Of a DNA stretch of 58,558 nucleotides, positions 1 to 58,558 are shown piece by piece (within the stretch, counting starts at the first letter, position 1; the number at the start of each line of letters is the position of its first letter). This DNA is from a virus: positions 1-58,558 of IMG/VR virus record IMGVR_UViG_3300010403_000180, one strand, 5' to 3'. The notes under the pieces are model-generated. The model had not been told where the DNA came from and made no database searches. It saw nothing but the letters and a program-made list of their open reading frames with translations. The translations under genes and the position numbers were made by a program.

Positions 1-983
1 TAATAAACAAGGACAACCACTCCACCATTTCCACCACCACCTCCGCCACCTGCCCCTCCGTTTCCTGCACCGCCAGTTCCGTCAAATCCGTTTCCTCCAT
101 TGCCTCCATTTCCTCCTTTTGATTCAATAGCTGCCGAAGCACCGATAACAATTACTGCGAAGGCAATAAAGATAGTACCTCCATTCGTACCTGGGGCTCC
201 TCCACCACCGCCCCCTCCACCAGCACCAGAAGTAATAGAACCTCCTCCACCACCGCCCCCACCAGCAGAATTTGCAGAACCTTTTAATTTAATAGTCGCA
301 CCCGTAGCAGTAATATCAAGCATCTCTCTCATTAGCCAACCTAAAATGAACTTAACTAATGCAAGCGTTGCCGTACCCCCAGTGCTTGAACCACCAGAAG
401 ACGGACCCGTTCCGTTTCCTTGGGTTCCACCACCACCAGCACCTCCAGCCACTCCATTCCCACCAATAGAGTTTGAAATAGGTGTACCAGTTTTAGAGCC
501 TCCTGCTTGACCAACGTTTACCGCCTCACTTCCGCCATTTCCACCATTCTCTGCTGGGAAACCAATTAAATATCCATCTGCCATAGCCACCCCAACACCA
601 CCATTAGCACCAGAATTGTTCGTGGCGTTTGAACCATTGCCACCATTGGGGCCATTCCTCTTAATTTTAGAAGTACCGTTCATGGTTAGCGTACCAGTAC
701 CAAAAATGCGGTATCCTGCGGGGTCTAGGGTAGTACCCGTAGCCATTGTCATATTCGTATAGTAAACATCTCTTGTAAGCGTATAATCGCTACCAGATTT
801 TGTTGAACCAGCAGGGGTTGAAGCTCCATCAAAGTCAGCCGTACCATCCGAGCCGTCTCCGTACATATTAAAAAGACGCTTGTAGGCATCTACAAATTGC
901 GTCCATATTTCGGTGAAGTTACTGTTCATATTGCTGGCATCCAACTCATCGCCAGCAGCGAAAGTTACGTTTGGCTTTGACAT
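1..983 (-). CDS. Glycine-rich tail fibre/adhesin-like protein, N-terminal part (runs off window)
   Basis: The frame opens at ATG 983 and is open to base 1, giving 327 codons and two leftover bases. The N-terminus resembles the usual start of phage fibre proteins (FAAGDELDASNMNSNF, about residues 9-24). From residue ~115 it is dominated by GGNGG and GGGGG runs around short hydrophobic strands, including a Leu/Met-rich segment near residue 215 and an Ile/Val-rich segment near residue 285. This is the pattern of glycine-rich fibre tips. It follows the tail genes with only five bases of spacing. Its last visible residues (VVVLVY) fit directly onto the C-terminal fragment at 58412-58558, so the gene probably crosses the window junction. 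The role in host adsorption is inferred from position and composition. Confidence 0.75.
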   Translation of the reverse strand, partial: MSKPNVTFAAGDELDASNMNSNFTEIWTQFVDAYKRLFNMYGDGSDGTADFDGASTPAGSTKSGSDYTLTRDVYYTNMTMATGTTLDPAGYRIFGTGTLTMNGTSKIKRNGPNGGNGSNATNNSGANGGVGVAMADGYLIGFPAENGGNGGSEAVNVGQAGGSKTGTPISNSIGGNGVAGGAGGGGTQGNGTGPSSGGSSTGGTATLALVKFILGWLMREMLDITATGATIKLKGSANSAGGGGGGGGSITSGAGGGGGGGGAPGTNGGTIFIAFAVIVIGASAAIESKGGNGGNGGNGFDGTGGAGNGGAGGGGGGGNGGVVVLVY

Positions 984-988
984 ATTTT

Positions 989-1543
989 TTAACTAATAGT
1001 TACTTTGTAATCAACAGTTAAAGATTCTGTATTTGATTTCGTTAATGGAAGCTCTGCGGTTTCTGGGTCGGCAATTCGGCTAAATAACTGACCAGTGTTT
1101 ACAGTTCCAGTTCCGTCAATAAAATGACCAACTTCGTAATATGTTCCCGTGGTTTCTGTTGCCGTAAAGAAGGTTGAGATATAAGCTACGTTTGATGAAT
1201 ATGTTTTTGAACTGATAACTTTTCGGAAAACTTCCGTGCCAAGTTGGGTGTTTCCATTTGCCGAACCAGTTGCATCGCTTCCCAATGCACAATAATTTAA
1301 AATCCCCGTGTAGGTGGTTGTTCCTGCAAGAATCATGGCAAAAACAGTTCTTCCAACCGTTGGGATTATATTAGTTTTTACTATTTTTCTTTTAAGAAAT
1401 TTGCTGTGAAAAACTTCTTTTAAAGCATCAAATTCTTTTCCTCTTAGCGTTGCAAGTTTCGCCTCCATGGCCTTAGCCTCTGGGGTGCTGACATCGCAAA
1501 AGTAAAATGTTGCTTCGCCCTTCATTTGTAAAGTGTCATTCAT
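989..1543 (-). CDS. Phage tail protein, baseplate/fibre-associated, function unassigned
   Basis: 184 residues from ATG 1543, four bases after the hub gene stop. The longer open frame to 1627 runs into that gene and is not needed. The middle part (CALGSDATGSANGNTQ, then later EVFRK and YYEVGHFIDGTG) matches a recurrent phage tail pattern: 'ALGSG...T.L..E..R', then 'F...E..G...E.G', then 'L..RI'. Members of that group sit among distal tail genes. The first ~60 residues (MKGEATFYFCDV, then Lys-rich) are less familiar. Order hub, this gene, glycine-rich fibre suggests a distal tail component. No enzymatic motif is visible. Confidence 0.75.
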   Translation of the reverse strand: MNDTLQMKGEATFYFCDVSTPEAKAMEAKLATLRGKEFDALKEVFHSKFLKRKIVKTNIIPTVGRTVFAMILAGTTTYTGILNYCALGSDATGSANGNTQLGTEVFRKVISSKTYSSNVAYISTFFTATETTGTYYEVGHFIDGTGTVNTGQLFSRIADPETAELPLTKSNTESLTVDYKVTIS

Positions 1544-1547
1544 AGTT

Positions 1548-3827
1548 TTATGCGACAAAGTTGCAGCCCCTATTAAAGAATGCTGGTCGCTTCCTGTCAG
1601 CATCGCTGGCGGGAAAGTACGGAGCATACACCCAAGTGGGTGGGCTGTCTTTAATCATTCTAATTAACGTTTCGCCGACAACCATTGTGTCAAGCGTTAC
1701 TAAACTAATTCTATCAAGAGTTTGATTAAAGTGCAATTCTTCTGCAAACGTCATGGTGTCAATATCTTCTAGGTTTATGGTAATATCCAATACTTCACCC
1801 TCCTGTCTAAACACTCCAACCTTTTTGTTGGTGTCATCAATTTGCTTCATCAAAAATTCCACGATTCCAATCACTCGTGCCGTTGAACATTCTATTTTGT
1901 AATCCAGTCTTTCTGGGGTTTTGGTGGTCGTGATAACCTTGTTAATGGTGAAATCTTGGTTGAGCGTTCGTATATCCGATTGGATATTGATATGCTGACC
2001 AGAGCGTAAGCCATTTCTTGCTGTTTTGAATGTCGCCTTTTTAATCGGTAACGCATAATCGGTAAATTCCGCTTGGGCTCGCTGTCTTGCCGCTTCTTTG
2101 GTCTTAATTAACTTATCCACAACCACCCATTCATGTTCTCCGTAAGTTGCAACCGAAGCACTATTTTTTGCCTTTACCAATACCACTATCAATGGACTGC
2201 CTGTAACAACAACGTCTCCACTGCCTGGGGCAGAGTTAAATTTGATAACCTTTTCTTGGTAGTTCCACAAACAATCAAAACTTGTTGGGTCATCAATAAA
2301 GTCAACGCCAACAGTTTTTCCAACACCTCCAACGGTTACGGTAGGAGAAACATCATATCGGTATGGAAGTTTGAAGCTCTTAGTGGTTCCATCGCCCGTG
2401 CCAACCTTGTCGCTTCGGCTGTCGCCAACATACTCACCGCCTCGCACATAGACAATATTTCTAATTTGTTTATTGTCATCGTTCACTTCTAAACTGTTAA
2501 AAACATAGTTTCCGTTGGTGTCGGTTAGGTCAAACGGTGCAACCTCTCCCGTAGTCTTTGGGAAAAAATGAATGTCTTTGTTGTAATCAATGTACCAATC
2601 AAAGCCTATAAGTTCAGCAAGTTGCTGGATGCAATCAGATGGCTTTTTGTAGTTAAACAAAATATATTCTAGGGTAACTCCGCTGGCCTGCACGTTTGCC
2701 ACAGTAAATCCCGTGGTGTAGGTGGAAATAATATCGGTTACGATATCTTCCACAGCCATGCTTTCATAGGTATCAAAAACCAGCTTTCGGTTAAGCGTAT
2801 AAGTGTAATCAGAACATTCAACATCATAGCTGATGAGTTTTCCTCTAATGCTTTCGGTAACTTTGATAATCACTCCCGCAAAAATCTTTTCTCCGTGATA
2901 GTAAACAATGATTTCGCTCTCAATCCCTGGCTTCCAAATTCTGCCTTCGTAGCTCTTGGTGGTAAATTGCAGGTTATCAATTTGAGAGGTGATGATGTCT
3001 TCTTTTCTAAAAGAATCCCAATCAATGAAGTCAACTTTATCCACACCATCAACCATCACAATAAAAGCCTGCGACCCAGGCGAAGGGCTGGGGCTAATAG
3101 AAGGACTGACTGATGGTGATACTGATGGTGAAACAGAAGGGCTTACTGATGGACTTGCCGAGGGGCTAATAGATGGACTTCTTGATGCAGAGGGGGATTG
3201 GCTAGGAGATGAACTTGGTGAAACAGATGGCGATACCGAAGGAGAGCTAGAAGGAGAAACCGAGGGGCTAGCGGAGGGGCTTGCAGAAGGACTTTTTGAA
3301 GCGGAGGGAGAAGCGGAAGGGCTTGAACTGGGTGAGGAAGATGGCGAAGCTGAAGGGCTAATTGATGGAGATTTTGAAGCAGAAGGTGATAAAGAAGCTG
3401 ATGGTGATGCGGATGGGGAGGAAGATGGAGATGAAGAAGGGCTAACGGAAGCCGAAGGTGATGCGGAAGGGCTAGAACTTGGTGATATTGAAGGGGATTT
3501 TGATGGGGAAATTGATGCCGAGGGTGAGGCAGAGGGTGAGGAAGATGGCGAGACGGAGGCACTAGGCGAGGCGGAGGGACTTGATGAAGGAGAGACGGAG
3601 GCGGAGGGGGAGGCCGATGGTGAGGAGGAAGGAGAAACAGATGGTGAGCGTGAAGCGGAGGCCGCTCCAATAAAGTATTTTGGAATGGCTAAATTGTTCT
3701 GCTCAAACCACCAGCAAAGGTGGATAGGTTTCCAGTTTAATAGCGTTTCTTCTTTAACAAAAAGCGACAGAAGTTTGTGGCTCCAACTCGTCAGATTTTC
3801 TATTGTCTTTGCTAAAAAAGTTTTCAT
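1548..3827 (-). CDS. Tail hub/baseplate protein with N-terminal Ser-Pro repeat arm
   Basis: 759 residues, three parts. Residues 1-57 form a module with a hydrophobic/Trp-rich segment (KPIHLCWWFEQNNLAIPKYF, 33-52). Residues ~60-248 are a near-pure SPSxSPS repeat. Residues ~252-759 resemble siphovirus baseplate-hub or tail-endopeptidase proteins: a beta-rich start, then 'DIVTDIISTYTTGFTV', a 'LAELIGFDWYIDYN' segment typical of the gp27/Gp37-like hub fold, and 'TTKTPERLDYKIECS'. Its first bases overlap the stop of the upstream methyltransferase-like gene (ATGA), implying coupled translation. The N-terminal module and repeat type recur in the protein at 48180-51236. Hub identity rests on fold-like patterns and position after the tape measure; the repeat arm is directly visible. 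Confidence 0.8.
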   Translation of the reverse strand: MKTFLAKTIENLTSWSHKLLSLFVKEETLLNWKPIHLCWWFEQNNLAIPKYFIGAASASRSPSVSPSSSPSASPSASVSPSSSPSASPSASVSPSSSPSASPSASISPSKSPSISPSSSPSASPSASVSPSSSPSSSPSASPSASLSPSASKSPSISPSASPSSSPSSSPSASPSASKSPSASPSASPSVSPSSSPSVSPSVSPSSSPSQSPSASRSPSISPSASPSVSPSVSPSVSPSVSPSISPSPSPGSQAFIVMVDGVDKVDFIDWDSFRKEDIITSQIDNLQFTTKSYEGRIWKPGIESEIIVYYHGEKIFAGVIIKVTESIRGKLISYDVECSDYTYTLNRKLVFDTYESMAVEDIVTDIISTYTTGFTVANVQASGVTLEYILFNYKKPSDCIQQLAELIGFDWYIDYNKDIHFFPKTTGEVAPFDLTDTNGNYVFNSLEVNDDNKQIRNIVYVRGGEYVGDSRSDKVGTGDGTTKSFKLPYRYDVSPTVTVGGVGKTVGVDFIDDPTSFDCLWNYQEKVIKFNSAPGSGDVVVTGSPLIVVLVKAKNSASVATYGEHEWVVVDKLIKTKEAARQRAQAEFTDYALPIKKATFKTARNGLRSGQHINIQSDIRTLNQDFTINKVITTTKTPERLDYKIECSTARVIGIVEFLMKQIDDTNKKVGVFRQEGEVLDITINLEDIDTMTFAEELHFNQTLDRISLVTLDTMVVGETLIRMIKDSPPTWVYAPYFPASDADRKRPAFFNRGCNFVA

Positions 3828-4342
3828 TTAAGTAAGGGTTCTGGGATAATTTCTCTCGTTCCAAAATAATAAATTCGGTTTGAAAGTCGGTTGGGTTTGT
3901 TTGAGCCATATCGGATAAATCTTTTTCGGTATGCAGAAACATCGGCATCATCAATGGTGTTTAAGATTATGTAGTTGCAGATTTTTCCTACGGCTTTGGC
4001 AAACTCATCGGTCAAAACAAATTCGCACATTCTTCCATCAAACAAATCTACAATGCAAACGTCAAAGTGTCCGCAATGTTTTATATATTCTCGTGCATCC
4101 TGCTGAATAAATTCTACTCCGAATTGTTCCTGGCATGGCTTAATATCCACTGCGGTTATTGGGACGGCTCCATAAATAAGTCGTGTGAGTCCTGCCACGG
4201 TTCCACCTGCAAATCCCAAAATGAGTACACTCTCTGGCTTAAACTGTGGCACCATATAAATCCAAACTCCGTTCGTCAGATAAGCAGTCGGTGGATTCAC
4301 GGAGTCTATTAAGCCTTCCGAGTTTCTCATTTTTTCAATCAT
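3824..4342 (-). CDS. Spermidine-synthase-like SAM-binding-fold protein (copy 1)
   Basis: 172 residues. Residues ~38-60 (SVLILGFAGGTVAGLTRLIY) form the glycine loop of a class I Rossmann fold. ITAVDIKP follows as the acidic strand-2 motif, then a VDLFDG segment resembling the catalytic region of spermidine-synthase-type enzymes. At 172 residues it lacks the N-terminal beta domain of true SpeE (about 280), so polyamine synthesis is unlikely. It overlaps the tape measure gene upstream and the Ser-Pro repeat hub gene downstream by four bases each. A paralogue at 51224-51763 has the same partner arrangement, suggesting it acts on or with the Ser-Pro repeat virion protein. Substrate unknown. Confidence 0.75.
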   Translation of the reverse strand: MIEKMRNSEGLIDSVNPPTAYLTNGVWIYMVPQFKPESVLILGFAGGTVAGLTRLIYGAVPITAVDIKPCQEQFGVEFIQQDAREYIKHCGHFDVCIVDLFDGRMCEFVLTDEFAKAVGKICNYIILNTIDDADVSAYRKRFIRYGSNKPNRLSNRIYYFGTREIIPEPLLK

Positions 4343-6372
4343 ACCCGTATGTTCAGTTTTAATTTATCAATAATCATGTCGCCGATTTCTTCGGCAACAC
4401 TGCGGTCAAGGTAGGTTCCACCGTTAATGTTGACCACAATTCCTCCACCTCCTGCCAAAGCACCTGGATTTTGCATAGCAATAATAAAGTCCTTCGGGTC
4501 GGTGCTCACAATATGACCGCCTTGAACCACTCCGTCCTTGATTCCAAGGCTACTTTTAACACTGCTAACTGCCCCTCCAACGGCTCCGCCGATGTATTGG
4601 GCTGCTTTCTGCCCCCACTCATAAACCCTTTGAAAGGCGTTGGCTACGGCGTTTATAGCGTCTGCAAAGGCTTTAATCTGGGCACTGGCTTGTTGCACAA
4701 TGAAGTTCACCACTTGGGTTATGAGGGTCAGCACCCTTGCCAAGGTATCAAGCATGATACCAAGAATGCTTACCACTAACACGAATGCCCCATAGAGAGC
4801 CGCTCCGAAAACAATCACCAAAGGTTGGGCTGCTTTCCAAAGTTCCAGCAAGCTCGGTAAGAGTTGCGTGGCAATAGTGTTCCAAAGGTTCTTTAAAGCT
4901 GGGAAAAGTTTAGTGGAGAGGTCTTGCCACAGTTGGTTGAAAATCGGGGTAACAAAGGTAGCCAAGGTTTCCCACAGTGCCATTAAGACTGGCATAATAT
5001 TGGTGCTGAAATAATTATAGAGTTCGGTGGCTATGCCCATCAGACTTTTTACGGTGTCAATGAAAAATTCAAACGCATGGCGTAGGTCAGTCATTACTCC
5101 CTGTAAGAATTGCAATATATCAATCTTTGAAAACTCGGTCAGAAGGTCTTGCCAGTTTATATGCAGTTGGGAAACAATCGCTGCAAGACCAATCGCTACT
5201 GCAATAATAATTCCAATCGGCCCCGATAGAGCAACGAATCCTGCAATAATCGGACCAATTATTAAACCAAGCGTACCAACCGCTGCAACCACTCCCGATA
5301 CTGCCAAAGCCACCAGAATAATGTTTCTGGTGAGTTCTGGGTTGGCATTTATCCATTCCGTAATTTTTAAGATGACGGGGGCGATTGAGTTAAGCAGGCT
5401 TGAAATAACTGGGATAAAAGAATCACCAATCGCCTGTTTTAAGTTATTAAAAGTTTCTTTTAAGACAAGCAGTTGCACTTCCAAGGTGTTTTTTACGGCT
5501 TCTGCCCTGCCTCCTACGAGCTCTTGCACCTTTGCAAAAATCTCGGCTGCGGAAGCACCGTCTTCAAGCTTAATTCCGTATGCCGTTAAAATCCTCGCTT
5601 GTCCTGCGAGGGCTTTTGAAAGGCTGGTGGCCGCTTCTTCAAGGGTGATATTTTTTGCCCGTGCCAAGTCCATTGCCAAAGAAGTATCAGTGATAGATTT
5701 CTTTACATCACCCGTAACTTGGAAAAACTTTGACATGGCAACCGCCGCAGTCTCATCGTCAAATCCTAATTGCACCGCTGCTTTTGAAGCACTAATAAAA
5801 GCGTCCCTCGCTTTGTTTAATTCCTCTTGGGTTATTTTTATCGTCTTGGTAATCCCAATGGTCTTGGTATCTACCGCCCCAAGCTTACTTCCGTATTCCT
5901 GTATTTTTAAGTTAAGCCCCTCAATTTGGTTTCTGGTTGAGGCAACTTGGATAGCGTAATCAGCTTGTGATATTTTTCCCTTTGAAAGCTGGTTGTTAAG
6001 GTCTATGAGGTTTTGTTGCTTATCTCTGATGGCAATGCTAGCGGCTTGAATCTCATTCTTCATTTTCGCCGCTTCCACGCCTGTGATTTTCAGACTGCTA
6101 CTGGTAAGGGTTAATCCCGTTGCCACTTCAATCGCCCTTCCTTTCATAGAACTTAGGGCTGCGTCAAAGTTCGCCATTTTTAGTTGAGCATCAGCGGCCT
6201 CTTTAACACTCAATACTAAGCCTGCTGAAATCGCACCAAAAGCGGCAGTGCCAGCTATTGCCATGCCTTCAAATGCGGGTTTCATATCAGTCAGCGTTCC
6301 GCTAATTCTCTTAGCTACCGATGAAACCTCGTCCGTCATCCTTGCGATAATGTCTATGTATTGATTAGCCAT
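4339..6372 (-). CDS. Tail tape measure protein
   Basis: 677 residues. It is Ala/Ile-rich with long helical stretches and hydrophobic segments (about residues 350-400 and 515-550), and ends in a Gly-rich region before a short C-terminal tail. The sequence resembles TP901-type tape measures: an initial 'EVSSVAKRISGTL' coiled region, a central 'AAVAMSKFFQVTGDV' and 'LAGQARILTAYGIKLED' block, then membrane-active helices. Such proteins set tail length and may help DNA cross the membrane. The start overlaps the -1 frame chaperone extension by eight bases, the normal tail order. Length implies a moderately short tail, if the usual length relation holds. Confidence 0.92.
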   Translation of the reverse strand: MANQYIDIIARMTDEVSSVAKRISGTLTDMKPAFEGMAIAGTAAFGAISAGLVLSVKEAADAQLKMANFDAALSSMKGRAIEVATGLTLTSSSLKITGVEAAKMKNEIQAASIAIRDKQQNLIDLNNQLSKGKISQADYAIQVASTRNQIEGLNLKIQEYGSKLGAVDTKTIGITKTIKITQEELNKARDAFISASKAAVQLGFDDETAAVAMSKFFQVTGDVKKSITDTSLAMDLARAKNITLEEAATSLSKALAGQARILTAYGIKLEDGASAAEIFAKVQELVGGRAEAVKNTLEVQLLVLKETFNNLKQAIGDSFIPVISSLLNSIAPVILKITEWINANPELTRNIILVALAVSGVVAAVGTLGLIIGPIIAGFVALSGPIGIIIAVAIGLAAIVSQLHINWQDLLTEFSKIDILQFLQGVMTDLRHAFEFFIDTVKSLMGIATELYNYFSTNIMPVLMALWETLATFVTPIFNQLWQDLSTKLFPALKNLWNTIATQLLPSLLELWKAAQPLVIVFGAALYGAFVLVVSILGIMLDTLARVLTLITQVVNFIVQQASAQIKAFADAINAVANAFQRVYEWGQKAAQYIGGAVGGAVSSVKSSLGIKDGVVQGGHIVSTDPKDFIIAMQNPGALAGGGGIVVNINGGTYLDRSVAEEIGDMIIDKLKLNIRV

Positions 6373-6897
6373 CGTGGTTTGATTTATTCTTCTTATTTTG
6401 GAAAGCAGCTTCGGTGTTCCTCATTATCAGGATGCATTCAATAAACCAAGTTGGCTGGGAAAGATATTGTTGGTATGTCCATCCCATTTCACGGCAAATG
6501 GTAACTATCTTCATTTCTTCCGTGGCAGCACCACTTCCCGTTTGTAGAACATAGGCATAATCGTTAGCTACTTCGTTTTTTTTTCCTCTAAGTTGGTGAT
6601 TTGCTTTACCTCGTCAAGAACAATTTTGAATTCTTCTGCTCTTAATTCAAGCAAAGCATCAAGCACGTTCTCTGCTTTGCCGTCAACTGATACCACCACC
6701 TGTGAGACCTGCTGATTTTCAATTTCGTCTACCACCTCGGCTGGAAAGGCATCAATTTTCGGTATTGATTCATTCATGTCAACCTTGACATATTTCATCA
6801 TTACGTTTCTGATAGCCCTATCCTCTTTAACATTCAGATAGGTTTTAAGCACTATCGTATGTTCCCCCGCCTTAATTTGTTTCGTTTCCCGTTCCAT
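6365..6897 (-). CDS. Tail assembly chaperone, long form (G-T-type) by -1 frameshift
   Basis: After the zero-frame codons ending Glu-Glu-Lys-Lys there is a run of nine A residues on the coding strand (bases 6584-6576). Slipping back one base there bypasses the TAG at 6568-6570 and opens a further ~68 codons ending at TAA 6367-6365. The extension reads NEVANDYAYVLQTGSG at its start and contains SQPTWFIECILIMRNTEAAF. That is the expected pattern of T-type chaperone extensions, which bind the tape measure. The extended frame overlaps the tape measure start by eight bases. Frameshifting itself is inferred from the homopolymer, the continuity of the -1 frame and the conserved arrangement in tailed phages. 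Confidence 0.85.
6568..6897 (-). CDS. Tail assembly chaperone, short form (G-type)
   Basis: 109 residues, the zero-frame product that stops at TAG just after the A9 slippery run. It has a short beta-rich N-terminus (KAGEHTIVLKTYLNVKEDRA) and a helical C-terminus ending NLEEKKTK. It lies between the major tail protein and the tape measure, where lambda gpG equivalents are found. Such proteins coat the tape measure during tail assembly and are not kept in the virion. No Shine-Dalgarno is evident before ATG 6897; the region before it is A/C-rich. Confidence 0.85.
   Translation of the reverse strand: MERETKQIKAGEHTIVLKTYLNVKEDRAIRNVMMKYVKVDMNESIPKIDAFPAEVVDEIENQQVSQVVVSVDGKAENVLDALLELRAEEFKIVLDEVKQITNLEEKKTK
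6576..6584 (-). promoter_or_regulatory. A9 slippery site for -1 ribosomal frameshift
   Basis: Nine consecutive T on the plus strand, i.e. A9 on the coding strand, six bases before the zero-frame stop. It joins the 109-residue frame to a conserved-looking -1 frame extension. No strong downstream hairpin is obvious; the homopolymer alone may be sufficient. Confidence 0.8.
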
Positions 6898-6911
6898 TTT
6901 GTTTGGAGTTA

Positions 6912-6926
6912 TTCGGTTTTTCCGAA
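6912..6926 (-). other. Small hairpin between major tail protein and chaperone genes
   Basis: TTCGG-TTTTT-CCGAA, a 5-bp stem with a 5-base loop in the 43-base gap. It has no clear U-tract, so it may tune relative expression or mRNA stability rather than terminate. Confidence 0.35.
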
Positions 6927-6940
6927 CAACTGGTTAATTA

Positions 6941-7915
6941 TTAGTAAGAAGATACTCCGTTGATAAGTTGGAGAGTGCTCCACAACCTTGTATTAGCAAG
7001 GTCAAAGTACACTTCAAAGTTAATGTTTTGAGCGGCGATGTCTCCAAGACCTCCCTTCTTTTCCCATGCGTCAAACATGACTTTTGGAAATACCATGTCT
7101 AAGGTTGGGAATTGGGTAGCTCCTAAAAGCTTTGGGCAAACCAGTTTAATCTCAACTGCTTTGACGGTGTTATTTAACATGTAGTCCCTCCATGTTCGGT
7201 CTTCGTAGTTCAGTTCCAAAGAGCCCTTAATCTTAAAGCCCTTAATTATAATATCCTCTGGTTCCAAGGTTCCCAGCACGTCAATTTTTCCAACGCTCTT
7301 GGCAATTTCAATGTTGAAGTTCTTCAAGCTAATGGCGGTGGCCGCAGACAATAGGCCAGTGTCGTTTGCCACTTTGAAAATCAAGTCGCTTCCAATGAAC
7401 CGCTTATCAATCTGGTAGCTGGCGGTCGGGGCGGTTTCATCTTGGTGCACCTTAGAGATAAAGTTAGCTACGAAGGTAGCAATCTTTCCAACTGCTATGT
7501 CAATTTTCAGGGAGTTAATCATCGCCATTCGGAAGTTAGAAGAACCAACTGGGTCTTTTAAGTGGATAGATAAGCTGGTGCCAGTTACATTGTTTGGCAG
7601 GGTGTAGTCGTGAGAATATACACCAGTCTCCAATAGAGTTGGAGTGTCGGTTCCGCAAAGAGCCAAGAGAATCAATCCGAAAGAGTTCACATTGATTTCT
7701 CCTTCAATATCTCCCTCCGCCCATTCGCTGGTAACGTAACCAGTCATGGCCGCATCGGTGATGTGCCCATAACTTGATTCCGTCATAGCTCTATTGACCT
7801 TGTCATCAAACGTCAGAGCTGTTTTAGGCAACCAATAAGTCGCCGCAACTCCCGTGCCTTTGCTGGATTCCTTTCCGATACCGACCTCCACTAAACGATT
7901 TACAAATTTTGTCAT
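6941..7915 (-). CDS. Major tail (tube) protein
   Basis: 324 residues. The N-terminus (VGIGKESSKGTGVAATYWLP) resembles siphovirus tail tube proteins, which begin by declaring 'G.E...GT.....W.P'. The rest is beta-rich, with alternating hydrophobic strands and segments such as GDIEGEINVNSFGLILLALC. It lies just before the chaperone and tape measure and after the small tail-completion genes, the conserved position of the tube protein. Such proteins stack as hexamers round the tape measure to make the tail tube. No added Ig-like domain is visible. Confidence 0.88.
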   Translation of the reverse strand: MTKFVNRLVEVGIGKESSKGTGVAATYWLPKTALTFDDKVNRAMTESSYGHITDAAMTGYVTSEWAEGDIEGEINVNSFGLILLALCGTDTPTLLETGVYSHDYTLPNNVTGTSLSIHLKDPVGSSNFRMAMINSLKIDIAVGKIATFVANFISKVHQDETAPTASYQIDKRFIGSDLIFKVANDTGLLSAATAISLKNFNIEIAKSVGKIDVLGTLEPEDIIIKGFKIKGSLELNYEDRTWRDYMLNNTVKAVEIKLVCPKLLGATQFPTLDMVFPKVMFDAWEKKGGLGDIAAQNINFEVYFDLANTRLWSTLQLINGVSSY

Positions 7916-7947
7916 GTTTTTTTAGCCTAACTTCAACCGAGGTCTCA

Positions 7948-8382
7948 TTAAGCAGTTATGTTAATTGATATTTTTACTTTTATTTCCATTTCCGCTTTCA
8001 TGTATGGCGGTGAAGGAATTAACTCATCGGTCAATGCGGGCTGGCAGATAATCATCGTTTCATCGCTGGCTAGCTGTACGCTGGATAATTGCTGGTCTCG
8101 GTCAAAGGCGTATAAGATGTCGTCCACTGCTTGCAAAACCATGTCTCGTGCCTTTTTCTCGCTGATGGTGCCCTCTGCAACCTTCACAATGACTATCAGC
8201 TTATACACATACACTCTCTGGTTCTCAATCGTTGTTTCAAACTCTGAATCGTTCTTTTTGGCCGCAATCATCACGGCTGGGTAGCCATTAAATTCTTCGG
8301 TCGGGTAATCAGCCACTTCTTGGATAGTAGAGATGCTTTGTAGCTTGGCTTTAATTGCGTTTTGAATGCTATGAAATCCCAT
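7948..8382 (-). CDS. Tail terminator/completion-like minor tail protein
   Basis: 144 residues. It opens with a helix (MGFHSIQNAIKAKLQSISTI) followed by alternating strands (VYVYKLIVIVKVAEGT) and a further helix (ARDMVLQAVDDILYAFDRD). This resembles the small alpha/beta proteins (gpU or gp17 type) that cap the tail tube and join it to the head. It sits between an HK97 gp10-like gene and the tail tube gene. Assignment is from size, fold pattern and order; no catalytic residues. Confidence 0.7.
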   Translation of the reverse strand: MGFHSIQNAIKAKLQSISTIQEVADYPTEEFNGYPAVMIAAKKNDSEFETTIENQRVYVYKLIVIVKVAEGTISEKKARDMVLQAVDDILYAFDRDQQLSSVQLASDETMIICQPALTDELIPSPPYMKAEMEIKVKISINITA

Positions 8383-8384
8383 GG

Positions 8385-8750
8385 TTACATCTCTAATAAT
8401 TTTTGTATTCTGTTGTTGATTATCTGTTCAAAGTTTGGCCTAAATTGCGTGGCTGGCTGTTCCAAAAACTTTGCTTGCCCTGTTCTGTGCCTTGCTCGTT
8501 CGTTCTCGTGAACGTAGAGGGCATAATCGGTGTGGGCACCCACCACCACTTCCAACCTATTTCTTTCCCAAACCTGGGTGGCTCCTCGCAATCTTCCTGT
8601 GTCTACTGGCACCAATGGCTTTGCTTTTCCTTCTAAGAAATAACCAACTTCCCACATCGCTTCGGACATTTCCTGCACAAAGTTTCTTGGCATGTCTTGG
8701 AATTTCTTCGTTACTTCCGATAGGTTTTTTATATTAAGTTGGATTTCCAT
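8385..8750 (-). CDS. HK97 gp10-like head-tail joining protein
   Basis: 121 residues. The segment KAKPLVPVDTGRLRGATQV (about 40-58) is the characteristic 'P.DTG.L..S' signature of HK97 gp10-like proteins. It is followed by a TDYALYVHENERARHRTGQA stretch (Y..yVH.G.g... pattern) and FLEQPATQF near the end. These proteins lie in the head-tail connector region. Two-base spacing to the next gene supports one transcript. Confidence 0.87.
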   Translation of the reverse strand: MEIQLNIKNLSEVTKKFQDMPRNFVQEMSEAMWEVGYFLEGKAKPLVPVDTGRLRGATQVWERNRLEVVVGAHTDYALYVHENERARHRTGQAKFLEQPATQFRPNFEQIINNRIQKLLEM

Positions 8751-8751
8751 G

Positions 8752-9066
8752 CTATTTTACTTTCACCAAGACCACATATTTGTGCACCAGATTTCCAATC
8801 TCCGCTGGTATCGTTACGCTTCTGACTTTATATTCATTGTTGTCTTCATCTACAATTTTATCCCCAACCTCAATGTCGGTGTCCTCCTCGCAAAACATTT
8901 TGTAGGTTTTGCCTGGGGCTTCTCCCATTGCCAGGGTTTTCTCATCAGATACTCGTTGGATTGAAGCAATGTCGGCGGTGATGGTGCTGTAAATAAACTT
9001 ATCGGCTCCCAGCGGTGTCAGTCTTGAAATGATGATTTGATTTGTTAATAAGTTTCTTAAAGTCAT
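8752..9066 (-). CDS. Head closure-like connector protein
   Basis: 104 residues, mostly beta: IIISRLTPLG at the start, DTDIEVGDKIVDEDNNEYKV in the middle, then a KYVVLVKVK C-terminus. This size and pattern match the SPP1 gp16 / HK97 gp7-like head-closure fold, and the gene lies between the adaptor (9063-9656) and gp10-like genes, with an ATGA overlap to the former. No distinctive catalytic motif; assigned by synteny. Confidence 0.65.
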   Translation of the reverse strand: MTLRNLLTNQIIISRLTPLGADKFIYSTITADIASIQRVSDEKTLAMGEAPGKTYKMFCEEDTDIEVGDKIVDEDNNEYKVRSVTIPAEIGNLVHKYVVLVKVK

Positions 9067-9656
9067 ACCACTATCTCTCGGTACGCATCTAAAATGTCAT
9101 AAATTCCTAGGCGGTCAGATGCTTTTTTGACACTTTGGTACGTTACAGAGTATTCACCTAAACTCTCCGACTTAATATCGCCTGTGGAATTTATATAATT
9201 ATCCTCTACCATCGCCGCAACCATCTGGGTCGCTGCGAAAGCTAGGTCGTCTGGGATGGCGGTGCTGAATCCGAACTTTCCTGTTACCACAATGTTCTGA
9301 TGGCCTCTCTGAAAGTGAGCTACCTGTGAACCAAGCCTCAATGTAATCTGGTTGAAATAGCTTTTATTTTCTGGGTAAAGTTTGTAATCGCTTGCGGTAA
9401 GAGTAAAGAGCAAATTGCCAGTATCATCATAAATTTTAATTGCGGTTATCTCGGTGGCATCGTCAATCAACAAGGTGTCGCTTCCGTCGCCGTCATATTT
9501 TCGGTCTTCGGAAGTCCCAGATTCAAAAGTCCTGCCCGTGTACTTATCAATAAAAGCTTTCACTGCCGCAATGAAGTCGGACAATGAAGTGAGCGGGCTT
9601 GGAAGGGCTGACAGTCCAAGGTATTGTAAGACTTTTGTTTGCGTGGTGTATCCCAT
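9063..9656 (-). CDS. Head-tail connector (adaptor, gp6/gp15-like)
   Basis: 197 residues. The start (YTTQTKVLQYLGLSAL) with FIAAVKAFIDKYTGRTFE fits the alpha-helical 'DNA packaging/connector' group (gp6 of HK97, gp15 of SPP1): helix, then an 'ID.YTGR.F' motif, a beta insertion, and C-terminal helices (DDLAFAATQMVAAMVEDNYI). These proteins form a ring beneath the portal. ATGA overlap with the next gene. Confidence 0.8.
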   Translation of the reverse strand: MGYTTQTKVLQYLGLSALPSPLTSLSDFIAAVKAFIDKYTGRTFESGTSEDRKYDGDGSDTLLIDDATEITAIKIYDDTGNLLFTLTASDYKLYPENKSYFNQITLRLGSQVAHFQRGHQNIVVTGKFGFSTAIPDDLAFAATQMVAAMVEDNYINSTGDIKSESLGEYSVTYQSVKKASDRLGIYDILDAYREIVV

Positions 9657-9657
9657 A

Positions 9658-9873
9658 CTAAATTACTTTCTTGGTTTTATATTTTTTATGTCCTTCGGTC
9701 TTCATCATCTTGTCGGCAGGGGCTTCTTGAAAATTAGAGGTCTGATACTTTTCCTCTTTGTATAAAATTGCTAAACCTCTATCAATATAAAAATGTGCTT
9801 CGTTGTTGCCAACTACTTTGACATCTCCCACTTCGTTATCTTGATAATTTTTTAGAAACTTTATTTTTTGCAT
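9658..9873 (-). CDS. Small protein in head operon, unknown
   Basis: 71 residues, starting MQKIKFLKNYQDNEVGDV, which is the beginning seen in short phage head-completion proteins ('V.fl.dy..y..Ge.a.....'), and ending in a basic tail (KKYKTKKVI). One base from the adaptor gene and 76 bases after the capsid gene. Upstream AAGGG may serve as ribosome-binding site. Function not assigned; possibly virion-associated. Confidence 0.7.
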   Translation of the reverse strand: MQKIKFLKNYQDNEVGDVKVVGNNEAHFYIDRGLAILYKEEKYQTSNFQEAPADKMMKTEGHKKYKTKKVI

Positions 9874-9900
9874 AATGTTTTTTACTTAACCCTTGGGAGT

Positions 9901-9930
9901 TGCTGGCGGAAGAAGATAAATCCGCCAGCA
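9901..9930 (-). terminator. Strong hairpin directly after the capsid gene
   Basis: A perfect 10-bp stem (TGCTGGCGGA and TCCGCCAGCA) with a 10-base loop, 20 bases after the capsid stop. No U-tract follows on the minus strand, so it is more likely an mRNA-stabilising or partial terminator element that raises capsid over connector expression. Confidence 0.55.
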
Positions 9931-9949
9931 GAGCTCACAAAGTTAGGTT

Positions 9950-11116
9950 TTAAGGAATTGCGTCTAGCTTCCTCAAAGCTGCTTCTAGCACGCATGTGCC
10001 ACCGATTCGCTCAACAACACGGATACCAACTTGGTCGTGTTCCCAAGCACTGCCCGCTTCGTTAGAAACGGTAACGGTGATGCTCCTTCGGTCGCCCATC
10101 CAATAAGCTTGTTTCAAATCACCGAAATAAATCTCGGCATCAGAAACCCAGTTATTTTCGTAGACGGGGTGTCCAAGGATTGTCGCAGGTCCAGCTTGGC
10201 TGATGGGTTCTTGCCAAATATAACGACCATTGTTATCTTTGACTTTCCTCAACTCCATGATATTCGTATTGTTCATCAAGAATACTGCATTTCTGCGGTA
10301 CTTTTGAGGCAACGAGTACACCAAACGAATGATGTTATCAAAGTCAAGGTTCCCAGAGCAAGTAACAGACGTTAAGCTACAATTTGCGATACCAGTAGGC
10401 TGACCAGAACCAGTACCGATAGTCAAAACTTTGTCTTCCTCTTGCCTTAGGGCTTCGGAGAACAAACCAATGATTAACTGTACAATGTTCCAATCAGATG
10501 CATCTTCCACCAATTCCTCTGATGCATAAAGAATAGCAGCGACTTTGTATGCCGTAAGAGTTTTTTGATTAAACTCGGCAGAGGTCGTGGTTTTCTGCGT
10601 ATTCTCGGCTGTCCAGTAAACTTTTGGTTTGGCAGTTAAGGTAGGAATGTTCATTGATAGCCTTAACATCGGGACAACTCTCACTAAACTTCGCATCGTA
10701 GTTGGGTCTTCCAAATCTGCGATAAGTTCAGCTCTGAACTCGGTTGGGACTAGGTATCCACCATCGGCGGAAACGCCTTCGGCTAATGCTTTCACAACAG
10801 CCTTGTCGTTTTGTACCAATCCCATGAAGAATCCGACAATTTTCTCCTCCTTGGTCAACGCTTTCACGTCTTCCTTAGAGAAGTCCTCTTTTCCAAAAAT
10901 TTTGGTCAACAAGGTAGCTTCTATCTCCTTGCCTTGAACTTTTTCAAGTAAACCTTTTACTTTGTTCAGACCTAATTTTTTCTCCACCTTGGACACGATG
11001 GCATCAACCATCTTGTCAACTTCCTTTTCGTCGGCTCCTTCCTCCCCTTCTGGGGCATCAGAACCTTCTACTTCCTCCTTTTCAATGTCTTCTTCTTTTT
11101 CTAAATCTTTGTTCAT
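9950..11116 (-). CDS. Major capsid protein, HK97 fold
   Basis: 388 residues. Residues 1-~115 are charged and coiled-coil-like (an acidic EEEDE-rich start, then 'VDAIVSKVEKKLGLNKVKG'), typical of the delta/scaffolding domain removed by protease. The mature part starts near GVSADGGYLVPTEFRAELI, the classic HK97 N-arm entry. It continues with 'LVRVVPM', 'ASEELVEDAS', 'GTGSGQPTGI' and 'SITVTVSNEAGSAWEHDQVG'. The C-terminal CVLEAALRKLDAI is typical. The gene follows its protease, separated by 21 bases. Confidence 0.95.
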   Translation of the reverse strand: MNKDLEKEEDIEKEEVEGSDAPEGEEGADEKEVDKMVDAIVSKVEKKLGLNKVKGLLEKVQGKEIEATLLTKIFGKEDFSKEDVKALTKEEKIVGFFMGLVQNDKAVVKALAEGVSADGGYLVPTEFRAELIADLEDPTTMRSLVRVVPMLRLSMNIPTLTAKPKVYWTAENTQKTTTSAEFNQKTLTAYKVAAILYASEELVEDASDWNIVQLIIGLFSEALRQEEDKVLTIGTGSGQPTGIANCSLTSVTCSGNLDFDNIIRLVYSLPQKYRRNAVFLMNNTNIMELRKVKDNNGRYIWQEPISQAGPATILGHPVYENNWVSDAEIYFGDLKQAYWMGDRRSITVTVSNEAGSAWEHDQVGIRVVERIGGTCVLEAALRKLDAIP

Positions 11117-11137
11117 TGTGGGTTGAAAAACTATAAA

Positions 11138-12088
11138 CTATTCTTGCTCCTTTTCTTGTCGCAAGATTTCGTTTATGTTCTTCGCTATTTTTTGCAGTGC
11201 CCGTACTTTAATTCGGTTCTTCCGTGATTTATGTACCTCCACTGGGCGACCTTTTGCTGATTTATCTTCTCCATCCATTTCAGGAGATGCAGTTTTCTGC
11301 AACTCTTGAAGGACGGAAATCGCATTTGTCATGGAACCTATGGCGTCATCCATCAATGCCAACGTTTTTTTAGAGAGAACTCTACCCTCCTTTGCCATTA
11401 AACCAATCTCCTCCATTGCTAATTCCATAGCGGATATTTCCATTTCTTCAATTTTCTTTTCAGCTTTTTCTTCCACTTTTTCCTCCAATCCTGCTTCGGG
11501 GGTTTTTTCCTCTGCTGGTTTTTGTTCTTCTTTGGGTGCTTCTGGTTTTTCTTCTGCCTTTGGTTCTTCTAGCTTTTCCTCGCCATCAATCTGCTTAGCC
11601 ATCTTCTCAAACCACCCATGTACTTCCTTTTCTTCGGTTGGGTTAAAAGATTTTGCGGCCATCATCAAAGCTTCTTGGTTTGCTGGGACGGGAACCGCAG
11701 AAACCTCTAAGAGTTCAGACTCGGTGATAATGTGAAAATCCTTTTCATCAAATTTCTTGGGGATAAATCCAACTGACCATGACTGCATGATAGCTGGGTC
11801 AGCCATAAACATGGCTTTTATCTCACGGGCAAGCTGGGTGATTTCATGGAAGACTGGTTCAAAGATAAGTTGCTTATCAACTACCTTAATGTTTTTGGCA
11901 TAGCCAATCGGTGGCTCATCATATTTATGAGCAAACAAAAGCACGGGGTTCTTCTTGAAATTTTTCAAGTCCCAGCCATCGGCCTTAACCACGTCCCCCA
12001 TTCTGTCTACTGCCTCGGTTGAACCGATAGCAATCAACTTTCCGTCCACCTTTTTTGACTCAATTAAGAGTTCCCGTTTTGTATTCAT
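11138..12088 (-). CDS. Prohead maturation protease with Glu/Lys-rich C-terminal extension
   Basis: 316 residues. It has the HK97 prohead protease (U35) pattern: GSTEAVDRMGDVV near residue 22, NPVLLFAHKYDEPPIG (His ~54), SWSVGFIPKKF (Ser ~103-105) and LLEVSAVPVPANQEALM (~126-142). Residues ~160-316 are an EEKPEAPKEEQKP-type charged tail with coiled-coil features, longer than the usual protease and probably scaffold-like. It is served by its own sigma70-like promoter and hairpin leader just upstream (12107-12196). No obvious Shine-Dalgarno precedes ATG 12088. Confidence 0.93.
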   Translation of the reverse strand: MNTKRELLIESKKVDGKLIAIGSTEAVDRMGDVVKADGWDLKNFKKNPVLLFAHKYDEPPIGYAKNIKVVDKQLIFEPVFHEITQLAREIKAMFMADPAIMQSWSVGFIPKKFDEKDFHIITESELLEVSAVPVPANQEALMMAAKSFNPTEEKEVHGWFEKMAKQIDGEEKLEEPKAEEKPEAPKEEQKPAEEKTPEAGLEEKVEEKAEKKIEEMEISAMELAMEEIGLMAKEGRVLSKKTLALMDDAIGSMTNAISVLQELQKTASPEMDGEDKSAKGRPVEVHKSRKNRIKVRALQKIAKNINEILRQEKEQE

Positions 12089-12106
12089 AAATTTTAATCT
12101 GAAAAA

Positions 12107-12140
12107 AACCGAAGAAAAGCACGCTGGCTCATCTTCGGTT
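12107..12140 (-). promoter_or_regulatory. Leader hairpin ahead of protease gene (terminator-like)
   Basis: On the minus strand a 9-bp stem, AACCGAAGA/TCTTCGGTT, with a 16-base loop is followed by T-rich sequence, placed between the promoter and ATG 12088. It looks like an attenuator. An 18-base block, CTTACGGAAGAACCGAAG (12150-12133), is identical to that of the leader at 15329-15346. Confidence 0.65.
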
Positions 12141-12167
12141 CTTCCGTAAGATAGATTTAATTATTTT

Positions 12168-12196
12168 ATTGTATGAAACGCTGTGTAGAGTGTCAA
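12168..12196 (-). promoter_or_regulatory. Sigma70-like promoter for protease/capsid operon
   Basis: On the minus strand TTGACA (12196-12191), a 17-base spacer and TACAAT (12173-12168). The predicted start near 12161 leaves a ~73-base leader before ATG 12088. The spacer and flanks closely match the promoter at 15362-15390. Confidence 0.8.
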
Positions 12197-12199
12197 GCC

Positions 12200-12976
12200 T
12201 TAGAAAACATTTTCAAAGTAATCATAGCTTAACCCTGCCCTGCCTGTCCAATTTGTTGGGAAGTCGCTACTGCCCTTAATGTAGCGATAAGTGTCTGCTC
12301 CTGCCGATATTGTTTCCTTTAAAATATACCAGTTGCCGTCTTTGTCGGTGAAGCCGTAGTAGTTTGGAGTGCCGTCATCATCCTTGTTGGCAATCTTGTA
12401 TTTATCCAATGGGTTTTGGTTTCCGCCGATGTCTTGCAGAAGCTTACTCTGGTTTTCAAAGTCTCCGCCAGCTCCGTACTGCACATTCATGGCCGCATCA
12501 TAGAAAGCCTTTCCACTTTTATCTACCAGCCTTACGGGGATAGCCTCTTTGGGTGTCTGGTTCCCTATGAATGCCGTGATGGCGGTTTTAAACCTCGCCA
12601 CGAGGCTCTCAATCGCTTTAACAACGAGCGGGGCATCGGACTTGGGGAAGTTGTTGACCTCAATTTCGGTTGGGAAATCCTTTTGGTTTTTTACGAGTAC
12701 CTCCTGCGGTTTTTTGCGGGCGTTCTGGCTGTCTTCTAACATCAGGTCAATGCCGTTTGCCATTTTTTCCAGCACTTCGGTTTGCTCCTGGGTCAGCAAC
12801 TTGCTCTGCTCAAACTGCTTGCTGTTATTTTCCTCGCCAGTAGAAAGCACCGCCTTTAAATCTTTTAGGAAGTTGCCAAGTTGAAGTGAGATTTTATTCT
12901 CGTTGTCTTTTTCGTTTTCTTCCAAGAACTTATCAATCTCCTCCGTGAGTTGTTTCTTTTTATTTTTGTCCGCCAT
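12200..12976 (-). CDS. Unknown head-region protein with coiled-coil N-terminus
   Basis: 258 residues. Residues 1-~95 are highly charged and helical (LTEEIDKFLEENEKDNENKI, later 'LLTQEQTEVLEKMANGIDLM'). The C-terminal third (DKDGNWYILKETISAG, then YRYIKGSSDFPTNW) is a small beta unit seen in phage proteins that sit next to portal genes. It overlaps the portal stop by 17 bases and precedes the protease promoter. It could be a virion decoration or internal protein; nothing catalytic is visible. Confidence 0.8.
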   Translation of the reverse strand: MADKNKKKQLTEEIDKFLEENEKDNENKISLQLGNFLKDLKAVLSTGEENNSKQFEQSKLLTQEQTEVLEKMANGIDLMLEDSQNARKKPQEVLVKNQKDFPTEIEVNNFPKSDAPLVVKAIESLVARFKTAITAFIGNQTPKEAIPVRLVDKSGKAFYDAAMNVQYGAGGDFENQSKLLQDIGGNQNPLDKYKIANKDDDGTPNYYGFTDKDGNWYILKETISAGADTYRYIKGSSDFPTNWTGRAGLSYDYFENVF

Positions 12977-15296
12977 CTTCTTTTAATTCCTTAGCAATTT
13001 TTCTTCGCATCTTTTTTATTTTGCCAAGCTCTTGCTCTTTTTCAATAGCAATTTCTTTTTTAGCTTCGGCAACAATTTCGTTTTTGATTGCTTCTTTATC
13101 AATGACTTCAACCTTCATGCTCTTAGCTCCGATAATTGGAACAATAGTGCATCGGCAGTTTACATGCAACGGTGGGTAGGTTACGTTTCCGTAGTCTACG
13201 GTTACGTTTGCAATGGTGTCGCCGTCTTTTAAGAAGTCATTATCCAGTTGCACAATCTTTCCATTCATTTCAACACAAGCCTCGTCGGTGCGTTCGTCCA
13301 AAGCGGTCAGCCATTGCTTGCCAGTTACTACGCCAGACTGCTTGTAGCCCTCGTCAGTGGCAAAGTTAGTTGAGCGTGAGGTCTCGGTGCGGGCAATCTT
13401 GAATGACCGTGTGGTTTCGTAACCATCAAATAAATCATTGATTCTTTTGGCAATCTTTCCAATACCCTCCCCCTCCCCTACCCCAGTGGAGATGGCATCC
13501 CTTATCCCTTCATTGGTGGTTTGGGTTATTTCTGTTGAGAACTTAATAGGGGTTTCGTTCAGGTACTTAATAATGCGGGCAACCGTCATATCAATCGGCT
13601 CGTTAATACCAACCAGCTCCAAAGCCAGCTTGCCTTCCTCTTTAATGATTCCTCGGATAAGAGGCTTCAAAGAAATAGCAAACGTGGTGGCTTCGTCTTC
13701 CACATCAAATAGGAAATCATTGGGGTTAATGGCTTTGCCTTCCAGCTTCCTTAATACGGCCATGCGTTGAATGTGGAATAGTTTCTTTAAGATTTTAGCA
13801 AAGCGGATTTCAAACTTGCCAGACAGATTTGTCTGTCGTACCCAGAATTGTTCTTCCTTTGTCAGTGGTTTCTCTGCTTCTTTTTTGGTTTTCTTCTTGC
13901 CGTTCTTTTTAACAAGGAAGTCTTTTACAATCTTGCGAATCTCATCATGGATGACCATGTTTTTCTTTTTATCTCGGTTGCCGATTCTTCTCAAAAGCAT
14001 TTTGCCTGTGTTGTTTGCGGGCGGAACTACTGGTTCGTTTACCGTTCCAATCGGACTATAATTGAAAGGCTTTAAAATCTCATCACCACCGTCAATATTA
14101 TCCAAACCTTCTTCCTGTCGCACTTCGTTGGTTGTCATCCATCCTTGGGTTAAGGCAGAATTGTATCGTGAGAGTTTTGCTTCAACATTTTCTGGCACTG
14201 GGTCTTCAAAATCAAGCCAGAGATTATCTCCAAACAAAGGTACTAAGAACTCATTGAGCTGTTCAATGATTCTTTCCATCTTAGGTTTAATGGTTCGCTT
14301 TGCAAAAACGTAATCGGCAGTTTCGGCGTTAGCTCTATTAACATCGTCAGTGATAGCCACGATAGTTTTAGGCACACGGAAAATAGAAAGGATTTTATCC
14401 CTCGTGAATTTCTGTTGCTCTAAGAAATCCATATCCTTGGCCGTCATTTGCAAGCGTTCTACGCCAACACCTTTCTGTAACACAGTGGTCTTGTGAGCAT
14501 TCTCGGTGCCTCGGTATTTTTTATCCCAGCGTTCGGTAATTCTTTTAATCTCGTCTTTCTCCAAAGTCTTATCGGTCTTTAAAACAAAATCTGGGGTGGC
14601 AGAGTTTCGGAAAAAGTTTTCATTATAGCGTTCAGCATTCTCATCAATAGCGATAGTGGTTCTTAAAGCTTCCAAGGTTCCACGTCCACGCATGGGCTTG
14701 GCTGGGTTTGGGTACTTAATTAAAATCACGTCCTCGGCATCAAGTTTGCTTTCACTGCCGTCGTCTTTCTTGTATTTGTAGCCATTCAAAAGCCCCTTAG
14801 CATCAAACAAAGGGGTCAAACGGTCGGGTCTCAATAAATAAACTGCGGTGGGGGCTCCTCCATTTCCGCCCGTCCTATCAAGAAGCCAAGGGGCTTCTCC
14901 TGCCAGCTCTAAATATTGCTGGGTCAAATGAATATGGTCAAATTTCGTAGTAAAAGGATTAACCCTATAAAGTAAATCAAGAAGCTCGTGTTCATAAAGC
15001 TCCTTCATGTCTCCGTTTGGTTTTATAGAATAGAGTTTGAATTCTATTGAAGCAACGTCATCAGCAATGGCGGTAACACAAGCGTATACCCAGCTTTTTG
15101 CAGCCTTCAAGTAATCGTCAGGTTTTGCAACCTTCACTGATTCGTAGGTTCCATTGTAATCTTCTGGGATAGCGTCCCAAGAAATTCCACGTTCCCGTTT
15201 ACCGCCTTTTTCGGAAACTTCTTCAACCTCCTGCTCCTGCCTAGGTGAGCCGAGCTCTCTGAAAAATTTCACTGGATGTAAGATAGGATTCTCCAT
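12960..15296 (-). CDS. Portal protein fused to MuF-like head morphogenesis domain
   Basis: About 778 residues from ATG 15296 (an alternative TTG at 15317 lies in the leader hairpin). Residues ~1-415 are an HK97-type portal: 'WVYACVTAIADDVASIEFKL', 'DRLTPLFD', 'VILIKYPNP', 'DKILSIFRVPKTIVAI' and 'TTNEVRQEEGLDNIDGGDE'. A Lys-rich linker follows. Residues ~510-730 resemble the MuF/SPP1 gp7 domain, with IARTETSRSTNFATDEGY, 'KQWLTALDERTDEACVEMNGK' split over about 20 residues, and YPPLHVNCRCTIVP near the end. Normally these are two genes. The fusion would put the MuF part inside the procapsid at the portal. Transcribed from the promoter at 15362-15390. Confidence 0.92.
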   Translation of the reverse strand: MENPILHPVKFFRELGSPRQEQEVEEVSEKGGKRERGISWDAIPEDYNGTYESVKVAKPDDYLKAAKSWVYACVTAIADDVASIEFKLYSIKPNGDMKELYEHELLDLLYRVNPFTTKFDHIHLTQQYLELAGEAPWLLDRTGGNGGAPTAVYLLRPDRLTPLFDAKGLLNGYKYKKDDGSESKLDAEDVILIKYPNPAKPMRGRGTLEALRTTIAIDENAERYNENFFRNSATPDFVLKTDKTLEKDEIKRITERWDKKYRGTENAHKTTVLQKGVGVERLQMTAKDMDFLEQQKFTRDKILSIFRVPKTIVAITDDVNRANAETADYVFAKRTIKPKMERIIEQLNEFLVPLFGDNLWLDFEDPVPENVEAKLSRYNSALTQGWMTTNEVRQEEGLDNIDGGDEILKPFNYSPIGTVNEPVVPPANNTGKMLLRRIGNRDKKKNMVIHDEIRKIVKDFLVKKNGKKKTKKEAEKPLTKEEQFWVRQTNLSGKFEIRFAKILKKLFHIQRMAVLRKLEGKAINPNDFLFDVEDEATTFAISLKPLIRGIIKEEGKLALELVGINEPIDMTVARIIKYLNETPIKFSTEITQTTNEGIRDAISTGVGEGEGIGKIAKRINDLFDGYETTRSFKIARTETSRSTNFATDEGYKQSGVVTGKQWLTALDERTDEACVEMNGKIVQLDNDFLKDGDTIANVTVDYGNVTYPPLHVNCRCTIVPIIGAKSMKVEVIDKEAIKNEIVAEAKKEIAIEKEQELGKIKKMRRKIAKELKEDGGQK

Positions 15297-15304
15297 AAAA
15301 AATA

Positions 15305-15336
15305 AACCGAATAACAACTAGATGTTGCCTTCGGTT
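15305..15336 (-). promoter_or_regulatory. Leader hairpin ahead of portal gene (terminator-like)
   Basis: Minus-strand AACCGAA/TTCGGTT outer stem with an inner CAAC/GTTG stem, followed by TATTTTTT and then ATG 15296. It shares an 18-base identical block with the leader at 12133-12150. No Shine-Dalgarno is present between the hairpin and ATG, so the fold may control translation or attenuation. Confidence 0.65.
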
Positions 15337-15361
15337 CTTCCGTAAGGGTTAGTATTGTTTA

Positions 15362-15390
15362 ATGATATGAAATGCATTATAGGGTGTCAA
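15362..15390 (-). promoter_or_regulatory. Sigma70-like promoter for portal operon
   Basis: Minus strand TTGACA (15390-15385), 17-base spacer, TATCAT (15367-15362). Start predicted near 15355, about 59 bases before the portal ATG. The element separates the glycan block from the head operon. Confidence 0.75.
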
Positions 15391-15391
15391 G

Positions 15392-15580
15392 TTAGTCAAG
15401 GCTGATGGATTCTTCAATGGTAATAAATCGGGGTTTGTTTTTCTTCACTTCAATTTCCTTCACGTCTTTTCCCGCAAACTTGAACTTGCCAAAGCCCGTT
15501 GATTCTAATTTATCAACAAGATTGTACATTTCCTTGTCTGCTTTCTTATCAATAATAATTTTGTCAGACTGTTTTTCCAT
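15392..15580 (-). CDS. Small charged protein, unknown
   Basis: 62 residues, Lys/Glu-rich (KIIIDKKADKEMYNLVDKLE then KDVKEIEVKKNKPRFITIEE). It overlaps the end of the upstream glycosyltransferase gene by 17 bases and ends two bases before the -35 of the portal promoter, so it is the last gene of the glycan operon. No motif recognised. Confidence 0.6.
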   Translation of the reverse strand: MEKQSDKIIIDKKADKEMYNLVDKLESTGFGKFKFAGKDVKEIEVKKNKPRFITIEESISLD

Positions 15581-16517
15581 TTTTAATTTGTGCGATTAAA
15601 TCCTTCAACTCTTGAACGCTTTGCTTGACATCAAATTTCTCTCTGACTTCATTGTATCTTAATTCCCCTTCACTTACACGTTCATCCTCATTTAAGAAAC
15701 GTTCAAGGTCGGCCTTGTTGCGGGCGACTGGCATTCCCAGCGTCCACGCAGTGAGCGTTTTATTCGTTGATTTGTATTTTCCTCTTGGGCGAATATCTGG
15801 CGGAAGTAAAACAATGTCGTGTTCTAAAATCACATCATCAAAGCTCCATTGCGGATTCTCCCACTGATATTTTACGTTACGAATGAAGTTATTATTTTCC
15901 TCATCAACTTTCTTTTGCATCTCCTCAATCTGTTCTGGTGTTTCGTTTCCTTTTAAAATTAGCTTCTCGTATGCGGCCACAGACGAATAGGGCGGACGGC
16001 ATTCAGAAAGCACCGTCAACTGCAATCCCATTTTCTTTAAGCTTCGCAATGTTGGGTCAAGCAGTTTTGCATTTTGTGAGTAGCCAAACCAAATCACTTT
16101 TTTGGCTTTCCCTTGGCCCTTATGGTCTTTCTTTTTGGTGTGGAAAGAAAGGTCTTGGCGGTCAGGAATAAACACCACTGGCTTATCAGTGAACTCTTGC
16201 ATGGCTTTCTGCAAGCCTTCTGATGAAACAGTAATGGCATCGCAATTATCAATCATCTCCTTAACTGAAACGGTGTCCAACCAATCTGGGTCGCACACAT
16301 CCAAAATCTTTACGCCCTTAAATTCTTTGGCATATTCTTTCCAGTAAACCTTTTGAAAAATAATCACCTCGTATTGTGCACCATTGCGGAACTGTTCCGC
16401 TTCTTCCCAATTCTTAATATACCAATGACCTCGTAAACGTGAAGAACCAACGTCCTCTCGGTTGTGCCATTGCTCAAATAATAAGATGCCTACTGGCTTT
16501 TTGTTGTATACAGACAT
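15564..16517 (-). CDS. GT-B-type glycosyltransferase
   Basis: 317 residues. N-terminal half: 'VGILLFEQWHNREDVGSSRL' followed by strands ending KILDVCDPDWLDTVSVKEMI and DAITVSSEGLQKAM, the Rossmann-like acceptor domain of family-4-like enzymes. C-terminal half: KVIWFGYSQNAKLLDPTLRS (donor-binding start) and a late segment YKSTNKTLTAWTLGMPVARN, equivalent to the 'E..a.G.PvV' nucleotide-sugar site. The Glu of the EX7E motif is not obvious, so donor and linkage are unclear. Two bases after the next glycosyltransferase gene. Confidence 0.75.
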   Translation of the reverse strand: MSVYNKKPVGILLFEQWHNREDVGSSRLRGHWYIKNWEEAEQFRNGAQYEVIIFQKVYWKEYAKEFKGVKILDVCDPDWLDTVSVKEMIDNCDAITVSSEGLQKAMQEFTDKPVVFIPDRQDLSFHTKKKDHKGQGKAKKVIWFGYSQNAKLLDPTLRSLKKMGLQLTVLSECRPPYSSVAAYEKLILKGNETPEQIEEMQKKVDEENNNFIRNVKYQWENPQWSFDDVILEHDIVLLPPDIRPRGKYKSTNKTLTAWTLGMPVARNKADLERFLNEDERVSEGELRYNEVREKFDVKQSVQELKDLIAQIKNGKTV

Positions 16518-16518
16518 G

Positions 16519-17592
16519 TTATTGGATGTTAGTTTTTAATACTTTTTCAACCAGATTCTTCCAGTCGTTTCTGAAACGCTCACCCGAAAATATTTTCAGG
16601 GCGGTTTCCTTACCACGTTGACCAATGGCAATACTTTCTTTGTAGTGCTCCAAAGCGTAGGCAATCTTTTCAGCCGCATCTTCGGGGTTGTCTTTGCAAA
16701 TGTAGCCGTTCACACCGTGTTCAATAAACTTGTCTGCATCCTGGTGGCGGGTCGTAACCAAGCAAGACCCAGAGAACATGGCTTCCGTGCGTGTGCGGGG
16801 CATAGGTGAGGCTAGGGTGGGGTTAAAGTACACTAGGGTTCGGGACATGAAGTCTCGGTACTCGTCAAAAGAATTAAACAAAGCGTCCTGGGCAATCCAA
16901 ATAGTTTCCATTCCGTACTTCTCCTTTAAAATGTCCCTTGTTTCTTGGAACAAATTTCTGCCGTAATATTTATCGCCGATTCCTGCCGCTGAAATAAACG
17001 TGGCAATGCGTGGGTCTTTTTCTTTATCCCACCAGTCTTCTTTATCCATCCCGTGGATAATGACCTCTCCCCCACCCCACTGTTCCTTTGCCTCGTTTGA
17101 GTTCACCACGGTGGCAACAATGTTTGGGTACTCTTTCATTAAGTGAAACATTTTATCCCGTGCCCATTTAAGGGCTGAATCTTCGTTGGCTGGATATCCA
17201 TCTTCAACACACATCTGCATAAACATTTCGGGGTAGACGGGGGTGCCATGGTTGACCACAATTACTGGTATGTCGGTAACTTGGCTCATCAAATCCTTGA
17301 ACAATTTTGTTTTTCCCAACCTTGGGATTAAGCATTGCTGGTCAACGTGTAAAATGGCAAGGTCGTATTTTCCCTTTTCGTAGTAGGGTACCCATTTTAA
17401 GTGTTTGGGAATCGGACGGGTTCGCTTATCAAATTTCCTAACGTGGTTAATGCAATACGTCCAATCAATCCAGTCTATTTTGAGCAACTCGGTTTGATGA
17501 GCTTGGTGCCAAGGGACTGAAAACACTCTTATTTTTTTACCCTTGTCTGGTGTTGGTGATACTGTGCCCGATGGGCTTGAATTTACCGTCAT
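16519..17592 (-). CDS. Family-4-like glycosyltransferase with Ser/Pro-rich N-terminal tail
   Basis: 357 residues. Residues 1-~17 are Ser/Pro/Thr-rich (NSSPSGTVSPTPDKGKK), echoing the Ser-Pro repeat arms of the virion proteins. The rest is GT-B-like. NIVATVVNSNEAKEQWGG and EVIIHGMDKEDWW mark the linker. The donor site is PMPRTRTEAMFSGSCLVTTR with an EAM..G pattern, followed by DADKFIEHGVNGYICKDNPE, the usual GT4 C-terminal block. ATGA overlap with the methyltransferase gene upstream. Probable retaining transferase using a nucleotide sugar. Confidence 0.85.
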   Translation of the reverse strand: MTVNSSPSGTVSPTPDKGKKIRVFSVPWHQAHQTELLKIDWIDWTYCINHVRKFDKRTRPIPKHLKWVPYYEKGKYDLAILHVDQQCLIPRLGKTKLFKDLMSQVTDIPVIVVNHGTPVYPEMFMQMCVEDGYPANEDSALKWARDKMFHLMKEYPNIVATVVNSNEAKEQWGGGEVIIHGMDKEDWWDKEKDPRIATFISAAGIGDKYYGRNLFQETRDILKEKYGMETIWIAQDALFNSFDEYRDFMSRTLVYFNPTLASPMPRTRTEAMFSGSCLVTTRHQDADKFIEHGVNGYICKDNPEDAAEKIAYALEHYKESIAIGQRGKETALKIFSGERFRNDWKNLVEKVLKTNIQ

Positions 17593-18005
17593 GTTTTTTT
17601 TGGTTTTAATATTACTACTACATCGGGTCGCTCGTTCTTTGCCACCTCTATAATTTGCCAGCTTTTTTTGTATTGGTACTCTAATGTGTCAAAGGAATGT
17701 TCATTGAAGTAGGCGGTGTGGTCAATCACATAGGCTTTCGGATTTTCCATGTGAGGCACGATAATCGTCAGCTTGCCGTCAGGTTTTAGCACTCGCCAGA
17801 ACTCATTGATAACGTTGATGGGATGGCAAATATGTTCTAGGACATGCTGACAAAGAATTTCGTCTACCGAGTCATCGGCATAGGGCAGAGCGGTCTTCTC
17901 AATATCCATGACATGCTGTTGCCCCCAGTCCTCTGCGTCAATTCCAATGTAGCCCTCTCGGTTTATATCAGCTCCGCATCCCACATTCAGTTTTATTTCG
18001 CTCAT
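17589..18005 (-). CDS. SAM-dependent methyltransferase (type 11-like)
   Basis: 138 residues. KLNVGCGADINREGYIGIDA contains the glycine-rich SAM motif and acidic strand. It continues with 'LPYADDSVDEILCQHVLEHI' and 'EFWRVLKPDGKLTIIVPH', both diagnostic of Methyltransf_11. Short for the family, lacking an extra C-terminal domain. It is translationally coupled (ATGA) to both neighbours. Probable sugar or glycan O-methylation is inferred from context only. Confidence 0.88.
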   Translation of the reverse strand: MSEIKLNVGCGADINREGYIGIDAEDWGQQHVMDIEKTALPYADDSVDEILCQHVLEHICHPINVINEFWRVLKPDGKLTIIVPHMENPKAYVIDHTAYFNEHSFDTLEYQYKKSWQIIEVAKNERPDVVVILKPKKT

Positions 18006-19588
18006 ATATTTAGCCTATAAATTAAATCTTTCATCTTGATGATATCCTTGGTTCGCTTCTGCCACTTGTGAGCGGTCATAATCTCTTTGCACATCACGTT
18101 AGGTAAAAATACCATCTCAAATCCTTGGGCATCAAAACGTTCACGCAGTTCTTGGGACTGTCCGCCATACTTATCTATGCGTTCGTTGAACATACCAGCC
18201 TTAATTAAATTCTGCCTGCTGATAAAAGAAAAGTTCTCAACGAATGACTTTTTGTTGGCTCCCTTGTTTCCAAACCACCAGAGTTTATCGTAGGGAACTT
18301 TTACTTTCTGGGCTTCCTCAACAAATAAACGAATAGTATCTTTCTCTGGTGCGAAACGGCTATCTAAAAACATCAGGTACTTTCCATCGGATGCAATCAC
18401 GCCTAGGTTTCGTGCCCGTGCAATGTTGTAGCCGTCAGTCATTTTAGTGTTCACATATTTGACTGGGTACCACGCTGTCTGTACCCACTCTTTAACCTTT
18501 TCTTCTAAGCCATCGTCAGAGCCGTCATCGCAACAAACGAATTCAATGTTTTTGTATTCTTGAAAATGCAGTGCCGCCATGATTTCGGCAATCTTATCCT
18601 TTCGGTTTCGCACGGGGGTAATGACAGAGACCAATGGTTGACCAGGAAACATCACTTCGTTGTAGAGCCGTGCATACATGTTCGCCATGCGTTCGGCTGA
18701 ATAAGTTTTCACTACATCAAATCCCGCCTTGATGATTTTAATTCTGCGTTCTGGGTTTTCCATTAAAGATTTCATTTCTTTTTCTAGGTCGTCTACATCA
18801 GAACGTTCACCTCCACGCACTACCATGTTTTCCTCTTTGTAAATGTCTGGCACAATGCCAACCCTGCGAGTAAGCACGGGTACGCCAACCGCCATGGCTT
18901 CTAAAATAGGCATGGGGCCAGATTCAAACCCGTCCTTGGAATTACAAACCAGCATACTCATCTGGGCATAGGCTTGCCGAAGCTGTCCCTCTGAAATATC
19001 CAGTCGCACGTCAATGTTCACGCCTGTTTCCACGATAGACTGATAATATAATGGGTCTGAAATATGCCCGACCAGCAAGAAGGTGTAGCCGAGCTTCTTG
19101 CAAACTTGTGCCACTTCTAAAATGCCCTTTGAGCTCTCAATTCTAAACGCAACCATACCAACCACGTTGCCGTCTATATTGTAATCCTCATTGAAGGTCA
19201 TGGCGTTAAAATCTACGGCGTGCGGTATGAGCCTAGCCGTCGGTAGTTTCTCAACTTGGGTAAAATTCTTTACCACCATAGCGTCAACCAATGCTGGCGG
19301 TATCTTGTCAAGGTCATAGGGATTATGGTGGGTGATTATCTTTTTAAATTTACTGATGACATGGGGCACCATGTTCCAAATCACCTCAAAGGATTTCCAG
19401 TATTCAAAATCAATCAGGTCAGAGCCCTTAATGGCTTCTTGCAGGTCTTGGATATCTTTATTGTTAAAACGCTTCCCGTGAAATGGAAAAATATTGATAT
19501 CTAAATGCGGATTATAGTCTTTAATCATGCCCGCTAGCTTATCAATAGCTGACCCTTTTAGCACGGTTACAATAGTTATTTTTTTCAT
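18002..19588 (-). CDS. Two-domain glycosyltransferase (GT4 + GT2)
   Basis: 528 residues. Residues ~1-310 form a GT4-like unit: 'LIPHAVDFNAMTFNEDYNID', 'VVGMVAFRIESSKGILEVAQ', and the donor site SGPMPILEAMAVGVPVLTRR with E-x-M-x-x-G. Residues ~318-528 form a GT2 unit beginning VSVITPVRNRKDKIAEIMAA, with CCDDGSDDG, ARARNLGVIASDGKYLMFLD and a late 'YGGQSQELRERFDAQGFEMV' acceptor region. A fused pair can add two consecutive sugars. ATGA overlaps on both sides. LMFLDSR replaces the usual DxD, suggesting a variant metal site. Confidence 0.9.
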   Translation of the reverse strand: MKKITIVTVLKGSAIDKLAGMIKDYNPHLDINIFPFHGKRFNNKDIQDLQEAIKGSDLIDFEYWKSFEVIWNMVPHVISKFKKIITHHNPYDLDKIPPALVDAMVVKNFTQVEKLPTARLIPHAVDFNAMTFNEDYNIDGNVVGMVAFRIESSKGILEVAQVCKKLGYTFLLVGHISDPLYYQSIVETGVNIDVRLDISEGQLRQAYAQMSMLVCNSKDGFESGPMPILEAMAVGVPVLTRRVGIVPDIYKEENMVVRGGERSDVDDLEKEMKSLMENPERRIKIIKAGFDVVKTYSAERMANMYARLYNEVMFPGQPLVSVITPVRNRKDKIAEIMAALHFQEYKNIEFVCCDDGSDDGLEEKVKEWVQTAWYPVKYVNTKMTDGYNIARARNLGVIASDGKYLMFLDSRFAPEKDTIRLFVEEAQKVKVPYDKLWWFGNKGANKKSFVENFSFISRQNLIKAGMFNERIDKYGGQSQELRERFDAQGFEMVFLPNVMCKEIMTAHKWQKRTKDIIKMKDLIYRLNI

Positions 19589-20082
19589 CCTTGAAAATGT
19601 TTATTTATTTCGTGCTTTCTTAAATTATGATAGCCGTCTATGGCTTTCTGAATTAAACCAGAGCTTGATTGGCTCTTGCCTCCACCAACACCAAACACCA
19701 TCTTCACTCCAAGCTGTTTGCAGATTTCTTTTTCAGGAATGTTTTTGAGCGTGCGGTCTCCACCCTTTGCAAAGATAAATTCCAGTTCGGAGGTTGGATA
19801 AAGAAACCTAAAAGTAGCAACAACCAATTTTATTGTTTCACAAACAGTGGCATCATGGTCAACCGATTCAACAACGTAATTCACGCCCTGTATTTGGCTG
19901 ACAATATGCATCCTTTCTTTGCAATCCATAAAAGGCACCGTACCTTTTACCACAACCTGCTGGTTATTATTTACAATCACCACCTCCCACCAGCCGAGCT
20001 TCTGTGCGTCTCGTAGATACTCAATATGCCCGCTGTGAATTGGGTTGAAATAGCCACTGGTAATTACAATGCTTTTTTTCAT
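19585..20082 (-). CDS. Cytidylyltransferase-fold nucleotidyltransferase
   Basis: 165 residues. NPIHSGHIEYLRDAQKLGWW carries the H-x-G-H signature (residues 16-19) near the N-terminus. A region with FIFAKGGDRTLKNIPEKEIC follows, and GGGKSQSSSGLIQKAIDG sits where the 'ISST.I' loop lies in glycerol-3-phosphate or ADP-heptose-type nucleotidyltransferases. It probably activates a sugar or polyol phosphate with CTP or ATP for the adjacent transferases. Overlaps both neighbours by four bases. Confidence 0.88.
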   Translation of the reverse strand: MKKSIVITSGYFNPIHSGHIEYLRDAQKLGWWEVVIVNNNQQVVVKGTVPFMDCKERMHIVSQIQGVNYVVESVDHDATVCETIKLVVATFRFLYPTSELEFIFAKGGDRTLKNIPEKEICKQLGVKMVFGVGGGKSQSSSGLIQKAIDGYHNLRKHEINKHFQG

Positions 20083-20633
20083 TTTGTTGCTTCAACGATT
20101 AGTTTGTGAATATGTTCTTTAAGCGTAATGTTTTTGAAACCTGCCTTAGTAAGATAATCTATCATAGACTCATGGGTAAAATGATTCCTATGTACGTCAA
20201 ACTCGTGCTTTTGGGCTCCCGTGAACGTGTATATCCATCGCCTAGGGTTAATTTTGGCCTTACCTTGGCACTTCGGGCAGGCGGGGTTAGCTTTGAAGCC
20301 TTCCACGCTGTCGGCCTTGTGGGGCACGCATTCACAGATTTCCTTATTCGCATAATAAACCATGGCCTTGCCTGCATCAGGTACCTGTATTTTAAGCTTA
20401 CCGCCGTAGTTTAAAATCCTATACCATTCAGCTAGTACCTTCTCGGTGTCCCTAAAAGAAATGTGTTCCAAGAATTCTATGGAAGTAATCTCCTCCGCTT
20501 CGTTGGCTTTGGCAAACGGATATGGCACATCCGTGAGGTCGTGTACCAGCTCCACGTTGCCGATTTCGTTTTGGCTATCAATGTTAAGATAGCCATTCAT
20601 TGATTTTTTACCGCATCCTAGGTTTAGTTTCAT
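20079..20633 (-). CDS. SAM methyltransferase with zinc-binding insertion
   Basis: 184 residues. KLNLGCGKKSMNGYLNIDSQ is the SAM-binding start, and 'FLEHISFRDTEKVLAEWYRI' followed by 'GGKLKIQVPDAG' fits type 11 methyltransferases. A Cys-containing insertion (ICECVPHKAD ... ACPKCQGKAK, about residues 100-135) may bind zinc. Then RRWIYTFTGAQKHEFDVHRN and a C-terminal 'AGFKNITLKE' block. Substrate unknown. Confidence 0.85.
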   Translation of the reverse strand: MKLNLGCGKKSMNGYLNIDSQNEIGNVELVHDLTDVPYPFAKANEAEEITSIEFLEHISFRDTEKVLAEWYRILNYGGKLKIQVPDAGKAMVYYANKEICECVPHKADSVEGFKANPACPKCQGKAKINPRRWIYTFTGAQKHEFDVHRNHFTHESMIDYLTKAGFKNITLKEHIHKLIVEATK

Positions 20634-20634
20634 G

Positions 20635-20811
20635 TTAGTTGATGTGTTCGGTTATGATGAATAATTTTAACGCTGCGACCCACAAGAAGTTAGGCAACCA
20701 CTTGGGTTTGGGTTTAATCAGGCCAGTGTATTTCTCGGCAATCTTTTCAACCTTTGCCTGGTAGGTCTTTCGCATGAATTTTCTTAGCTTTTTGTCTTGT
20801 CTTGAACTCAT
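20635..20811 (-). CDS. Small basic protein with one hydrophobic C-terminal segment
   Basis: 58 residues. A basic N-terminus (SSRQDKKLRKFMRKTYQAKV) is followed by a hydrophobic stretch, WLPNFLWVAALKLFIITEHI, near the end. It fits exactly between two genes with one- and two-base gaps, supporting a real gene. The hydrophobic end suggests membrane attachment, perhaps anchoring glycan enzymes. No family recognised. Confidence 0.72.
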   Translation of the reverse strand: MSSRQDKKLRKFMRKTYQAKVEKIAEKYTGLIKPKPKWLPNFLWVAALKLFIITEHIN

Positions 20812-20813
20812 GA

Positions 20814-21338
20814 TTAAGTAATTTCGGTATATTTAATATTGTTTGCTTTTATGAATTCCTTGATTTCTTTTTCTTGCTGTGCGTACTTTGGGTCAGTCAT
20901 TTTACGGCTGTGCCATTCAACTTCTAAAAATTCAACCCGTTCCATCATTCCGTCCTTAATCATTTTTATCAGCACTGGGTACTCGGCTCCCTCAATGTCC
21001 ATGCGTAGGTAAATTCGGTGCTTCTTGATGTACTTAATGTAGTCTGCAAAGTCAAAGCAATCTACCGTATAAATCCTCCCGTTTTTAAACCGTATCTTTT
21101 CTTTCATCACCGATGACTTTACGTCATCCGACCTTTCCGAAAACTCTATCTCACCGTTAAAATCCAATGCCGCACGCTTCATAAATAGTGTCCCATATTC
21201 TAGCCGTATCGCATCCCATTCCTTGGGATATTTTTCTCCTAGTGGGTCAATGCCGATAGACTTAATACTCCTATCGTGGTTCTTGTAAAAGTCTATAATG
21301 GTCTTTCCGTTGTTGCACCCAAGGTCAATGTAAATCAT
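20814..21338 (-). CDS. FkbM-type SAM methyltransferase
   Basis: 174 residues. IYIDLGCNNGKTIIDFYKNH is the SAM motif. It ends with 'YLRMDIEGAEYPVLIKMIKD', the classic FkbM 'D.EG.E..vl' block, then 'VEFLEVEWHSRK'. FkbM enzymes usually O-methylate sugars or polyketides. It overlaps the downstream GT2 gene by four bases, consistent with methylating that transferase's product. Confidence 0.88.
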   Translation of the reverse strand: MIYIDLGCNNGKTIIDFYKNHDRSIKSIGIDPLGEKYPKEWDAIRLEYGTLFMKRAALDFNGEIEFSERSDDVKSSVMKEKIRFKNGRIYTVDCFDFADYIKYIKKHRIYLRMDIEGAEYPVLIKMIKDGMMERVEFLEVEWHSRKMTDPKYAQQEKEIKEFIKANNIKYTEIT

Positions 21339-22006
21339 TTGAATTCCCAGCCCGACAGAACCAGCATCTTAAACGCTCTGGCCTTGATGTGCTTGTATTT
21401 GTAATTTGAGCCGACTTTATCGTCTATCAATTTGCACTTTGGGGCGACTGACCGTAGCGTCATTCCTTGCTTGCGGGCTAGGTAGCTTAGGAAGATATCT
21501 TCACATTGATTTTGGTCGTAAAATATTTCATTTTCAATCACTATTTTCTGGTCAAAGAATTTTCGGCTTCCTACCATCCCGCCCGTGCCGATGTAATCCA
21601 CCTCCATCCCTGCGGGGCAAAGCGAGAATGTGTCTTTGTGATAATCGGTCTCGCCTTTCTTCCAGCGTTTGCTATACCAGCCCAGTAAACAGTTCTCACC
21701 GTATTGCTTGTACATTTTCAGGTTGTATTCCAGGAAGTCTGGCTCTAGGCTCATGTCGTCATCTATTGAAATAATGGGGTCTCCATGGGTCAGGGGTATT
21801 AACTTCCATCGGTCGCCCCCGCTGATGTTCTTAGGGCTTCGCACAATCCTTACCTTCTCTCTGGGGAAATGACCAAGGTCTAAAACGACATCGCTGTTAT
21901 TCCAAACGTTTAACATAAAATCCTGCTCGGTTTGTTTCTTCAAATCACTAAGGATTTGCTTGAACCGATGTGGCCTCTGGTAAATTGGCAGGATTATGCT
22001 AATCAT
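21335..22006 (-). CDS. Family-2 glycosyltransferase
   Basis: About 223 residues from ATG 22006, which overlaps the upstream stop (ATGA). The open frame extends to 22063 but inside the previous gene. MISIILPIYQRPHRFKQILS is the GT2 start. PIISIDDDMSLEPDFLEYNL holds the DxD-type acidic triplet. 'CPAGMEVDYIGTGGMVGSRK' and 'NQCEDIFLSYLARKQGM' give the acceptor-loop and catalytic ED residues. A compact soluble enzyme without membrane segments. Confidence 0.88.
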   Translation of the reverse strand: MISIILPIYQRPHRFKQILSDLKKQTEQDFMLNVWNNSDVVLDLGHFPREKVRIVRSPKNISGGDRWKLIPLTHGDPIISIDDDMSLEPDFLEYNLKMYKQYGENCLLGWYSKRWKKGETDYHKDTFSLCPAGMEVDYIGTGGMVGSRKFFDQKIVIENEIFYDQNQCEDIFLSYLARKQGMTLRSVAPKCKLIDDKVGSNYKYKHIKARAFKMLVLSGWEFK

Positions 22007-22635
22007 TTTTTGTAAAAATAGTAATAAAGCTTCTTGTGGCAGTCCCAGCGGTAGCCAATCCACCTAACCATTTCTTCCACTTGCCATTTTTCCATCATCT
22101 CGTTGTGAACCTCCATGGAAATCTGGTTGATTCGGTATAGGGTAGACTGTAATGCTTTGGTGATAATGTTGTACTCGGAACCCTCGCAATCCAACTTCAT
22201 AAAATCAACCTCCATTAAGTGATTCAGTTCAATAATGTCGTCCAGCTTTACGGTTTTTACATCTTGGAATCTTTTCTTGCCCTTCAAAAATAGGCTGTGG
22301 CAACCGCTATCCTCCTCGCTTAAATACAGCATCCGTTCACCCCTTTCAGAATCAACAGCAACATTAAAGCACTTAATCCTTTTCTCAAAGTGATTAAGCT
22401 TTACGTTCTCAACGAGCAGTTCAAAGTTCTCTTTGTTCGGCTCGTAAGCATATACTACCGCCCCCCTCTCGGCACACTTAATGGCCGTGCCGCCAATGTG
22501 GGCACCAATATCAATAGCCACTTTCATGGCTTTGGGTATGCGGTACGCATCCTGCTCAACCTCATTGCGAAGGATTTCTTCGTCTCGCTTGTTTCTTACC
22601 TTGAATTTTAGATGCCCGATTTCTATTATTTCCAT
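22003..22635 (-). CDS. FkbM-type SAM methyltransferase
   Basis: 210 residues. VAIDIGAHIGGTAIKCAERG gives the SAM loop, VVYAYEPNKENFELL gives the strand-2 Glu, and 'MKLDCEGSEYNIITKALQST' the FkbM 'D.EG.E' motif. Second of two FkbM-like genes within 2 kb, flanking a GT2 gene. Likely modifies a hydroxyl of an attached sugar; target not shown by sequence. Confidence 0.9.
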   Translation of the reverse strand: MEIIEIGHLKFKVRNKRDEEILRNEVEQDAYRIPKAMKVAIDIGAHIGGTAIKCAERGAVVYAYEPNKENFELLVENVKLNHFEKRIKCFNVAVDSERGERMLYLSEEDSGCHSLFLKGKKRFQDVKTVKLDDIIELNHLMEVDFMKLDCEGSEYNIITKALQSTLYRINQISMEVHNEMMEKWQVEEMVRWIGYRWDCHKKLYYYFYKK

Positions 22636-22639
22636 GGTT

Positions 22640-22828
22640 TTAATTTGTTAATACTGTTCCTTTTAAATTAGCTTGCTCAAACTTTTTCTTCATTATGATA
22701 ACTTCAAGCAGTTGCTCCTTTGTCCATTCCTTGTGCGGGCATCCGATTTCGTGTTGGTCTCGGCGGTGGATACAATTCCACACAACAATTTGCCCTGCCA
22801 TTTTTTCTCTCATTTCTTCTATTGTCAT
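22640..22828 (-). CDS. Small Cys/His-containing protein, unknown
   Basis: 62 residues. VVWNCIHRRDQHEIGCPHKE contains a Cys/His cluster that could bind a metal; the ends are helical (TIEEMREKMAGQ; LLEVIIMKKKFEQANLKG). It overlaps the methyltransferase upstream by four bases and sits in the glycan operon. No family recognised. Confidence 0.65.
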   Translation of the reverse strand: MTIEEMREKMAGQIVVWNCIHRRDQHEIGCPHKEWTKEQLLEVIIMKKKFEQANLKGTVLTN

Positions 22829-23409
22829 TTCTTTTTTGCTGTTACTAAATAACCAGTCTCATTGTGGTGCTTGTAATTGTTCATCGGCCGCATCCGTTCT
22901 CGCTTGAAAAAGTCCATCAATAGGTTTCCCTCTTTGGTGTCTCTGATGACAATGTCTTTAATCTCAAACCCAGCTTCGTGCATAAGCTTCTGAACGCCCC
23001 ATTTTGTGTATCGTAGATAGTCTTCGTTAATTGGCCCGTGGATTGGAGTGATAAAGTGAAAGCTCATGTACAGCGTGCCGTCTCTCTCCATCAGCTCGGC
23101 TATATTCTTCAATGCCTGGACTGGGTTCCAAAGATATTCTGAAACCTCTAAACAAAAGACCGTCTCAAACTTTTTCCAATGCTCTGCCAGCACCAAACCC
23201 TGTGGCACATTCAGGTCTGCAATAATGTCTGGGTACTTAATGCAAGAATGTGGCTGTTGCATGTCAAGGATTTTTATTTCCTTCACGTTCCAGCTCTTTA
23301 CCCTGTTAGCTTCCATGGGCAACTGGCTTCCGCCCACGTCTAAAACAATCCCAGCCACGTCTATGGTTTTAAGCCAGCTATTTAATTGTTCTCGTTGTAT
23401 GCTACTCAT
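22825..23409 (-). CDS. SAM-dependent methyltransferase (type 11/23-like)
   Basis: 194 residues. IVLDVGGSQLPMEANRVKSW is a degenerate SAM loop. KILDMQQPHSCIKYPDIIAD gives the strand-2 acid, FETVFCLEVSEYLWNPVQAL fits the 'D.v...evlEHv..P' strand 4, then ELMERDGTLYMSFHFITPIH. The C-terminus (LRYTKWGVQKLMHEAGFEIK) matches the usual 'rytp.gl..ll..aGF.v' segment. Overlaps the neighbouring small gene. Confidence 0.85.
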   Translation of the reverse strand: MSSIQREQLNSWLKTIDVAGIVLDVGGSQLPMEANRVKSWNVKEIKILDMQQPHSCIKYPDIIADLNVPQGLVLAEHWKKFETVFCLEVSEYLWNPVQALKNIAELMERDGTLYMSFHFITPIHGPINEDYLRYTKWGVQKLMHEAGFEIKDIVIRDTKEGNLLMDFFKRERMRPMNNYKHHNETGYLVTAKKK

Positions 23410-23578
23410 CTGATTCTGGTTTACTTGATTTGCCGTTTTTCCAATCTATGTAAGCTTGCCCAGTTAGATTAACCCATTCAGGTAACTTGTTAAAAAAGAT
23501 TCCCTTAATAGCCAACGCTATCAATGACCCCGCAATAAATCCAATAAGAATTATGAACATCCAGCTATAAATATCCAT
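23402..23578 (-). CDS. Small single-pass membrane protein
   Basis: 58 residues from ATG 23578 (an upstream ATG at 23620 lies deep in the preceding gene). The N-terminal hydrophobic helix, MFIILIGFIAGSLIALAIKG, is followed by a polar tail ending KSSKPESDE. It overlaps both neighbours by a few bases. Plausible membrane anchor or scaffold in the glycan operon; no family recognised. Confidence 0.65.
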   Translation of the reverse strand: MDIYSWMFIILIGFIAGSLIALAIKGIFFNKLPEWVNLTGQAYIDWKNGKSSKPESDE

Positions 23579-24503
23579 AGGAACATTTTTCGTTAATGAT
23601 TCCGAAGGCGTTATAGCCAAACATGTCTGGCTTAATCGTTCTCACCTTTTCTCTGATGTGAACCGAATGATAATCCAGCGGTACAATGCTTTGCCTCCTT
23701 TCAAAATTTGCTCTAGTTTCTCCTTTCCATAGGTCATAGACATATTCCCTATCGCCACGAACTCGTTCAGGTGTGGCTATGGGCTTGCGAACCGTAACCT
23801 TGCCATATTCAAGGTGAGCCTGTTTCGTAAGTGCGTAGTAGTTCCTGTAACGTAGTTCTTTGAGCTGTTCCTCATTCATAAAGCTGAAATCGTAAGCATG
23901 AATTTCGCCAACTATCGCATCCATATCTACATTGGCAATCTTGTGTCCGAAATTGGTGCCGTTCTCGGTGAACTTATGAATGATGGGTATATTACCCCAA
24001 CCCCACTGCTCCATGTCTAAACCCCACTTAATTTTAAATCCCCTGCTCTCGCAGTTCCTTTTGAACACGAGAAATGGGCTATCCTTCTTTGTAAAATGCC
24101 TGTCTAAAATAACGTAATGAATCTTGTTTGCCTGCAACGCCAGCTTCCCTCGGCTCTGCATTAACTCACAATAGTCTTTGAACTTTTTCTGCGGGTCTGC
24201 CTTGTAAATCCAATCAATATCAAACTTGAATACCACGTCGCCCGTGCATTCCTCATAGCCTCGGTTAAAGTTATGGCTCATGCGTGAGTATGTCCAGTCT
24301 TCTTCCCACTTGGTGTCTTCGTCGCAGATAATTCTAACCTTCGGGTCGCCAATGCTTCTAATTGCTTCTAATGTGCCATCGGTGCTACCACCGTCAATTA
24401 CTACGAGTTCATCCACAATCGCAAGAAAGCTCCTAATGCTTTCAATCACGGGATAATTAAACTTTAAGGCGTTGGTTGTGGCACAGAAGGCTGATATTTT
24501 CAT
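23565..24503 (-). CDS. Family-2 glycosyltransferase
   Basis: 312 residues. VDELVVIDGGSTDGTLEAIR is the canonical nucleotide-binding start, and GDVVFKFDIDWIYKADPQKK gives the DxD motif at a FDID site. The middle (KKDSPFLVFKRNCESRGFKI) and a C-terminal Arg/Lys-rich region (RKPIATPERVRGDREYVYDL) are likely acceptor-specific. The start 'ISAFCATTNALKFNYPVIES' resembles other phage-encoded GT2 enzymes. ATGA overlap with the next methyltransferase gene. Confidence 0.87.
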   Translation of the reverse strand: MKISAFCATTNALKFNYPVIESIRSFLAIVDELVVIDGGSTDGTLEAIRSIGDPKVRIICDEDTKWEEDWTYSRMSHNFNRGYEECTGDVVFKFDIDWIYKADPQKKFKDYCELMQSRGKLALQANKIHYVILDRHFTKKDSPFLVFKRNCESRGFKIKWGLDMEQWGWGNIPIIHKFTENGTNFGHKIANVDMDAIVGEIHAYDFSFMNEEQLKELRYRNYYALTKQAHLEYGKVTVRKPIATPERVRGDREYVYDLWKGETRANFERRQSIVPLDYHSVHIREKVRTIKPDMFGYNAFGIINEKCSYGYL

Positions 24504-25108
24504 TTGATTGTTTTTAGTAAAACGTAGAACTGCGGGAACATGTTCTTTAAGTTAGGCAGTTGCTTTTCCCACACCTTTACCAGCTTAAATTTATCACTCG
24601 GAAATAGTTCTGATAAATCCTTTGGGTCAAAACTGTACATATCTGCTGGGCTAGTATGACCAGATGACGATAACTGCAAGTATAAAAACTTCTGGTTCTT
24701 CAGTATCTTGTGCCACTCCATGATAGTGGTTTTCACATCAAACGCATGGTCAAGCGAATTGGAATACACCATATCAAACTTGTTTACCCACTCATCTGGC
24801 ATCTTGTTAAAGTCCATGCAATATAGGTTTGGTTCTGTCAATGCCTTAATCTTTTCGTTTATTTCCACGCCCCACATTTCTGACTTCTTGAACTTATCAA
24901 CCTTTTTAAAGCCGAAATATTCGTTGCCATTGCGTACACCCATGCAGATTATCTTGCCAAGTTCGCCTGTTATTTCTCCGACCTCTTTTGTTACCTTCTC
25001 AAAATCAGCCCAGTTCCTATCAAAACTCATCTCTCCCCACTTGTGGTCAGACCTGCTGATTTGCTGTGCAGTATATTTTTCGTAGTCGTTGTTCTCGTGC
25101 CGTTTCAT
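24500..25108 (-). CDS. SAM methyltransferase-fold protein
   Basis: 202 residues. KIICMGVRNGNEYFGFKKVD replaces the usual glycine loop. EMWGVEINEKIKALTEPNLY gives a strand-2 Glu, FDMVYSNSLDHAFDVKTTIM the strand-4 motif, and EWHKILKNQKFLYLQLSSSG the strand-5 block. Related to methyltransferases found in bacterial capsule clusters. It lacks a tight GxGxG, so activity is likely but unproven. Overlaps a GT2 and a GT4 gene. Confidence 0.75.
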   Translation of the reverse strand: MKRHENNDYEKYTAQQISRSDHKWGEMSFDRNWADFEKVTKEVGEITGELGKIICMGVRNGNEYFGFKKVDKFKKSEMWGVEINEKIKALTEPNLYCMDFNKMPDEWVNKFDMVYSNSLDHAFDVKTTIMEWHKILKNQKFLYLQLSSSGHTSPADMYSFDPKDLSELFPSDKFKLVKVWEKQLPNLKNMFPQFYVLLKTIK

Positions 25109-25947
25109 AGTTTCTTAAATTCTTTAAGATAATTTTCAGCCATAATTTCAACAGAAATCACTCCCGCCTCAACTTGTTCAGGTATTCCACCACCATCTCT
25201 AGTATCATAGATAATCTTTAATCCGCAGGCCATAGCTTCGGCTACGGTGTTGGAACATGCTTCAAATGAAAATGGGCAAAGCAAGAAGTCCGCTGACCTC
25301 ATCAGCTCTGCTATCTCGTGAGGGTTCTCTAAAAATCCGATATGGGTATATGCCTTTTCTGCCCCTCCGAAAAAGTCAAAAGCGTACTTGTCATTGTCTG
25401 TTGAAAACTTACCTGCTATCCACAAGTGGATTTTTGGGTTCTCAAAGAACCATTTTTGGAAGTGATACCATGCCGTCTCCCACCTCTTAATCTCGTCCCT
25501 GCTGCTTCTAATATATAAATACTGCACTTCCCCCTGTTGTGGCACCTTCGCCCCTTCTGGCTTAAATATGGAGGTATCAACACCGTTTAGGATTACTTCT
25601 CCGTCCTTCTTAATGAATGGTTGCAAGAATTCTTTTGCCCACTTTGATTGATAGATAATCAAGTCTGCCATTTGAGCGTAGTCATATAGTCTTGTTACCC
25701 CTGTGTTCCTGTTGCGTGCGTTGCGTGGGGCATTGTCCACCCGAAGCACAATCTTTTTACCAAGTTGCTTTGCCATCTTCACTTCTTCTTTCTCTGCAAG
25801 GGTTGGTCCCGTAATAAAGTAAATATCGCAGTCTTCCAGTTTACCCACAAACTGAACCTGCCCAGCCAGTGCCTTCATGATGTTACGGGTGAATGTCCAT
25901 CCACCACCAACCCCCTTCCTTGCTTTTTCGGGTATAAATATCTTCAT
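25105..25947 (-). CDS. Family-4 glycosyltransferase
   Basis: 280 residues. ADLIIYQSKWAKEFLQPFIK followed by GEVILNGVDTSIFKPEGAKV marks the GT4 hinge. 'FENPKIHLWIAGKFSTDNDK' and 'LLCPFSFEACSNTVAEAMAC' hold the donor-binding E-A-C..x7..E motif, followed by GLKIIYDTRDGGGIPEQVEA. N-terminal 'RKGVGGGWTFTRNIMKAL' fits the acceptor domain glycine loop. A short but complete GT-B enzyme. Confidence 0.9.
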   Translation of the reverse strand: MKIFIPEKARKGVGGGWTFTRNIMKALAGQVQFVGKLEDCDIYFITGPTLAEKEEVKMAKQLGKKIVLRVDNAPRNARNRNTGVTRLYDYAQMADLIIYQSKWAKEFLQPFIKKDGEVILNGVDTSIFKPEGAKVPQQGEVQYLYIRSSRDEIKRWETAWYHFQKWFFENPKIHLWIAGKFSTDNDKYAFDFFGGAEKAYTHIGFLENPHEIAELMRSADFLLCPFSFEACSNTVAEAMACGLKIIYDTRDGGGIPEQVEAGVISVEIMAENYLKEFKKL

Positions 25948-26612
25948 AACTTTTCAAGAATATAATTAGGGTCTCTAACGTAGTTAATCTTTTTCATTCC
26001 TTCATCCATGTACCATAGGAAATCTTCAAAGAACTCCCACTGGTTGTACTTCTCAATTTCCCAACTATGTCCCCAAATTTCAAAACGTCCTCCTTCGGCT
26101 AAAACTTTATCAAAGAGTTCTTTTGCTACTTCATGCCAGGTTCTCTTTTTGTAAATCTGGTGTTCAGCGTGGACATGAATGCTTGGGTTAGTCTCGTATG
26201 GGTCGCTGGCAAACTGGATATTTAATCCCCTAACAGTTCTACCCATTTCAAACCCACTCTCTCGGACAATGTCCTTGGTTTCAATGCTGAACCTTCCTCT
26301 TGGGTAACAGAATTTGGTTACGGGTTTTCCCGTCATTCTTTGCAATTCAACTTTACTATCGGCTATCTCCCTTGTTGCTTCGGCTCGGTCTAATAGCTGA
26401 ATCTCCCGTGGGTGCGTGAGTGTGTGAGCACCAATTTCAAATAATGGGTCTTTGGATATTTCTCTAACTTGGTCGTCAGTAATTTCCTTAACTTTGGTAG
26501 GAATATAAAATATAGCAGGAATGTTGTACTTCCTAAGCAATGCAACTAATTGCATATCTTGTTTCCTGCCATCGTCCCATGAGCTGATGATTTGTATTTT
26601 TTTTGTTTCCAT
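25944..26612 (-). CDS. Polysaccharide deacetylase (NodB-like)
   Basis: About 222 residues from ATG 26612; the frame extends to 26693 but into the upstream gene. IISSWDDGRKQDMQLVALLR contains the metal-binding Asp pair, FEIGAHTLTHPREIQLLD the HxxxH metal site, and TKFCYPRGRFSIETKDIVRE the 'PyG' loop. A late 'GGRFEIWGHSWEIEKYNQW' His lies in the catalytic region. Probably removes N-acetyl groups from an amino sugar. It overlaps the adjacent GT4 gene, suggesting the same glycan product. Confidence 0.9.
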   Translation of the reverse strand: METKKIQIISSWDDGRKQDMQLVALLRKYNIPAIFYIPTKVKEITDDQVREISKDPLFEIGAHTLTHPREIQLLDRAEATREIADSKVELQRMTGKPVTKFCYPRGRFSIETKDIVRESGFEMGRTVRGLNIQFASDPYETNPSIHVHAEHQIYKKRTWHEVAKELFDKVLAEGGRFEIWGHSWEIEKYNQWEFFEDFLWYMDEGMKKINYVRDPNYILEKL

Positions 26613-26640
26613 ATCTAGTTTGATGCTAAGGTCAAGAAAC

Positions 26641-27063
26641 TTATTTACCCTGCTTATCAATAGTTTCATAAATGACCATAGGGTTAGAAGCAATTATTTT
26701 TTGAATATATGCGGTGAACTTTTCGTTGACCTCTAAGACAAATTCCAGCTTTTCCAATCGTTCTCTGATGGCTTTCTTCACTTCTTCCAGTCCCTTCCGT
26801 TTGTCTTCAAGCTCGTTCATCTGTGCCTCCCAAATCAATACCTTAGCCTTGTCGGTTTTATCGCCCTTAGCCTTTTCATCCTGTACAAACCGCTTGATGT
26901 TTTGAATCTCATCCTTCGTCTTGGCGATTGCATCATCGCCGCCATGCTCTGCGAAACTAACTAGGGCGTAGTGGTAATCAAGATTGGCACGAACCTCCTG
27001 TTTCTCTCGTTCTTCCACAACTCCTTCTAAGATTTTTACCGTTGTTTTTTTATCTATTTTCAT
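26641..27063 (-). CDS. Coiled-coil protein, unknown
   Basis: 140 residues, almost wholly charged helix (VKILEGVVEEREKQEVRANL, later QMNELEDKRKGLEEVKKAIR). No catalytic motif. It lies between the deacetylase and an epimerase gene with a 28-base gap downstream. Could organise a complex; function not recognised. Confidence 0.7.
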   Translation of the reverse strand: MKIDKKTTVKILEGVVEEREKQEVRANLDYHYALVSFAEHGGDDAIAKTKDEIQNIKRFVQDEKAKGDKTDKAKVLIWEAQMNELEDKRKGLEEVKKAIRERLEKLEFVLEVNEKFTAYIQKIIASNPMVIYETIDKQGK

Positions 27064-27067
27064 GGTC

Positions 27068-27922
27068 TTATATTATTTTTAATAATTCTTCTTTAAAATT
27101 ACGCTTTGGTTGCCAGCCAGTTGCCTGCTTGATTTTATCTACATTCGCCATATTCATTTGGGGGTCAACCTCTGGCTTCTTCACTTCTTCAACTTTGAGG
27201 TCGGGGTATTTGCTTCTAAAAATACTAATCAATTCATTCAGTGTTACAAGCTCGCTTCCGCCTAGGTTGAATATCTGAAAGTCCTTGTCGGGCATCGGGT
27301 AGTGTATGAGTGATTCAATTCCTTCGCACAAGTCATGCACGTTGGTATAGCCTCTTGCTGAACTGCCATCGCCAAACTTGGTGAATGGTTTGCCAGCTTC
27401 AAGGGCTTGCTTCATCTTGGCGACTACCATATCCTGCCTGCCGTTTTCGCCATACACTGTGAATGGTCGGAAAACAACCACGGGAATTCTATCACCAAAG
27501 TATTGGCAAACCATTTCAGTTCCCTTCTTGCTTACTGCGTATGGTGAGAGCTGGTGATTGCATGGCAAAGTTTCTTTCAAGCCCATGCCTCCGTTTCCGT
27601 ACACTGATGATGATGAGGCAACCAATACCCTAGCCTTGTATTTCTCGGCGAATAGTAAGACCCAATAGGTTCCCGTAACGTTTGTCTCAAAATATTTGTC
27701 GGGTGCCATTAAGGAATTACGCACGCCAGCGAGTGCCGCTAAGTGGATAACCACTTCTGGTTTGGTTTCCTCAAATATCGCTCTAACATTCTCAACCTTG
27801 CGAATATCGTCTTGCTGACCACGTTTAATATCCATACCGAAAACCTCGTGTCCTAATGAAACAAGGTATTTGCAAAGATGCGTCCCAATAAACCCGTTGT
27901 CGCCCGTTACAAGTATTCGCAT
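27068..27922 (-). CDS. NAD-dependent sugar-nucleotide epimerase/dehydratase (SDR)
   Basis: About 284 residues from ATG 27922. ILVTGDNGFIGTHLCKYLVS is the NAD-binding GxxGxxG. 'HLAALAGVRNSLMAPDKYFE' and 'VLVASSSSVYGNGG' give the Ser, and 'LSPYAVSKKGTEMVCQYFG' the catalytic YxxxK. 'FRPFTVYGENGRQDM' follows. This is the extended SDR pattern of UDP-glucuronate or UDP-glucose 4-epimerases. With the adjacent dehydrogenase-like gene it could supply a uronic acid or its epimer. Confidence 0.9.
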   Translation of the reverse strand: MRILVTGDNGFIGTHLCKYLVSLGHEVFGMDIKRGQQDDIRKVENVRAIFEETKPEVVIHLAALAGVRNSLMAPDKYFETNVTGTYWVLLFAEKYKARVLVASSSSVYGNGGMGLKETLPCNHQLSPYAVSKKGTEMVCQYFGDRIPVVVFRPFTVYGENGRQDMVVAKMKQALEAGKPFTKFGDGSSARGYTNVHDLCEGIESLIHYPMPDKDFQIFNLGGSELVTLNELISIFRSKYPDLKVEEVKKPEVDPQMNMANVDKIKQATGWQPKRNFKEELLKII

Positions 27923-27923
27923 G

Positions 27924-28739
27924 TTATATGAATTTTTTATACCCCTGCTTGTCCAACAACTCGTCATTGAATTTGTCGGTGGCTGCTAGCACGGGCATTT
28001 CAACTCCGTTAGCTTTTGCAAAATCTAGGATTGCCTTTGCATCTTTCGGTAAACACTTTCCCCAATAGCCTCTCTTGCCTTTGTGCATGATGGTCAAATG
28101 TGTCCTACCTACCCTTTTGTCGGCTGCTAAACCATCAACAACTCCGTCCCATTGTTCCTCGGTAAAGCCAATCTTCTTGCATAGGTCATAGATTTCGTTG
28201 TTCTTGGCAACCTTCACGGAGAACCAAGTGTTCTTGGCGTACTTAATCATCTCGGCAACAATGGCTGGGACAATCCTTTCATGCGGGGCAAGCGGTAACT
28301 GTTGCATCACGTCCTTGGCAACGTTTAAGCTCTTTTCGGTGTAGCCCAATACTTGGCTGTCTGGGTGGTTCATGTCTTGGTCGCTGGTTTCCTCGGTTAA
28401 GAACTCTGGGTTAAACAGTATCTTATGCTGTGGGAATTTAGCTTGCAGTTTGTCAGTGGTGCCTGGGGTAATCGTTGATTTTAAGATGATGGTCTTCTCT
28501 CCTGTGATATGGGTCAATGCTTCCTCAACAATGCTGGTGTTGCATCCTACGCCCATCACATACGGGGTTGGCAGGGCAACGTAAATAAAGTCTGCCGCAT
28601 TCACGTCCTCAATTTTTCCTACTCCTTTTAAGTCAAAACAGAAAAGTTCATAGTGAGGCTTGTTCTCAAAGTACCTTCGCAATGCACCGCCCACCATGCC
28701 ATGACTTCCAATGATTCCCACTTTGTATTTTTTATCCAT
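27924..28739 (-). CDS. UDP-glucose/UDP-ManNAc 6-dehydrogenase-like protein, short
   Basis: 271 residues. KVGIIGSHGMVGGALRRYFE is a Rossmann start with an altered glycine loop; ADFIYVALPTPYVMGVGCNT follows. 'IILKSTITPGTTDKLQ' and 'ILFNPEFLTEETSDQDM' match the family. 'GYWGKCLPKDAKAILDFAKA' carries the catalytic Cys and the 'PKD' signature. It lacks the C-terminal UDP-binding domain of the ~430-residue enzymes, so it may be a reduced active enzyme or depend on a partner. Next to two epimerase-type genes. Confidence 0.85.
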   Translation of the reverse strand: MDKKYKVGIIGSHGMVGGALRRYFENKPHYELFCFDLKGVGKIEDVNAADFIYVALPTPYVMGVGCNTSIVEEALTHITGEKTIILKSTITPGTTDKLQAKFPQHKILFNPEFLTEETSDQDMNHPDSQVLGYTEKSLNVAKDVMQQLPLAPHERIVPAIVAEMIKYAKNTWFSVKVAKNNEIYDLCKKIGFTEEQWDGVVDGLAADKRVGRTHLTIMHKGKRGYWGKCLPKDAKAILDFAKANGVEMPVLAATDKFNDELLDKQGYKKFI

Positions 28740-28743
28740 ATTT

Positions 28744-29745
28744 TTATATGAGTTTTTTAGTCCACGTTTGTGGAGTTTTCTCGTTAATAATTTCTATTGG
28801 TAAATGATATTTGAAACTCTTGGTTCCTCGGCCTTTAATGTAAAGCACCATCTCACGCAACCCGTCTTCCATCTTCCATTTTGGTTTATAGGCAAACAAA
28901 GCCCGTGCCTTATCAGCCGAGCAGTTTGCTTCCTTCACTTCTTGGGGTCGTCCTGTAATATATATTGGCTTTAAATCAAAGTTTAGGATATTGGCAATTA
29001 CCCGTGCCAACTCATTGATGGTTACGAATTCTTTATCGGGTCCAATGTTAATGACCTCGCCCACAACGTCTGGGTGGGTTGCCATCTGATAGAGCGGGTC
29101 AATGCAGTCCTGCACAAAGCTGAAACATCGCTTCTGTTCTCCGTCTCCGTAAATGATTGGCTGTTCGCCTTTGAGCATCTTGTTGATAAAGATACTGGCT
29201 ACATTTCGGAATGGGTCATCATACTTCTGGCGTGGACCAATGATGTTGTGTGGTACGGCAATCACATACTCCATGCCGTGAACTTCTGATAAGTTCCTAA
29301 GCATCAGCTCTGCCGCATACTTGGCAATGCCGTAGGGGTCTTGCGGGTTAGGCACCATGTCTTCTCTGAATGGCGTTTCGTTCGTTCCATAGCGAGCCAT
29401 AGATGAACAAAGCACAAACCTCTTTACTTTGTTTTGAATGGCCGCTGATATTACACTGGCACTCGCCAATGAGATATTAGCGGTAATGAGGTGTGGACTG
29501 AACACGCTTAATCCTTCATAGGCGGTTGCGGCACAATGGTAAACCACATCCACGTCCTTCATGCAGTTGACCATGCTGTTTAAGTATTTGCAGTCAAGGA
29601 AATGAAAATCAACCTTGTCTGAAACATTGTCTTGGTAGCCACCTATTAAATTATCGCACCCAGCAACTTCGTGCCCTTCTGCTAGGAACTTGTCGGCAAG
29701 ATGACTCCCCAAGAAACCTGCCACCCCTGTAATAAACACTTTCAT
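28744..29745 (-). CDS. NAD-dependent sugar-nucleotide epimerase (SDR)
   Basis: 333 residues. VFITGVAGFLGSHLADKFLA is the NAD loop. 'YHCAATAYEGLSVFSPHLIT' and 'KRFVLCSSMARYGTN' give the Ser. PYGIAKYAAELMLRNLSEVH is the YxxxK. AVPHNIIGPRQKYDDPFRNV and GDGEQKRCFSFVQDCIDPLY are typical of UDP-sugar 4-epimerases. It overlaps the terminase gene by one base and opens the glycan block. The stop of terminase and this start are joined, so packaging and glycan genes share a transcript. Confidence 0.92.
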   Translation of the reverse strand: MKVFITGVAGFLGSHLADKFLAEGHEVAGCDNLIGGYQDNVSDKVDFHFLDCKYLNSMVNCMKDVDVVYHCAATAYEGLSVFSPHLITANISLASASVISAAIQNKVKRFVLCSSMARYGTNETPFREDMVPNPQDPYGIAKYAAELMLRNLSEVHGMEYVIAVPHNIIGPRQKYDDPFRNVASIFINKMLKGEQPIIYGDGEQKRCFSFVQDCIDPLYQMATHPDVVGEVINIGPDKEFVTINELARVIANILNFDLKPIYITGRPQEVKEANCSADKARALFAYKPKWKMEDGLREMVLYIKGRGTKSFKYHLPIEIINEKTPQTWTKKLI

Positions 29746-30920
29746 TAAATGAATATTACTGCGTCCCCCCCTTCGTCAGTAAATGGTAATGATGCATATC
29801 TTCCTGCGTCCATGCCGTGGTCATTGACCTTGACTGGGTCGTCGGTAGATTTGCCGTCTTTTGTTTTCCATGAATAACTTTTTGCTTCCTTCTGTAAATT
29901 TATTGAATCCTTCGTTATATAAAACTTGTGGCTCTTAACATAATCAATGCCCGCCTTCACATCCTTGTCTGCCGATTCAATGCTGTACCCTGCCCGTTCA
30001 ATCGCCTCAATTCGGGCTGGCTCGGTGTCGGAGAATATCGTCGTTGACTTATCAATCCCCAGGCTATTCATTAGGTCAATTAAGTCATCATTGGTTAAGT
30101 GGCTCTGGTAAATATGTTCCTTCCAGTACAAGTCTTTGTCCTTCTCTCTGACTTCAATCAATGCGGTCGGGTTGTTAAAGCCAAAGTCTAAGCCGTAGTG
30201 CCTTCTGTCATACTTCTCTGGCAGTTCATTGACCAGCTCCCAGTGGGTGTAAATGTTGCTCTCGGCCAATCCTCTCTCGCCTAAGCCGTAAATCTTCCAG
30301 TAGTTTTGGTCTTTGTCTTTGTATCCTTCAATTTCATTAACAATGCTCTTGGGTAAAAATGGGTTGTCCTTATAGCTTGACCTGTGGATAATGCAGTCCT
30401 TCCTTGGCAATACCTCATCGTAAATCCAGTGGAACTGATAGCTGGGGTTGTAGTCCATAAAAATCATCTTGCTCGTTCGGAGTGCTAGCTGTCGGAAATC
30501 TTCAAGCTTGAATTCGTTTGCCTCGTTCATCCATAGGTAGTGTCTCTTTCGTGAGCGGACCTTCATCGGTTGGTCAACCGCTAAGAATTCTATCTGGCTT
30601 CCAGTCTTCGGATAGGTGAACGTGTGGGTGGCCTTATTGTGAAACTGCTCGTCGTATATTCCCATCTCGTCTAGCTGGGCAATCACATCCTTCATGGTGG
30701 TGGCTACTAAGGCGGGAAAAGTCTTTCTGGCTATCGTAATTAAAACGCCTTCTTCCTCTTGCAGAATATAGCAACATAGTTGAGCCAAGCTGATTGATTT
30801 ACTACTTCCCGTTCCGCCTTCCTCAACAATGATTTTATATTCTTTCTTCTGGTATTCTGCATAGGCTCGTCTAAATACCCTCGTTATCGGAATTTCTATT
30901 TCGTCGGTTGTTGAATTCAT
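29745..30920 (-). CDS. terL: Terminase large subunit
   Basis: 391 residues. EEGGTGSSKSISLAQLCCYI carries Walker A (GGTGSSKS, 35-42). RKRHYLWMNEANEFKLEDFR gives the Walker B acidic pair, and 'MIFMDYNPSYQFHWIYDEV' the coupling motif. The nuclease half has HYGLDFGFNNPTALIEVREK, TTIFSDTEPARIEAIERAGY and DHGMDAGRYASLPF with RNase H-like acidic residues. PBSX/Terminase_3-like. The start lies ~50 bases inside the small subunit gene. Confidence 0.95.
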   Translation of the reverse strand: MNSTTDEIEIPITRVFRRAYAEYQKKEYKIIVEEGGTGSSKSISLAQLCCYILQEEEGVLITIARKTFPALVATTMKDVIAQLDEMGIYDEQFHNKATHTFTYPKTGSQIEFLAVDQPMKVRSRKRHYLWMNEANEFKLEDFRQLALRTSKMIFMDYNPSYQFHWIYDEVLPRKDCIIHRSSYKDNPFLPKSIVNEIEGYKDKDQNYWKIYGLGERGLAESNIYTHWELVNELPEKYDRRHYGLDFGFNNPTALIEVREKDKDLYWKEHIYQSHLTNDDLIDLMNSLGIDKSTTIFSDTEPARIEAIERAGYSIESADKDVKAGIDYVKSHKFYITKDSINLQKEAKSYSWKTKDGKSTDDPVKVNDHGMDAGRYASLPFTDEGGDAVIFI

Positions 30921-31320
30921 TGGCTTGTTCTTCTGTTTCTACTAAGGTGAATTTCACCCTTGCGATGTCGCCGTCCTTTCCTTTGCCGATTTCAACACTG
31001 CCTTTCTTGGTAACTGGAACCTTTCTAAATTCGTTGTCCTTATGTTCAAGATACCATTTAGCCGTCATCAAGTCTCCCTTCTGAATTTCATCATAAACCA
31101 CGTCCTTTGACTTCATGTTCTGGGTCTTCTTAAAACCAGCTAAACGCCTCCGAAAGCCTTCATTTGCCTTTAAATAACGGAGGAGACCACTCTCTGAAAT
31201 CCTGCAATACGTTACAGTTTCTGTCAATGTATACCCCCTTGAATAGGCGTACTCTAAATCAGCCTTGACCTTGCTTATTTCCTTCCCATCAAACCATTGT
31301 CTTCCTCCTTTGTTTTTCAT
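30871..31320 (-). CDS. terS: Terminase small subunit-like protein
   Basis: 149 residues. The N-terminal half is helical with an HTH-like arrangement (YSRGYTLTETVTYCRISESG, then LLRYLKANEGFRRRLAGFKK). 'KGDLMTAKWYLEHKDNEFRK' is typical of phage small terminases ('gd...a.wyLk.r...fr.k'). The C-terminus is charged. It directly precedes terL. Presumed to bind the packaging start site on concatemeric DNA. Confidence 0.82.
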   Translation of the reverse strand: MKNKGGRQWFDGKEISKVKADLEYAYSRGYTLTETVTYCRISESGLLRYLKANEGFRRRLAGFKKTQNMKSKDVVYDEIQKGDLMTAKWYLEHKDNEFRKVPVTKKGSVEIGKGKDGDIARVKFTLVETEEQANEFNNRRNRNSDNEGI

Positions 31321-31322
31321 GG

Positions 31323-31787
31323 TTACATTTTCTTATGGCATTCAGCACATAGAGTTTTGTTGTGCTTAATTAAGTTTTGAAACAATTTGTTTTTTATCTC
31401 CGTTGATGAGATGCCCTTAAAGTAAGGAAGCACCACTACCTTACCGCCAATCTTTCTCATGTATTCACGTTCCTTGTCCTTGGTTTTATCCCACTCTTGA
31501 CAAATTACATAAGTGTTTACCTTATACTTCTTGAGTATAGCCAGTGGGCTCATCACATCCCGCTTCCCTACCCCGATTACTTTATCCACATACCGCAATC
31601 CCTCAATGGTTTTCTTTCTGAAATTGAATGGGATAACGGTCTCTTTATTCTTGTAAAACCTAATTGCTTCATCGGTGTTCACACCAACAATCAGATAACC
31701 AAAATCCTTTGCTCTTTTAATAGCTACCAGTTGTCCGTAGTGAAACATATCAAACGCTCCTTGGAAAAATACAATATTCTTTTTCAT
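31323..31787 (-). CDS. Cytidylyltransferase-fold protein with altered HxGH motif
   Basis: 154 residues. GAFDMFHYGQLVAIKRAKDF is the nucleotidyltransferase start but reads H-Y-G-Q at the H-x-G-H site. YLIVGVNTDEAIRFYKNKET and YFKGISSTEIKNKLFQNLIK retain the donor-binding loop and 'ISST.I' motif. Last residues have a C..C pair (LCAECHKKM). It probably activates a polyol or ethanolamine phosphate, if the Gln change tolerates activity. Placed just ahead of terS, away from the other sugar genes. Confidence 0.82.
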   Translation of the reverse strand: MKKNIVFFQGAFDMFHYGQLVAIKRAKDFGYLIVGVNTDEAIRFYKNKETVIPFNFRKKTIEGLRYVDKVIGVGKRDVMSPLAILKKYKVNTYVICQEWDKTKDKEREYMRKIGGKVVVLPYFKGISSTEIKNKLFQNLIKHNKTLCAECHKKM

Positions 31788-31800
31788 ATCAATAATGCCC

Positions 31801-31948
31801 TTAGTGCTAAAGTGCTATCGGATGGAATCCGCTAGGGGCGACCAGTCAAACACGTTCCCCTTACTGCCACCATCGCAACTAAGTGTGTTTAATTCTTCTC
31901 TTACCCAGAGCTACCAGGTTAAGCGACAGCACCCCAGCACCAAAGACA
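31801..31948 (-). ncRNA. Intergenic region with predicted pseudoknot, unassigned
   Basis: A GC-richer ~150-base gap with no convincing gene. AGGGG (31834-31838) can pair with CCCCT (31857-31861), and loop bases AAACAC (31848-31853) with GTGTTT (31885-31890), an H-type pseudoknot. CGGAT-GGA-ATCCG (31819-31831) is a small hairpin. Direct repeats TAGCACT are near 31803-31818 on the minus strand. It could be a leader element of the cytidylyltransferase gene; not matched to any known riboswitch by eye. Confidence 0.35.
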
Positions 31949-32113
31949 CTATTTTTTACTTTTAATAAATCTAATAAACAGCCGTCGGGTAAAAATCATC
32001 AATAGGATGTGCCTTAATGGTAAATCTTTAATCTTTACAAATATACCAGCACTGTCTCTGGGAAGGCTATCTGGGTCAACGTCAACGGTGAATTTAGTCC
32101 ACTGCAATTTCAT
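31949..32113 (-). CDS. Small hypothetical protein
   Basis: 54 residues starting at ATG 32113 (MKLQWTKFTVDVDPDSLPRD) and ending in a hydrophobic/basic tail (LLMIFTRRLFIRFIKSKK). It overlaps the end of the upstream small gene by 20 bases. An A/G-rich stretch (AAAGAAAA) precedes the ATG. Plausible but short; no family recognised. Confidence 0.45.
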   Translation of the reverse strand: MKLQWTKFTVDVDPDSLPRDSAGIFVKIKDLPLRHILLMIFTRRLFIRFIKSKK

Positions 32114-32273
32114 TTTTCTTTGATTCAATAATTAAATTACTCTTGTGTCGTTTACGGCTCCAAGAACCATTGCCGTGAAGTTCTTTTCTCTTTTGACCCC
32201 GCCTTCTTGGGGTATGGAATTTATGTTTCATAATTTCGCCGTAGCGGGGTCGCCCTTCCGCCATTCTCCGCAT
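32094..32273 (-). CDS. Small basic protein, unknown
   Basis: 59 residues from ATG 32273, strongly basic (FHTPRRRGQKRKELHGNGSW, then SRKRHKSN). Five bases after the zinc-ribbon-like gene. The Arg/Lys density suggests nucleic acid binding. An internal ATG (MKHKFHTPRR) is an alternative start. No family recognised. Confidence 0.45.
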   Translation of the reverse strand: MRRMAEGRPRYGEIMKHKFHTPRRRGQKRKELHGNGSWSRKRHKSNLIIESKKNEIAVD

Positions 32274-32278
32274 GAGAA

Positions 32279-32404
32279 CTACCGAGCTAGCGAGGCTTCG
32301 GTATTTTTCTTCTTACAATCTTCGCAATAGATATTCTTTTTGTTTGCCGTCCGATATCCATTGCCGCACATTTTGCAATTTGTTCTTTCCTTTTTCTTGC
32401 TCAT
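32279..32404 (-). CDS. Mini zinc-ribbon-like protein
   Basis: 41 residues, starting one base after the upstream stop. CKMC and CEDC pairs (residues ~10-13 and ~27-30) form a CxxC-x13-CxxC pattern typical of a zinc ribbon, with a basic start (SKKKERTN). Too short for automatic callers but well placed. Possible nucleic-acid-binding accessory. Confidence 0.62.
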   Translation of the reverse strand: MSKKKERTNCKMCGNGYRTANKKNIYCEDCKKKNTEASLAR

Positions 32405-32405
32405 G

Positions 32406-32696
32406 CTATCCGTGAACGTCATCAAAGGGCACCGTATAAACTACAGTTCCGATTTTTGTGTTATGCAACTCGTCCTCAATGATAACTTGTATCGCATTCA
32501 AGTTTGGAATTGTTTTTACCAAAAAGCTGATAATCATTTCTTCCGTCTCTAACTTTTGCAGGCATTCTCTTACCGTCTTAATTACGAATGCTCCGTCCTC
32601 AACCTTGTACTTGTTTTTAGTAATATCAATCCAAAGGCGAACAACCGTCTTCCCATGCTTCAATTCAATAGTTTTTTCTACGCAAGGATAATTCAT
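32406..32696 (-). CDS. Unknown protein, first gene after the 32.7-kb promoter
   Basis: 96 residues from ATG 32696. The open frame reaches ATG 32732, but the promoter -10 lies between, so 32696 is preferred. TATAAT is followed by AAACAC and ATG, suggesting a leaderless mRNA. Beta-rich (TVVRLWIDITKNKYKVEDGA; NAIQVIIEDELHNTKIGTVV). No family recognised. Confidence 0.65.
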   Translation of the reverse strand: MNYPCVEKTIELKHGKTVVRLWIDITKNKYKVEDGAFVIKTVRECLQKLETEEMIISFLVKTIPNLNAIQVIIEDELHNTKIGTVVYTVPFDDVHG

Positions 32697-32702
32697 GTGT
32701 TT

Positions 32703-32732
32703 ATTATACCACCTTGTCAATATTTTATGCAA
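32703..32732 (-). promoter_or_regulatory. Promoter with leaderless start
   Basis: Minus strand TTGCAT (32732-32727), 18-base spacer, TATAAT (32708-32703), then ATG six bases later at 32696. The transcription start would fall at or one base from the A of ATG. It lies just after the hairpin at 32750-32769, so it starts a new transcript. Confidence 0.65.
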
Positions 32733-32749
32733 CCCCTTTTATGCACAAA

Positions 32750-32769
32750 GGGCTACCGTTTGGTAGCCC
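32750..32769 (-). terminator. Hairpin at end of recombination operon
   Basis: An 8-bp stem (GGGCTACC/GGTAGCCC) with a 4-base loop, just after the stop of the 59-residue gene. On the minus strand it is followed by TTTGTG, a weak U-tract. Likely intrinsic terminator before the 32.7-kb promoter. Confidence 0.65.
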
Positions 32770-32779
32770 CCTGCTTTTG

Positions 32780-32959
32780 CTAGGTCGTTTTTTCTTTTAC
32801 GGCACCATTGCCACGAGACACCTTCTGAACCATCGTAAACATGGTCTCATCTTCCTTAACAGAATATACATCAAAGTTTTCATGGTCTAATAAATGTTTG
32901 TAAGATTCGGTATCCGAATCTTTTTCAACAATCAATTTTACTAAATATACTCTTGGCAT
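32780..32959 (-). CDS. Small hypothetical protein
   Basis: 59 residues from ATG 32959 (MPRVYLVKLIVEKDSDTESY), four bases after the next gene's stop. Beta-rich start, with a basic end (VKEKTT). The length and alternating pattern resemble the 'PRvY.V....' mini-proteins of phages. No known function. Confidence 0.65.
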   Translation of the reverse strand: MPRVYLVKLIVEKDSDTESYKHLLDHENFDVYSVKEDETMFTMVQKVSRGNGAVKEKTT

Positions 32960-32963
32960 GAAT

Positions 32964-33167
32964 TTATTTATTTAACTCTTTTTCTAATGTGGCAACCGCC
33001 TTCTTTGCTTCATTAAGCTGACGCATTTTTTTGTCGTAGTCAGCTAACCTTATTATGCAACCAGAAATGATTGAACGACCATACTTTTTTACCAATCTCT
33101 TAACCTCTGGCATGGCTTGTTCTCGCAACTGTTTTCCTTTTTCAATTTTGCCGATTTTTGTGTTCAT
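32964..33167 (-). CDS. Small helical protein, unknown
   Basis: 67 residues with many Lys/Arg and a C-terminal coiled coil (QLNEAKKAVATLEKELNK). The middle segment SIISGCIIRLADYDKKM is less charged. It overlaps the downstream end of gene 33142-33318. Function unknown. Confidence 0.6.
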   Translation of the reverse strand: MNTKIGKIEKGKQLREQAMPEVKRLVKKYGRSIISGCIIRLADYDKKMRQLNEAKKAVATLEKELNK

Positions 33168-33318
33168 GGTTTTTTATCTTAATTATTTTCTTTGGGTCTT
33201 CCCATCTTTTTATTTCCTCACAATAAACATAGTGCCGTGGAAGAATCAGATATTTACCCCATAGTTTGCCTCCACGCCAGTACGTTTCCATTAAAATTTG
33301 CTTGACTTCAAATGCCAT
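33142..33318 (-). CDS. Small hypothetical protein
   Basis: 58 residues from ATG 33318, one base after the TM2 gene stop (an ATG at 33369 would overlap that gene by 50 bases). WRGGKLWGKYLILPRHYVYC and a basic C-terminus (KIIKIKNHEHKNRQ) are the main features. It overlaps the next gene by 26 bases. No family recognised. Confidence 0.55.
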   Translation of the reverse strand: MAFEVKQILMETYWRGGKLWGKYLILPRHYVYCEEIKRWEDPKKIIKIKNHEHKNRQN

Positions 33319-33319
33319 G

Positions 33320-33571
33320 CTACCAAGTTTTAATCCGTTTATTTTGCCCGTCTCTGAATTCACCAGCAATGATGATTACAAAGTCAATGAAAGCCCATGG
33401 TGCCGATATGACCGCACCAAAGAAGGTAAGGGTCAGTATCAACTGAATAATTGCCGTTCCCGTCTTGCCAACGTAGAATCTGTGGATTCCTAAACCGCCT
33501 AGAAAGAATGCAAATAGCAATGCCGCTGTTCTTGATTTCTCTGAAATATCGTTTTGTAGATTATTTTCCAT
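33320..33571 (-). CDS. TM2-domain membrane protein
   Basis: 83 residues. FFLGGLGIHRFYVGKTGTAI is the TM2 signature (GxxGxHRFY.G), followed by a hydrophobic helix and PWAFIDFVIIIAGEF, the second TM segment. TM2 proteins are short membrane proteins of unclear role that occur in many bacteria and some phages. Possibly a host-membrane modifier. Confidence 0.9.
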   Translation of the reverse strand: MENNLQNDISEKSRTAALLFAFFLGGLGIHRFYVGKTGTAIIQLILTLTFFGAVISAPWAFIDFVIIIAGEFRDGQNKRIKTW

Positions 33572-33591
33572 TTTTTTATCTCTTAATTTTT

Positions 33592-33762
33592 TTAACGCAT
33601 CCTGCCGACCTTTATTCCTTTCGTCTCTTTGCCGCAGTCATTACACCATGCCCGTTGGTTTTCATCCAAGTAAGCTGATGTCATCTTATTACAATGCTCG
33701 CAGTGGTGTTTATCCCAAGTGAATTTAACTCCAAACCTAGTTACGATTTCTCTGATAGTCAT
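33592..33762 (-). CDS. Small zinc-ribbon protein
   Basis: 56 residues from ATG 33762, overlapping the previous stop (ATGA). CEHC and CNDC pairs flank a central NKMTSAYLDENQRAW stretch, a zinc-ribbon layout. The N-terminus (TIREIVTRFGVKFTWDKHH) is helix then basic. Not recognised beyond the zinc pattern. Confidence 0.62.
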   Translation of the reverse strand: MTIREIVTRFGVKFTWDKHHCEHCNKMTSAYLDENQRAWCNDCGKETKGIKVGRMR

Positions 33763-33944
33763 GGTTTTTTAAATACATCTTCTTCGCCCTTTGGCATTTT
33801 GTAATCTTTTTTCCACGTCCCGTGCCATTTCTTTTGGGCAGGGCAACACTCCGAACAAAGTGGATTATCAATCTGGCTCCAACTGCATAGGGTTAAAGCA
33901 GTATTCTCAATGGCTCCACATTCTCGGCATTTAAATAGTCCCAT
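33759..33944 (-). CDS. Small zinc-binding protein
   Basis: 61 residues with CRECG and CSECC pairs (FKCRECGAIENTALTLCSWS, DNPLCSECCPAQKKWHGT). Likely one zinc-ribbon. It overlaps genes on both sides by four and 14 bases. Function unknown. Confidence 0.68.
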   Translation of the reverse strand: MGLFKCRECGAIENTALTLCSWSQIDNPLCSECCPAQKKWHGTWKKDYKMPKGEEDVFKKP

Positions 33945-34152
33945 CTGATTTGTTTATCTTTATCTTTTTTGTTAATTCAAACGTAAGCATTTCGGAATCA
34001 ATAGCAAAGCCATTTGAAATCATATTTACGTTATAGCCAGCATCAGAGAATACCTTTACAAAGAAATCATCGTACTGGAAACCTGGTCCCGTTTCTTCCA
34101 AGACATCTTCATCTTCATCAGCAATAATCTCTAAGATAAACTTTGTTTTCAT
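33931..34152 (-). CDS. Small acidic protein, unknown
   Basis: 73 residues. An acidic start (LEIIADEDEDVLEETGPGFQ) is followed by a beta-rich middle (AGYNVNMISNGFAIDSEMLT). Overlaps neighbours by four and 14 bases. Resembles small phage proteins near recombination genes but not recognised. Confidence 0.6.
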   Translation of the reverse strand: MKTKFILEIIADEDEDVLEETGPGFQYDDFFVKVFSDAGYNVNMISNGFAIDSEMLTFELTKKIKINKSDGTI

Positions 34153-34556
34153 TTTTTCTTTTGCTCCTTAGCTTTTTTCTTTAACCAGCCCCAATCGTAG
34201 CCTTGCTTGACTACCAATATTTTATCCTCTGGGTGCTGGCGGAAGTCCTTATCAAACACGATTTCAAAGAAGTCCCGTTTCAGTTTAAATTCCCTATCCT
34301 CCATGCCCTTGGCCTCAATGAATTCTCTGCTACCATCGGCTAATGTAGCCACGAAGTCTATCTTCCAAGTTTTCCACAGCTTGCCGTAAATTCTTAATTC
34401 AAGTGGCACTTGCCTTTGAATGTTTACAATCTCGCCAGCTTTTAAACGCATGTCTAAGTCATAGGCAACCCCAGCCTCAAATTTGCTGTCGTAGGTGATG
34501 CCGTTGAATTCCGTCTTCTTGGCGTTATATTTGTTTCGGTACTTCTGAATGTACAT
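34149..34556 (-). CDS. DUF1064-type nuclease-like protein
   Basis: 135 residues. The start KYRNKYNAKKTEFNGITYDS and continuing 'KFEAGVAYDLDMRLKAGEI' fit DUF1064/VRR-like proteins. Later 'WKIDFVATLADGSREFIEAK' gives the D...E.K of a restriction-nuclease fold, and 'DFFEIVFDKDFRQHPEDKIL' ends the family block. Such proteins lie beside phage recombination genes and may cut branched DNA. Confidence 0.82.
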   Translation of the reverse strand: MYIQKYRNKYNAKKTEFNGITYDSKFEAGVAYDLDMRLKAGEIVNIQRQVPLELRIYGKLWKTWKIDFVATLADGSREFIEAKGMEDREFKLKRDFFEIVFDKDFRQHPEDKILVVKQGYDWGWLKKKAKEQKKK

Positions 34557-34980
34557 CCTTTTGAAGTTTAGTTAATTTTGACCTTGGAACGATATACAAG
34601 TCTACATTTTTTCCATAGACGGGTCTTACAGGAAATGTCTGCACCATGGCCGACCTGATATAATATTTCGTTTCAGCATCTTTCCCGAATGAAACCCAGA
34701 CAATTATGCCTTTGCTCGCCAATGCGTCAATGCGGTCTTTGTGAAGTCCAATTCCCCAATCGTCCTTTGCCCATCCGTACTCTACCCAGGCACCGTAATA
34801 AGGTTCGTGAATGTGGAAATAGTTTGCATCCTTCTCTCTGATATCAATATTTTTAAGTGGCTTATCACGTTTTGTTCCGCACTTTCCACATTGCCAGTAA
34901 ATTTTCCTGATGCTCCGCTTTACTTCGTAAAAGTAAGGCTCTTTGCAGAATGGACATGTATGCTCATTTTGGTTTTCCAT
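34525..34980 (-). CDS. Zinc-ribbon protein with unknown C-terminal domain
   Basis: 151 residues. EHTCPFCKEPYFYEV and YWQCGKCGTKRDKPLK give two CxxC pairs. The rest (ANYFHIHEPYYGAWVEYGWA and DRIDALASKGIIVWVSFGKD) is beta-rich without a known motif. It overlaps the NinB-like gene by 17 bases and the nuclease gene by 32 bases. Confidence 0.62.
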   Translation of the reverse strand: MENQNEHTCPFCKEPYFYEVKRSIRKIYWQCGKCGTKRDKPLKNIDIREKDANYFHIHEPYYGAWVEYGWAKDDWGIGLHKDRIDALASKGIIVWVSFGKDAETKYYIRSAMVQTFPVRPVYGKNVDLYIVPRSKLTKLQKDVHSEVPKQI

Positions 34981-35344
34981 GTTGTTCTTCGTCCTCCTTA
35001 ATTCTAATTTGAAAAAGTAGTTCTTCTAGTGAAGGAAACGGCACCGTGAATCCCCAGTTTTCAGAAACGAACTTGTTGACCGCATCGTACACCTGCTCAA
35101 TTTCTTCCAGCTTTAATAGGTCTTTGGTGCTACGCTTGCCAAGCATCTGTTCCTGTACTGCCCGCCAGATGTATTCTTTCATTCCGTACTTTGTGGCTGG
35201 TGCGTCAAAGGTGGCTTTTGAAAGGATAACTTTCATTCCAATCCCCTCCTCGTTAAACGCTTTCGCAAGCTTCGTAAAATACAGATGCAGTGCTTTGTTC
35301 TGTTGGCGGGTTCTCTTTTGAATTTCTTTTTCTTCTTGGTTCAT
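34964..35344 (-). CDS. NinB-like recombination protein
   Basis: 126 residues. QQNKALHLYFTKLAKAFNEE near the start, and 'KEYIWRAVQEQMLGKRSTKD' in the middle, followed by VPFPSLEELLFQ, match NinB (Orf family): 'RQNKALHLYF..LA..ln..Gid.....', then 'STt.L...ei..vyd..n.f'. NinB binds ssDNA and supports Red-type recombination. Consistent with the nearby Bet and nuclease genes. The 5-base-periodic tract lies immediately upstream. Confidence 0.82.
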   Translation of the reverse strand: MNQEEKEIQKRTRQQNKALHLYFTKLAKAFNEEGIGMKVILSKATFDAPATKYGMKEYIWRAVQEQMLGKRSTKDLLKLEEIEQVYDAVNKFVSENWGFTVPFPSLEELLFQIRIKEDEEQHGKPK

Positions 35345-35355
35345 GATTTGAAAAA

Positions 35356-35954
35356 ATAGCTTAGCCTAACATATCTCATCAGAGCGGTTCTTAACGTAAC
35401 CCGACAAAGCACGTCATATCCCGACTGAACCCATTATAGGATTTTTACATCCTATGCGAAGCCACCATGGGTGGCTCGTGCACAGAAGATAACGCAACAT
35501 AACAAAACGTAACGATTCCCGACCTAACCCAACAGAACAAATGCCAACTCGTCAAAACACAACACCGCTCATCCCGACATAACTCAACGTATATAGGATT
35601 TACATCCTATGCAAGAAACATATAAATGTTCCTCGCATAAAAAGTAAAATAACGAAACGGAACATGGCTTACCTTAACCCACTCTATCGCATCCGAACTC
35701 AACTTAACAAAACATATCGCACTAGGGTTTTTACCCTATCCCAATTCCCCTTAAAGAGAATTAGGGATAAAGCAGAACCTACCTCATCTCAACCAGTCCC
35801 TTCCCGTCATAACTCAACACGGTATAGCCTAGCTTAATCCTAATAGGACTTACGCCCTACCCCAATCTGCCGTAAAGCAGATTCGGGGCAAAGCACAACA
35901 ATTCTCGGCTGAACTCAACTCAACATAACTTGACAAGACTCAACGCAACGTATC
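35356..35954. repeat. Non-coding tract of five-base-periodic repeats split by hairpins
   Basis: The plus strand can be cut into pentamers ending in C in five blocks: 35356-35430 (15 units), 35489-35588 (20, one exception), 35649-35718 (14, one exception), 35769-35833 (13, one exception) and 35885-35954 (14). About 73 of 76 have C at position 5, and position 4 is usually A; on the minus strand the unit is GTTNN. Hairpins lie between blocks: ATAGGAT-TTTTAC-ATCCTAT (35435-35455), GCCACC/GGTGGC (35461-35475), ATAGGAT/ATCCTAT (35592-35610), TAGGGT/ACCCTA (35722-35739), and an AATCTGC/GCAGATT stem near 35865-35883. No ORF uses the tract; codon periodicity would be three. It may be an origin, centromere or RNA element. 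Confidence 0.85.
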
Positions 35955-35965
35955 CAAGAAAATTA

Positions 35966-36214
35966 CTACTTCACCTCTCTAATCGTTTTTATTTTGTCAG
36001 CCACGCCAGTCAATCTAAAATATCCAGTCTTGGTATGAAATGCCTTTATGTAGGCGTTCAAGAATCCGAGAGTCAGTTTCATATTCCTTGCTCTTTCATC
36101 ATCCATGGGCATTCTTGAATATGCATCGGCCGATACAATAATTGCATCAAGCAAATCCTTTGCTGGCACAACTAGGTCAAACTCTTTTAATGAACCAAAT
36201 GTTTCTTTTGCCAT
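35966..36214 (-). CDS. Unknown small protein
   Basis: 82 residues, helical (VVPAKDLLDAIIVSADAYSR, later RNMKLTLGFLNAYIKAFHTK), ending with a short beta (GYFRLTGVADKIKTIREVK). One base after the RAMP-like gene and just before the repeat tract. No family recognised. Confidence 0.7.
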   Translation of the reverse strand: MAKETFGSLKEFDLVVPAKDLLDAIIVSADAYSRMPMDDERARNMKLTLGFLNAYIKAFHTKTGYFRLTGVADKIKTIREVK

Positions 36215-36215
36215 G

Positions 36216-36746
36216 TTACTTTACAACTTTAAATTCTTTAACCTCAAACCGACCGTACCTTGGTCTCTTGTCTCCAATGCCGCAGTAGAGACCAGCATAC
36301 TCTAAGGCTTCTTTTACAACACGCTCTCCAATTCTATCGTCAATGACATCAATCTGAAAGGTGGCTTCCCACTTATCAAACCTTGGTCTTGCCCTCATAA
36401 TTCTAGCCCTTCCAACAACCTCTGGCTGTCTATCAATTTCGTACTTTGGGTACTTGTGCGGGATTAGTAATTGGTTGATGAATATCCCCCCCTTGAAAGC
36501 ATCCTTGTAGGTCTTTTTGCCTTCAAACTTGAAGTTCACAGAAGACTTAATCATGGCCGCTTCAAAGTGCTTTGCGGGAATACAGTTTTCCCCTTTCTCG
36601 TTTTTATACAATGCTGCTTCCGCATCTTTTTTCGCATCGTAATTCTTCTCTTTAAATTTCGTCCCGCCTTCTGGGTGCTGTTCATCTGGGAACCTGTGCT
36701 GTAATAATGGTGCAACTCCTACTACCGTCGCTTTAATTTTTAACAT
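36216..36746 (-). CDS. RAMP-like fold candidate protein
   Basis: 176 residues. KATVVGVAPLLQHRFPDEQH starts with a beta strand. 'IPAKHFEAAMIKSSVNFKFE' and 'QPEVVGRARIMRARPRFDKW' have the basic strands of a family recurrent in phages. 'AGLYCGIGDKRPRYGRFEVK' resembles the G-rich loop near the C-terminus of RAMP (Cas-like) RNA-binding domains. No HD or CRISPR neighbour exists. I suggest a single-RAMP-fold nucleic acid-binding role; confidence in fold is low, in a real gene high. Confidence 0.75.
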   Translation of the reverse strand: MLKIKATVVGVAPLLQHRFPDEQHPEGGTKFKEKNYDAKKDAEAALYKNEKGENCIPAKHFEAAMIKSSVNFKFEGKKTYKDAFKGGIFINQLLIPHKYPKYEIDRQPEVVGRARIMRARPRFDKWEATFQIDVIDDRIGERVVKEALEYAGLYCGIGDKRPRYGRFEVKEFKVVK

Positions 36747-36788
36747 TTTAGTAAATTTATTTAATTCTATTAACCGTCTATGACTATT

Positions 36789-37055
36789 TTAGAATGGGTC
36801 GCTACCGCCGTCTTGGAGATTGTCTCCTTCTGGCTTCTGGCTCCGCTTCCATGTGTTTAATTTGCCGTACCACGTTCCTTTTTCCTTAGATTCTAGGATA
36901 TCAATGTTCACCCAGCCTTGTGAATTCTTGTTTGCCATTAAGAATTTAACAAAGCTTTCCACGTTGATTCCTAGTTTCCCCTTTACAAAGCTCGGTGTTT
37001 TTACCGTTGGCTTTTCAATTCTCAAACCCTCTGCGAATATTGTTTCTTCTGTCAT
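36789..37055 (-). CDS. Possible single-stranded DNA-binding-like protein
   Basis: 88 residues. 'KTPSFVKGKLGINVESFVKF', then GWVNIDILESKEKGTWYGKL and NTWKRSQKPEG, form a small beta barrel-like unit seen beside phage recombinases. It ends with an acidic tip (NLQDGGSDPF) resembling the C-terminal tip of SSB. Placed within the Bet/nuclease operon. Assignment tentative. Confidence 0.65.
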   Translation of the reverse strand: MTEETIFAEGLRIEKPTVKTPSFVKGKLGINVESFVKFLMANKNSQGWVNIDILESKEKGTWYGKLNTWKRSQKPEGDNLQDGGSDPF

Positions 37056-37059
37056 ATTT

Positions 37060-37245
37060 TTATATTGCGTTTACTTTTTTACAGAATGCACATTCAACGA
37101 GACTGTCATGGCAAGTGTAGAATTTTTCCCCAGTCGCATCTTCTACGCATACCATGTTTTCTCCACAGCCTTCACACTTAATTATTTCTTCAAATGTGCC
37201 TTCAACTATTTTGACTGGGTTTACTGGTTTTCTTTCATTGCTCAT
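37060..37245 (-). CDS. Small zinc-ribbon protein
   Basis: 61 residues. KCEGCGENMVCVEDATGEKF and ECAFCKKVN give two CxxC pairs. The Pro/Lys-rich start (SNERKPVNPVKIVEG) precedes the zinc ribbon. Four bases before the next gene. No family recognised. Confidence 0.68.
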   Translation of the reverse strand: MSNERKPVNPVKIVEGTFEEIIKCEGCGENMVCVEDATGEKFYTCHDSLVECAFCKKVNAI

Positions 37246-37249
37246 AGAA

Positions 37250-37630
37250 TTATTTTATTAACTCTGGGTTCTCGTGAATATTGCCGATGAATTCAATATA
37301 CTTTTCCGCCATTCCCGAAAGTTCATAAATGTTCGCTGCCGAATTTTTCACACACCAACCACCGTCTTCAAATCTTACCTCCATGTTCCAATCGTGAGCA
37401 CCAAAAGTATAATGCACAATATCCCCCTCGTAAATCTCCTTGCCGTTTTTGTCTTTGAGGCCAGTGAATTGCATCAGCTCAACATCTTCAAACACCTCCG
37501 TACTATACTGCCACTTGCCTTCTTTCATTCCACTAATTTTCATTACACTGCCGTCGGGGTGAATTCTGAAATCCCCAAGCCAACTTTTTATAGTTTTATC
37601 CCATGCTCTAAATTTGAATGTTCTGGTCAT
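37250..37630 (-). CDS. YopX-family protein
   Basis: 126 residues. RTFKFRAWDKTIKSWLGDFR and 'LMQFTGLKDKNGKEIYEGDI' are diagnostic of YopX (first found in SPbeta). The end IEFIGNIHENPELI is also typical. YopX proteins are frequent in phages and of unknown role. ATGA overlap with the nuclease gene. Confidence 0.93.
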   Translation of the reverse strand: MTRTFKFRAWDKTIKSWLGDFRIHPDGSVMKISGMKEGKWQYSTEVFEDVELMQFTGLKDKNGKEIYEGDIVHYTFGAHDWNMEVRFEDGGWCVKNSAANIYELSGMAEKYIEFIGNIHENPELIK

Positions 37631-38280
37631 AGTAATTCTTTTTCCGCATAGGCTAGGCTTTCCTTCCAGTACCGTTTAATTCGTGAACGCATTTTGATGA
37701 TATCAATCATTGTGCGTTTGGTTTTGAAAGTGAAGATGTCGCCCGTTAAGAATAATTTACCGCCCTCCTCGTAGTCCGTTAATGCCTGGCAAAGCTCTAT
37801 ATCGTCTGGCAATTTACCAGTGGCTAGGTGCATGGCTGTGGCATAAAAGGTTATCTGTCCGCTCTCGTCCACCTGCTTTTGTGTCCACTTGCCCGTGCTG
37901 GTTTTATATTCCTTGAATGCCGAATAATCTTTCTTGGCGGTGTCGGGTTTGGCTAACAGCGGGATTTTCTCTTTGCCTTCCAGCAAGAAAGGAAGGCTGT
38001 AAGTTTTCCCGTCGTTGGCATCCATAATTTCAATCCCGTTTTTCATTTCCACCACCTTGTCCATCAGCTCAAACTTGGGGAGGCGGAAGACAATCATATC
38101 AGTCATGTGGTCTCCCGTCTCCTCACCGTTTTCCAGCATTGTTGCCACTTGGCTACCAAGAGCAATGTTTCGGCTTATCCTCTGCTTTTTTCCGTAGAGG
38201 TATTTCTCTGCCCACTTTTTCGGACTCATTTCAAAAGTGGTCATTGATGAGAAGCTCACATAGGGTCTTGGTCTAAACAT
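37627..38280 (-). CDS. PD-(D/E)XK exonuclease-like protein
   Basis: 217 residues. 'VSFSSMTTFEMSPKKWAEKY' is the RecB-nuclease-like start. KIPLLAKPDTAKKDYSAFKE and 'YKTSTGKWTQKQVDESGQIT' give the D...E.K active site followed by the Q.. .. Y motif (FYATAMHLATGK). Lies directly after Bet. Probably supplies the 5'-3' exonuclease for a Red-like system. Confidence 0.85.
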   Translation of the reverse strand: MFRPRPYVSFSSMTTFEMSPKKWAEKYLYGKKQRISRNIALGSQVATMLENGEETGDHMTDMIVFRLPKFELMDKVVEMKNGIEIMDANDGKTYSLPFLLEGKEKIPLLAKPDTAKKDYSAFKEYKTSTGKWTQKQVDESGQITFYATAMHLATGKLPDDIELCQALTDYEEGGKLFLTGDIFTFKTKRTMIDIIKMRSRIKRYWKESLAYAEKELL

Positions 38281-38281
38281 A

Positions 38282-39196
38282 TTATTGTGTCTTCTCTTTA
38301 AAATCTCCTTCTTGAATAATTGGTATCTCGTCTCCCTTCGGTTTGCTTAGCTCGGCAATCCTCGCATCGGCCAATCTGATAAACTCATCCTTCTGCTCCT
38401 TAGTGTACTTTTCTGATTTGAGCATTTTTTCCTTGTACTCTTTCAGTTGTTCCAGTGGCATCTTTGCAATAGAGTTCACTAAGTTCACAAAGTTCATCTG
38501 GTTCTTTTCGGCATCGGTGTTTTCTTCTGCACCACGTTCCATCTCCTCTGGCACATAGATACCGCTTAGAAGGGCTGGAAATGCCTTACGCAAAGCCAAA
38601 GCCTCGGCACACTTACCAAGCATCAAGAATGGTCTAACGTGCCACTGGAAGGCCAATCTACCGCCTGGGTAGTATTCGCTCCATCGGGCGGTGGCTGTGA
38701 ATGGATATCGCACCCCTTCCACAATCTTGTAAACTGTAACGGTGGCTTTGTTTGGTGCAGTAACGGTTTTCTTATCTTTCTTTTCCCCAACGGTATATTC
38801 AATCACTTGCTCTCCATCAAATACAGCGTCATCATTCCCTGCGTACTTTCCCGTCTTCTCTGCGGTTGCTCGGAAGCCGTCAATGCCAACTTGGATTTGC
38901 CGCACGTCTTTTCCAAGTTTGCTGTCCCATCTTGGAACCAAGTGAACCTGCTTTGAGAATGGGCTAAGCTGTAATCCGTGGCAGACAGAGATAAAGAGTT
39001 TCAGTTCGTCATCGTTTGCTCCCTTGGCAATCGTTCTTTTAATGAGCTCCACTTGGGCTCGGTTCAGTTTGCCGAATGCGTCATGCGGTGCAATCTCTCG
39101 GTTTTCAATGATGCGTTCAATTACCTTCACTTCTTTTTCCTCTGCCTTGGTTGGTTCAACTTTCTCAACCTCCTTTTTAGTTTTTTCTTTTACCAT
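38282..39196 (-). CDS. bet: Bet-like single-strand annealing recombinase
   Basis: 304 residues. 'NDDELKLFISVCHGLQLSPF' and 'QVHLVPRWDSKLGKDVRQIQ', then VGIDGFRATAEKTGKYAGND, are diagnostic of phage recombination protein Bet. 'YYPGGRLAFQWHVRPFLMLG' and 'CAEALALRKAFPALLSGIYV' complete it. N-terminal ~35 residues are a charged extension. It follows the coiled-coil gene at 39201 by four bases and partners the adjacent nuclease. Confidence 0.93.
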   Translation of the reverse strand: MVKEKTKKEVEKVEPTKAEEKEVKVIERIIENREIAPHDAFGKLNRAQVELIKRTIAKGANDDELKLFISVCHGLQLSPFSKQVHLVPRWDSKLGKDVRQIQVGIDGFRATAEKTGKYAGNDDAVFDGEQVIEYTVGEKKDKKTVTAPNKATVTVYKIVEGVRYPFTATARWSEYYPGGRLAFQWHVRPFLMLGKCAEALALRKAFPALLSGIYVPEEMERGAEENTDAEKNQMNFVNLVNSIAKMPLEQLKEYKEKMLKSEKYTKEQKDEFIRLADARIAELSKPKGDEIPIIQEGDFKEKTQ

Positions 39197-39200
39197 AGGT

Positions 39201-39797
39201 TTATATTTTTACGTTCGCCATGGTTTCTTCTTCCCATGCTCTAACACCAGGAATTTCCTTGTTAGCTTGCACGGCTTTCCAAATGGCACCCATGTTAGGT
39301 TCAAGGTACTCCCTAGGAAGGAGAGAAACATCAACGACTTCGTACTTTTTAACTTTTCTTACTTGCAGTCCGCCAGATTCGGTTCTGACCGTGTTATCCA
39401 CACGTTCAATTTTTTCAACCCTTTTCTCCGCCGTTTCAACTTTCTTAATCTTTCCAGCTTCTAAGTCTGATGCAATCTTGGCTTCTGCTTTGGCCGCATC
39501 TTCTCTGACCTTTTGATGGTAGGCGAGTGCCTTGCCATTCACTATTTGCTGTGCCTTTTCATAGGCTTCCTCCATGGGCTTAAATAAAGCACGGACGCTT
39601 TTGAGAGTGTTGTTCAGAGGCTTCGTGATAGACTCTTTTTTTTCAGTTAATTTAGAGCTAATATCTTCAAGCTGTGAACTAATCTCTGTTGCTTTTTTTA
39701 AGTCGTCCTCGGTCTTTATTTCTAATGCTAGTGCCTGTTCTTCAAGCACGCTGATTCTCCCTTGAAATTCCGCTACCTCCTTTTTTTCTATTTCCAT
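39201..39797 (-). CDS. Coiled-coil protein of the recombination operon
   Basis: 198 residues. Residues ~1-130 are long coiled coil (ATEISSQLEDISSKLTEKKE, VREDAAKAEAKIASDLEAGK). The C-terminus (KKYEVVDVSLLPREYLEPNM, IPGVRAWEEETMANVKI) is a typical end of proteins found next to phage recombinases. Could aid annealing. Function unassigned. Confidence 0.8.
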   Translation of the reverse strand: MEIEKKEVAEFQGRISVLEEQALALEIKTEDDLKKATEISSQLEDISSKLTEKKESITKPLNNTLKSVRALFKPMEEAYEKAQQIVNGKALAYHQKVREDAAKAEAKIASDLEAGKIKKVETAEKRVEKIERVDNTVRTESGGLQVRKVKKYEVVDVSLLPREYLEPNMGAIWKAVQANKEIPGVRAWEEETMANVKI

Positions 39798-39801
39798 ATA
39801 T

Positions 39802-39978
39802 TTAGTTTGTTACCATCACTACGATTCCAGTTTGATGAAGCAACACCATCACTCCTACAAACAAGATTGTTAGCAATGTAATTAGTAATTTATTTCTCTC
39901 AAAGAACATGTCCCACTTTATCTCGTTTACTTTTTGCAGTCGGTACCTCCGACCCTCGCTCATTAAATGTCTTGTCAT
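39802..39978 (-). CDS. Small single-pass membrane protein
   Basis: 58 residues from ATG 39978. Basic N-terminus (TRHLMSEGRRYRLQKVNEIK), then a hydrophobic helix (LLITLLTILFVGVMVLL). First gene after the promoter at 40020-40047. Function unknown; possible inner membrane protein. Confidence 0.68.
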   Translation of the reverse strand: MTRHLMSEGRRYRLQKVNEIKWDMFFERNKLLITLLTILFVGVMVLLHQTGIVVMVTN

Positions 39979-39992
39979 AATTATTTTTATTT

Positions 39993-40022
39993 AATTAACT
40001 CGCCGACCTTTATGAGTTAATT
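39993..40022 (-). promoter_or_regulatory. 9-bp inverted repeat overlapping the 40-kb promoter
   Basis: AATTAACTC (39993-40001) and GAGTTAATT (40014-40022) are perfect inverted repeats 12 bases apart. The right arm touches the -10 element, so a repressor site or leader hairpin is likely. Confidence 0.6.
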
Positions 40023-40047
40023 GTAGTCCAACCAAATCCATTGTCAA
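40020..40047 (-). promoter_or_regulatory. Sigma70-like promoter for Bet operon
   Basis: Minus strand TTGACA (40047-40042), 16-base spacer, TACAAT (40025-40020). Preceded by G-rich AGTAGGGGGG and a perfect DnaA box. It shares AGGGGGTTGACAATG and TAAAGGTCG elements with the 43.9-kb promoter. Confidence 0.78.
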
Positions 40048-40052
40048 CCCCC

Positions 40053-40256
40053 CTACTTATCCACAGCCCCGTGTCTCGTATATTTCCGCTTCTTTACTCC
40101 TCTTGCCTTGCATTCTTTGTAATAAATTTCTTTCACTCTCCATTCAGAAAGGTTAAACATCGTGGCTAGGGTTTTGAAAGTGGTCTTGATTTCCTTGTCC
40201 TGTTTCAGCAGGAAAATCTTTTGGTTGCGTTCGCTTTTTGTTGGTGTTATTTCCAT
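40053..40256 (-). CDS. Small HTH-like DNA-binding protein
   Basis: 67 residues. TFKTLATMFNLSEWRVKEIY has a helix-turn-helix spacing, followed by a basic C-terminus (CKARGVKKRKYTRHG). It overlaps the methyltransferase start by 10 bases. Its end carries the DnaA box of the next promoter. Possible regulator. Confidence 0.65.
   Translation of the reverse strand: MEITPTKSERNQKIFLLKQDKEIKTTFKTLATMFNLSEWRVKEIYYKECKARGVKKRKYTRHGAVDK
40057..40065 (+). promoter_or_regulatory. DnaA box
   Basis: Exact 9-mer TTATCCACA on the plus strand, nine bases upstream of the -35 at 40042-40047. The same 9-mer precedes two other promoters. Confidence 0.6.
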
Positions 40257-41239
40257 AGTAGTCTTTTTATTATTTCACTTATTACATTGACCGTAACAGC
40301 ATTTCCCAAACATTTATAGCGTTGGGTTTCGCTGATTCCCGAAGTCCAGTCATCTGGGAATCCTTGTAAACGTTCACACTCTTTTGGCGTTAATCTTCTG
40401 ATTCCAAATCCCTGCATTACCCCTCCCGTATTTAATCCATCAACAGTAAAACTATAATCTCCTTGATAATTTCTCTGGTTCCTGTTTAAAAATTTAAGTG
40501 GCACTGCTATCACTGGCTGACCACTTCCGTCTTCTCTCGCCCGTGCGGGTAACGTTGGTGCGTTTCCGCTTTTTACTTCTCTGAATCCTTGTCCGTCTTT
40601 GTGGGTTCTAAGGGTGCCGATGTGCGTCCTTTGGCCGTGGTTGTCAATACCTTTGTAATAGTTGCAGTCAATCGTGTTACTGATATTTTTTTGGTTATCT
40701 TCTTCATGGTCTCCGCTGAAAGGAAATATTTGTCGTCTGGGTTTTCCTCTAAGATATCCGACAATAAACACTCTTTCCCGATTCTGCGGGACTCCGAAAT
40801 TCTTGCTGTTAAGCACACTCCATTCACAATCATACCCCAGTTCATCAAGGGTGCTGACGATTGTCGCAAAGGTATTACCTTTGTCGTGGTTAAGGAGTCC
40901 TTTAACGTTTTCAAGAAGTAGATACGAAGGTCTTTTCCTTTCAATGATTCTTGCGATGTCAAAAAATAAAGTGCCTCGTGTATCTTTGAATCCTCCCCGC
41001 TTTCCAGCAACGCTGAAACTTTGGCAAGGAAATCCGCCCACGAGAAGGTCAAAGTTTGGGAGTTCGTCGGGAATAATTGTGGTTGCATCTCCATAGTTTT
41101 TGTAGTGGGGAAAGTGTTTCTCAAAGATTTGAATGGCGTACTTATCTACCTCTGAATATCCAATGCACGTTCCCCTGTCGCCAATACCCAGTTCAAACCC
41201 GCCAATCCCCGTGAACATGCTGAAATATTTAACTTCCAT
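40247..41239 (-). CDS. DNA (cytosine-5) methyltransferase
   Basis: 330 residues from ATG 41239. SMFTGIGGFELGIGDRGTCI is motif I, 'LVGGFPCQSFSVAGKRGGFK' motif IV with catalytic Cys, 'LLENVKGLLNHDKG' motif VI, 'NFGVPQNRERVFIVGYLRGK' motif VIII, and 'RYKCLGNAVTVNV' motifs IX-X. The target region (about 160-270) is not identifiable. Without a restriction enzyme gene nearby it is probably an orphan methyltransferase that protects phage DNA. Confidence 0.95.
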   Translation of the reverse strand: MEVKYFSMFTGIGGFELGIGDRGTCIGYSEVDKYAIQIFEKHFPHYKNYGDATTIIPDELPNFDLLVGGFPCQSFSVAGKRGGFKDTRGTLFFDIARIIERKRPSYLLLENVKGLLNHDKGNTFATIVSTLDELGYDCEWSVLNSKNFGVPQNRERVFIVGYLRGKPRRQIFPFSGDHEEDNQKNISNTIDCNYYKGIDNHGQRTHIGTLRTHKDGQGFREVKSGNAPTLPARAREDGSGQPVIAVPLKFLNRNQRNYQGDYSFTVDGLNTGGVMQGFGIRRLTPKECERLQGFPDDWTSGISETQRYKCLGNAVTVNVISEIIKRLLWK

Positions 41240-41657
41240 CACCAAGTAAAAATTTATTGTCTAGCATTTTGTCGTAAATCGTTTGACCTTTTGAATCGGT
41301 GGCAAAGGGAAGAAACACCTGCGGAAGTTCTACAATAGTGGTTTCATAGAGTGCCATCTGTGCTAAAACCCAGTCCCGAATGTTTCTCCATGCTACCCTA
41401 TAAACATAATCTTCCTCGTCCCACCTTCTTACTTCCTGCTTTTTTAACACCTCTTGGAAGTTACGCCAGTTCACTGGCAATGAGAATGAAACCAACCTTT
41501 CGTTGACCTGTAATCTGAATGCCAAAGCTTGAATCCTACCTGTGCCTTTCTCGTACTGATACATCACTCCAACGGCACCGTTTTTAACAAGGGCATTTTG
41601 AATTTCTTCTATGCTTCGGCTGGCTGGCACTACGGTTGTATAGTTTTTAATTGGCAT
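41229..41657 (-). CDS. Conserved phage protein, unknown
   Basis: 142 residues. PIKNYTTVVPASRSIEEIQN is a start seen in many phages, followed by GRIQALAFRLQVNERLVSFS and then 'RVAWRNIRDWVLAQMALYET' and LPQVFLPFATDSKGQTIYD. Recurrent in early regions; no function known. Overlaps both neighbours. Confidence 0.85.
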   Translation of the reverse strand: MPIKNYTTVVPASRSIEEIQNALVKNGAVGVMYQYEKGTGRIQALAFRLQVNERLVSFSLPVNWRNFQEVLKKQEVRRWDEEDYVYRVAWRNIRDWVLAQMALYETTIVELPQVFLPFATDSKGQTIYDKMLDNKFLLGDGS

Positions 41658-41985
41658 TTCTTTTTAGTCTTTTACCCTTCGCACATTTGCAATACACTTT
41701 AATCACTTCGGCTCCGCTAAACTTTATCTTTTTCAATGCACCCCAGTCGGTGTAGCCTTCGGTGCCGCCAATCATTTTAGTGAAATAACCTTTATCGTAG
41801 CAATCAAAACACTTGGCGGTTGGGTAGCCATCCGTCCCAAATTTCTTGCCTTGTAACATCATTTCAATGTAGCTCAACATGACCAAGGCTCTGCCACGCT
41901 CTTTGCATTTTCCTTTTGGAAACTGGGCTTCTAAGATATCCACCATGGTCTCCCAGTATTTACTTCTCTTATTATTTTGTTTCAT
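41647..41985 (-). CDS. Cys-containing small protein, unknown
   Basis: About 112 residues from ATG 41985. 'WETMVDILEAQFPKGKCKER' (helix), then KCFDCYDKGYFT and YCKCAKGKRLKR provide a Cys pattern suggesting zinc. Overlaps neighbours by 11 and 14 bases. No family recognised. Confidence 0.72.
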   Translation of the reverse strand: MKQNNKRSKYWETMVDILEAQFPKGKCKERGRALVMLSYIEMMLQGKKFGTDGYPTAKCFDCYDKGYFTKMIGGTEGYTDWGALKKIKFSGAEVIKVYCKCAKGKRLKRNAN

Positions 41986-42253
41986 AGAAACAGTTCCCAC
42001 AAATGGCCCCGAAGATGCTGACAATCAGTTTATTCTGTTTGCAACTCGGGCACTTGTTGAGTTTTAATTTTCCCTTTACGATTCTGCTAGCTCGGCATTT
42101 TCCTCCCTTAAATTCAGCTCCGCACTTTGAGCAAAAATACATGGGCACGCCCAATAGCATTTCTGGTTCCGTTGCTGCACGAGACCTTGCCCCACAGCAT
42201 TTTGAAAATCTTTCTGGGCAGTCTGAACCCAAACATGTTATTTGTGCTTTCAT
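41972..42253 (-). CDS. Multi-zinc-ribbon small protein
   Basis: 93 residues with many Cys pairs: CLGSDCPERFSKCCG, YFCSKCGAEFKGGKC, KCPSCKQNK and CGNCFYE. Probably two or three zinc-binding sites. Eight bases after the 42.26-kb inverted repeat copy. Function unknown. Confidence 0.72.
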   Translation of the reverse strand: MKAQITCLGSDCPERFSKCCGARSRAATEPEMLLGVPMYFCSKCGAEFKGGKCRASRIVKGKLKLNKCPSCKQNKLIVSIFGAICGNCFYETK

Positions 42254-42260
42254 GGTTTTA

Positions 42261-42285
42261 TTGACAAACTATTATAGTATCTGTC
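42261..42285 (+). repeat. 25-bp inverted repeat, left copy
   Basis: TTGACAAACTATTATAGTAT plus CTGTC; matches 24 of 25 bases of the inverted copy at 43033-43057. The pair flanks the ParB-like gene. The core ACTATTATAGT is itself palindromic. Confidence 0.75.
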
Positions 42286-42297
42286 TAGTTAATTATA

Positions 42298-43023
42298 TCA
42301 GAACAGTTTTACTCTGTTCTCTATCGCATTGTGATGGTTGTAAATCTTTTCAAGCTGTCGCATGTATTCTTCCACATACGGCGAGTCTTTTAAGAACTTG
42401 TCCTTAAAGAGAACAAATTTATCAATCATCTGCCCATGATTATACTGCGGGTTAGTCGCAATGCGTTTGAAGGCAAGTGCGAAAACCCTAGTATCTCCAC
42501 GAGCGTAGTACCTTTTAATATCATCTAGTTGTTTGGCAAGTCGGTGAGCCAGTTTTAAGTCTCCCACCACAAACTTTCCTTTTCGGAACGTCGCTGTCGT
42601 GGCACCACTATTATTCATTCTTGAAGTTAGAATCATCAGCAAGACCATGTGGGTAAGGTGGTAAGTGTTCTTGAATTCAAGATAAATCTTGTAGTTTTCA
42701 TTTCCAAGTTCCGCAAAAGACCTTGCATAATCAGAGGGTGCCCAACTCTTGGTTGATGAATTTATTCTTTGAACGTCTTCAAGTTTTAGCCCGTCAACCT
42801 GGTAAAACCAAATTGGCAATCCAAGCTGTTTTAAGGCTGCGAATCTATGTTGCCCGTCAACGATTTCCATTTTGTCGTTTACTGTTATGGGAACAGCCGA
42901 AGCTATATCAGGATGTTCATTAAAGCTGTCGTAAAGTTTTTTTACTTGTGCTTTGTTGATAGTCCTGTTCCCTTCAATCCTTTTGAAAGAGGAATAATCC
43001 TCTGTTTGTTGGATTTTATTCAT
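42298..43023 (-). CDS. ParB-like nuclease/sulfiredoxin-fold protein
   Basis: 241 residues. 'EHPDIASAVPITVNDKMEIV' then DGQHRFAALKQLGLPIWFYQ is the ParB/Srx GQHR motif at ~56-60. The C-terminal two-thirds is helical with 'ATTATFRKGKFVVGDLKLAH' and 'DKFVLFKDKFLKDSPYVEEY'. Such phage ParB-like proteins may act as nucleases, NTP-binding switches or regulators. It is flanked by near-perfect inverted 25-mers, which could be its binding sites. Confidence 0.82.
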   Translation of the reverse strand: MNKIQQTEDYSSFKRIEGNRTINKAQVKKLYDSFNEHPDIASAVPITVNDKMEIVDGQHRFAALKQLGLPIWFYQVDGLKLEDVQRINSSTKSWAPSDYARSFAELGNENYKIYLEFKNTYHLTHMVLLMILTSRMNNSGATTATFRKGKFVVGDLKLAHRLAKQLDDIKRYYARGDTRVFALAFKRIATNPQYNHGQMIDKFVLFKDKFLKDSPYVEEYMRQLEKIYNHHNAIENRVKLF

Positions 43024-43032
43024 AGTTTGAAC

Positions 43033-43057
43033 GACAGATACTATAATAGGTTGTCAA
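43033..43057 (-). repeat. 25-bp inverted repeat, right copy
   Basis: Minus strand TTGACAACCTATTATAGTAT plus CTGTC, ten bases upstream of ATG 43023; one mismatch with the copy at 42261-42285. Candidate operator or end of a mobile cassette. Confidence 0.75.
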
Positions 43058-43062
43058 TGAGC

Positions 43063-43224
43063 TTAATTCCCGTATTCTTCAATGACTGCATCAATCAAAT
43101 CGTCCAATGCTTGTTTATAGGTGTGGTGCTTTTCTTTGCTAATCTGCTCCATCTTGTACTTAGTGTTGTTCAGTTCTTTTAAATTCTTTGCCACGTCCCT
43201 TAATTGTTTTCCTGTAATTTTCAT
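43063..43224 (-). CDS. Small helical protein, unknown
   Basis: 53 residues from ATG 43224 (MKITGKQLRDVAKNLKELNN). Helical and charged, with QALDDLIDAVIEEYGN at the end. Four bases after the Tad2-like gene. No family recognised. Confidence 0.6.
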   Translation of the reverse strand: MKITGKQLRDVAKNLKELNNTKYKMEQISKEKHHTYKQALDDLIDAVIEEYGN

Positions 43225-43228
43225 AGGT

Positions 43229-43489
43229 TTATAGAATTACCCAATCGGTTCCCGTGAGGTCGCCCTCACTGATAATCCAATCGTGGTAATTCCCCGTTGG
43301 TTTGTGTAGTTTTACTATGCCATCTTTTAGCTCCCCGTAGAATCCCTTGTCCTTCCATTCAAGCTTGTGAATCTTTTTTCCGCCCATGAGCTCTTTGAAT
43401 GCTGTTAAGAAATCCAATCCTTCTGGCTTCTCCTTAGTTTCTTTTTTTGGTGGCAATGGTGATGCGTTTTTTTCTTCTTTATTTTCCAT
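43229..43489 (-). CDS. Tad2-like (DUF2829-like) protein, candidate anti-Thoeris factor
   Basis: 86 residues. After a polar start (ENKEEKNASPLPPKKETKEK), 'FLTAFKELMGGKKIHKLEWK' resembles the 'F.eAl..L..GkkV.R..W' of DUF2829. The end WIISEGDLTGTDWVIL matches 'W..s..Dl.a.DW.v'. Tad2 is such a protein that sequesters the Thoeris cyclic signal. The middle part is short and lacks a confident catalytic site. Match is by eye only. Confidence 0.6.
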   Translation of the reverse strand: MENKEEKNASPLPPKKETKEKPEGLDFLTAFKELMGGKKIHKLEWKDKGFYGELKDGIVKLHKPTGNYHDWIISEGDLTGTDWVIL

Positions 43490-43513
43490 GTTTTTAAATT
43501 TTAATTATATTTT

Positions 43514-43638
43514 ACCTTTCTTCTGGTGATGAAATTCATCAACAAGAGAAAGGTGGGATACTGACTGGTGTCGGGTGGCAACCAGATTGTCGTACGGGTC
43601 AACCCAGTTATTCTCCACCCCACATCAATCAGTATCCC
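43514..43638 (-). promoter_or_regulatory. Tandem long hairpins upstream of the Tad2-like gene
   Basis: Hairpin 1 (43555-43638): outer arms GGGATACTGA and TCAGTATCCC are perfect and extend to ~24 bp with GGGTGG/CCACCC. Hairpin 2 (43514-43554): ACCTTTCT/AGAAAGGT outside TGATGA-AAT-TCATCA. The structure fills the 163-base gap between genes 43653-43829 and 43229-43489. Possible structured leader, not matched to a known class by eye. Confidence 0.65.
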
Positions 43639-43652
43639 TTAACTTGAAAGAA

Positions 43653-43829
43653 CTATGCACGCACATACTGAATATGATTGTGCCTTTTAAGATATTTGTA
43701 GCAATGCTTGTGAAACTTCACATTGCGAAATATTCCGCCAACCAGCTCCTTGAAATCTACGATTCTGCCTTTGTGGATGGGGGCTGAACATCTTCGGCAG
43801 TTGTAATAAGTCCCAATTTTGTAATTCAT
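43653..43829 (-). CDS. Small Cys/His-rich protein
   Basis: 58 residues from ATG 43829. CRRC at ~11-14 and 'NVKFHKHCYKYLKRHNHIQY' suggest zinc and nucleic acid binding. First gene after the 43.9-kb promoter, with a ~45-base leader. No family recognised. Confidence 0.68.
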   Translation of the reverse strand: MNYKIGTYYNCRRCSAPIHKGRIVDFKELVGGIFRNVKFHKHCYKYLKRHNHIQYVRA

Positions 43830-43874
43830 GTTTACCGTCTTTTAATTCTATTTACCTACGACCTTTACATATTA

Positions 43875-43903
43875 AGTATATTCCCATCAAGAATCATTGT
43901 CAA
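43875..43903 (-). promoter_or_regulatory. Sigma70-like promoter
   Basis: Minus strand TTGACA (43903-43898), 17-base spacer, TATACT (43880-43875). Shares AGGGGGTTGACAATG upstream and TAAAGGTCG downstream with the 40-kb promoter. Starts the operon 43.8-40.05 kb. Confidence 0.8.
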
Positions 43904-43922
43904 CCCCCTACCAATCCCCAAC

Positions 43923-43931
43923 TGTGGATAA
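43923..43931 (-). promoter_or_regulatory. DnaA box
   Basis: Exact TTATCCACA on the minus strand, between the terminator at 43946 and the promoter at 43875-43903. Confidence 0.6.
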
Positions 43932-43945
43932 CTTTTTGTACCTAA

Positions 43946-43968
43946 AAAGAGCCTTAGACGGGCTCTTT
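43946..43968 (-). terminator. Intrinsic terminator
   Basis: Minus strand AAAGAGCC-CGTCTAA-GGCTCTTT followed by TT, i.e. an 8-bp stem with T5. The loop includes the stop codon of gene 43954-44256. Confidence 0.82.
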
Positions 43969-44256
43969 AATAAGTTCAAGATACTTTTTAAAGCATGTCT
44001 CTATTGACCATTCCAATCCTCGGTCATTGCAATAATCGGCTACTCGCTGTAAAAATTCCTTTGCCTTTTCAAATTCGTCATTGAATAATTCTAAGAGTTG
44101 CTTGGCTGGCTTGACGTGCCGCCCATAAGAAATTTGATTCTCAATATAGAATTCCTTTGGCATGTCCGCCCATTCTTTTAATTCAAAAAAGAAATCTACA
44201 ATTTTCTCAAAATCTTTTTTTACTTTTATTGGTTTTGGAAACAAACTCAAATTCAT
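43954..44256 (-). CDS. Unknown helical protein
   Basis: 100 residues. 'FPKPIKVKKDFEKIVDFFFE' and 'LKEWADMPKEFYIENQISYG', then helices and DRGLEWSIETCFKKYLELIK. The ending resembles helical domains seen in phage replication initiators, but no HTH is clear. Its stop is inside the terminator at 43946-43968. Transcribed from the 44.6-kb promoter with a ~300-base leader. Confidence 0.72.
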   Translation of the reverse strand: MNLSLFPKPIKVKKDFEKIVDFFFELKEWADMPKEFYIENQISYGRHVKPAKQLLELFNDEFEKAKEFLQRVADYCNDRGLEWSIETCFKKYLELIKEPV

Positions 44257-44351
44257 TTTTTAAAATTTTATATTGTATTTATTATTTTTTATCACCAGAG
44301 AGAGATATACGCCCCCCTACCCCCCAAAGAATTTTTGAAGTTTGCAATCGT

Positions 44352-44561
44352 ATGATTTTTCATCACCGTCGCTTCGGCTGGACTAATGGTGCCAGCAACC
44401 AACGTCTTGCCTATTATTTAGTGTCGCTTGGCAAATTACCCCCTAGTTGCGACAAACAAAAAACCACCACCCGAAGGCTATGGTTTCCTGTGTATGATTT
44501 GGCTTCTAAACCAAGAAGAATCTACGGCTGCAAAATCGGCAATAAATTTTTCTTGAATTAG
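44352..44561 (+). CDS. Candidate plus-strand small basic protein
   Basis: 69 residues from ATG 44352 to TAG 44561 (MIFHHRRFGWTNGASNQRLA, later RRLWFPVYDLASKPRRIYGC). Basic and protein-like. It fills an otherwise empty ~370-base gap and is the only credible plus-strand coding frame. No clear ribosome-binding site or promoter was seen. May be a regulator or an antisense artefact. Confidence 0.4.
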   Translation: MIFHHRRFGWTNGASNQRLAYYLVSLGKLPPSCDKQKTTTRRLWFPVYDLASKPRRIYGCKIGNKFFLN

Positions 44562-44579
44562 AAGTTTCATACAACACTG

Positions 44580-44608
44580 ATAATAATTCAATCAAGAAAG
44601 TGTTGCAA
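44580..44608 (-). promoter_or_regulatory. Promoter with flanking inverted repeat
   Basis: Minus strand TTGCAA (44608-44603), 17-base spacer, TATTAT (44585-44580). CAACACT (44572-44578) and AGTGTTG (44599-44605) make a 7-bp inverted repeat around it, an operator-like arrangement. Confidence 0.55.
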
Positions 44609-44618
44609 GTACCTCACC

Positions 44619-44627
44619 TGTGGATAA
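44619..44627 (-). promoter_or_regulatory. DnaA box
   Basis: Exact TTATCCACA on the minus strand, ten bases upstream of the 44.6-kb promoter -35. Confidence 0.6.
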
Positions 44628-44629
44628 CT

Positions 44630-44827
44630 TTATTTTGAAATCTTCGTAACCTTGTAGCTGGCAATAAAGACTGCTGGGTTGCAAACCAATTCGCCTTCGG
44701 GCGTGGTCAAAATGTAGTCGCCAACTTTTGCATCCACGTTTCCGTCAACGGTCTTAATGATTTCTTGAATCTCCGAAACCCTAAACGTAATCTCAACTGG
44801 CTTTAAAATGGCTTTGCCTGTAATCAT
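44630..44827 (-). CDS. Unknown small protein
   Basis: 65 residues, beta-rich (ILKPVEITFRVSEIQEIIKT, then DAKVGDYILTTPEGELVCNP). The 'VGDYI.T..GE..V' pattern occurs in small phage proteins (PGDYIVT-like). It lies next to the plus-strand promoter and ncRNA. No known function. Confidence 0.72.
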   Translation of the reverse strand: MITGKAILKPVEITFRVSEIQEIIKTVDGNVDAKVGDYILTTPEGELVCNPAVFIASYKVTKISK

Positions 44828-44844
44828 ATTTGTGCTTATTTTAA

Positions 44845-44874
44845 TTGACTTTTAATGTGTATATGTGTTATAGT
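44845..44874 (+). promoter_or_regulatory. Plus-strand promoter for small RNA
   Basis: TTGACT (44845-44850), 18-base spacer, TATAGT (44869-44874). Start expected near 44881. It is the only clear plus-strand promoter found. Confidence 0.65.
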
Positions 44875-44880
44875 GTAATA

Positions 44881-44974
44881 ATTAAGGCGAAAGTTCGTCT
44901 TAATAATAATCCAAAGATATCTTAAAAACCTGAATTGTTTTTGCGGAGGCACACCCTAAGACCTCCGCTTTTTA
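44881..44974 (+). ncRNA. Candidate ~94-nt small RNA with intrinsic terminator
   Basis: A hairpin TTAAGGCGAA-AG-TTCGTCTTAA (44882-44903, one G-U pair) is followed by an A/T-rich linker. The terminator stem GCGGAGG/CCTCCGC (44943-44949 and 44962-44968) is followed by TTTTTA, correct only for plus-strand RNA. No ATG in the RNA. Antisense to the last codons of the lysozyme gene. Function unknown; could regulate lysis or bind a host factor. Confidence 0.65.
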
Positions 44975-45471
44975 TTGCTCAAAAATCCTTTATAGAGTCC
45001 TCGGTATTTCTCACACTTCCAGTCTCCGTATAAGTCACAATACTTATCCCAGTGGTATTCTTTTCCTTCCGACCACATCCTGCCCATGCAATCCAATGCT
45101 TTGTATGGGTTTTTTCTGTCGTCCACTTTACTGCATTCGGCTAGCCAGGTGCTTAAAATAAACTGCGAAATTCCAACGCTGTTACCATTGTCTGCGTTGG
45201 GGTCGTAGGTTGATTCACCTAGCACGGTTCCATGGAATTTCTGGTAGTCCAATCCATATTTAACAACAACCTTACCAAGATATTCGTTTAAATCATTCAC
45301 AGAGGCTTTAATCAGTGGGCTGGGACGTTTTTGTGGTTTGGCTGGAATCTGCTTAGTATCTGTTAAGACGTTGTTTTTTTGCTGGGTCTTTTCGCTCTCA
45401 TTCTTGACCAAAGTGCTTTCTAGGTTAATCAAACTTTCACATCTGAATGGGTATAATACGCCTATGAGCAA
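44956..45471 (-). CDS. Lysozyme/lytic transglycosylase-like endolysin
   Basis: 171 residues as an open frame from TTG 45471. The domain with GTVLGESTYDPNADNGNSVG (Glu ~86) and ISQFILSTW fits the SLT/goose-lysozyme-like family. Then 'NPYKALDCMGRMWSEGKEYH' and KCEKYRGLYKGFL, with several Cys. A Pro/Lys linker (KQIPAKPQKRPSPLIKASV) precedes it. Upstream in the same frame lie IKKIAGVLAISALLIGVLY, a signal-like helix, joined to ATG 45515 only by a one-base shift at A7 (45498-45504). So the true start is probably 45515 with a frame break. The 3' end overlaps the plus-strand terminator. Confidence 0.8.
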   Translation of the reverse strand: MLIGVLYPFRCESLINLESTLVKNESEKTQQKNNVLTDTKQIPAKPQKRPSPLIKASVNDLNEYLGKVVVKYGLDYQKFHGTVLGESTYDPNADNGNSVGISQFILSTWLAECSKVDDRKNPYKALDCMGRMWSEGKEYHWDKYCDLYGDWKCEKYRGLYKGFLSNKKRRS

Positions 45472-45529
45472 TGCCGAGATTGCGAGAACCCCTGCTATTT
45501 TTTTGATGTCTTCATAGTGAAGCCAGCGA

Positions 45530-45580
45530 AATGTTCCTTGGGGGAAGGAACAATTCGCCAGTTCCGCTAGGAACTGACTG
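45530..45580 (-). promoter_or_regulatory. Two leader hairpins upstream of endolysin gene
   Basis: GTTCCTT/AAGGAAC (45533-45539, 45545-45551) and CAGTTCC-GCTA-GGAACTG (45559-45576). They lie between the promoter at 45597-45625 and ATG 45515. Possibly control lysis timing. Confidence 0.55.
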
Positions 45581-45596
45581 GTAATACGTCAATATA

Positions 45597-45625
45597 ATTA
45601 TACCCTATCCCTTTTTTCCCATCAA
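45597..45625 (-). promoter_or_regulatory. Promoter for endolysin gene
   Basis: Minus strand TTGATG (45625-45620), 17-base spacer, TATAAT (45602-45597). It overlaps the 3' end of the holin gene. Confidence 0.65.
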
Positions 45626-45898
45626 TGCCTGCTGAACAATGGCTTTGTAGAACACGTCGTACAAAGTGATAGCACCCGCAAAGATTATTCCAGCATTTTC
45701 TACGAAGTTTGCTGGTAAAAATTGCATGTACCACATTGCAACTGCGATAACTGCTGAAACAATCAACAATGCCAACTGCGTAACCAGCGAACCGTATCGT
45801 GTTTCAACGTCTGCCCATAGTTTCTTGGCTAACTGGATAATCAAGGTCGCTGCCAAGGAACCTCCGCCTAAAAATGTCAATAATGTTATGGTATCCAT
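45605..45898 (-). CDS. Holin-like membrane protein
   Basis: 97 residues with hydrophobic helices: LLTFLGGGSLAATLIIQLAK, ALLIVSAVIAVAMWYMQFLP and VENAGIIFAGAITLYDVFYK. Two or three TM segments, short charged C-terminus (ALMGKKG). It lies just before the lysozyme gene. Presumed to release or activate the endolysin. Confidence 0.82.
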   Translation of the reverse strand: MDTITLLTFLGGGSLAATLIIQLAKKLWADVETRYGSLVTQLALLIVSAVIAVAMWYMQFLPANFVENAGIIFAGAITLYDVFYKAIVQQALMGKKG

Positions 45899-45938
45899 AT
45901 TTTTAACGTTACTAATATTATCTTTCTACTACGACCTT

Positions 45939-46106
45939 TTAGAACCCATCTACCCTACCAAGCCGAAGCACCCAAAAGATTGCAAGAATGATTATGATAA
46001 TTTTTGCAATGAACTGCACATGATACTCGGCAGGTAGTAATGGGATTAAGAAAAAGTAGGCGATGATAAGAGCAAGAACTCCAATAACAATTTGTTTTGT
46101 GTTCAT
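45939..46106 (-). CDS. Small two-helix membrane protein
   Basis: 55 residues from ATG 46106. IVIGVLALIIAYFFLIPLLP and FIAKIIIIILAIFWVLRLG are two TM segments joined by a short polar loop. Placed between the protease gene and the holin. May be a second holin or antiholin. Confidence 0.68.
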   Translation of the reverse strand: MNTKQIVIGVLALIIAYFFLIPLLPAEYHVQFIAKIIIIILAIFWVLRLGRVDGF

Positions 46107-46112
46107 AGATTT

Positions 46113-47105
46113 TTAGTTAATGGCAAACCTTTTATTAAGGTCTAGCCTTGTTAGTATTCCAACGAACCCCGTGGCTGGGATGCCATGTCGCTTCTGGTAA
46201 ACCTTCACGGCCGCAGTGGTCTTTGGTCCGTAATACCCAAGGTTGGCACCTACTTCCTCACGGTGAAGTTCCCCATCGTAAATCAAGCACTCCTGCAAAA
46301 TCTTCGTTTCGGGGTTTAGCTTCTGGCTTGGGCCAAGGTTATTTCCAAAGAAGTAAGCTGGCTTGTTGGTTGGGTCGGGCAATAATTCCTGCCAATTATT
46401 TGGCAGGTCTTTTAGTATAGCCCAGGCTTCAAATGGGGTGTAGTTAAGCGGTGCTTTGAAAAGTCCGCTATCTCCCCAAAATTCTCCCCAGCTATTCTGA
46501 CCAATAATAAATTCTTTGAAGTATCCGTGCTCTTTTACGGCATGTCCCCAGATAGTTTCTCCTGCCATCGGTGGTCTAATCAATCCTGTCTGCCATCCGC
46601 CATTAGAGCCATGAAAACCCACCATAACGGCTCCTAGGGTGTATACCGCACGCTTAATGGCCTCTGGGGTAGGTTCAACCCGTACAAAGCCTTTAATGCG
46701 GTACTTGGCTATTAACGGTGCATCGTTGGGGTCTCCGCCTTTGGGCAGGCATCCGATGTTCTTCATTATCAGCATGGCGGTTCTTAAAAATGTGCCATCT
46801 AAGCTTGGAAAACCGTCAACCAGTTTGCACTGTTCATACATCCAGTCATCATCAAATTCCATTAGATTTCCTTCTTCTTTTTCCTTGCCCTCTTTTACAG
46901 AACAAGAGGAACAGCCAACGCATTTTGGTTTCTGTCCCTGATTCTTTTGGGTGGTCTTTCCCAAATCAAATTGGTCTGGGATTGGATTCTCTCCCAAAAT
47001 ATTTTCAATCACCGCCTCGGCGGGAATGTCTCTATGGTCAGTTAATGAAGGAAACACATTGTTCACTCTCACATCAACTGGCAGTTTTGGTTCTTCTACT
47101 GGCAT
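46113..47105 (-). CDS. Papain-like cysteine protease with peptidoglycan-binding domain
   Basis: 330 residues. 'QKNQGQKPKCVGCSSCSVKE' gives the oxyanion Gln (~56) and catalytic Cys (~62) of the C1 family. GETIWGHAVKEHGYFKEFII holds His (~188), and 'IIGQNSWGEFWGDSGLFKAP' the 'NSWG' Asn (~204). The C-terminus GYYGPKTTAAVKVYQKRHGI (~290-310) is a peptidoglycan-binding repeat (PG_binding_1). No signal peptide. It probably cuts peptide bonds in the cell wall or processes proteins during lysis. C1-type enzymes are unusual in phage lysis cassettes. Confidence 0.85.
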   Translation of the reverse strand: MPVEEPKLPVDVRVNNVFPSLTDHRDIPAEAVIENILGENPIPDQFDLGKTTQKNQGQKPKCVGCSSCSVKEGKEKEEGNLMEFDDDWMYEQCKLVDGFPSLDGTFLRTAMLIMKNIGCLPKGGDPNDAPLIAKYRIKGFVRVEPTPEAIKRAVYTLGAVMVGFHGSNGGWQTGLIRPPMAGETIWGHAVKEHGYFKEFIIGQNSWGEFWGDSGLFKAPLNYTPFEAWAILKDLPNNWQELLPDPTNKPAYFFGNNLGPSQKLNPETKILQECLIYDGELHREEVGANLGYYGPKTTAAVKVYQKRHGIPATGFVGILTRLDLNKRFAIN

Positions 47106-47145
47106 AGTTTTTTTGTTTAATAATATTGTTTAAATTTTGAATGGA

Positions 47146-47384
47146 GGGGCGTGCTAAGCAACCTCCTTGATGCCAATGGCAAAATGTTTGAGAGGGATAA
47201 TTGCACGCCCCATAATAGTGGGGCTTCCATGCCCCGAAGCAGCAAAATGACTTATATCTCCCCAACACGATTGGGGGAATCCGACTAAGACTCTTTTGCT
47301 GTTCCTTACGCATTCGCTGTTCCTGACGGTACACAGGTGGTAGCGAAGCACCAGTGTTTTATCGGGGAATCCGTTCCCCATGGG
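47146..47384 (-). other. Structured intergenic region with repeated GC hairpins
   Basis: GGGGCGTGC (47146-47154) and GCACGCCCC (47203-47211) are perfect inverted repeats. GGGGC/GCCCC (47220-47224, 47231-47235), CCCCAA/TTGGGG (47260-47265, 47271-47276) and GGGGAA/TTCCCC (47364-47369, 47374-47379) add three hairpins. No gene in the gap has a good start. GGGGAATCCG recurs twice. Candidate RNA element or leader before the protease gene. Confidence 0.45.
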
Positions 47385-47624
47385 TTAATTATTCCACGAA
47401 CTCTCGCCAGCCACAAGGGGCTTGGGTTCTTCGGTTGCTTTTTTGGTAACGCTTCTCTGGGCGACCACCTTGCCCACTTCTGCCCACAAGTCCATTTCCA
47501 AGGACTCGCCTTTGGTAATCGCCAGATTGGCGTAGAACTCCAGGTCGCTCATGGCCTGTTTGAGGTCAGCCCTCGTCCTTATGACAAGGGTCGGATTGAC
47601 CTGTTCCTTCGTTGCGGTCAGCAT
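47385..47624 (-). CDS. Unknown small protein
   Basis: 79 residues. 'VNPTLVIRTRADLKQAMSDL' is alpha/beta and 'YANLAITKGESLEMDLWAEV' follows, with a Lys/Glu-rich tail. A strong GGAGG lies ten bases before ATG 47624, unusually clear for this genome. No family recognised. Confidence 0.7.
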   Translation of the reverse strand: MLTATKEQVNPTLVIRTRADLKQAMSDLEFYANLAITKGESLEMDLWAEVGKVVAQRSVTKKATEEPKPLVAGESSWNN

Positions 47625-47764
47625 GGGAGAGAACCTCCAAAAGAAGTGAAATGTTATCAGCCCTGTTGGCGGGCAGGCAGACGGACGGTACCACCAGAAG
47701 TGGTGATTGGTCGGGGAATTACTCCGCCAATTCTTTATCTGCCCTCCGCCAACGGGAATGACAA
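47625..47764 (-). other. Intergenic gap, no gene seen
   Basis: 140 bases containing a CACCA-GAAG-TGGTG hairpin (about 47686-47700) and two TTGGCGGAG copies on the minus strand. No coding frame with a good start. Likely leader of the 79-residue gene. Confidence 0.5.
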
Positions 47765-48175
47765 CTATAATGATTTTTTGATAACCTCTTGATGCTCCTT
47801 CTCTAAAATAGAAGTTCTGGCAACGTTCAAGTCGTTAATGTTTTTCATAAAGTTCCTAATATCTTTAAGGACATTTTCTAAGTCTGGGTTTCGGTTCGTA
47901 GCAATTTGATTAAGCGTTTGAATCTGCTTATCTTTTTCACTGACTATTCCTTCAAGCTTTGAAATCCTTCCCGTAAATCTATTTTCCAGTTCGTGCATGG
48001 CCTTTGTCGCCCCAACCAAATTATCACGGCATTCCTGAATGTTTGCCTTTTGTTGTTTGTCTAATGTATCGTAGTTTGCAATAACCTCTTGGGTTATTTT
48101 TTTTGAACCTGACCTCCATTCTTTGAAGCCGAGGAATGCTACTACCAGAAGTGTTGTTACTGCTGTCCAATCCAT
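47765..48175 (-). CDS. Membrane-anchored coiled-coil protein
   Basis: 136 residues. An N-terminal hydrophobic helix (AVTTLLVVAFLGFKEWRSGS) is followed by long coiled coil (ELENRFTGRISKLEGIVSEK, DIRNFMKNINDLNVARTSIL). This N-in anchor plus coiled coil resembles an i-spanin or a hub-linked protein. Four bases after the Ser-Pro repeat gene. Confidence 0.72.
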   Translation of the reverse strand: MDWTAVTTLLVVAFLGFKEWRSGSKKITQEVIANYDTLDKQQKANIQECRDNLVGATKAMHELENRFTGRISKLEGIVSEKDKQIQTLNQIATNRNPDLENVLKDIRNFMKNINDLNVARTSILEKEHQEVIKKSL

Positions 48176-48179
48176 TTTT

Positions 48180-51100
48180 TTACTGACTTAATTCTATAGG
48201 TTTAACCTCCCAAAAGATAGCGGCAAACTGACCAGACTTGACTTCAACCCAGTGTTTTCCAAACCAGTGTCTTACCAGTTCGTAAATAATAGTTTGAAAT
48301 GGCGGTGCTGAAGGGGAAGCGGAGGCACTTATGCTTGGGCTAACAGAGGGAGAAGCACTCGGACTTGCTGAAGGGCTTACTGACGGACTGACTGATGCGG
48401 AAGGTGATTGACTGGGTGAAGAAGAGGGGCTGGAAGAAGGCGAGGCAGAAGCACTCGGGCTTTGGCTTGGTGAAGAACTTGGCGACTGGCTAGGTGAAGA
48501 ACTTGGTGAAACCGAAGGAGAAACACTCGCTGACGGGCTTTGTGAGGGACTGCTGGAAGGGCTGGCAGAAGGAGATGAAGATGGCGAACTGCTTGGCGAA
48601 GCCGAAGCGGAAGGACTTTGACTGGGACTTGAAGAAGGTGAAGATGATGGGCTTGCGGAGGCACTCGGTGATTGTGATGGCGAAGAAGATGGACTTGCAG
48701 ACGGACTGGCAGAGGGCGAAGCTGATGGTGATACGGAAGCTGAAGGTGAGGCACTCGGTGAAGAACTCGGAGATGAGCTTGGTGATGCGGAAGCAGACGG
48801 AGATAATGATGGTGATGCACTCGCACCATCACTCGGTGAGGCGGAAGGGGAAGATGATGGACTTACAGAAGCACTTGGTGAGGCTGACGGAGATGGTGAG
48901 GGGGAAACGGAAGGTGAAGGACTAGGAGAAACTGATGCACTCGGACTTTGTGAGGGACTGCTACTTGGTGAAGCGGACGGACTTACCGAGGGCGATACGC
49001 TGGCGGATGGTGATTGGGAGGGAGAAGGAGATGGTGAAACGGAGGGTGAAACTGAAGGACTAACCGAGGCTGAAGGACTTTGACTGGGAGACGCTGACGG
49101 ACTTACACTGGCACTAGGGCTTTGACTTGGTGAACTGGATGGAGAAGCTGAAGGACTTTCTGACGGGCTTTTAGAAGACGATGGACTGGCTGAAGGTGAT
49201 GAGCTAGGTGATACGGAAGCTGAAGGCGAAGCGGATGGAGAGACTGAAGCACTTGGAGACTGGCTAGGGCTTGGAGAGGGTGAAATTGAGGCACTCGGAG
49301 ATTGGGATGGAGAAGAGGAAGGGCTTACAGAAGGAGACTGTGATGGGCTGCTGGACGGAGAGGCACTCGCACTCGGTGATACCGAGGCGGAGGGGCTTTG
49401 TGAAGGACTACTTGATGGACTAGAACTAGGGCTTGCACTAGGGCTTACGCTCGGAGATACTGATGCAGAGGGAGATTGTGAGGCTGACGGGCTTTGGCTC
49501 GGAGATGAACTTGGCGAGGCGGATGGACTAACCGAAGCGGAGGGTGATTGGCTTGGAGAAGATGATGGAGAGGCGGAGGCGGAGGGTGACTGGGATGCCG
49601 AAGGCGACTGACTGGGTGATGATGAGGGGCTGGATGAGGGAGAGGCGGAGGCACTAGGAGAGGCGGAGGGTGATGAACTTGGACTTGATGATGGTGAAGA
49701 AGATGCGGATGGGGAAGCAGACGGGCTTGAAGAAGGGGATGCTGACGCACTAGGACTTGCTGAGGGAGAGGAGGATGGGGAAGCGGACGGAGAACCAGAT
49801 GCAGAGCCAGCAGTTGGAATATATACAATTAAAATTCCTATTTCATATACCTTGTAGGTATCAGATACCGACTTTGTAGCAAGTCCAATATCGGCACCAC
49901 TACCACTAGGATATGAAGTAATGTTTCCAGCATTAAAGGCTAAAGTTGGAGAAGCTGCTGGGGAACTGATATCTTGAGGCGAGCCGTTAATAATTAGAGA
50001 TATAGTTCTTGGTAAAGTAAGGGACTGAACATTAGCCCAACCAATTACATCAATGATACTAAAACCTGTAATGTTAATATCCCCTTCTGATGCAGTTTCT
50101 ATATTGTATTCTTCAGTCAGGGCTCCCGCAGTGGCTATAGACCAGCCATTAGCAATATCAGTTGCTCTTTCATTAACTTGTGGAGAATGCCCCGTGCCGT
50201 AACCAGAACCACCAGAACCAATTTGAGTAGTCCAATCATTTGCCGTTCCATTCGCCTTTGGACGCTTTGCCGTTACCCAAATATCCCCCGTATCTATCAA
50301 TCCAGCGTAATCATCAACATAAATATCGCTAAGACGGGTAGCCATGGTAGTTGGTGCTCCGCTAACTGCAAAAGTCAATGTGGATGTCCCTGTATTGGTT
50401 ATGGTTGCATTCGTTACCGAAATTGCAGAAACTCCATCCTTGAAAACTTCAAACCTATTATGGGTAGTATCGGTAATGGTATATGCTAAAGAAATTCTAT
50501 ACCATTGCCCAGTTGAAAGAGTTGGACCATCGCCTCCTATTTGATTCGTAGTCTCAAATAACTGTAGAACACCAGCACTTGTAACCTTCAAAGAAGCAAC
50601 AACCGAACCACTACCATTCACCATCTGTAAGATAACTTGTGAACCAGAAGATGGTAAGGTTTCAATATATATATAGTGACTTACTCTTCTACCAGCATCA
50701 TTAAGTATTGCAGATTTTTGTATAAAATTAGAACTACCTCCTGGTAACTTAATTGACTTTATATGCCCCCCATGGACAAAATCTGTTGCCAAGGAAGCAC
50801 CAGAAACAGTGCCCCAAAATCCACCAGCTGTAGTTATGGCAACATTAAAACCAGCATCTCCACCTGGGTCAGCAAAAATTGTATTAGGAGTTCCAGGAGA
50901 AAATGAAGGCGATATTGAGGGACTTACAGATGGAGAAACCGAGGCGGAGGGGCTAGCGGAGGGCGAAGAAGATGGGGAGACGGATGCAGAAGGTGAAGCT
51001 GACGGGCTGGCGGAGGGGCTTCTTGAGGCTGAAGGCGAGAGTGAAGGTGATGCGGAAGGCGAGGCAGATTTTCCAGCAATGAAGTATTTAGGGATTTCTA

Positions 51101-51236
51101 AACCATGTTTTTCAAACCACCAGCACAAGTGAATTGGCTTGTAGTTTAATAGGATTTCTTCACGAACAAAACCCTTCAATAGCCAGTGAAGGGCGTTAGT
51201 AGTTTTGTGAATAATTTTTCCTATTAGTCTTTCCAT
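48180..51236 (-). CDS. Large virion protein with two Ser-Pro repeat arms and a LamG-like domain
   Basis: 1018 residues. Residues 1-56 match the N-module of the 1548-3827 protein (KPIHLCWWFEKHGLEIPKYF at 33-52, same spacing). Residues ~57-112 are a short SPS repeat. Residues ~114-477 are beta-rich with 'GQWYRISLAYTITDTTHNRF' and VFKDGVSAISV, a LamG/concanavalin-like fold. Residues ~478-975 are ~500 residues of SPSASPS-type repeat. The C-terminus (IIYELVRHWFGKHWVEVKSG, then FWEVKPIELSQ) is Trp-rich. Likely a virion fibre or decoration protein. The upstream methyltransferase-like gene overlaps its start by 13 bases. Confidence 0.82.
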   Translation of the reverse strand: MERLIGKIIHKTTNALHWLLKGFVREEILLNYKPIHLCWWFEKHGLEIPKYFIAGKSASPSASPSLSPSASRSPSASPSASPSASVSPSSSPSASPSASVSPSVSPSISPSFSPGTPNTIFADPGGDAGFNVAITTAGGFWGTVSGASLATDFVHGGHIKSIKLPGGSSNFIQKSAILNDAGRRVSHYIYIETLPSSGSQVILQMVNGSGSVVASLKVTSAGVLQLFETTNQIGGDGPTLSTGQWYRISLAYTITDTTHNRFEVFKDGVSAISVTNATITNTGTSTLTFAVSGAPTTMATRLSDIYVDDYAGLIDTGDIWVTAKRPKANGTANDWTTQIGSGGSGYGTGHSPQVNERATDIANGWSIATAGALTEEYNIETASEGDINITGFSIIDVIGWANVQSLTLPRTISLIINGSPQDISSPAASPTLAFNAGNITSYPSGSGADIGLATKSVSDTYKVYEIGILIVYIPTAGSASGSPSASPSSSPSASPSASASPSSSPSASPSASSSPSSSPSSSPSASPSASASPSSSPSSSPSQSPSASQSPSASASPSSSPSQSPSASVSPSASPSSSPSQSPSASQSPSASVSPSVSPSASPSSSPSSSPSQSPSASVSPSASASPSSSPSQSPSVSPSSSPSQSPSASISPSPSPSQSPSASVSPSASPSASVSPSSSPSASPSSSKSPSESPSASPSSSPSQSPSASVSPSASPSQSPSASVSPSVSPSVSPSPSPSQSPSASVSPSVSPSASPSSSPSQSPSASVSPSPSPSVSPSPSPSASPSASVSPSSSPSASPSDGASASPSLSPSASASPSSSPSSSPSASPSASVSPSASPSASPSASPSSSPSQSPSASASPSSSPSSSPSQSPSASASPSSSPSSSPSASPSSSPSQSPSASVSPSVSPSSSPSQSPSSSPSQSPSASASPSSSPSSSPSQSPSASVSPSVSPSASPSASPSVSPSISASASPSAPPFQTIIYELVRHWFGKHWVEVKSGQFAAIFWEVKPIELSQ

Positions 51237-51763
51237 GGATGGAGATTAGGTATCGGCTTATTAACCTGATAATAAAAGATTTGTTCTGCCGAACCACTTG
51301 GCTTGTTAATTCCCATCCGTCTAAATTGATTATATGCTCCCATGTCGGAATGTAAACCATTCACGACAATGTAATTCGCAATTCTTCCAAGATTATTTAC
51401 AAACTCCTTTTTAGTAACAAAGGGACATGGACTTGAGCAGTCCTTAGTATCAAACAAATCTACCAAAACGGCATCAAACTTTCGGAAAGTTTCAACGTAT
51501 TTTTCCGCATCCATTTCAATAAATTCAACTCCGTAGCGGTTCTCTTTTATGGGTTCAATATCCACTGCCGTGATTGGGACATCACCATAGAGCAATCGGA
51601 TTAACCCCGCCACTGTTCCATCTCCATAGCCGAGCATCAAAACACTCTCTGGTTTATATTGCGGAACCATGTAAATCCAATAAGAGAAGGTTAAATACGT
51701 TGTTGGAGGGTATGCCGAATATGAATTACCATTATTGTCCTCCGTTAAGAGTAGATTGCTCAT
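51224..51763 (-). CDS. Spermidine-synthase-like SAM-binding-fold protein (copy 2)
   Basis: 179 residues. SVLMLGYGDGTVAGLIRLLY is the Rossmann loop, followed by ITAVDIEP and 'FDAVLVDLFDTKDCSSPCPF'. Clearly related to the 3824-4342 protein (shared 'WIYMVPQYKPESVL' type start and 'TYLTFSYWIY'). It again lies next to a Ser-Pro repeat protein, but the overlap is 13 bases here and four there. Substrate unknown; methyl or aminopropyl transfer to the repeat arm is a guess. Confidence 0.75.
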   Translation of the reverse strand: MSNLLLTEDNNGNSYSAYPPTTYLTFSYWIYMVPQYKPESVLMLGYGDGTVAGLIRLLYGDVPITAVDIEPIKENRYGVEFIEMDAEKYVETFRKFDAVLVDLFDTKDCSSPCPFVTKKEFVNNLGRIANYIVVNGLHSDMGAYNQFRRMGINKPSGSAEQIFYYQVNKPIPNLHPWKD

Positions 51764-52736
51764 GTGCTTTTAAGTTGTTCAGGGCTTCCTGTGTCCAACC
51801 TGGATTTTTTTCATTGTGGTAGGGTATAGGCCAGAACTTTTCTATTAACCACGATACTGGGTGAATGGCTTTCGGCCACTTATTATTAAAGATTAAATCT
51901 CGCACTTTGTCTCTTGTTTCTTGCTGACTTCTGCCGTTGGTAGGCCAAGGGAAGTGAAGTACGGTGTTGGTTCTAAAAAGGTGGGCATACCAAGTCTTGT
52001 GATTTACTAAAACCCTGCCTCCTGATAGCCATGTTTTACATGCCACTTCAATGCCCTGGCTTCCCCAGTTTCCTAGGGCTTCGTCGCAGATATTCAAGTC
52101 AAAATATTTCTCTCTGGTAAGCATAAAACATGACCCTTGCACTGACATGCTCTCGGTCAAACCTATCGTATCTCTGGCGTTAAAGTATTCTGGTCTGTTT
52201 CGGTATTCGTTAAAATACTGAAAATGCGGCTCTGAATCAAAGCTGTATGAGGTGCTCTGGGGGCTCTCCTTTCCAATCCAAACCATCTTTATTTTTATCC
52301 TTTTGCTTCCACAATTATCACACTTCGGCGGTTTATTTGCTTGGTACCATTTCTTTCCGCACCCATAGCATTTCCAGTCAAAGGCGTGCAGATTTCTCAT
52401 CACTGGTATCATTGTAACATTATCGCCAGCGACCTTAAATGCTTCCAACATTTTTCGGTCAAAACCTTGGTCAAAAGCACAGTGGGCATCCACTTTCATA
52501 ACGTATTTCCCTCTTGCTAATTTAGCGGCGTAATTAGTTGCGGCTCTCTGCCCAACCGACTTGGGAAGGTAAATAATATTCACTCTTTCGTTCTGCACAA
52601 TGGGAGGGTCTGTCCATTCGCCATCTAAAACCGCAATGACTTCGGTGTCTGCTTCTATGTGCTCAATGATATCTTGTATGGTTCTCGCCAGAAGCATTTC
52701 GTTTCTGGCTGGAATCAGTATTGATAAATCCTTCAT
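51732..52736 (-). CDS. Family-2 glycosyltransferase with zinc-ribbon insertion
   Basis: 334 residues. 'LSILIPARNEMLLARTIQDI' is the GT2 start. GKYVMKVDAHCAFDQGFDRK carries the metal site (K-x-D-A-H-C). An insertion FDWKCYGCGKKWYQANKPPK with CDNCGSKRI forms a zinc ribbon. 'TIGLTESMSVQGSCFMLTRE' and GGRVLVNHKTWYAHLFRTNT are the catalytic loop. It is homologous to the enzymes at 56773-57621 and 57609-58388. Confidence 0.9.
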   Translation of the reverse strand: MKDLSILIPARNEMLLARTIQDIIEHIEADTEVIAVLDGEWTDPPIVQNERVNIIYLPKSVGQRAATNYAAKLARGKYVMKVDAHCAFDQGFDRKMLEAFKVAGDNVTMIPVMRNLHAFDWKCYGCGKKWYQANKPPKCDNCGSKRIKIKMVWIGKESPQSTSYSFDSEPHFQYFNEYRNRPEYFNARDTIGLTESMSVQGSCFMLTREKYFDLNICDEALGNWGSQGIEVACKTWLSGGRVLVNHKTWYAHLFRTNTVLHFPWPTNGRSQQETRDKVRDLIFNNKWPKAIHPVSWLIEKFWPIPYHNEKNPGWTQEALNNLKAHEQSTLNGGQ

Positions 52737-53065
52737 CGTTTCTGCCTCATTTTTTTAATTTCTTTGAAATTCTTAATCAGCTTTAAGTTCCCACCAGAAC
52801 TTCCCGTTTCATCTTTATAGGTGTCTCGGTAGTAAGCCAACCGATTTACCATCTTGGTAGCTTGAACCATTGCAGTAACCAGATGCTCTGTTATTTTTTC
52901 CTTCAACTCTTTGTCTGGGTAATCTTGGATTTGGTCATAAATTACCCTTAGCGTTTCACAAATACATTCTTTCCAGTGGGTATCGTAAATAAGCGTCCTT
53001 CTTGCTTCTGCCCTTTCATTAGGTTCCATAAGTTTTAATAATTCCTGGTTGCTTAAATTCTTCAC
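52733..53065 (-). CDS. Unknown helical protein
   Basis: 110 residues as an open frame from GTG 53065; ATG 53029 (MEPNERAEARRTLIYDTHWK) is a good alternative and would leave an 11-base overlap with the previous gene. Helical, with 'LVTAMVQATKMVNRLAYYRD' and a basic end (NFKEIKKMRQKR). Function unknown. Confidence 0.65.
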   Translation of the reverse strand: MKNLSNQELLKLMEPNERAEARRTLIYDTHWKECICETLRVIYDQIQDYPDKELKEKITEHLVTAMVQATKMVNRLAYYRDTYKDETGSSGGNLKLIKNFKEIKKMRQKR

Positions 53066-53225
53066 TCAATCCATTTTTTAGCTGGGCTCGGTATCGGTTT
53101 AAATCCTGAATCCTTTTGGCATCTTCTTTGGTGTGGATATTATCGGCCACCTTTTCTTCTAAAAAATAAATCTTGATGTTGGTGATGCTCAACTCGTCTA
53201 TTAAATCGGCAATGGTTTTGTTCAT
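53019..53225 (-). CDS. Small helical protein, unknown
   Basis: 68 residues. KTIADLIDELSITNIKIYFL and EEKVADNIHTKEDAKRIQDL are amphipathic helices. Overlaps its upstream glycosyltransferase gene by four bases. No motif recognised. Confidence 0.65.
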   Translation of the reverse strand: MNKTIADLIDELSITNIKIYFLEEKVADNIHTKEDAKRIQDLNRYRAQLKNGLSEEFKQPGIIKTYGT

Positions 53226-54028
53226 AATTTTTGGTAGAGTTTACTGATATTTTCTATGTGATACTTTTCGGCTTCGTTAATTAACCTTTCTGCGTCCCAA
53301 CCCTTCTGTAGTTTCTTAACTTCTGAAACCAGCTCTCTCATATTCTTTGCCTTGTAATAAAAGCCATCAACATCTTTGTACCCTAATTTCTGTTCTGAAA
53401 CTGTGGGAATCCCAAACGACATGGCATTTATTATCTTATTAGGGTGGTAATAGGGGGCATGGGTTAAAAATCCGAACGACCCGATTACTTGAATATCTAT
53501 GCTTTCGTAAAACTTAATCGTGTCTTCTCGCTTCTCAAAAGTTAAAAGAGAAACAAATTTTATACCCTCCTTTTCTAAAACTTCTTTTAACTCGGCAACT
53601 ATCCTTCTTTGAAATGGTTGGTTTGCTCCGATGTATCCACAGGTGGTTATCTCTTTTCTGGTTTTTTTCTTTCTTTCAAAATTAACATGATGGTGGGGTA
53701 TGTGGATAACTTTATTCGGTAAAACACTTTCTAGCCATTGTTTATGCGGATTAGTAAGAGCAATAACTTTTAGTTCTGGTCTTCCTTTTAACATCTGCGT
53801 AACTGTCATATCGTCCATGACATCAATGTAGTCATTACTTTTAACTGGCCTAAAGTCTCTTGGTTTAAGGTGGATGCACACATCGTTCTCAAAACCCTCT
53901 GTGGGGTTCAATTTAGCCCCTAGAAACGATGCTATCTCCTTACCCCGAATAATACTTGAAACCCGTTGGAGTGTTTTCCCACTGGGTTTGTTTAAGATAA
54001 ATGGTTCTTTTGCAAAAAATGAAATCAT
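53222..54028 (-). CDS. GT-B-like glycosyltransferase
   Basis: About 268 residues from ATG 54028, overlapping the previous stop by four bases. 'ELKVIALTNPHKQWLESVLP' and 'NKVIHIPHHHVNFERKKKTR' form the hinge, TCGYIGANQPFQRRIVAELK the donor domain start, and 'KIINAMSFGIPTVSEQKLGY' the donor site with an N-A-M..G-x-P motif. 'NDVCIHLKPRDFRPVKSND' precedes. A GT4-like enzyme lacking the usual catalytic Glu. Confidence 0.8.
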   Translation of the reverse strand: MISFFAKEPFILNKPSGKTLQRVSSIIRGKEIASFLGAKLNPTEGFENDVCIHLKPRDFRPVKSNDYIDVMDDMTVTQMLKGRPELKVIALTNPHKQWLESVLPNKVIHIPHHHVNFERKKKTRKEITTCGYIGANQPFQRRIVAELKEVLEKEGIKFVSLLTFEKREDTIKFYESIDIQVIGSFGFLTHAPYYHPNKIINAMSFGIPTVSEQKLGYKDVDGFYYKAKNMRELVSEVKKLQKGWDAERLINEAEKYHIENISKLYQKL

Positions 54029-54720
54029 ACTAGGTCTTGTGGCATAAACCACCCTTTAAGATTTTGTATTTCGTCCTCCCTCCAACCAGTTGGCTTCTTT
54101 CGGAATCCCTCTTTGTTCATCTTCTTTGGGGTCATATTGTGGTTGTCCCGAATATCTATAATCGGAAAATCTGAAATCCATTCCTCTGCTTTTGCAAGTT
54201 CTAGGTGATTGCCTTTATGTCGGCCTGGCTCGTACCCCAAATTCCTTGCCCAGCTTGGATTCCCGCCTGTTGGTAATTTGTCCCAACCATTTTGGTAAAT
54301 CAGTTCCAGTCTCCGCTTAAAAAAAGCAAGTGCTAATTTTCGGTTAGCACACATTCCCGAAAGAGAAGCTTGATGGTCATAGGCAACAACCCTCTTGCCG
54401 CTGTAATCCCACTTCCAAATGTTCGTATTATAGTAAAAAGTATCATCTCGTGGCGGGGTAAATCCAAAATGAGAAGGATGGTAGAGCACATCATGTTCGC
54501 AAAAGAAAACGTAATCCTCTTTGCTATTTTCCAGTGCTGCAATTATCCTTTTGAAATATCCCACAATACTTGGGTCTGGCACCACCACGTTACTGCCAAA
54601 TTCCATGGGCTTCAAAGAAGCAGAGCTTATCGGCAATCCGCTTTTGAGAATCTGCTTTTGCACGCCATCCGTGATAGATGGCCTAGCCGAGTTGTTTGTA
54701 TAGTAGATTATTCCCTTCAT
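54025..54720 (-). CDS. Glycosyltransferase-like protein (GT-A-type)
   Basis: 231 residues. IIYYTNNSARPSITDGVQKQ is an uncommon start; 'ALENSKEDYVFFCEHDVLYH' contains an EHD acidic motif like those of GT-A enzymes. 'GKRVVAYDHQASLSGMCANR' and 'AEEWISDFPIIDIRDNHNMT' complete it. Overlaps the neighbour by four bases. Family assignment uncertain. Confidence 0.72.
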   Translation of the reverse strand: MKGIIYYTNNSARPSITDGVQKQILKSGLPISSASLKPMEFGSNVVVPDPSIVGYFKRIIAALENSKEDYVFFCEHDVLYHPSHFGFTPPRDDTFYYNTNIWKWDYSGKRVVAYDHQASLSGMCANRKLALAFFKRRLELIYQNGWDKLPTGGNPSWARNLGYEPGRHKGNHLELAKAEEWISDFPIIDIRDNHNMTPKKMNKEGFRKKPTGWREDEIQNLKGWFMPQDLV

Positions 54721-54721
54721 T

Positions 54722-55357
54722 TTATGGTCTGAAGAAGAAGAAACTCCTCCACTTATCTCTTTTCATCCCTTTTGTTTTTTCTTTTGCCCCAAGCACATAC
54801 AGTTTTTGAATCTTCATAATCTGAACGCAAGCATCAACCCCTACTTTTACATGCACACCATCATAAATCATCGGATGCTTTAATTCTCCATAGCCCGTAA
54901 TGGTAGCGTAGTCATGTCCTGCAATAATTCCTCCATGCTTTACCTTTTTTTCCCACCCAAAAATATCCATGCAAACGTAGGGCAATGTATGATTCGCATC
55001 AATGTAAACGAAGTCCAAAGAATCATCGGGAAAGTCTTTAAGAGCATCCATTGAATACTTGTGGATGATAGTGTAATCTAATCCTTTTAAGTTTGCCTCT
55101 GCCAATTCTTTTTGGCTCTTGTAGGCTCCCTCACGCTTGTACCCTTCGTAGTTTTCCCAGCAATCCACCCCGTACATTTTGAGTCCCGCCTTGCATAGGG
55201 TTACACCGTACTCTCCGAAATTAACTCCTATTTCTACACCTTTTTTGAATCCGTTGTTAAAAAGAAATTTAGCAAACTCCTCTCTATCGGTATCGGGGAT
55301 ATCTACAATCCTGCTATTTTTTGCTGGTTTTAATTTTATGCCTTCTTCTATTTTCAT
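54722..55357 (-). CDS. Class I SAM methyltransferase (type 24-like)
   Basis: About 211 residues from ATG 55357, overlapping the previous stop by four bases. KKGVEIGVNFGEYGVTLCKA is the SAM loop, LKMYGVDCWENYEGYKREGA the strand 2, and 'DDSLDFVYIDANHTLPYVCM' then DIFGWEKKVKHGGIIAGHDY are diagnostic of Methyltransf_24. It pairs with the paralogue immediately upstream. Confidence 0.9.
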   Translation of the reverse strand: MKIEEGIKLKPAKNSRIVDIPDTDREEFAKFLFNNGFKKGVEIGVNFGEYGVTLCKAGLKMYGVDCWENYEGYKREGAYKSQKELAEANLKGLDYTIIHKYSMDALKDFPDDSLDFVYIDANHTLPYVCMDIFGWEKKVKHGGIIAGHDYATITGYGELKHPMIYDGVHVKVGVDACVQIMKIQKLYVLGAKEKTKGMKRDKWRSFFFFRP

Positions 55358-55917
55358 GGTTTTACAAACCACCAGTTTGGAACTTGGTAGTCGTTATTGA
55401 ATATAACATTTAGCGTTTTAATTTTGTGGGCTTTGACGTAAGTATCAACAGGGGTAATAACATCTCCCGTCTTGTGAGGTTTGTAATCATCTCCGAAAAC
55501 AATTCCCCCTTTTCGCACCCTCCTTGCCCACTCAATGATGTCAGTCATCACATAATCAAAAGTGTGAGCACCATCTATGTAGACAAAATCAAGCGAACCA
55601 TAATCAATATCTCTCACGGCTTCCATACTGGTCTTTCTGACGAACTCACAGACAGGATAGCCAGCAACATTTTTTCTTGCTGTCTCATAAAACTGCTCCT
55701 GCCTTTCGGGGGTGTATATCTTTGACCTTGGGTCTTCGGGTACGGTGGCGTAAGGGTCAACTAAGTACAGTTTTTCAAGAGACTTTATAGACTCACAAAG
55801 AATCTTAGAAAAATCTCCATGTCTCACTCCTATTTCCGCACCACGCTTAAAGCCCATCTCTCCAAACATCTTGGCTAGGTCGTTTCTACTCTTTTCCGTT
55901 GACTTATTTATCTCCAT
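55354..55917 (-). CDS. Class I SAM methyltransferase (type 24-like), paralogue
   Basis: 187 residues. GFKRGAEIGVRHGDFSKILC is the SAM loop; 'SLEKLYLVDPYATVPEDPRS', 'SLDFVYIDGAHTFDYVMTDI' and 'EWARRVRKGGIVFGDDYKPH' follow the same template as the 54722 gene. Tandem duplication is likely. Overlaps both neighbours. Confidence 0.9.
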   Translation of the reverse strand: MEINKSTEKSRNDLAKMFGEMGFKRGAEIGVRHGDFSKILCESIKSLEKLYLVDPYATVPEDPRSKIYTPERQEQFYETARKNVAGYPVCEFVRKTSMEAVRDIDYGSLDFVYIDGAHTFDYVMTDIIEWARRVRKGGIVFGDDYKPHKTGDVITPVDTYVKAHKIKTLNVIFNNDYQVPNWWFVKP

Positions 55918-56785
55918 CTAATATATTTTGTTGATATTCTAGCCAACCCTTTTTCCCAAACTCTCCATAGGTCTCAATCCAACCCCAACCCATTTTTAAG
56001 TTTACTGGATAAACGGGTCCTCCAACTTTTTTCTTTCTCCAAGCAATTTCTGGCAAATACTGTTCAAGGATTTTCCTTAATGCGTATTTACCGTACTCTA
56101 CGTCCTTAATCTTTTCTTCTATCGGTAAGTTCCTCATGAAGTTATCTAACACAATGTTATCTTGATAAGGACGAATGTTCTTAATGCCAAAGTGAGCTGC
56201 AATCCCGTTGCTCATGTCATCCATATCCTTACGCATTTCAACGTCAGCTTCTAAAATGGTAAAAGCATGTGTGTTAGTTAATCTCCTAATCAAGATTGGG
56301 TAAAGCGGTGGAAGTATCTGGTCAATCAAAGGCTTGTAATGTTCAAAGGCTTCAAACTCGTACACCTTATACAAATAATTGATAATCAAATCCCGTGCGT
56401 AACCACACATGACCTCATCAGGACCATCACCCAAAATAACCTCCTTCACTCCCATTTCTGCTAGTTTTTGATACATGCAATAGAGCGGGAAAATGTTGAA
56501 GTGTGGGATAGGTCTGCCAATCGCTTTCACGGCAATCTTCACATACTCCTCAAACTTTGATTCGTCTGGCTTGACTATAACGTGTTCTATATTCAGCTGC
56601 TTAGCCACCTTTTTAGCCCACTCAATTTCGTTGTACTTATCCCCTTCTGGTAACTCAACTGAAATCGCAAACTTCGGCTTAATATGAACCGCAAGCAGTG
56701 AAGAATCAATCCCGCCCGAAAGACATAATGGTGTCCCCTCATATTTTTTACACTCCTCTACTATTTTTTGTTCTAATTTTTCCAT
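55904..56785 (-). CDS. Asparagine synthetase-like (C-terminal domain only)
   Basis: About 293 residues from ATG 56785. GTPLCLSGGIDSSLLAVHIK has the PP-loop SGGIDSS; 'VKEVILGDGPDEVMCGYARD' the synthetase GDGPDE. 'AWRKKKVGGPVYPVNLKMGW' near the end matches AsnB. The glutaminase domain (~220 residues) is missing, so ammonia would come from elsewhere or the enzyme amidates using another donor. It might amidate a uronic acid in the glycan block. ATGA overlap. Confidence 0.85.
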   Translation of the reverse strand: MEKLEQKIVEECKKYEGTPLCLSGGIDSSLLAVHIKPKFAISVELPEGDKYNEIEWAKKVAKQLNIEHVIVKPDESKFEEYVKIAVKAIGRPIPHFNIFPLYCMYQKLAEMGVKEVILGDGPDEVMCGYARDLIINYLYKVYEFEAFEHYKPLIDQILPPLYPILIRRLTNTHAFTILEADVEMRKDMDDMSNGIAAHFGIKNIRPYQDNIVLDNFMRNLPIEEKIKDVEYGKYALRKILEQYLPEIAWRKKKVGGPVYPVNLKMGWGWIETYGEFGKKGWLEYQQNILDGDK

Positions 56786-57621
56786 AGTATTTCTTTCCAA
56801 TTATCGGGCCATCCTGGGATAGGCCAGAACTTTTGGATTAAGTTAATAAAACCGTCTTTGTTATCGTGAACCCAGTGCTGATAAGAATACTTATAGCACC
56901 TCCGTCTTAATTTATCGTCCATGTGGTAGCCACGTCCCTCCTGTTTAGTTTTATACTGATGGGCGTACCATGTGTTTTTATTCACAACCACCCGACCGCC
57001 AGCAAGCCAAGTGGCAGTGCCGATATAGGCGGCTTCTTGGGCATGTAGTTGGTTGTATCCTTCGTCATTCATAAAATCCATTTTGTTCCACCAGTCCCGT
57101 GTCATAAACCAAAATGAGCCTTGAAAGGTAAGTACATCGTCAATCATCACATCCTTTCGCTGTATGCCCCTTTCCAGCCATTTATAGCCGTGTAGCGAGG
57201 TAGTTGGGTACTTTGGTGGGAATACCCAATACTCGTAGTCAATCGGCACTTGTTCATCTTCAAAAAATGGTCGCCATTCTGATTCACAAAGTTTATACCT
57301 GCGGGGAATTTGTATCCAATTATCTTGGTGGTCTTTTTTTAATTGCACATCAAAACCTGGAGCAACAATGCAGTGAGCGTCAATTTTCATTACATATTTG
57401 CCAGTAGAAATTGCCACGGCTTCGTTAATGGAATACTTCATCCCGATGGCCTCTGGGTGGTAAATATATTTAACTCCCGCAATCTCGGTTGGATATGGTT
57501 TGCCTTCAACGATAACAATAATTTCAATCGGTTCTTTCGCCTTAGCCAAAAGGTCTTTGACCGTAACGTCAAGATATTTTTCGTTTCTGCTTGGGATTAT
57601 GATGCTGACTAAATTTTCCAT
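56773..57621 (-). CDS. Family-2 glycosyltransferase
   Basis: 282 residues. 'VSIIIPSRNEKYLDVTVKDL', TGKYVMKIDAHCIVAPGFDV, 'IDDVLTFQGSFWFMTRDWWN' and GGRVVVNKNTWYAHQYKTKQ match the 51732 and 57609 genes. Overlaps the AsnB-like gene by 13 bases and the next GT2 by 13. Ends with 'PIPGWPDNWKEILWKN'. Confidence 0.92.
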   Translation of the reverse strand: MENLVSIIIPSRNEKYLDVTVKDLLAKAKEPIEIIVIVEGKPYPTEIAGVKYIYHPEAIGMKYSINEAVAISTGKYVMKIDAHCIVAPGFDVQLKKDHQDNWIQIPRRYKLCESEWRPFFEDEQVPIDYEYWVFPPKYPTTSLHGYKWLERGIQRKDVMIDDVLTFQGSFWFMTRDWWNKMDFMNDEGYNQLHAQEAAYIGTATWLAGGRVVVNKNTWYAHQYKTKQEGRGYHMDDKLRRRCYKYSYQHWVHDNKDGFINLIQKFWPIPGWPDNWKEILWKN

Positions 57622-58388
57622 AGAGGTTTGATGACGTTATTGTAATAATCTCCCCAAGCTTCTATGCAGTAGCCAATTTTGGGGTCATCTGATTGGCTTC
57701 CGTAGCGGTGAGTTCTTGGAAAGGTGTAATGCTTATGGGCAAACCAAGTATTTTTGTTAAGCATCATTTTCCCTCCTGCTTTCCATGTTTTGAAAATCAT
57801 TTCGTGCTGGTCTTGGTAGTGGTCTCCGTAGTGTTCCGCATCAAGCTCCACAATTACTTCGTCCCACCATTTCTTTGGCATTATCCAAAATGAACCTTGC
57901 ATTGCCATCGTTTCAGAAATAGGAACGTCCTTCATTTTCTCGTCCCTGCTAGGCCATCGCTGTCCTTCAAATTTGCCGTCTCTGATTTTTAGTTTCTCGT
58001 GAATGTAGGGTGGCACGTCCATCTTCTCCCACTTAATCGGGTCTAAGAAATATCTCGTGGCAGTCATTATCCAATTCGGCTGGCAACTCTCTGTCATGAT
58101 TTTATCAAAGCCTTTTCCAAAAATGCAGTGGGCATCCGTTCTCATTAAGAATTCTCCCTTAGCAATTTTAATACCAGCGTTAATAGCTCCCCGCATTCCT
58201 CGGTTTTCTCCTAAGTGAAGCTGAATAACTTTCTTATTATTTTCTTCACTAAAAACCAGCGGGGGGTTAGGCCAGCTTGCATTGTATACCGCAATAATTT
58301 CAATATCCCCTTCGGCGTTTTCAAGAATAGAGTCTATTGTTTTTTGCAGGTATGGGTCTTTGTATGCGGGTATAATTACTGAAAGCAT
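57609..58388 (-). CDS. Family-2 glycosyltransferase
   Basis: 259 residues. 'LSVIIPAYKDPYLQKTIDSI', GEFLMRTDAHCIFGKGFDKI, 'ISETMAMQGSFWIMPKKWWD' and GGKMMLNKNTWFAHKHYTFP. First gene downstream of the glycine-rich fibre gene, 23 bases after its stop. One of three close paralogues in this block; the variant DAHC replaces DxD. Confidence 0.92.
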   Translation of the reverse strand: MLSVIIPAYKDPYLQKTIDSILENAEGDIEIIAVYNASWPNPPLVFSEENNKKVIQLHLGENRGMRGAINAGIKIAKGEFLMRTDAHCIFGKGFDKIMTESCQPNWIMTATRYFLDPIKWEKMDVPPYIHEKLKIRDGKFEGQRWPSRDEKMKDVPISETMAMQGSFWIMPKKWWDEVIVELDAEHYGDHYQDQHEMIFKTWKAGGKMMLNKNTWFAHKHYTFPRTHRYGSQSDDPKIGYCIEAWGDYYNNVIKPLWKI

Positions 58389-58411
58389 TTTTCCGTCCTT
58401 TCATTTAATTA

Positions 58412-58558
58412 CTATGGTTGAGTAAGTTGTTTCAAGTAGCTTGTTCCAGTGTTTCCAGTGCTTCCATTTGCTCCAGCTCCAGCTCCAGTGCCAGGCGTTC
58501 CATGGGTTCCGCCTGTTCCACCAGTAAGAGTGATAGCCCCACTGTTAGTCAATGAGTA
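58412..58558 (-). CDS. Glycine-rich tail protein, C-terminal fragment (runs off window)
   Basis: 49 codons to TAG 58412, reading SLTNSGAITLTGGTGGTHGT then GAGAGANGSTGNTGTSYL. The beginning matches the usual continuation of 'VVvlVY...LtnSG.it..GG', which is exactly what is missing from the fragment at 1-983. So the two are likely one gene of ~376 codons across the window junction. Confidence 0.75.
   Translation of the reverse strand, partial: YSLTNSGAITLTGGTGGTHGTPGTGAGAGANGSTGNTGTSYLKQLTQP

Follow-up and report, generated by a model that had tools for sequence, protein, structure and literature searches.

An intergenic array of pentamer blocks in a phage genome read as five VIPR guide RNAs, one of which decodes to a methyltransferase motif of other phages

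The described system closest to the locus presented here is VIPR (Viral Interference Programmable Repeat), introduced in a 2026 preprint with examples from SUSP1 and a P. fulva prophage (PMC13142463; PDB 36pp); a literature search on VIPR returned nothing besides this source. The system combines a single RAMP protein, built from an RRM core with a Gly-rich loop and a thumb, with guide RNAs (vrRNAs) made of alternating GGY and NN and closed by a structured 3' tail, and all types are stated to use GGY/NN "or a related consensus" (PMC13142463). The NN pairs read double-stranded DNA, one base being skipped per pair, usually the codon wobble position (PMC13142463). The systems occur mainly in phages, satellites and prophages supply most of their natural targets, and in the locus vipr and vap stand beside the intergenic vrRNAs (PMC13142463).

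The DNA analysed here (the window) is a 58,558-base IMG/VR virus record with its main genes on the minus strand; genes for a portal, a terminase and a tape measure mark it as a tailed phage. A non-coding, intergenic tract of about 600 bases lies between a 126-aa ORF (34964-35344), which as a query found no relatives, and an 82-aa ORF (35966-36214). We read this tract, with a probability of about 0.95, as an array of five vrRNAs. Our own data consist of the arrays, the tails, the protein family and its fold, the association of the arrays with the gene, and the target to which guide D decodes. The features of the locus are as follows.

36216..36746, minus strand: vipr gene, 176 aa, RAMP/Cas7-like by profile and predicted fold, C-terminal Gly-rich loop (GIGDKRPRYGRF), phrog_4652
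35966..36214, minus strand: 82-aa ORF between vipr and array, candidate accessory (vap) gene, role proposed from position only
35890..35949, minus strand: vrRNA A pentamer tract, 12 units, from the unit parse
35842..35889, minus strand: vrRNA A 3' tail, two hairpins, -25.9 kcal/mol, z -4.8
35769..35833, minus strand: vrRNA B pentamer tract, 13 units, from the unit parse
35720..35768, minus strand: vrRNA B 3' tail, two hairpins, -20.9 kcal/mol, z -3.3 (folded 35720-35770)
35639..35718, minus strand: vrRNA C pentamer tract, 16 units, from the unit parse
35592..35638, minus strand: vrRNA C 3' tail, two hairpins, -21.6 kcal/mol, z -6.8 (folded 35592-35640)
35484..35588, minus strand: vrRNA D pentamer tract, 21 units, of which units 3-19 correspond to a DNA N6/N4-methyltransferase motif (GDVVFDGFLGSGSTLIA) by the L336 match and PF01555
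35435..35483, minus strand: vrRNA D 3' tail, two hairpins, -21.9 kcal/mol, z -4.6 (folded 35435-35484)
35356..35430, minus strand: vrRNA E pentamer tract, 15 units, from the unit parse, followed by a T-run (minus strand) in place of a hairpin tail

Across 35356-35954 the autocorrelation of plus-strand C was 0.338, 0.336, 0.295 and 0.274 at lags 5, 10, 15 and 20 (z = 8.3, 8.1, 7.3 and 6.4, respectively), and none of 2000 dinucleotide-preserving shuffles was as high as the tract at any of these lags. The tract gives the strongest lag-5 signal of the whole window, and no other part comes close. These values bear out the five-base period claimed in an earlier sequence-only reading of this DNA. That reading had counted about 76 pentamers in five blocks, some 73 of which have C as their last plus-strand base; our parse of the minus strand agrees, with 77 units in blocks of 12, 13, 16, 21 and 15. 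Position 1 of the unit is G in 71 of the 77 and position 3 a pyrimidine in 72, with T preferred at position 2 (45/77). The description of the units as mostly AC holds for 45 of them. The triplet conforms to GNY in 66 units and to GTY in 42, giving a core order of G-[T>A>C]-Y, whereas positions 4 and 5 are under little constraint (0.15 and 0.11 bits); the tract contains 45 distinct units.

The hairpins reported between the blocks were also found again, as four double hairpins that separate the blocks. Blocks A to D each end in two adjacent hairpins, similar in shape and partly different in sequence, and each of the four pairs folds far better than its own shuffles (z from -3.3 to -6.8); a MAFFT alignment of the tails did not bring the stem arms of C and D into register. 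Blocks B and D have GTTGA-GTTAT in common near the start, and blocks A and B have GCTTT at the end. Rfam contained no family for the tract.

The gene at 36216-36746 is, as judged from profile comparison and a structural model, a Vipr protein, RAMP/Cas7-like with a Gly-rich loop. Its product alone matched PDB 36pp, "SUSP1 Vipr protein", with an E value of 2.4e-9, and the family profile did so at 4.4e-29. When the AF2 model (mean pLDDT 93, pTM 0.88) was compared using Foldseek, the best matches were Csm-complex (Csm3-type) and Cas7-11 RAMP subunits, with E values down to 1.8e-6. The family is diverse (mean column identity 23%) with an invariant C-terminal Gly-rich loop, GhGxxRP..GRF, and 36 of 37 members match phrog_4652. 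In a tree of 37 Vipr proteins, 15 form one supported clade with mostly NAC triplets (gene strand); proteins of the GGT and GTN types fall outside it, and the deep branches have no firm order. In the isolated-phage collection a Vipr homologue is present in 157 records, and the annotated matches listed are mostly called "hypothetical protein". Such homologues were found in Felixounavirus, Mycobacterium, Gordonia and other phages, and the one in OR003939 carries the annotation "helix-turn-helix transcriptional regulator".

By analogy with the described system, the array would be transcribed from the minus strand, after vipr and the candidate vap. Each vrRNA would consist of successive GTY-NN pentamers, or GNY-NN in a looser description, and four of the vrRNAs would have a double-hairpin 3' tail. 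One Vipr subunit per pentamer is expected, with the three conserved bases gripped by the protein and presumably unpaired. The two free bases would pair with target DNA, one target base being skipped between pairs, and this skipped base would be the codon wobble position. Expression, RNP formation, DNA binding and repression are inferred from the preprint (PMC13142463). The sequence-only reading had suggested a five-nucleotide protein footprint on single-stranded RNA, or the target of a multimeric phage protein. This came close, since the partner is a RAMP/Cas7-like Vipr and the transcript would be a guide RNA, but it missed that the free bases are a message.

The locus resembles VIPR in its small, single RAMP with a Gly-rich loop, in being carried by a phage and having a target in another phage, in its intergenic vrRNAs of tandem pentamers with three fixed and two free bases and a structured 3' tail (four of the five window blocks), and in the one-base-skip reading with the wobble base skipped, for which guide D is the window case. 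It differs in its GTY/GNY core, the published one being GGY (base 2 differs), in the double hairpin where a pseudoknot is described for the SUSP1 clade, in an 82-aa candidate vap that matches no named vap, and in the length of guide D, 21 units (17 effective) against the 9-16 reported. The backbone fold and an RNA guide with bases unpaired at regular steps are shared with Class 1 CRISPR-Cas (Csm3/Cas7 backbone). The locus, however, has no repeat-spacer array and one RAMP only, and its guide message is non-contiguous; an identical-repeat array was not found at the tract, nor a cas family among the scanned ORFs, and near the tract no further gene of cas type was recognized. The earlier remark that no named phage element has this form has been superseded by the 2026 preprint (PMC13142463).

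When viral contigs were scanned for (ACNNN)x8, at least 120 contigs matched. Rich arrays (14 or more units, of 8 or more kinds) were present in 32 of the 120 (ACNNN)x8 contigs listed, as compared with 2 of the 120 (AGNNN)x8 contigs listed. Each array contig keeps a triplet of its own, which on the AC strand is GAC, AAC, CAC, ACC, ACA or ACG, and leaves the other two bases free. With few exceptions the arrays of a contig occupy one region and one strand. In several contigs the spacers between blocks are near-identical and the free bases of the blocks wholly different. As to the relatives of the tract that the sequence-only reading had looked to, arrays of this kind are common in viral contigs, with other letters, but the DNA itself had no meaningful match by similarity in the isolated-phage collection.

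Of 41 array contigs, counting the window, 38 carry exactly one Vipr homologue, as against none of 5 control contigs; the array contigs without one were G011 and G029, both covered in part, and G036. The array usually lies tens of bases from vipr, and the two are nearly always adjacent. In the nearest relative, L338, which encodes a Vipr 66% identical to that of the window, vipr is followed by an 89-aa homologue (55% identical) of the 82-aa ORF and then by pentamer blocks with hairpin tails, the NN letters of which differ from those of the window. The 82-aa ORF itself lies 1 base from vipr and matched no family, and among the collected loci L338 alone has a homologue. On the reverse strand of L208, at about 3250-3950, AGYNN units occur with a constant AGTTATATCCCAAC-like spacer, and the contig has a Vipr homologue; this is the only rich AG-type array among the matches listed.

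Phage primases start primers at 5'-GTN, that of T4 using GTT to make pppACNNN pentamers and that of T7 using GTC. The tract could accordingly be a primase recognition-site array or lagging-strand origin, the ACNNN repeats representing head-to-tail primers, and both the excess of AC/GT over AG in the matched scans (32 against 2 of 120 listed contigs) and the agreement of the period with the T4 primer length speak for it. We rejected this reading, which we regard as very improbable: a T7-type primase zinc ribbon was found in none of 40 array contigs, the L208 array uses AGYNN, the arrays track the Vipr gene, and the NN letters spell a readable message, as seen from the decoded target of guide D.

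The VIPR reading allows the guides to be decoded, with NN taken as codon bases 1 and 2 and one target base skipped between pairs. Guide D then gives [ED]-[IM]-G-[ED]-V-V-[FL]-[ED]-G-[FL]-L-G-[SR]-G-S-T-[FL]-[IM]-A-[IM]-L, a 21-mer in which a DNA methylase motif is recognized (Pfam PF01555, E 7e-4). A search pattern of ten units, or 20 fixed bases, for which about 0.5 chance matches are expected in the 257-billion-base genome collection, was found in 19 IMG/VR contigs and in a single genome contig, a number owed in part to the methylase motif being conserved. Of these 20 matches, 19 have enough flanking sequence for a full reading, and each of the 19 falls inside a methyltransferase ORF; the remaining one (L323) lies at the edge of its contig. 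With a skip of two bases the pattern had no match in viral contigs.

The genome contig, L336, comes from an assembly of Candidatus Omnitrophota; in it units 3-19 match without a gap, that is 17 consecutive units and 34 of 34 bases. Of these, 14 lay outside the search pattern, and the absence of mismatches was confirmed in that genome. The target ORF has, by eye, a ParB-like start and a methyltransferase end, and the contig also has a terminase-like ORF with a small ORF upstream (by eye). Because it carries both the terminase-like and the ParB-methyltransferase ORF, we consider L336 to be phage DNA. The target points to phages of Omnitrophota or neighbours. The unmatched units of guide D are the first two and the last two; since blocks B and D share their starts and blocks A and B their ends, block ends are probably fixed and outside the guide. 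The window's own methyltransferase (40247-41245, cytosine-C5 type by eye) contains no match to guide D, and the phage's own gene is therefore not hit by this guide. Because guide D is directed against the ParB-DNA-methyltransferase gene of other phages, silencing of a rival phage is its likely job, and the array is probably a weapon of one phage against its rivals.

For all five guides a sense-direction reading as codon positions 1-2 gives the best fit, with +16.0 bits summed against +4.3 for the next best frame and strand, which suggests that the other guides were also copied from coding sequence. Guide C had a single 9-unit match in viral contigs, at chance level, and one match with 3 mismatches in 285 Omnitrophota genomes; guide E had no match in either set. 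When 164 array blocks (window included) were decoded and compared with about 4 Mb of collected loci, guide D and one partial match of L063 were obtained, the guide D target loci in this set having been gathered via guide D's own code. Only guide D, one of the five, has a convincing target, the collection scans having covered C, D and E.

TRAP sites are NAGNN elements with a period of 5 and 3+2 spacing. The tract shares with them a triplet and a two-base spacer on RNA, and a RAMP-like partner is at hand, as would suit a plain array bound by a multimeric ring or filament of an RNA-binding protein, serving as a regulator or decoy with no message. Against this, the NN letters of guide D reproduce 34 of 34 bases of a gene with a one-base skip, and the NN of all five blocks carry codon-position 1-2 statistics. 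The window also differs from TRAP sites in that its spacer bases carry a message and its several blocks are tailed; no TRAP-like protein was seen, nor a TRAP homologue among the scanned genes. We give such an array hardly any chance. Slighter still is the chance that the tract acts as DNA, serving as an origin of replication, a centromere or a site of packaging, with its 5-bp units as direct repeats and its hairpins as cruciforms: the tract is intergenic and the window has ParB-like and RecT-like genes, but the hairpins stand at the 3' end of blocks, as expected of RNA tails, the arrays of relatives adjoin vipr in either array orientation, and parS, iteron and cos sites are not known to have half-turn spacing. 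The origin, segregation, packaging, Rho-loading and half-helical-turn readings offered earlier gain no support.

The VIPR reading makes the window an independent case of a non-contiguous RNA code, found from raw sequence alone, in which computation suffices to read the target of one guide. The case lends support to the rule of a one-base skip at the wobble position beyond the GGY systems tested in the preprint (PMC13142463), as well as to the claim of a VIPR role in phage-phage conflict. We suggest, tentatively, that the window VIPR belongs to an undescribed lineage in which GTY/GNY-core vrRNAs carry double hairpins as tails, the 82-aa ORF encodes a new accessory protein, and the guides are directed against the methyltransferase genes of rivals. 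Taken jointly with the other loci, the same doubtful proposal would have the triplet changed repeatedly (GGT, GTY, GTG, CGT, TGT, AGY), with the 3+2 layout fixed and probably the skip rule as well. Because lineages differ in their fixed triplet, many VIPR loci would escape a search for GGY, and the difference matters for engineering too.

Several further observations concern the surroundings of the locus and single arrays elsewhere. Upstream of the locus, on the same strand, the window encodes a RecT-like annealing protein (38282-39196), an exonuclease (39201-39797), the cytosine-type DNA methyltransferase (40247-41245) and a ParB-like protein (42298-43023). In L044 (850-1280) the AACNN blocks are separated by an element resembling a tRNA 3' half (GGTTCGATTCCTGC...), present in three copies. 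The Vipr proteins of L024 and L107 are identical, and their GACNN blocks have a near-identical 35-base spacer between them. In L063, on which no vipr was found, a 24-unit array of the ACG/ACA type (6268-6339 and 6535-6654) lies among tail genes; once decoded, the guide agrees with the adjoining tail gene in 15 of its 24 units, as though directed at the form of that gene in a rival.
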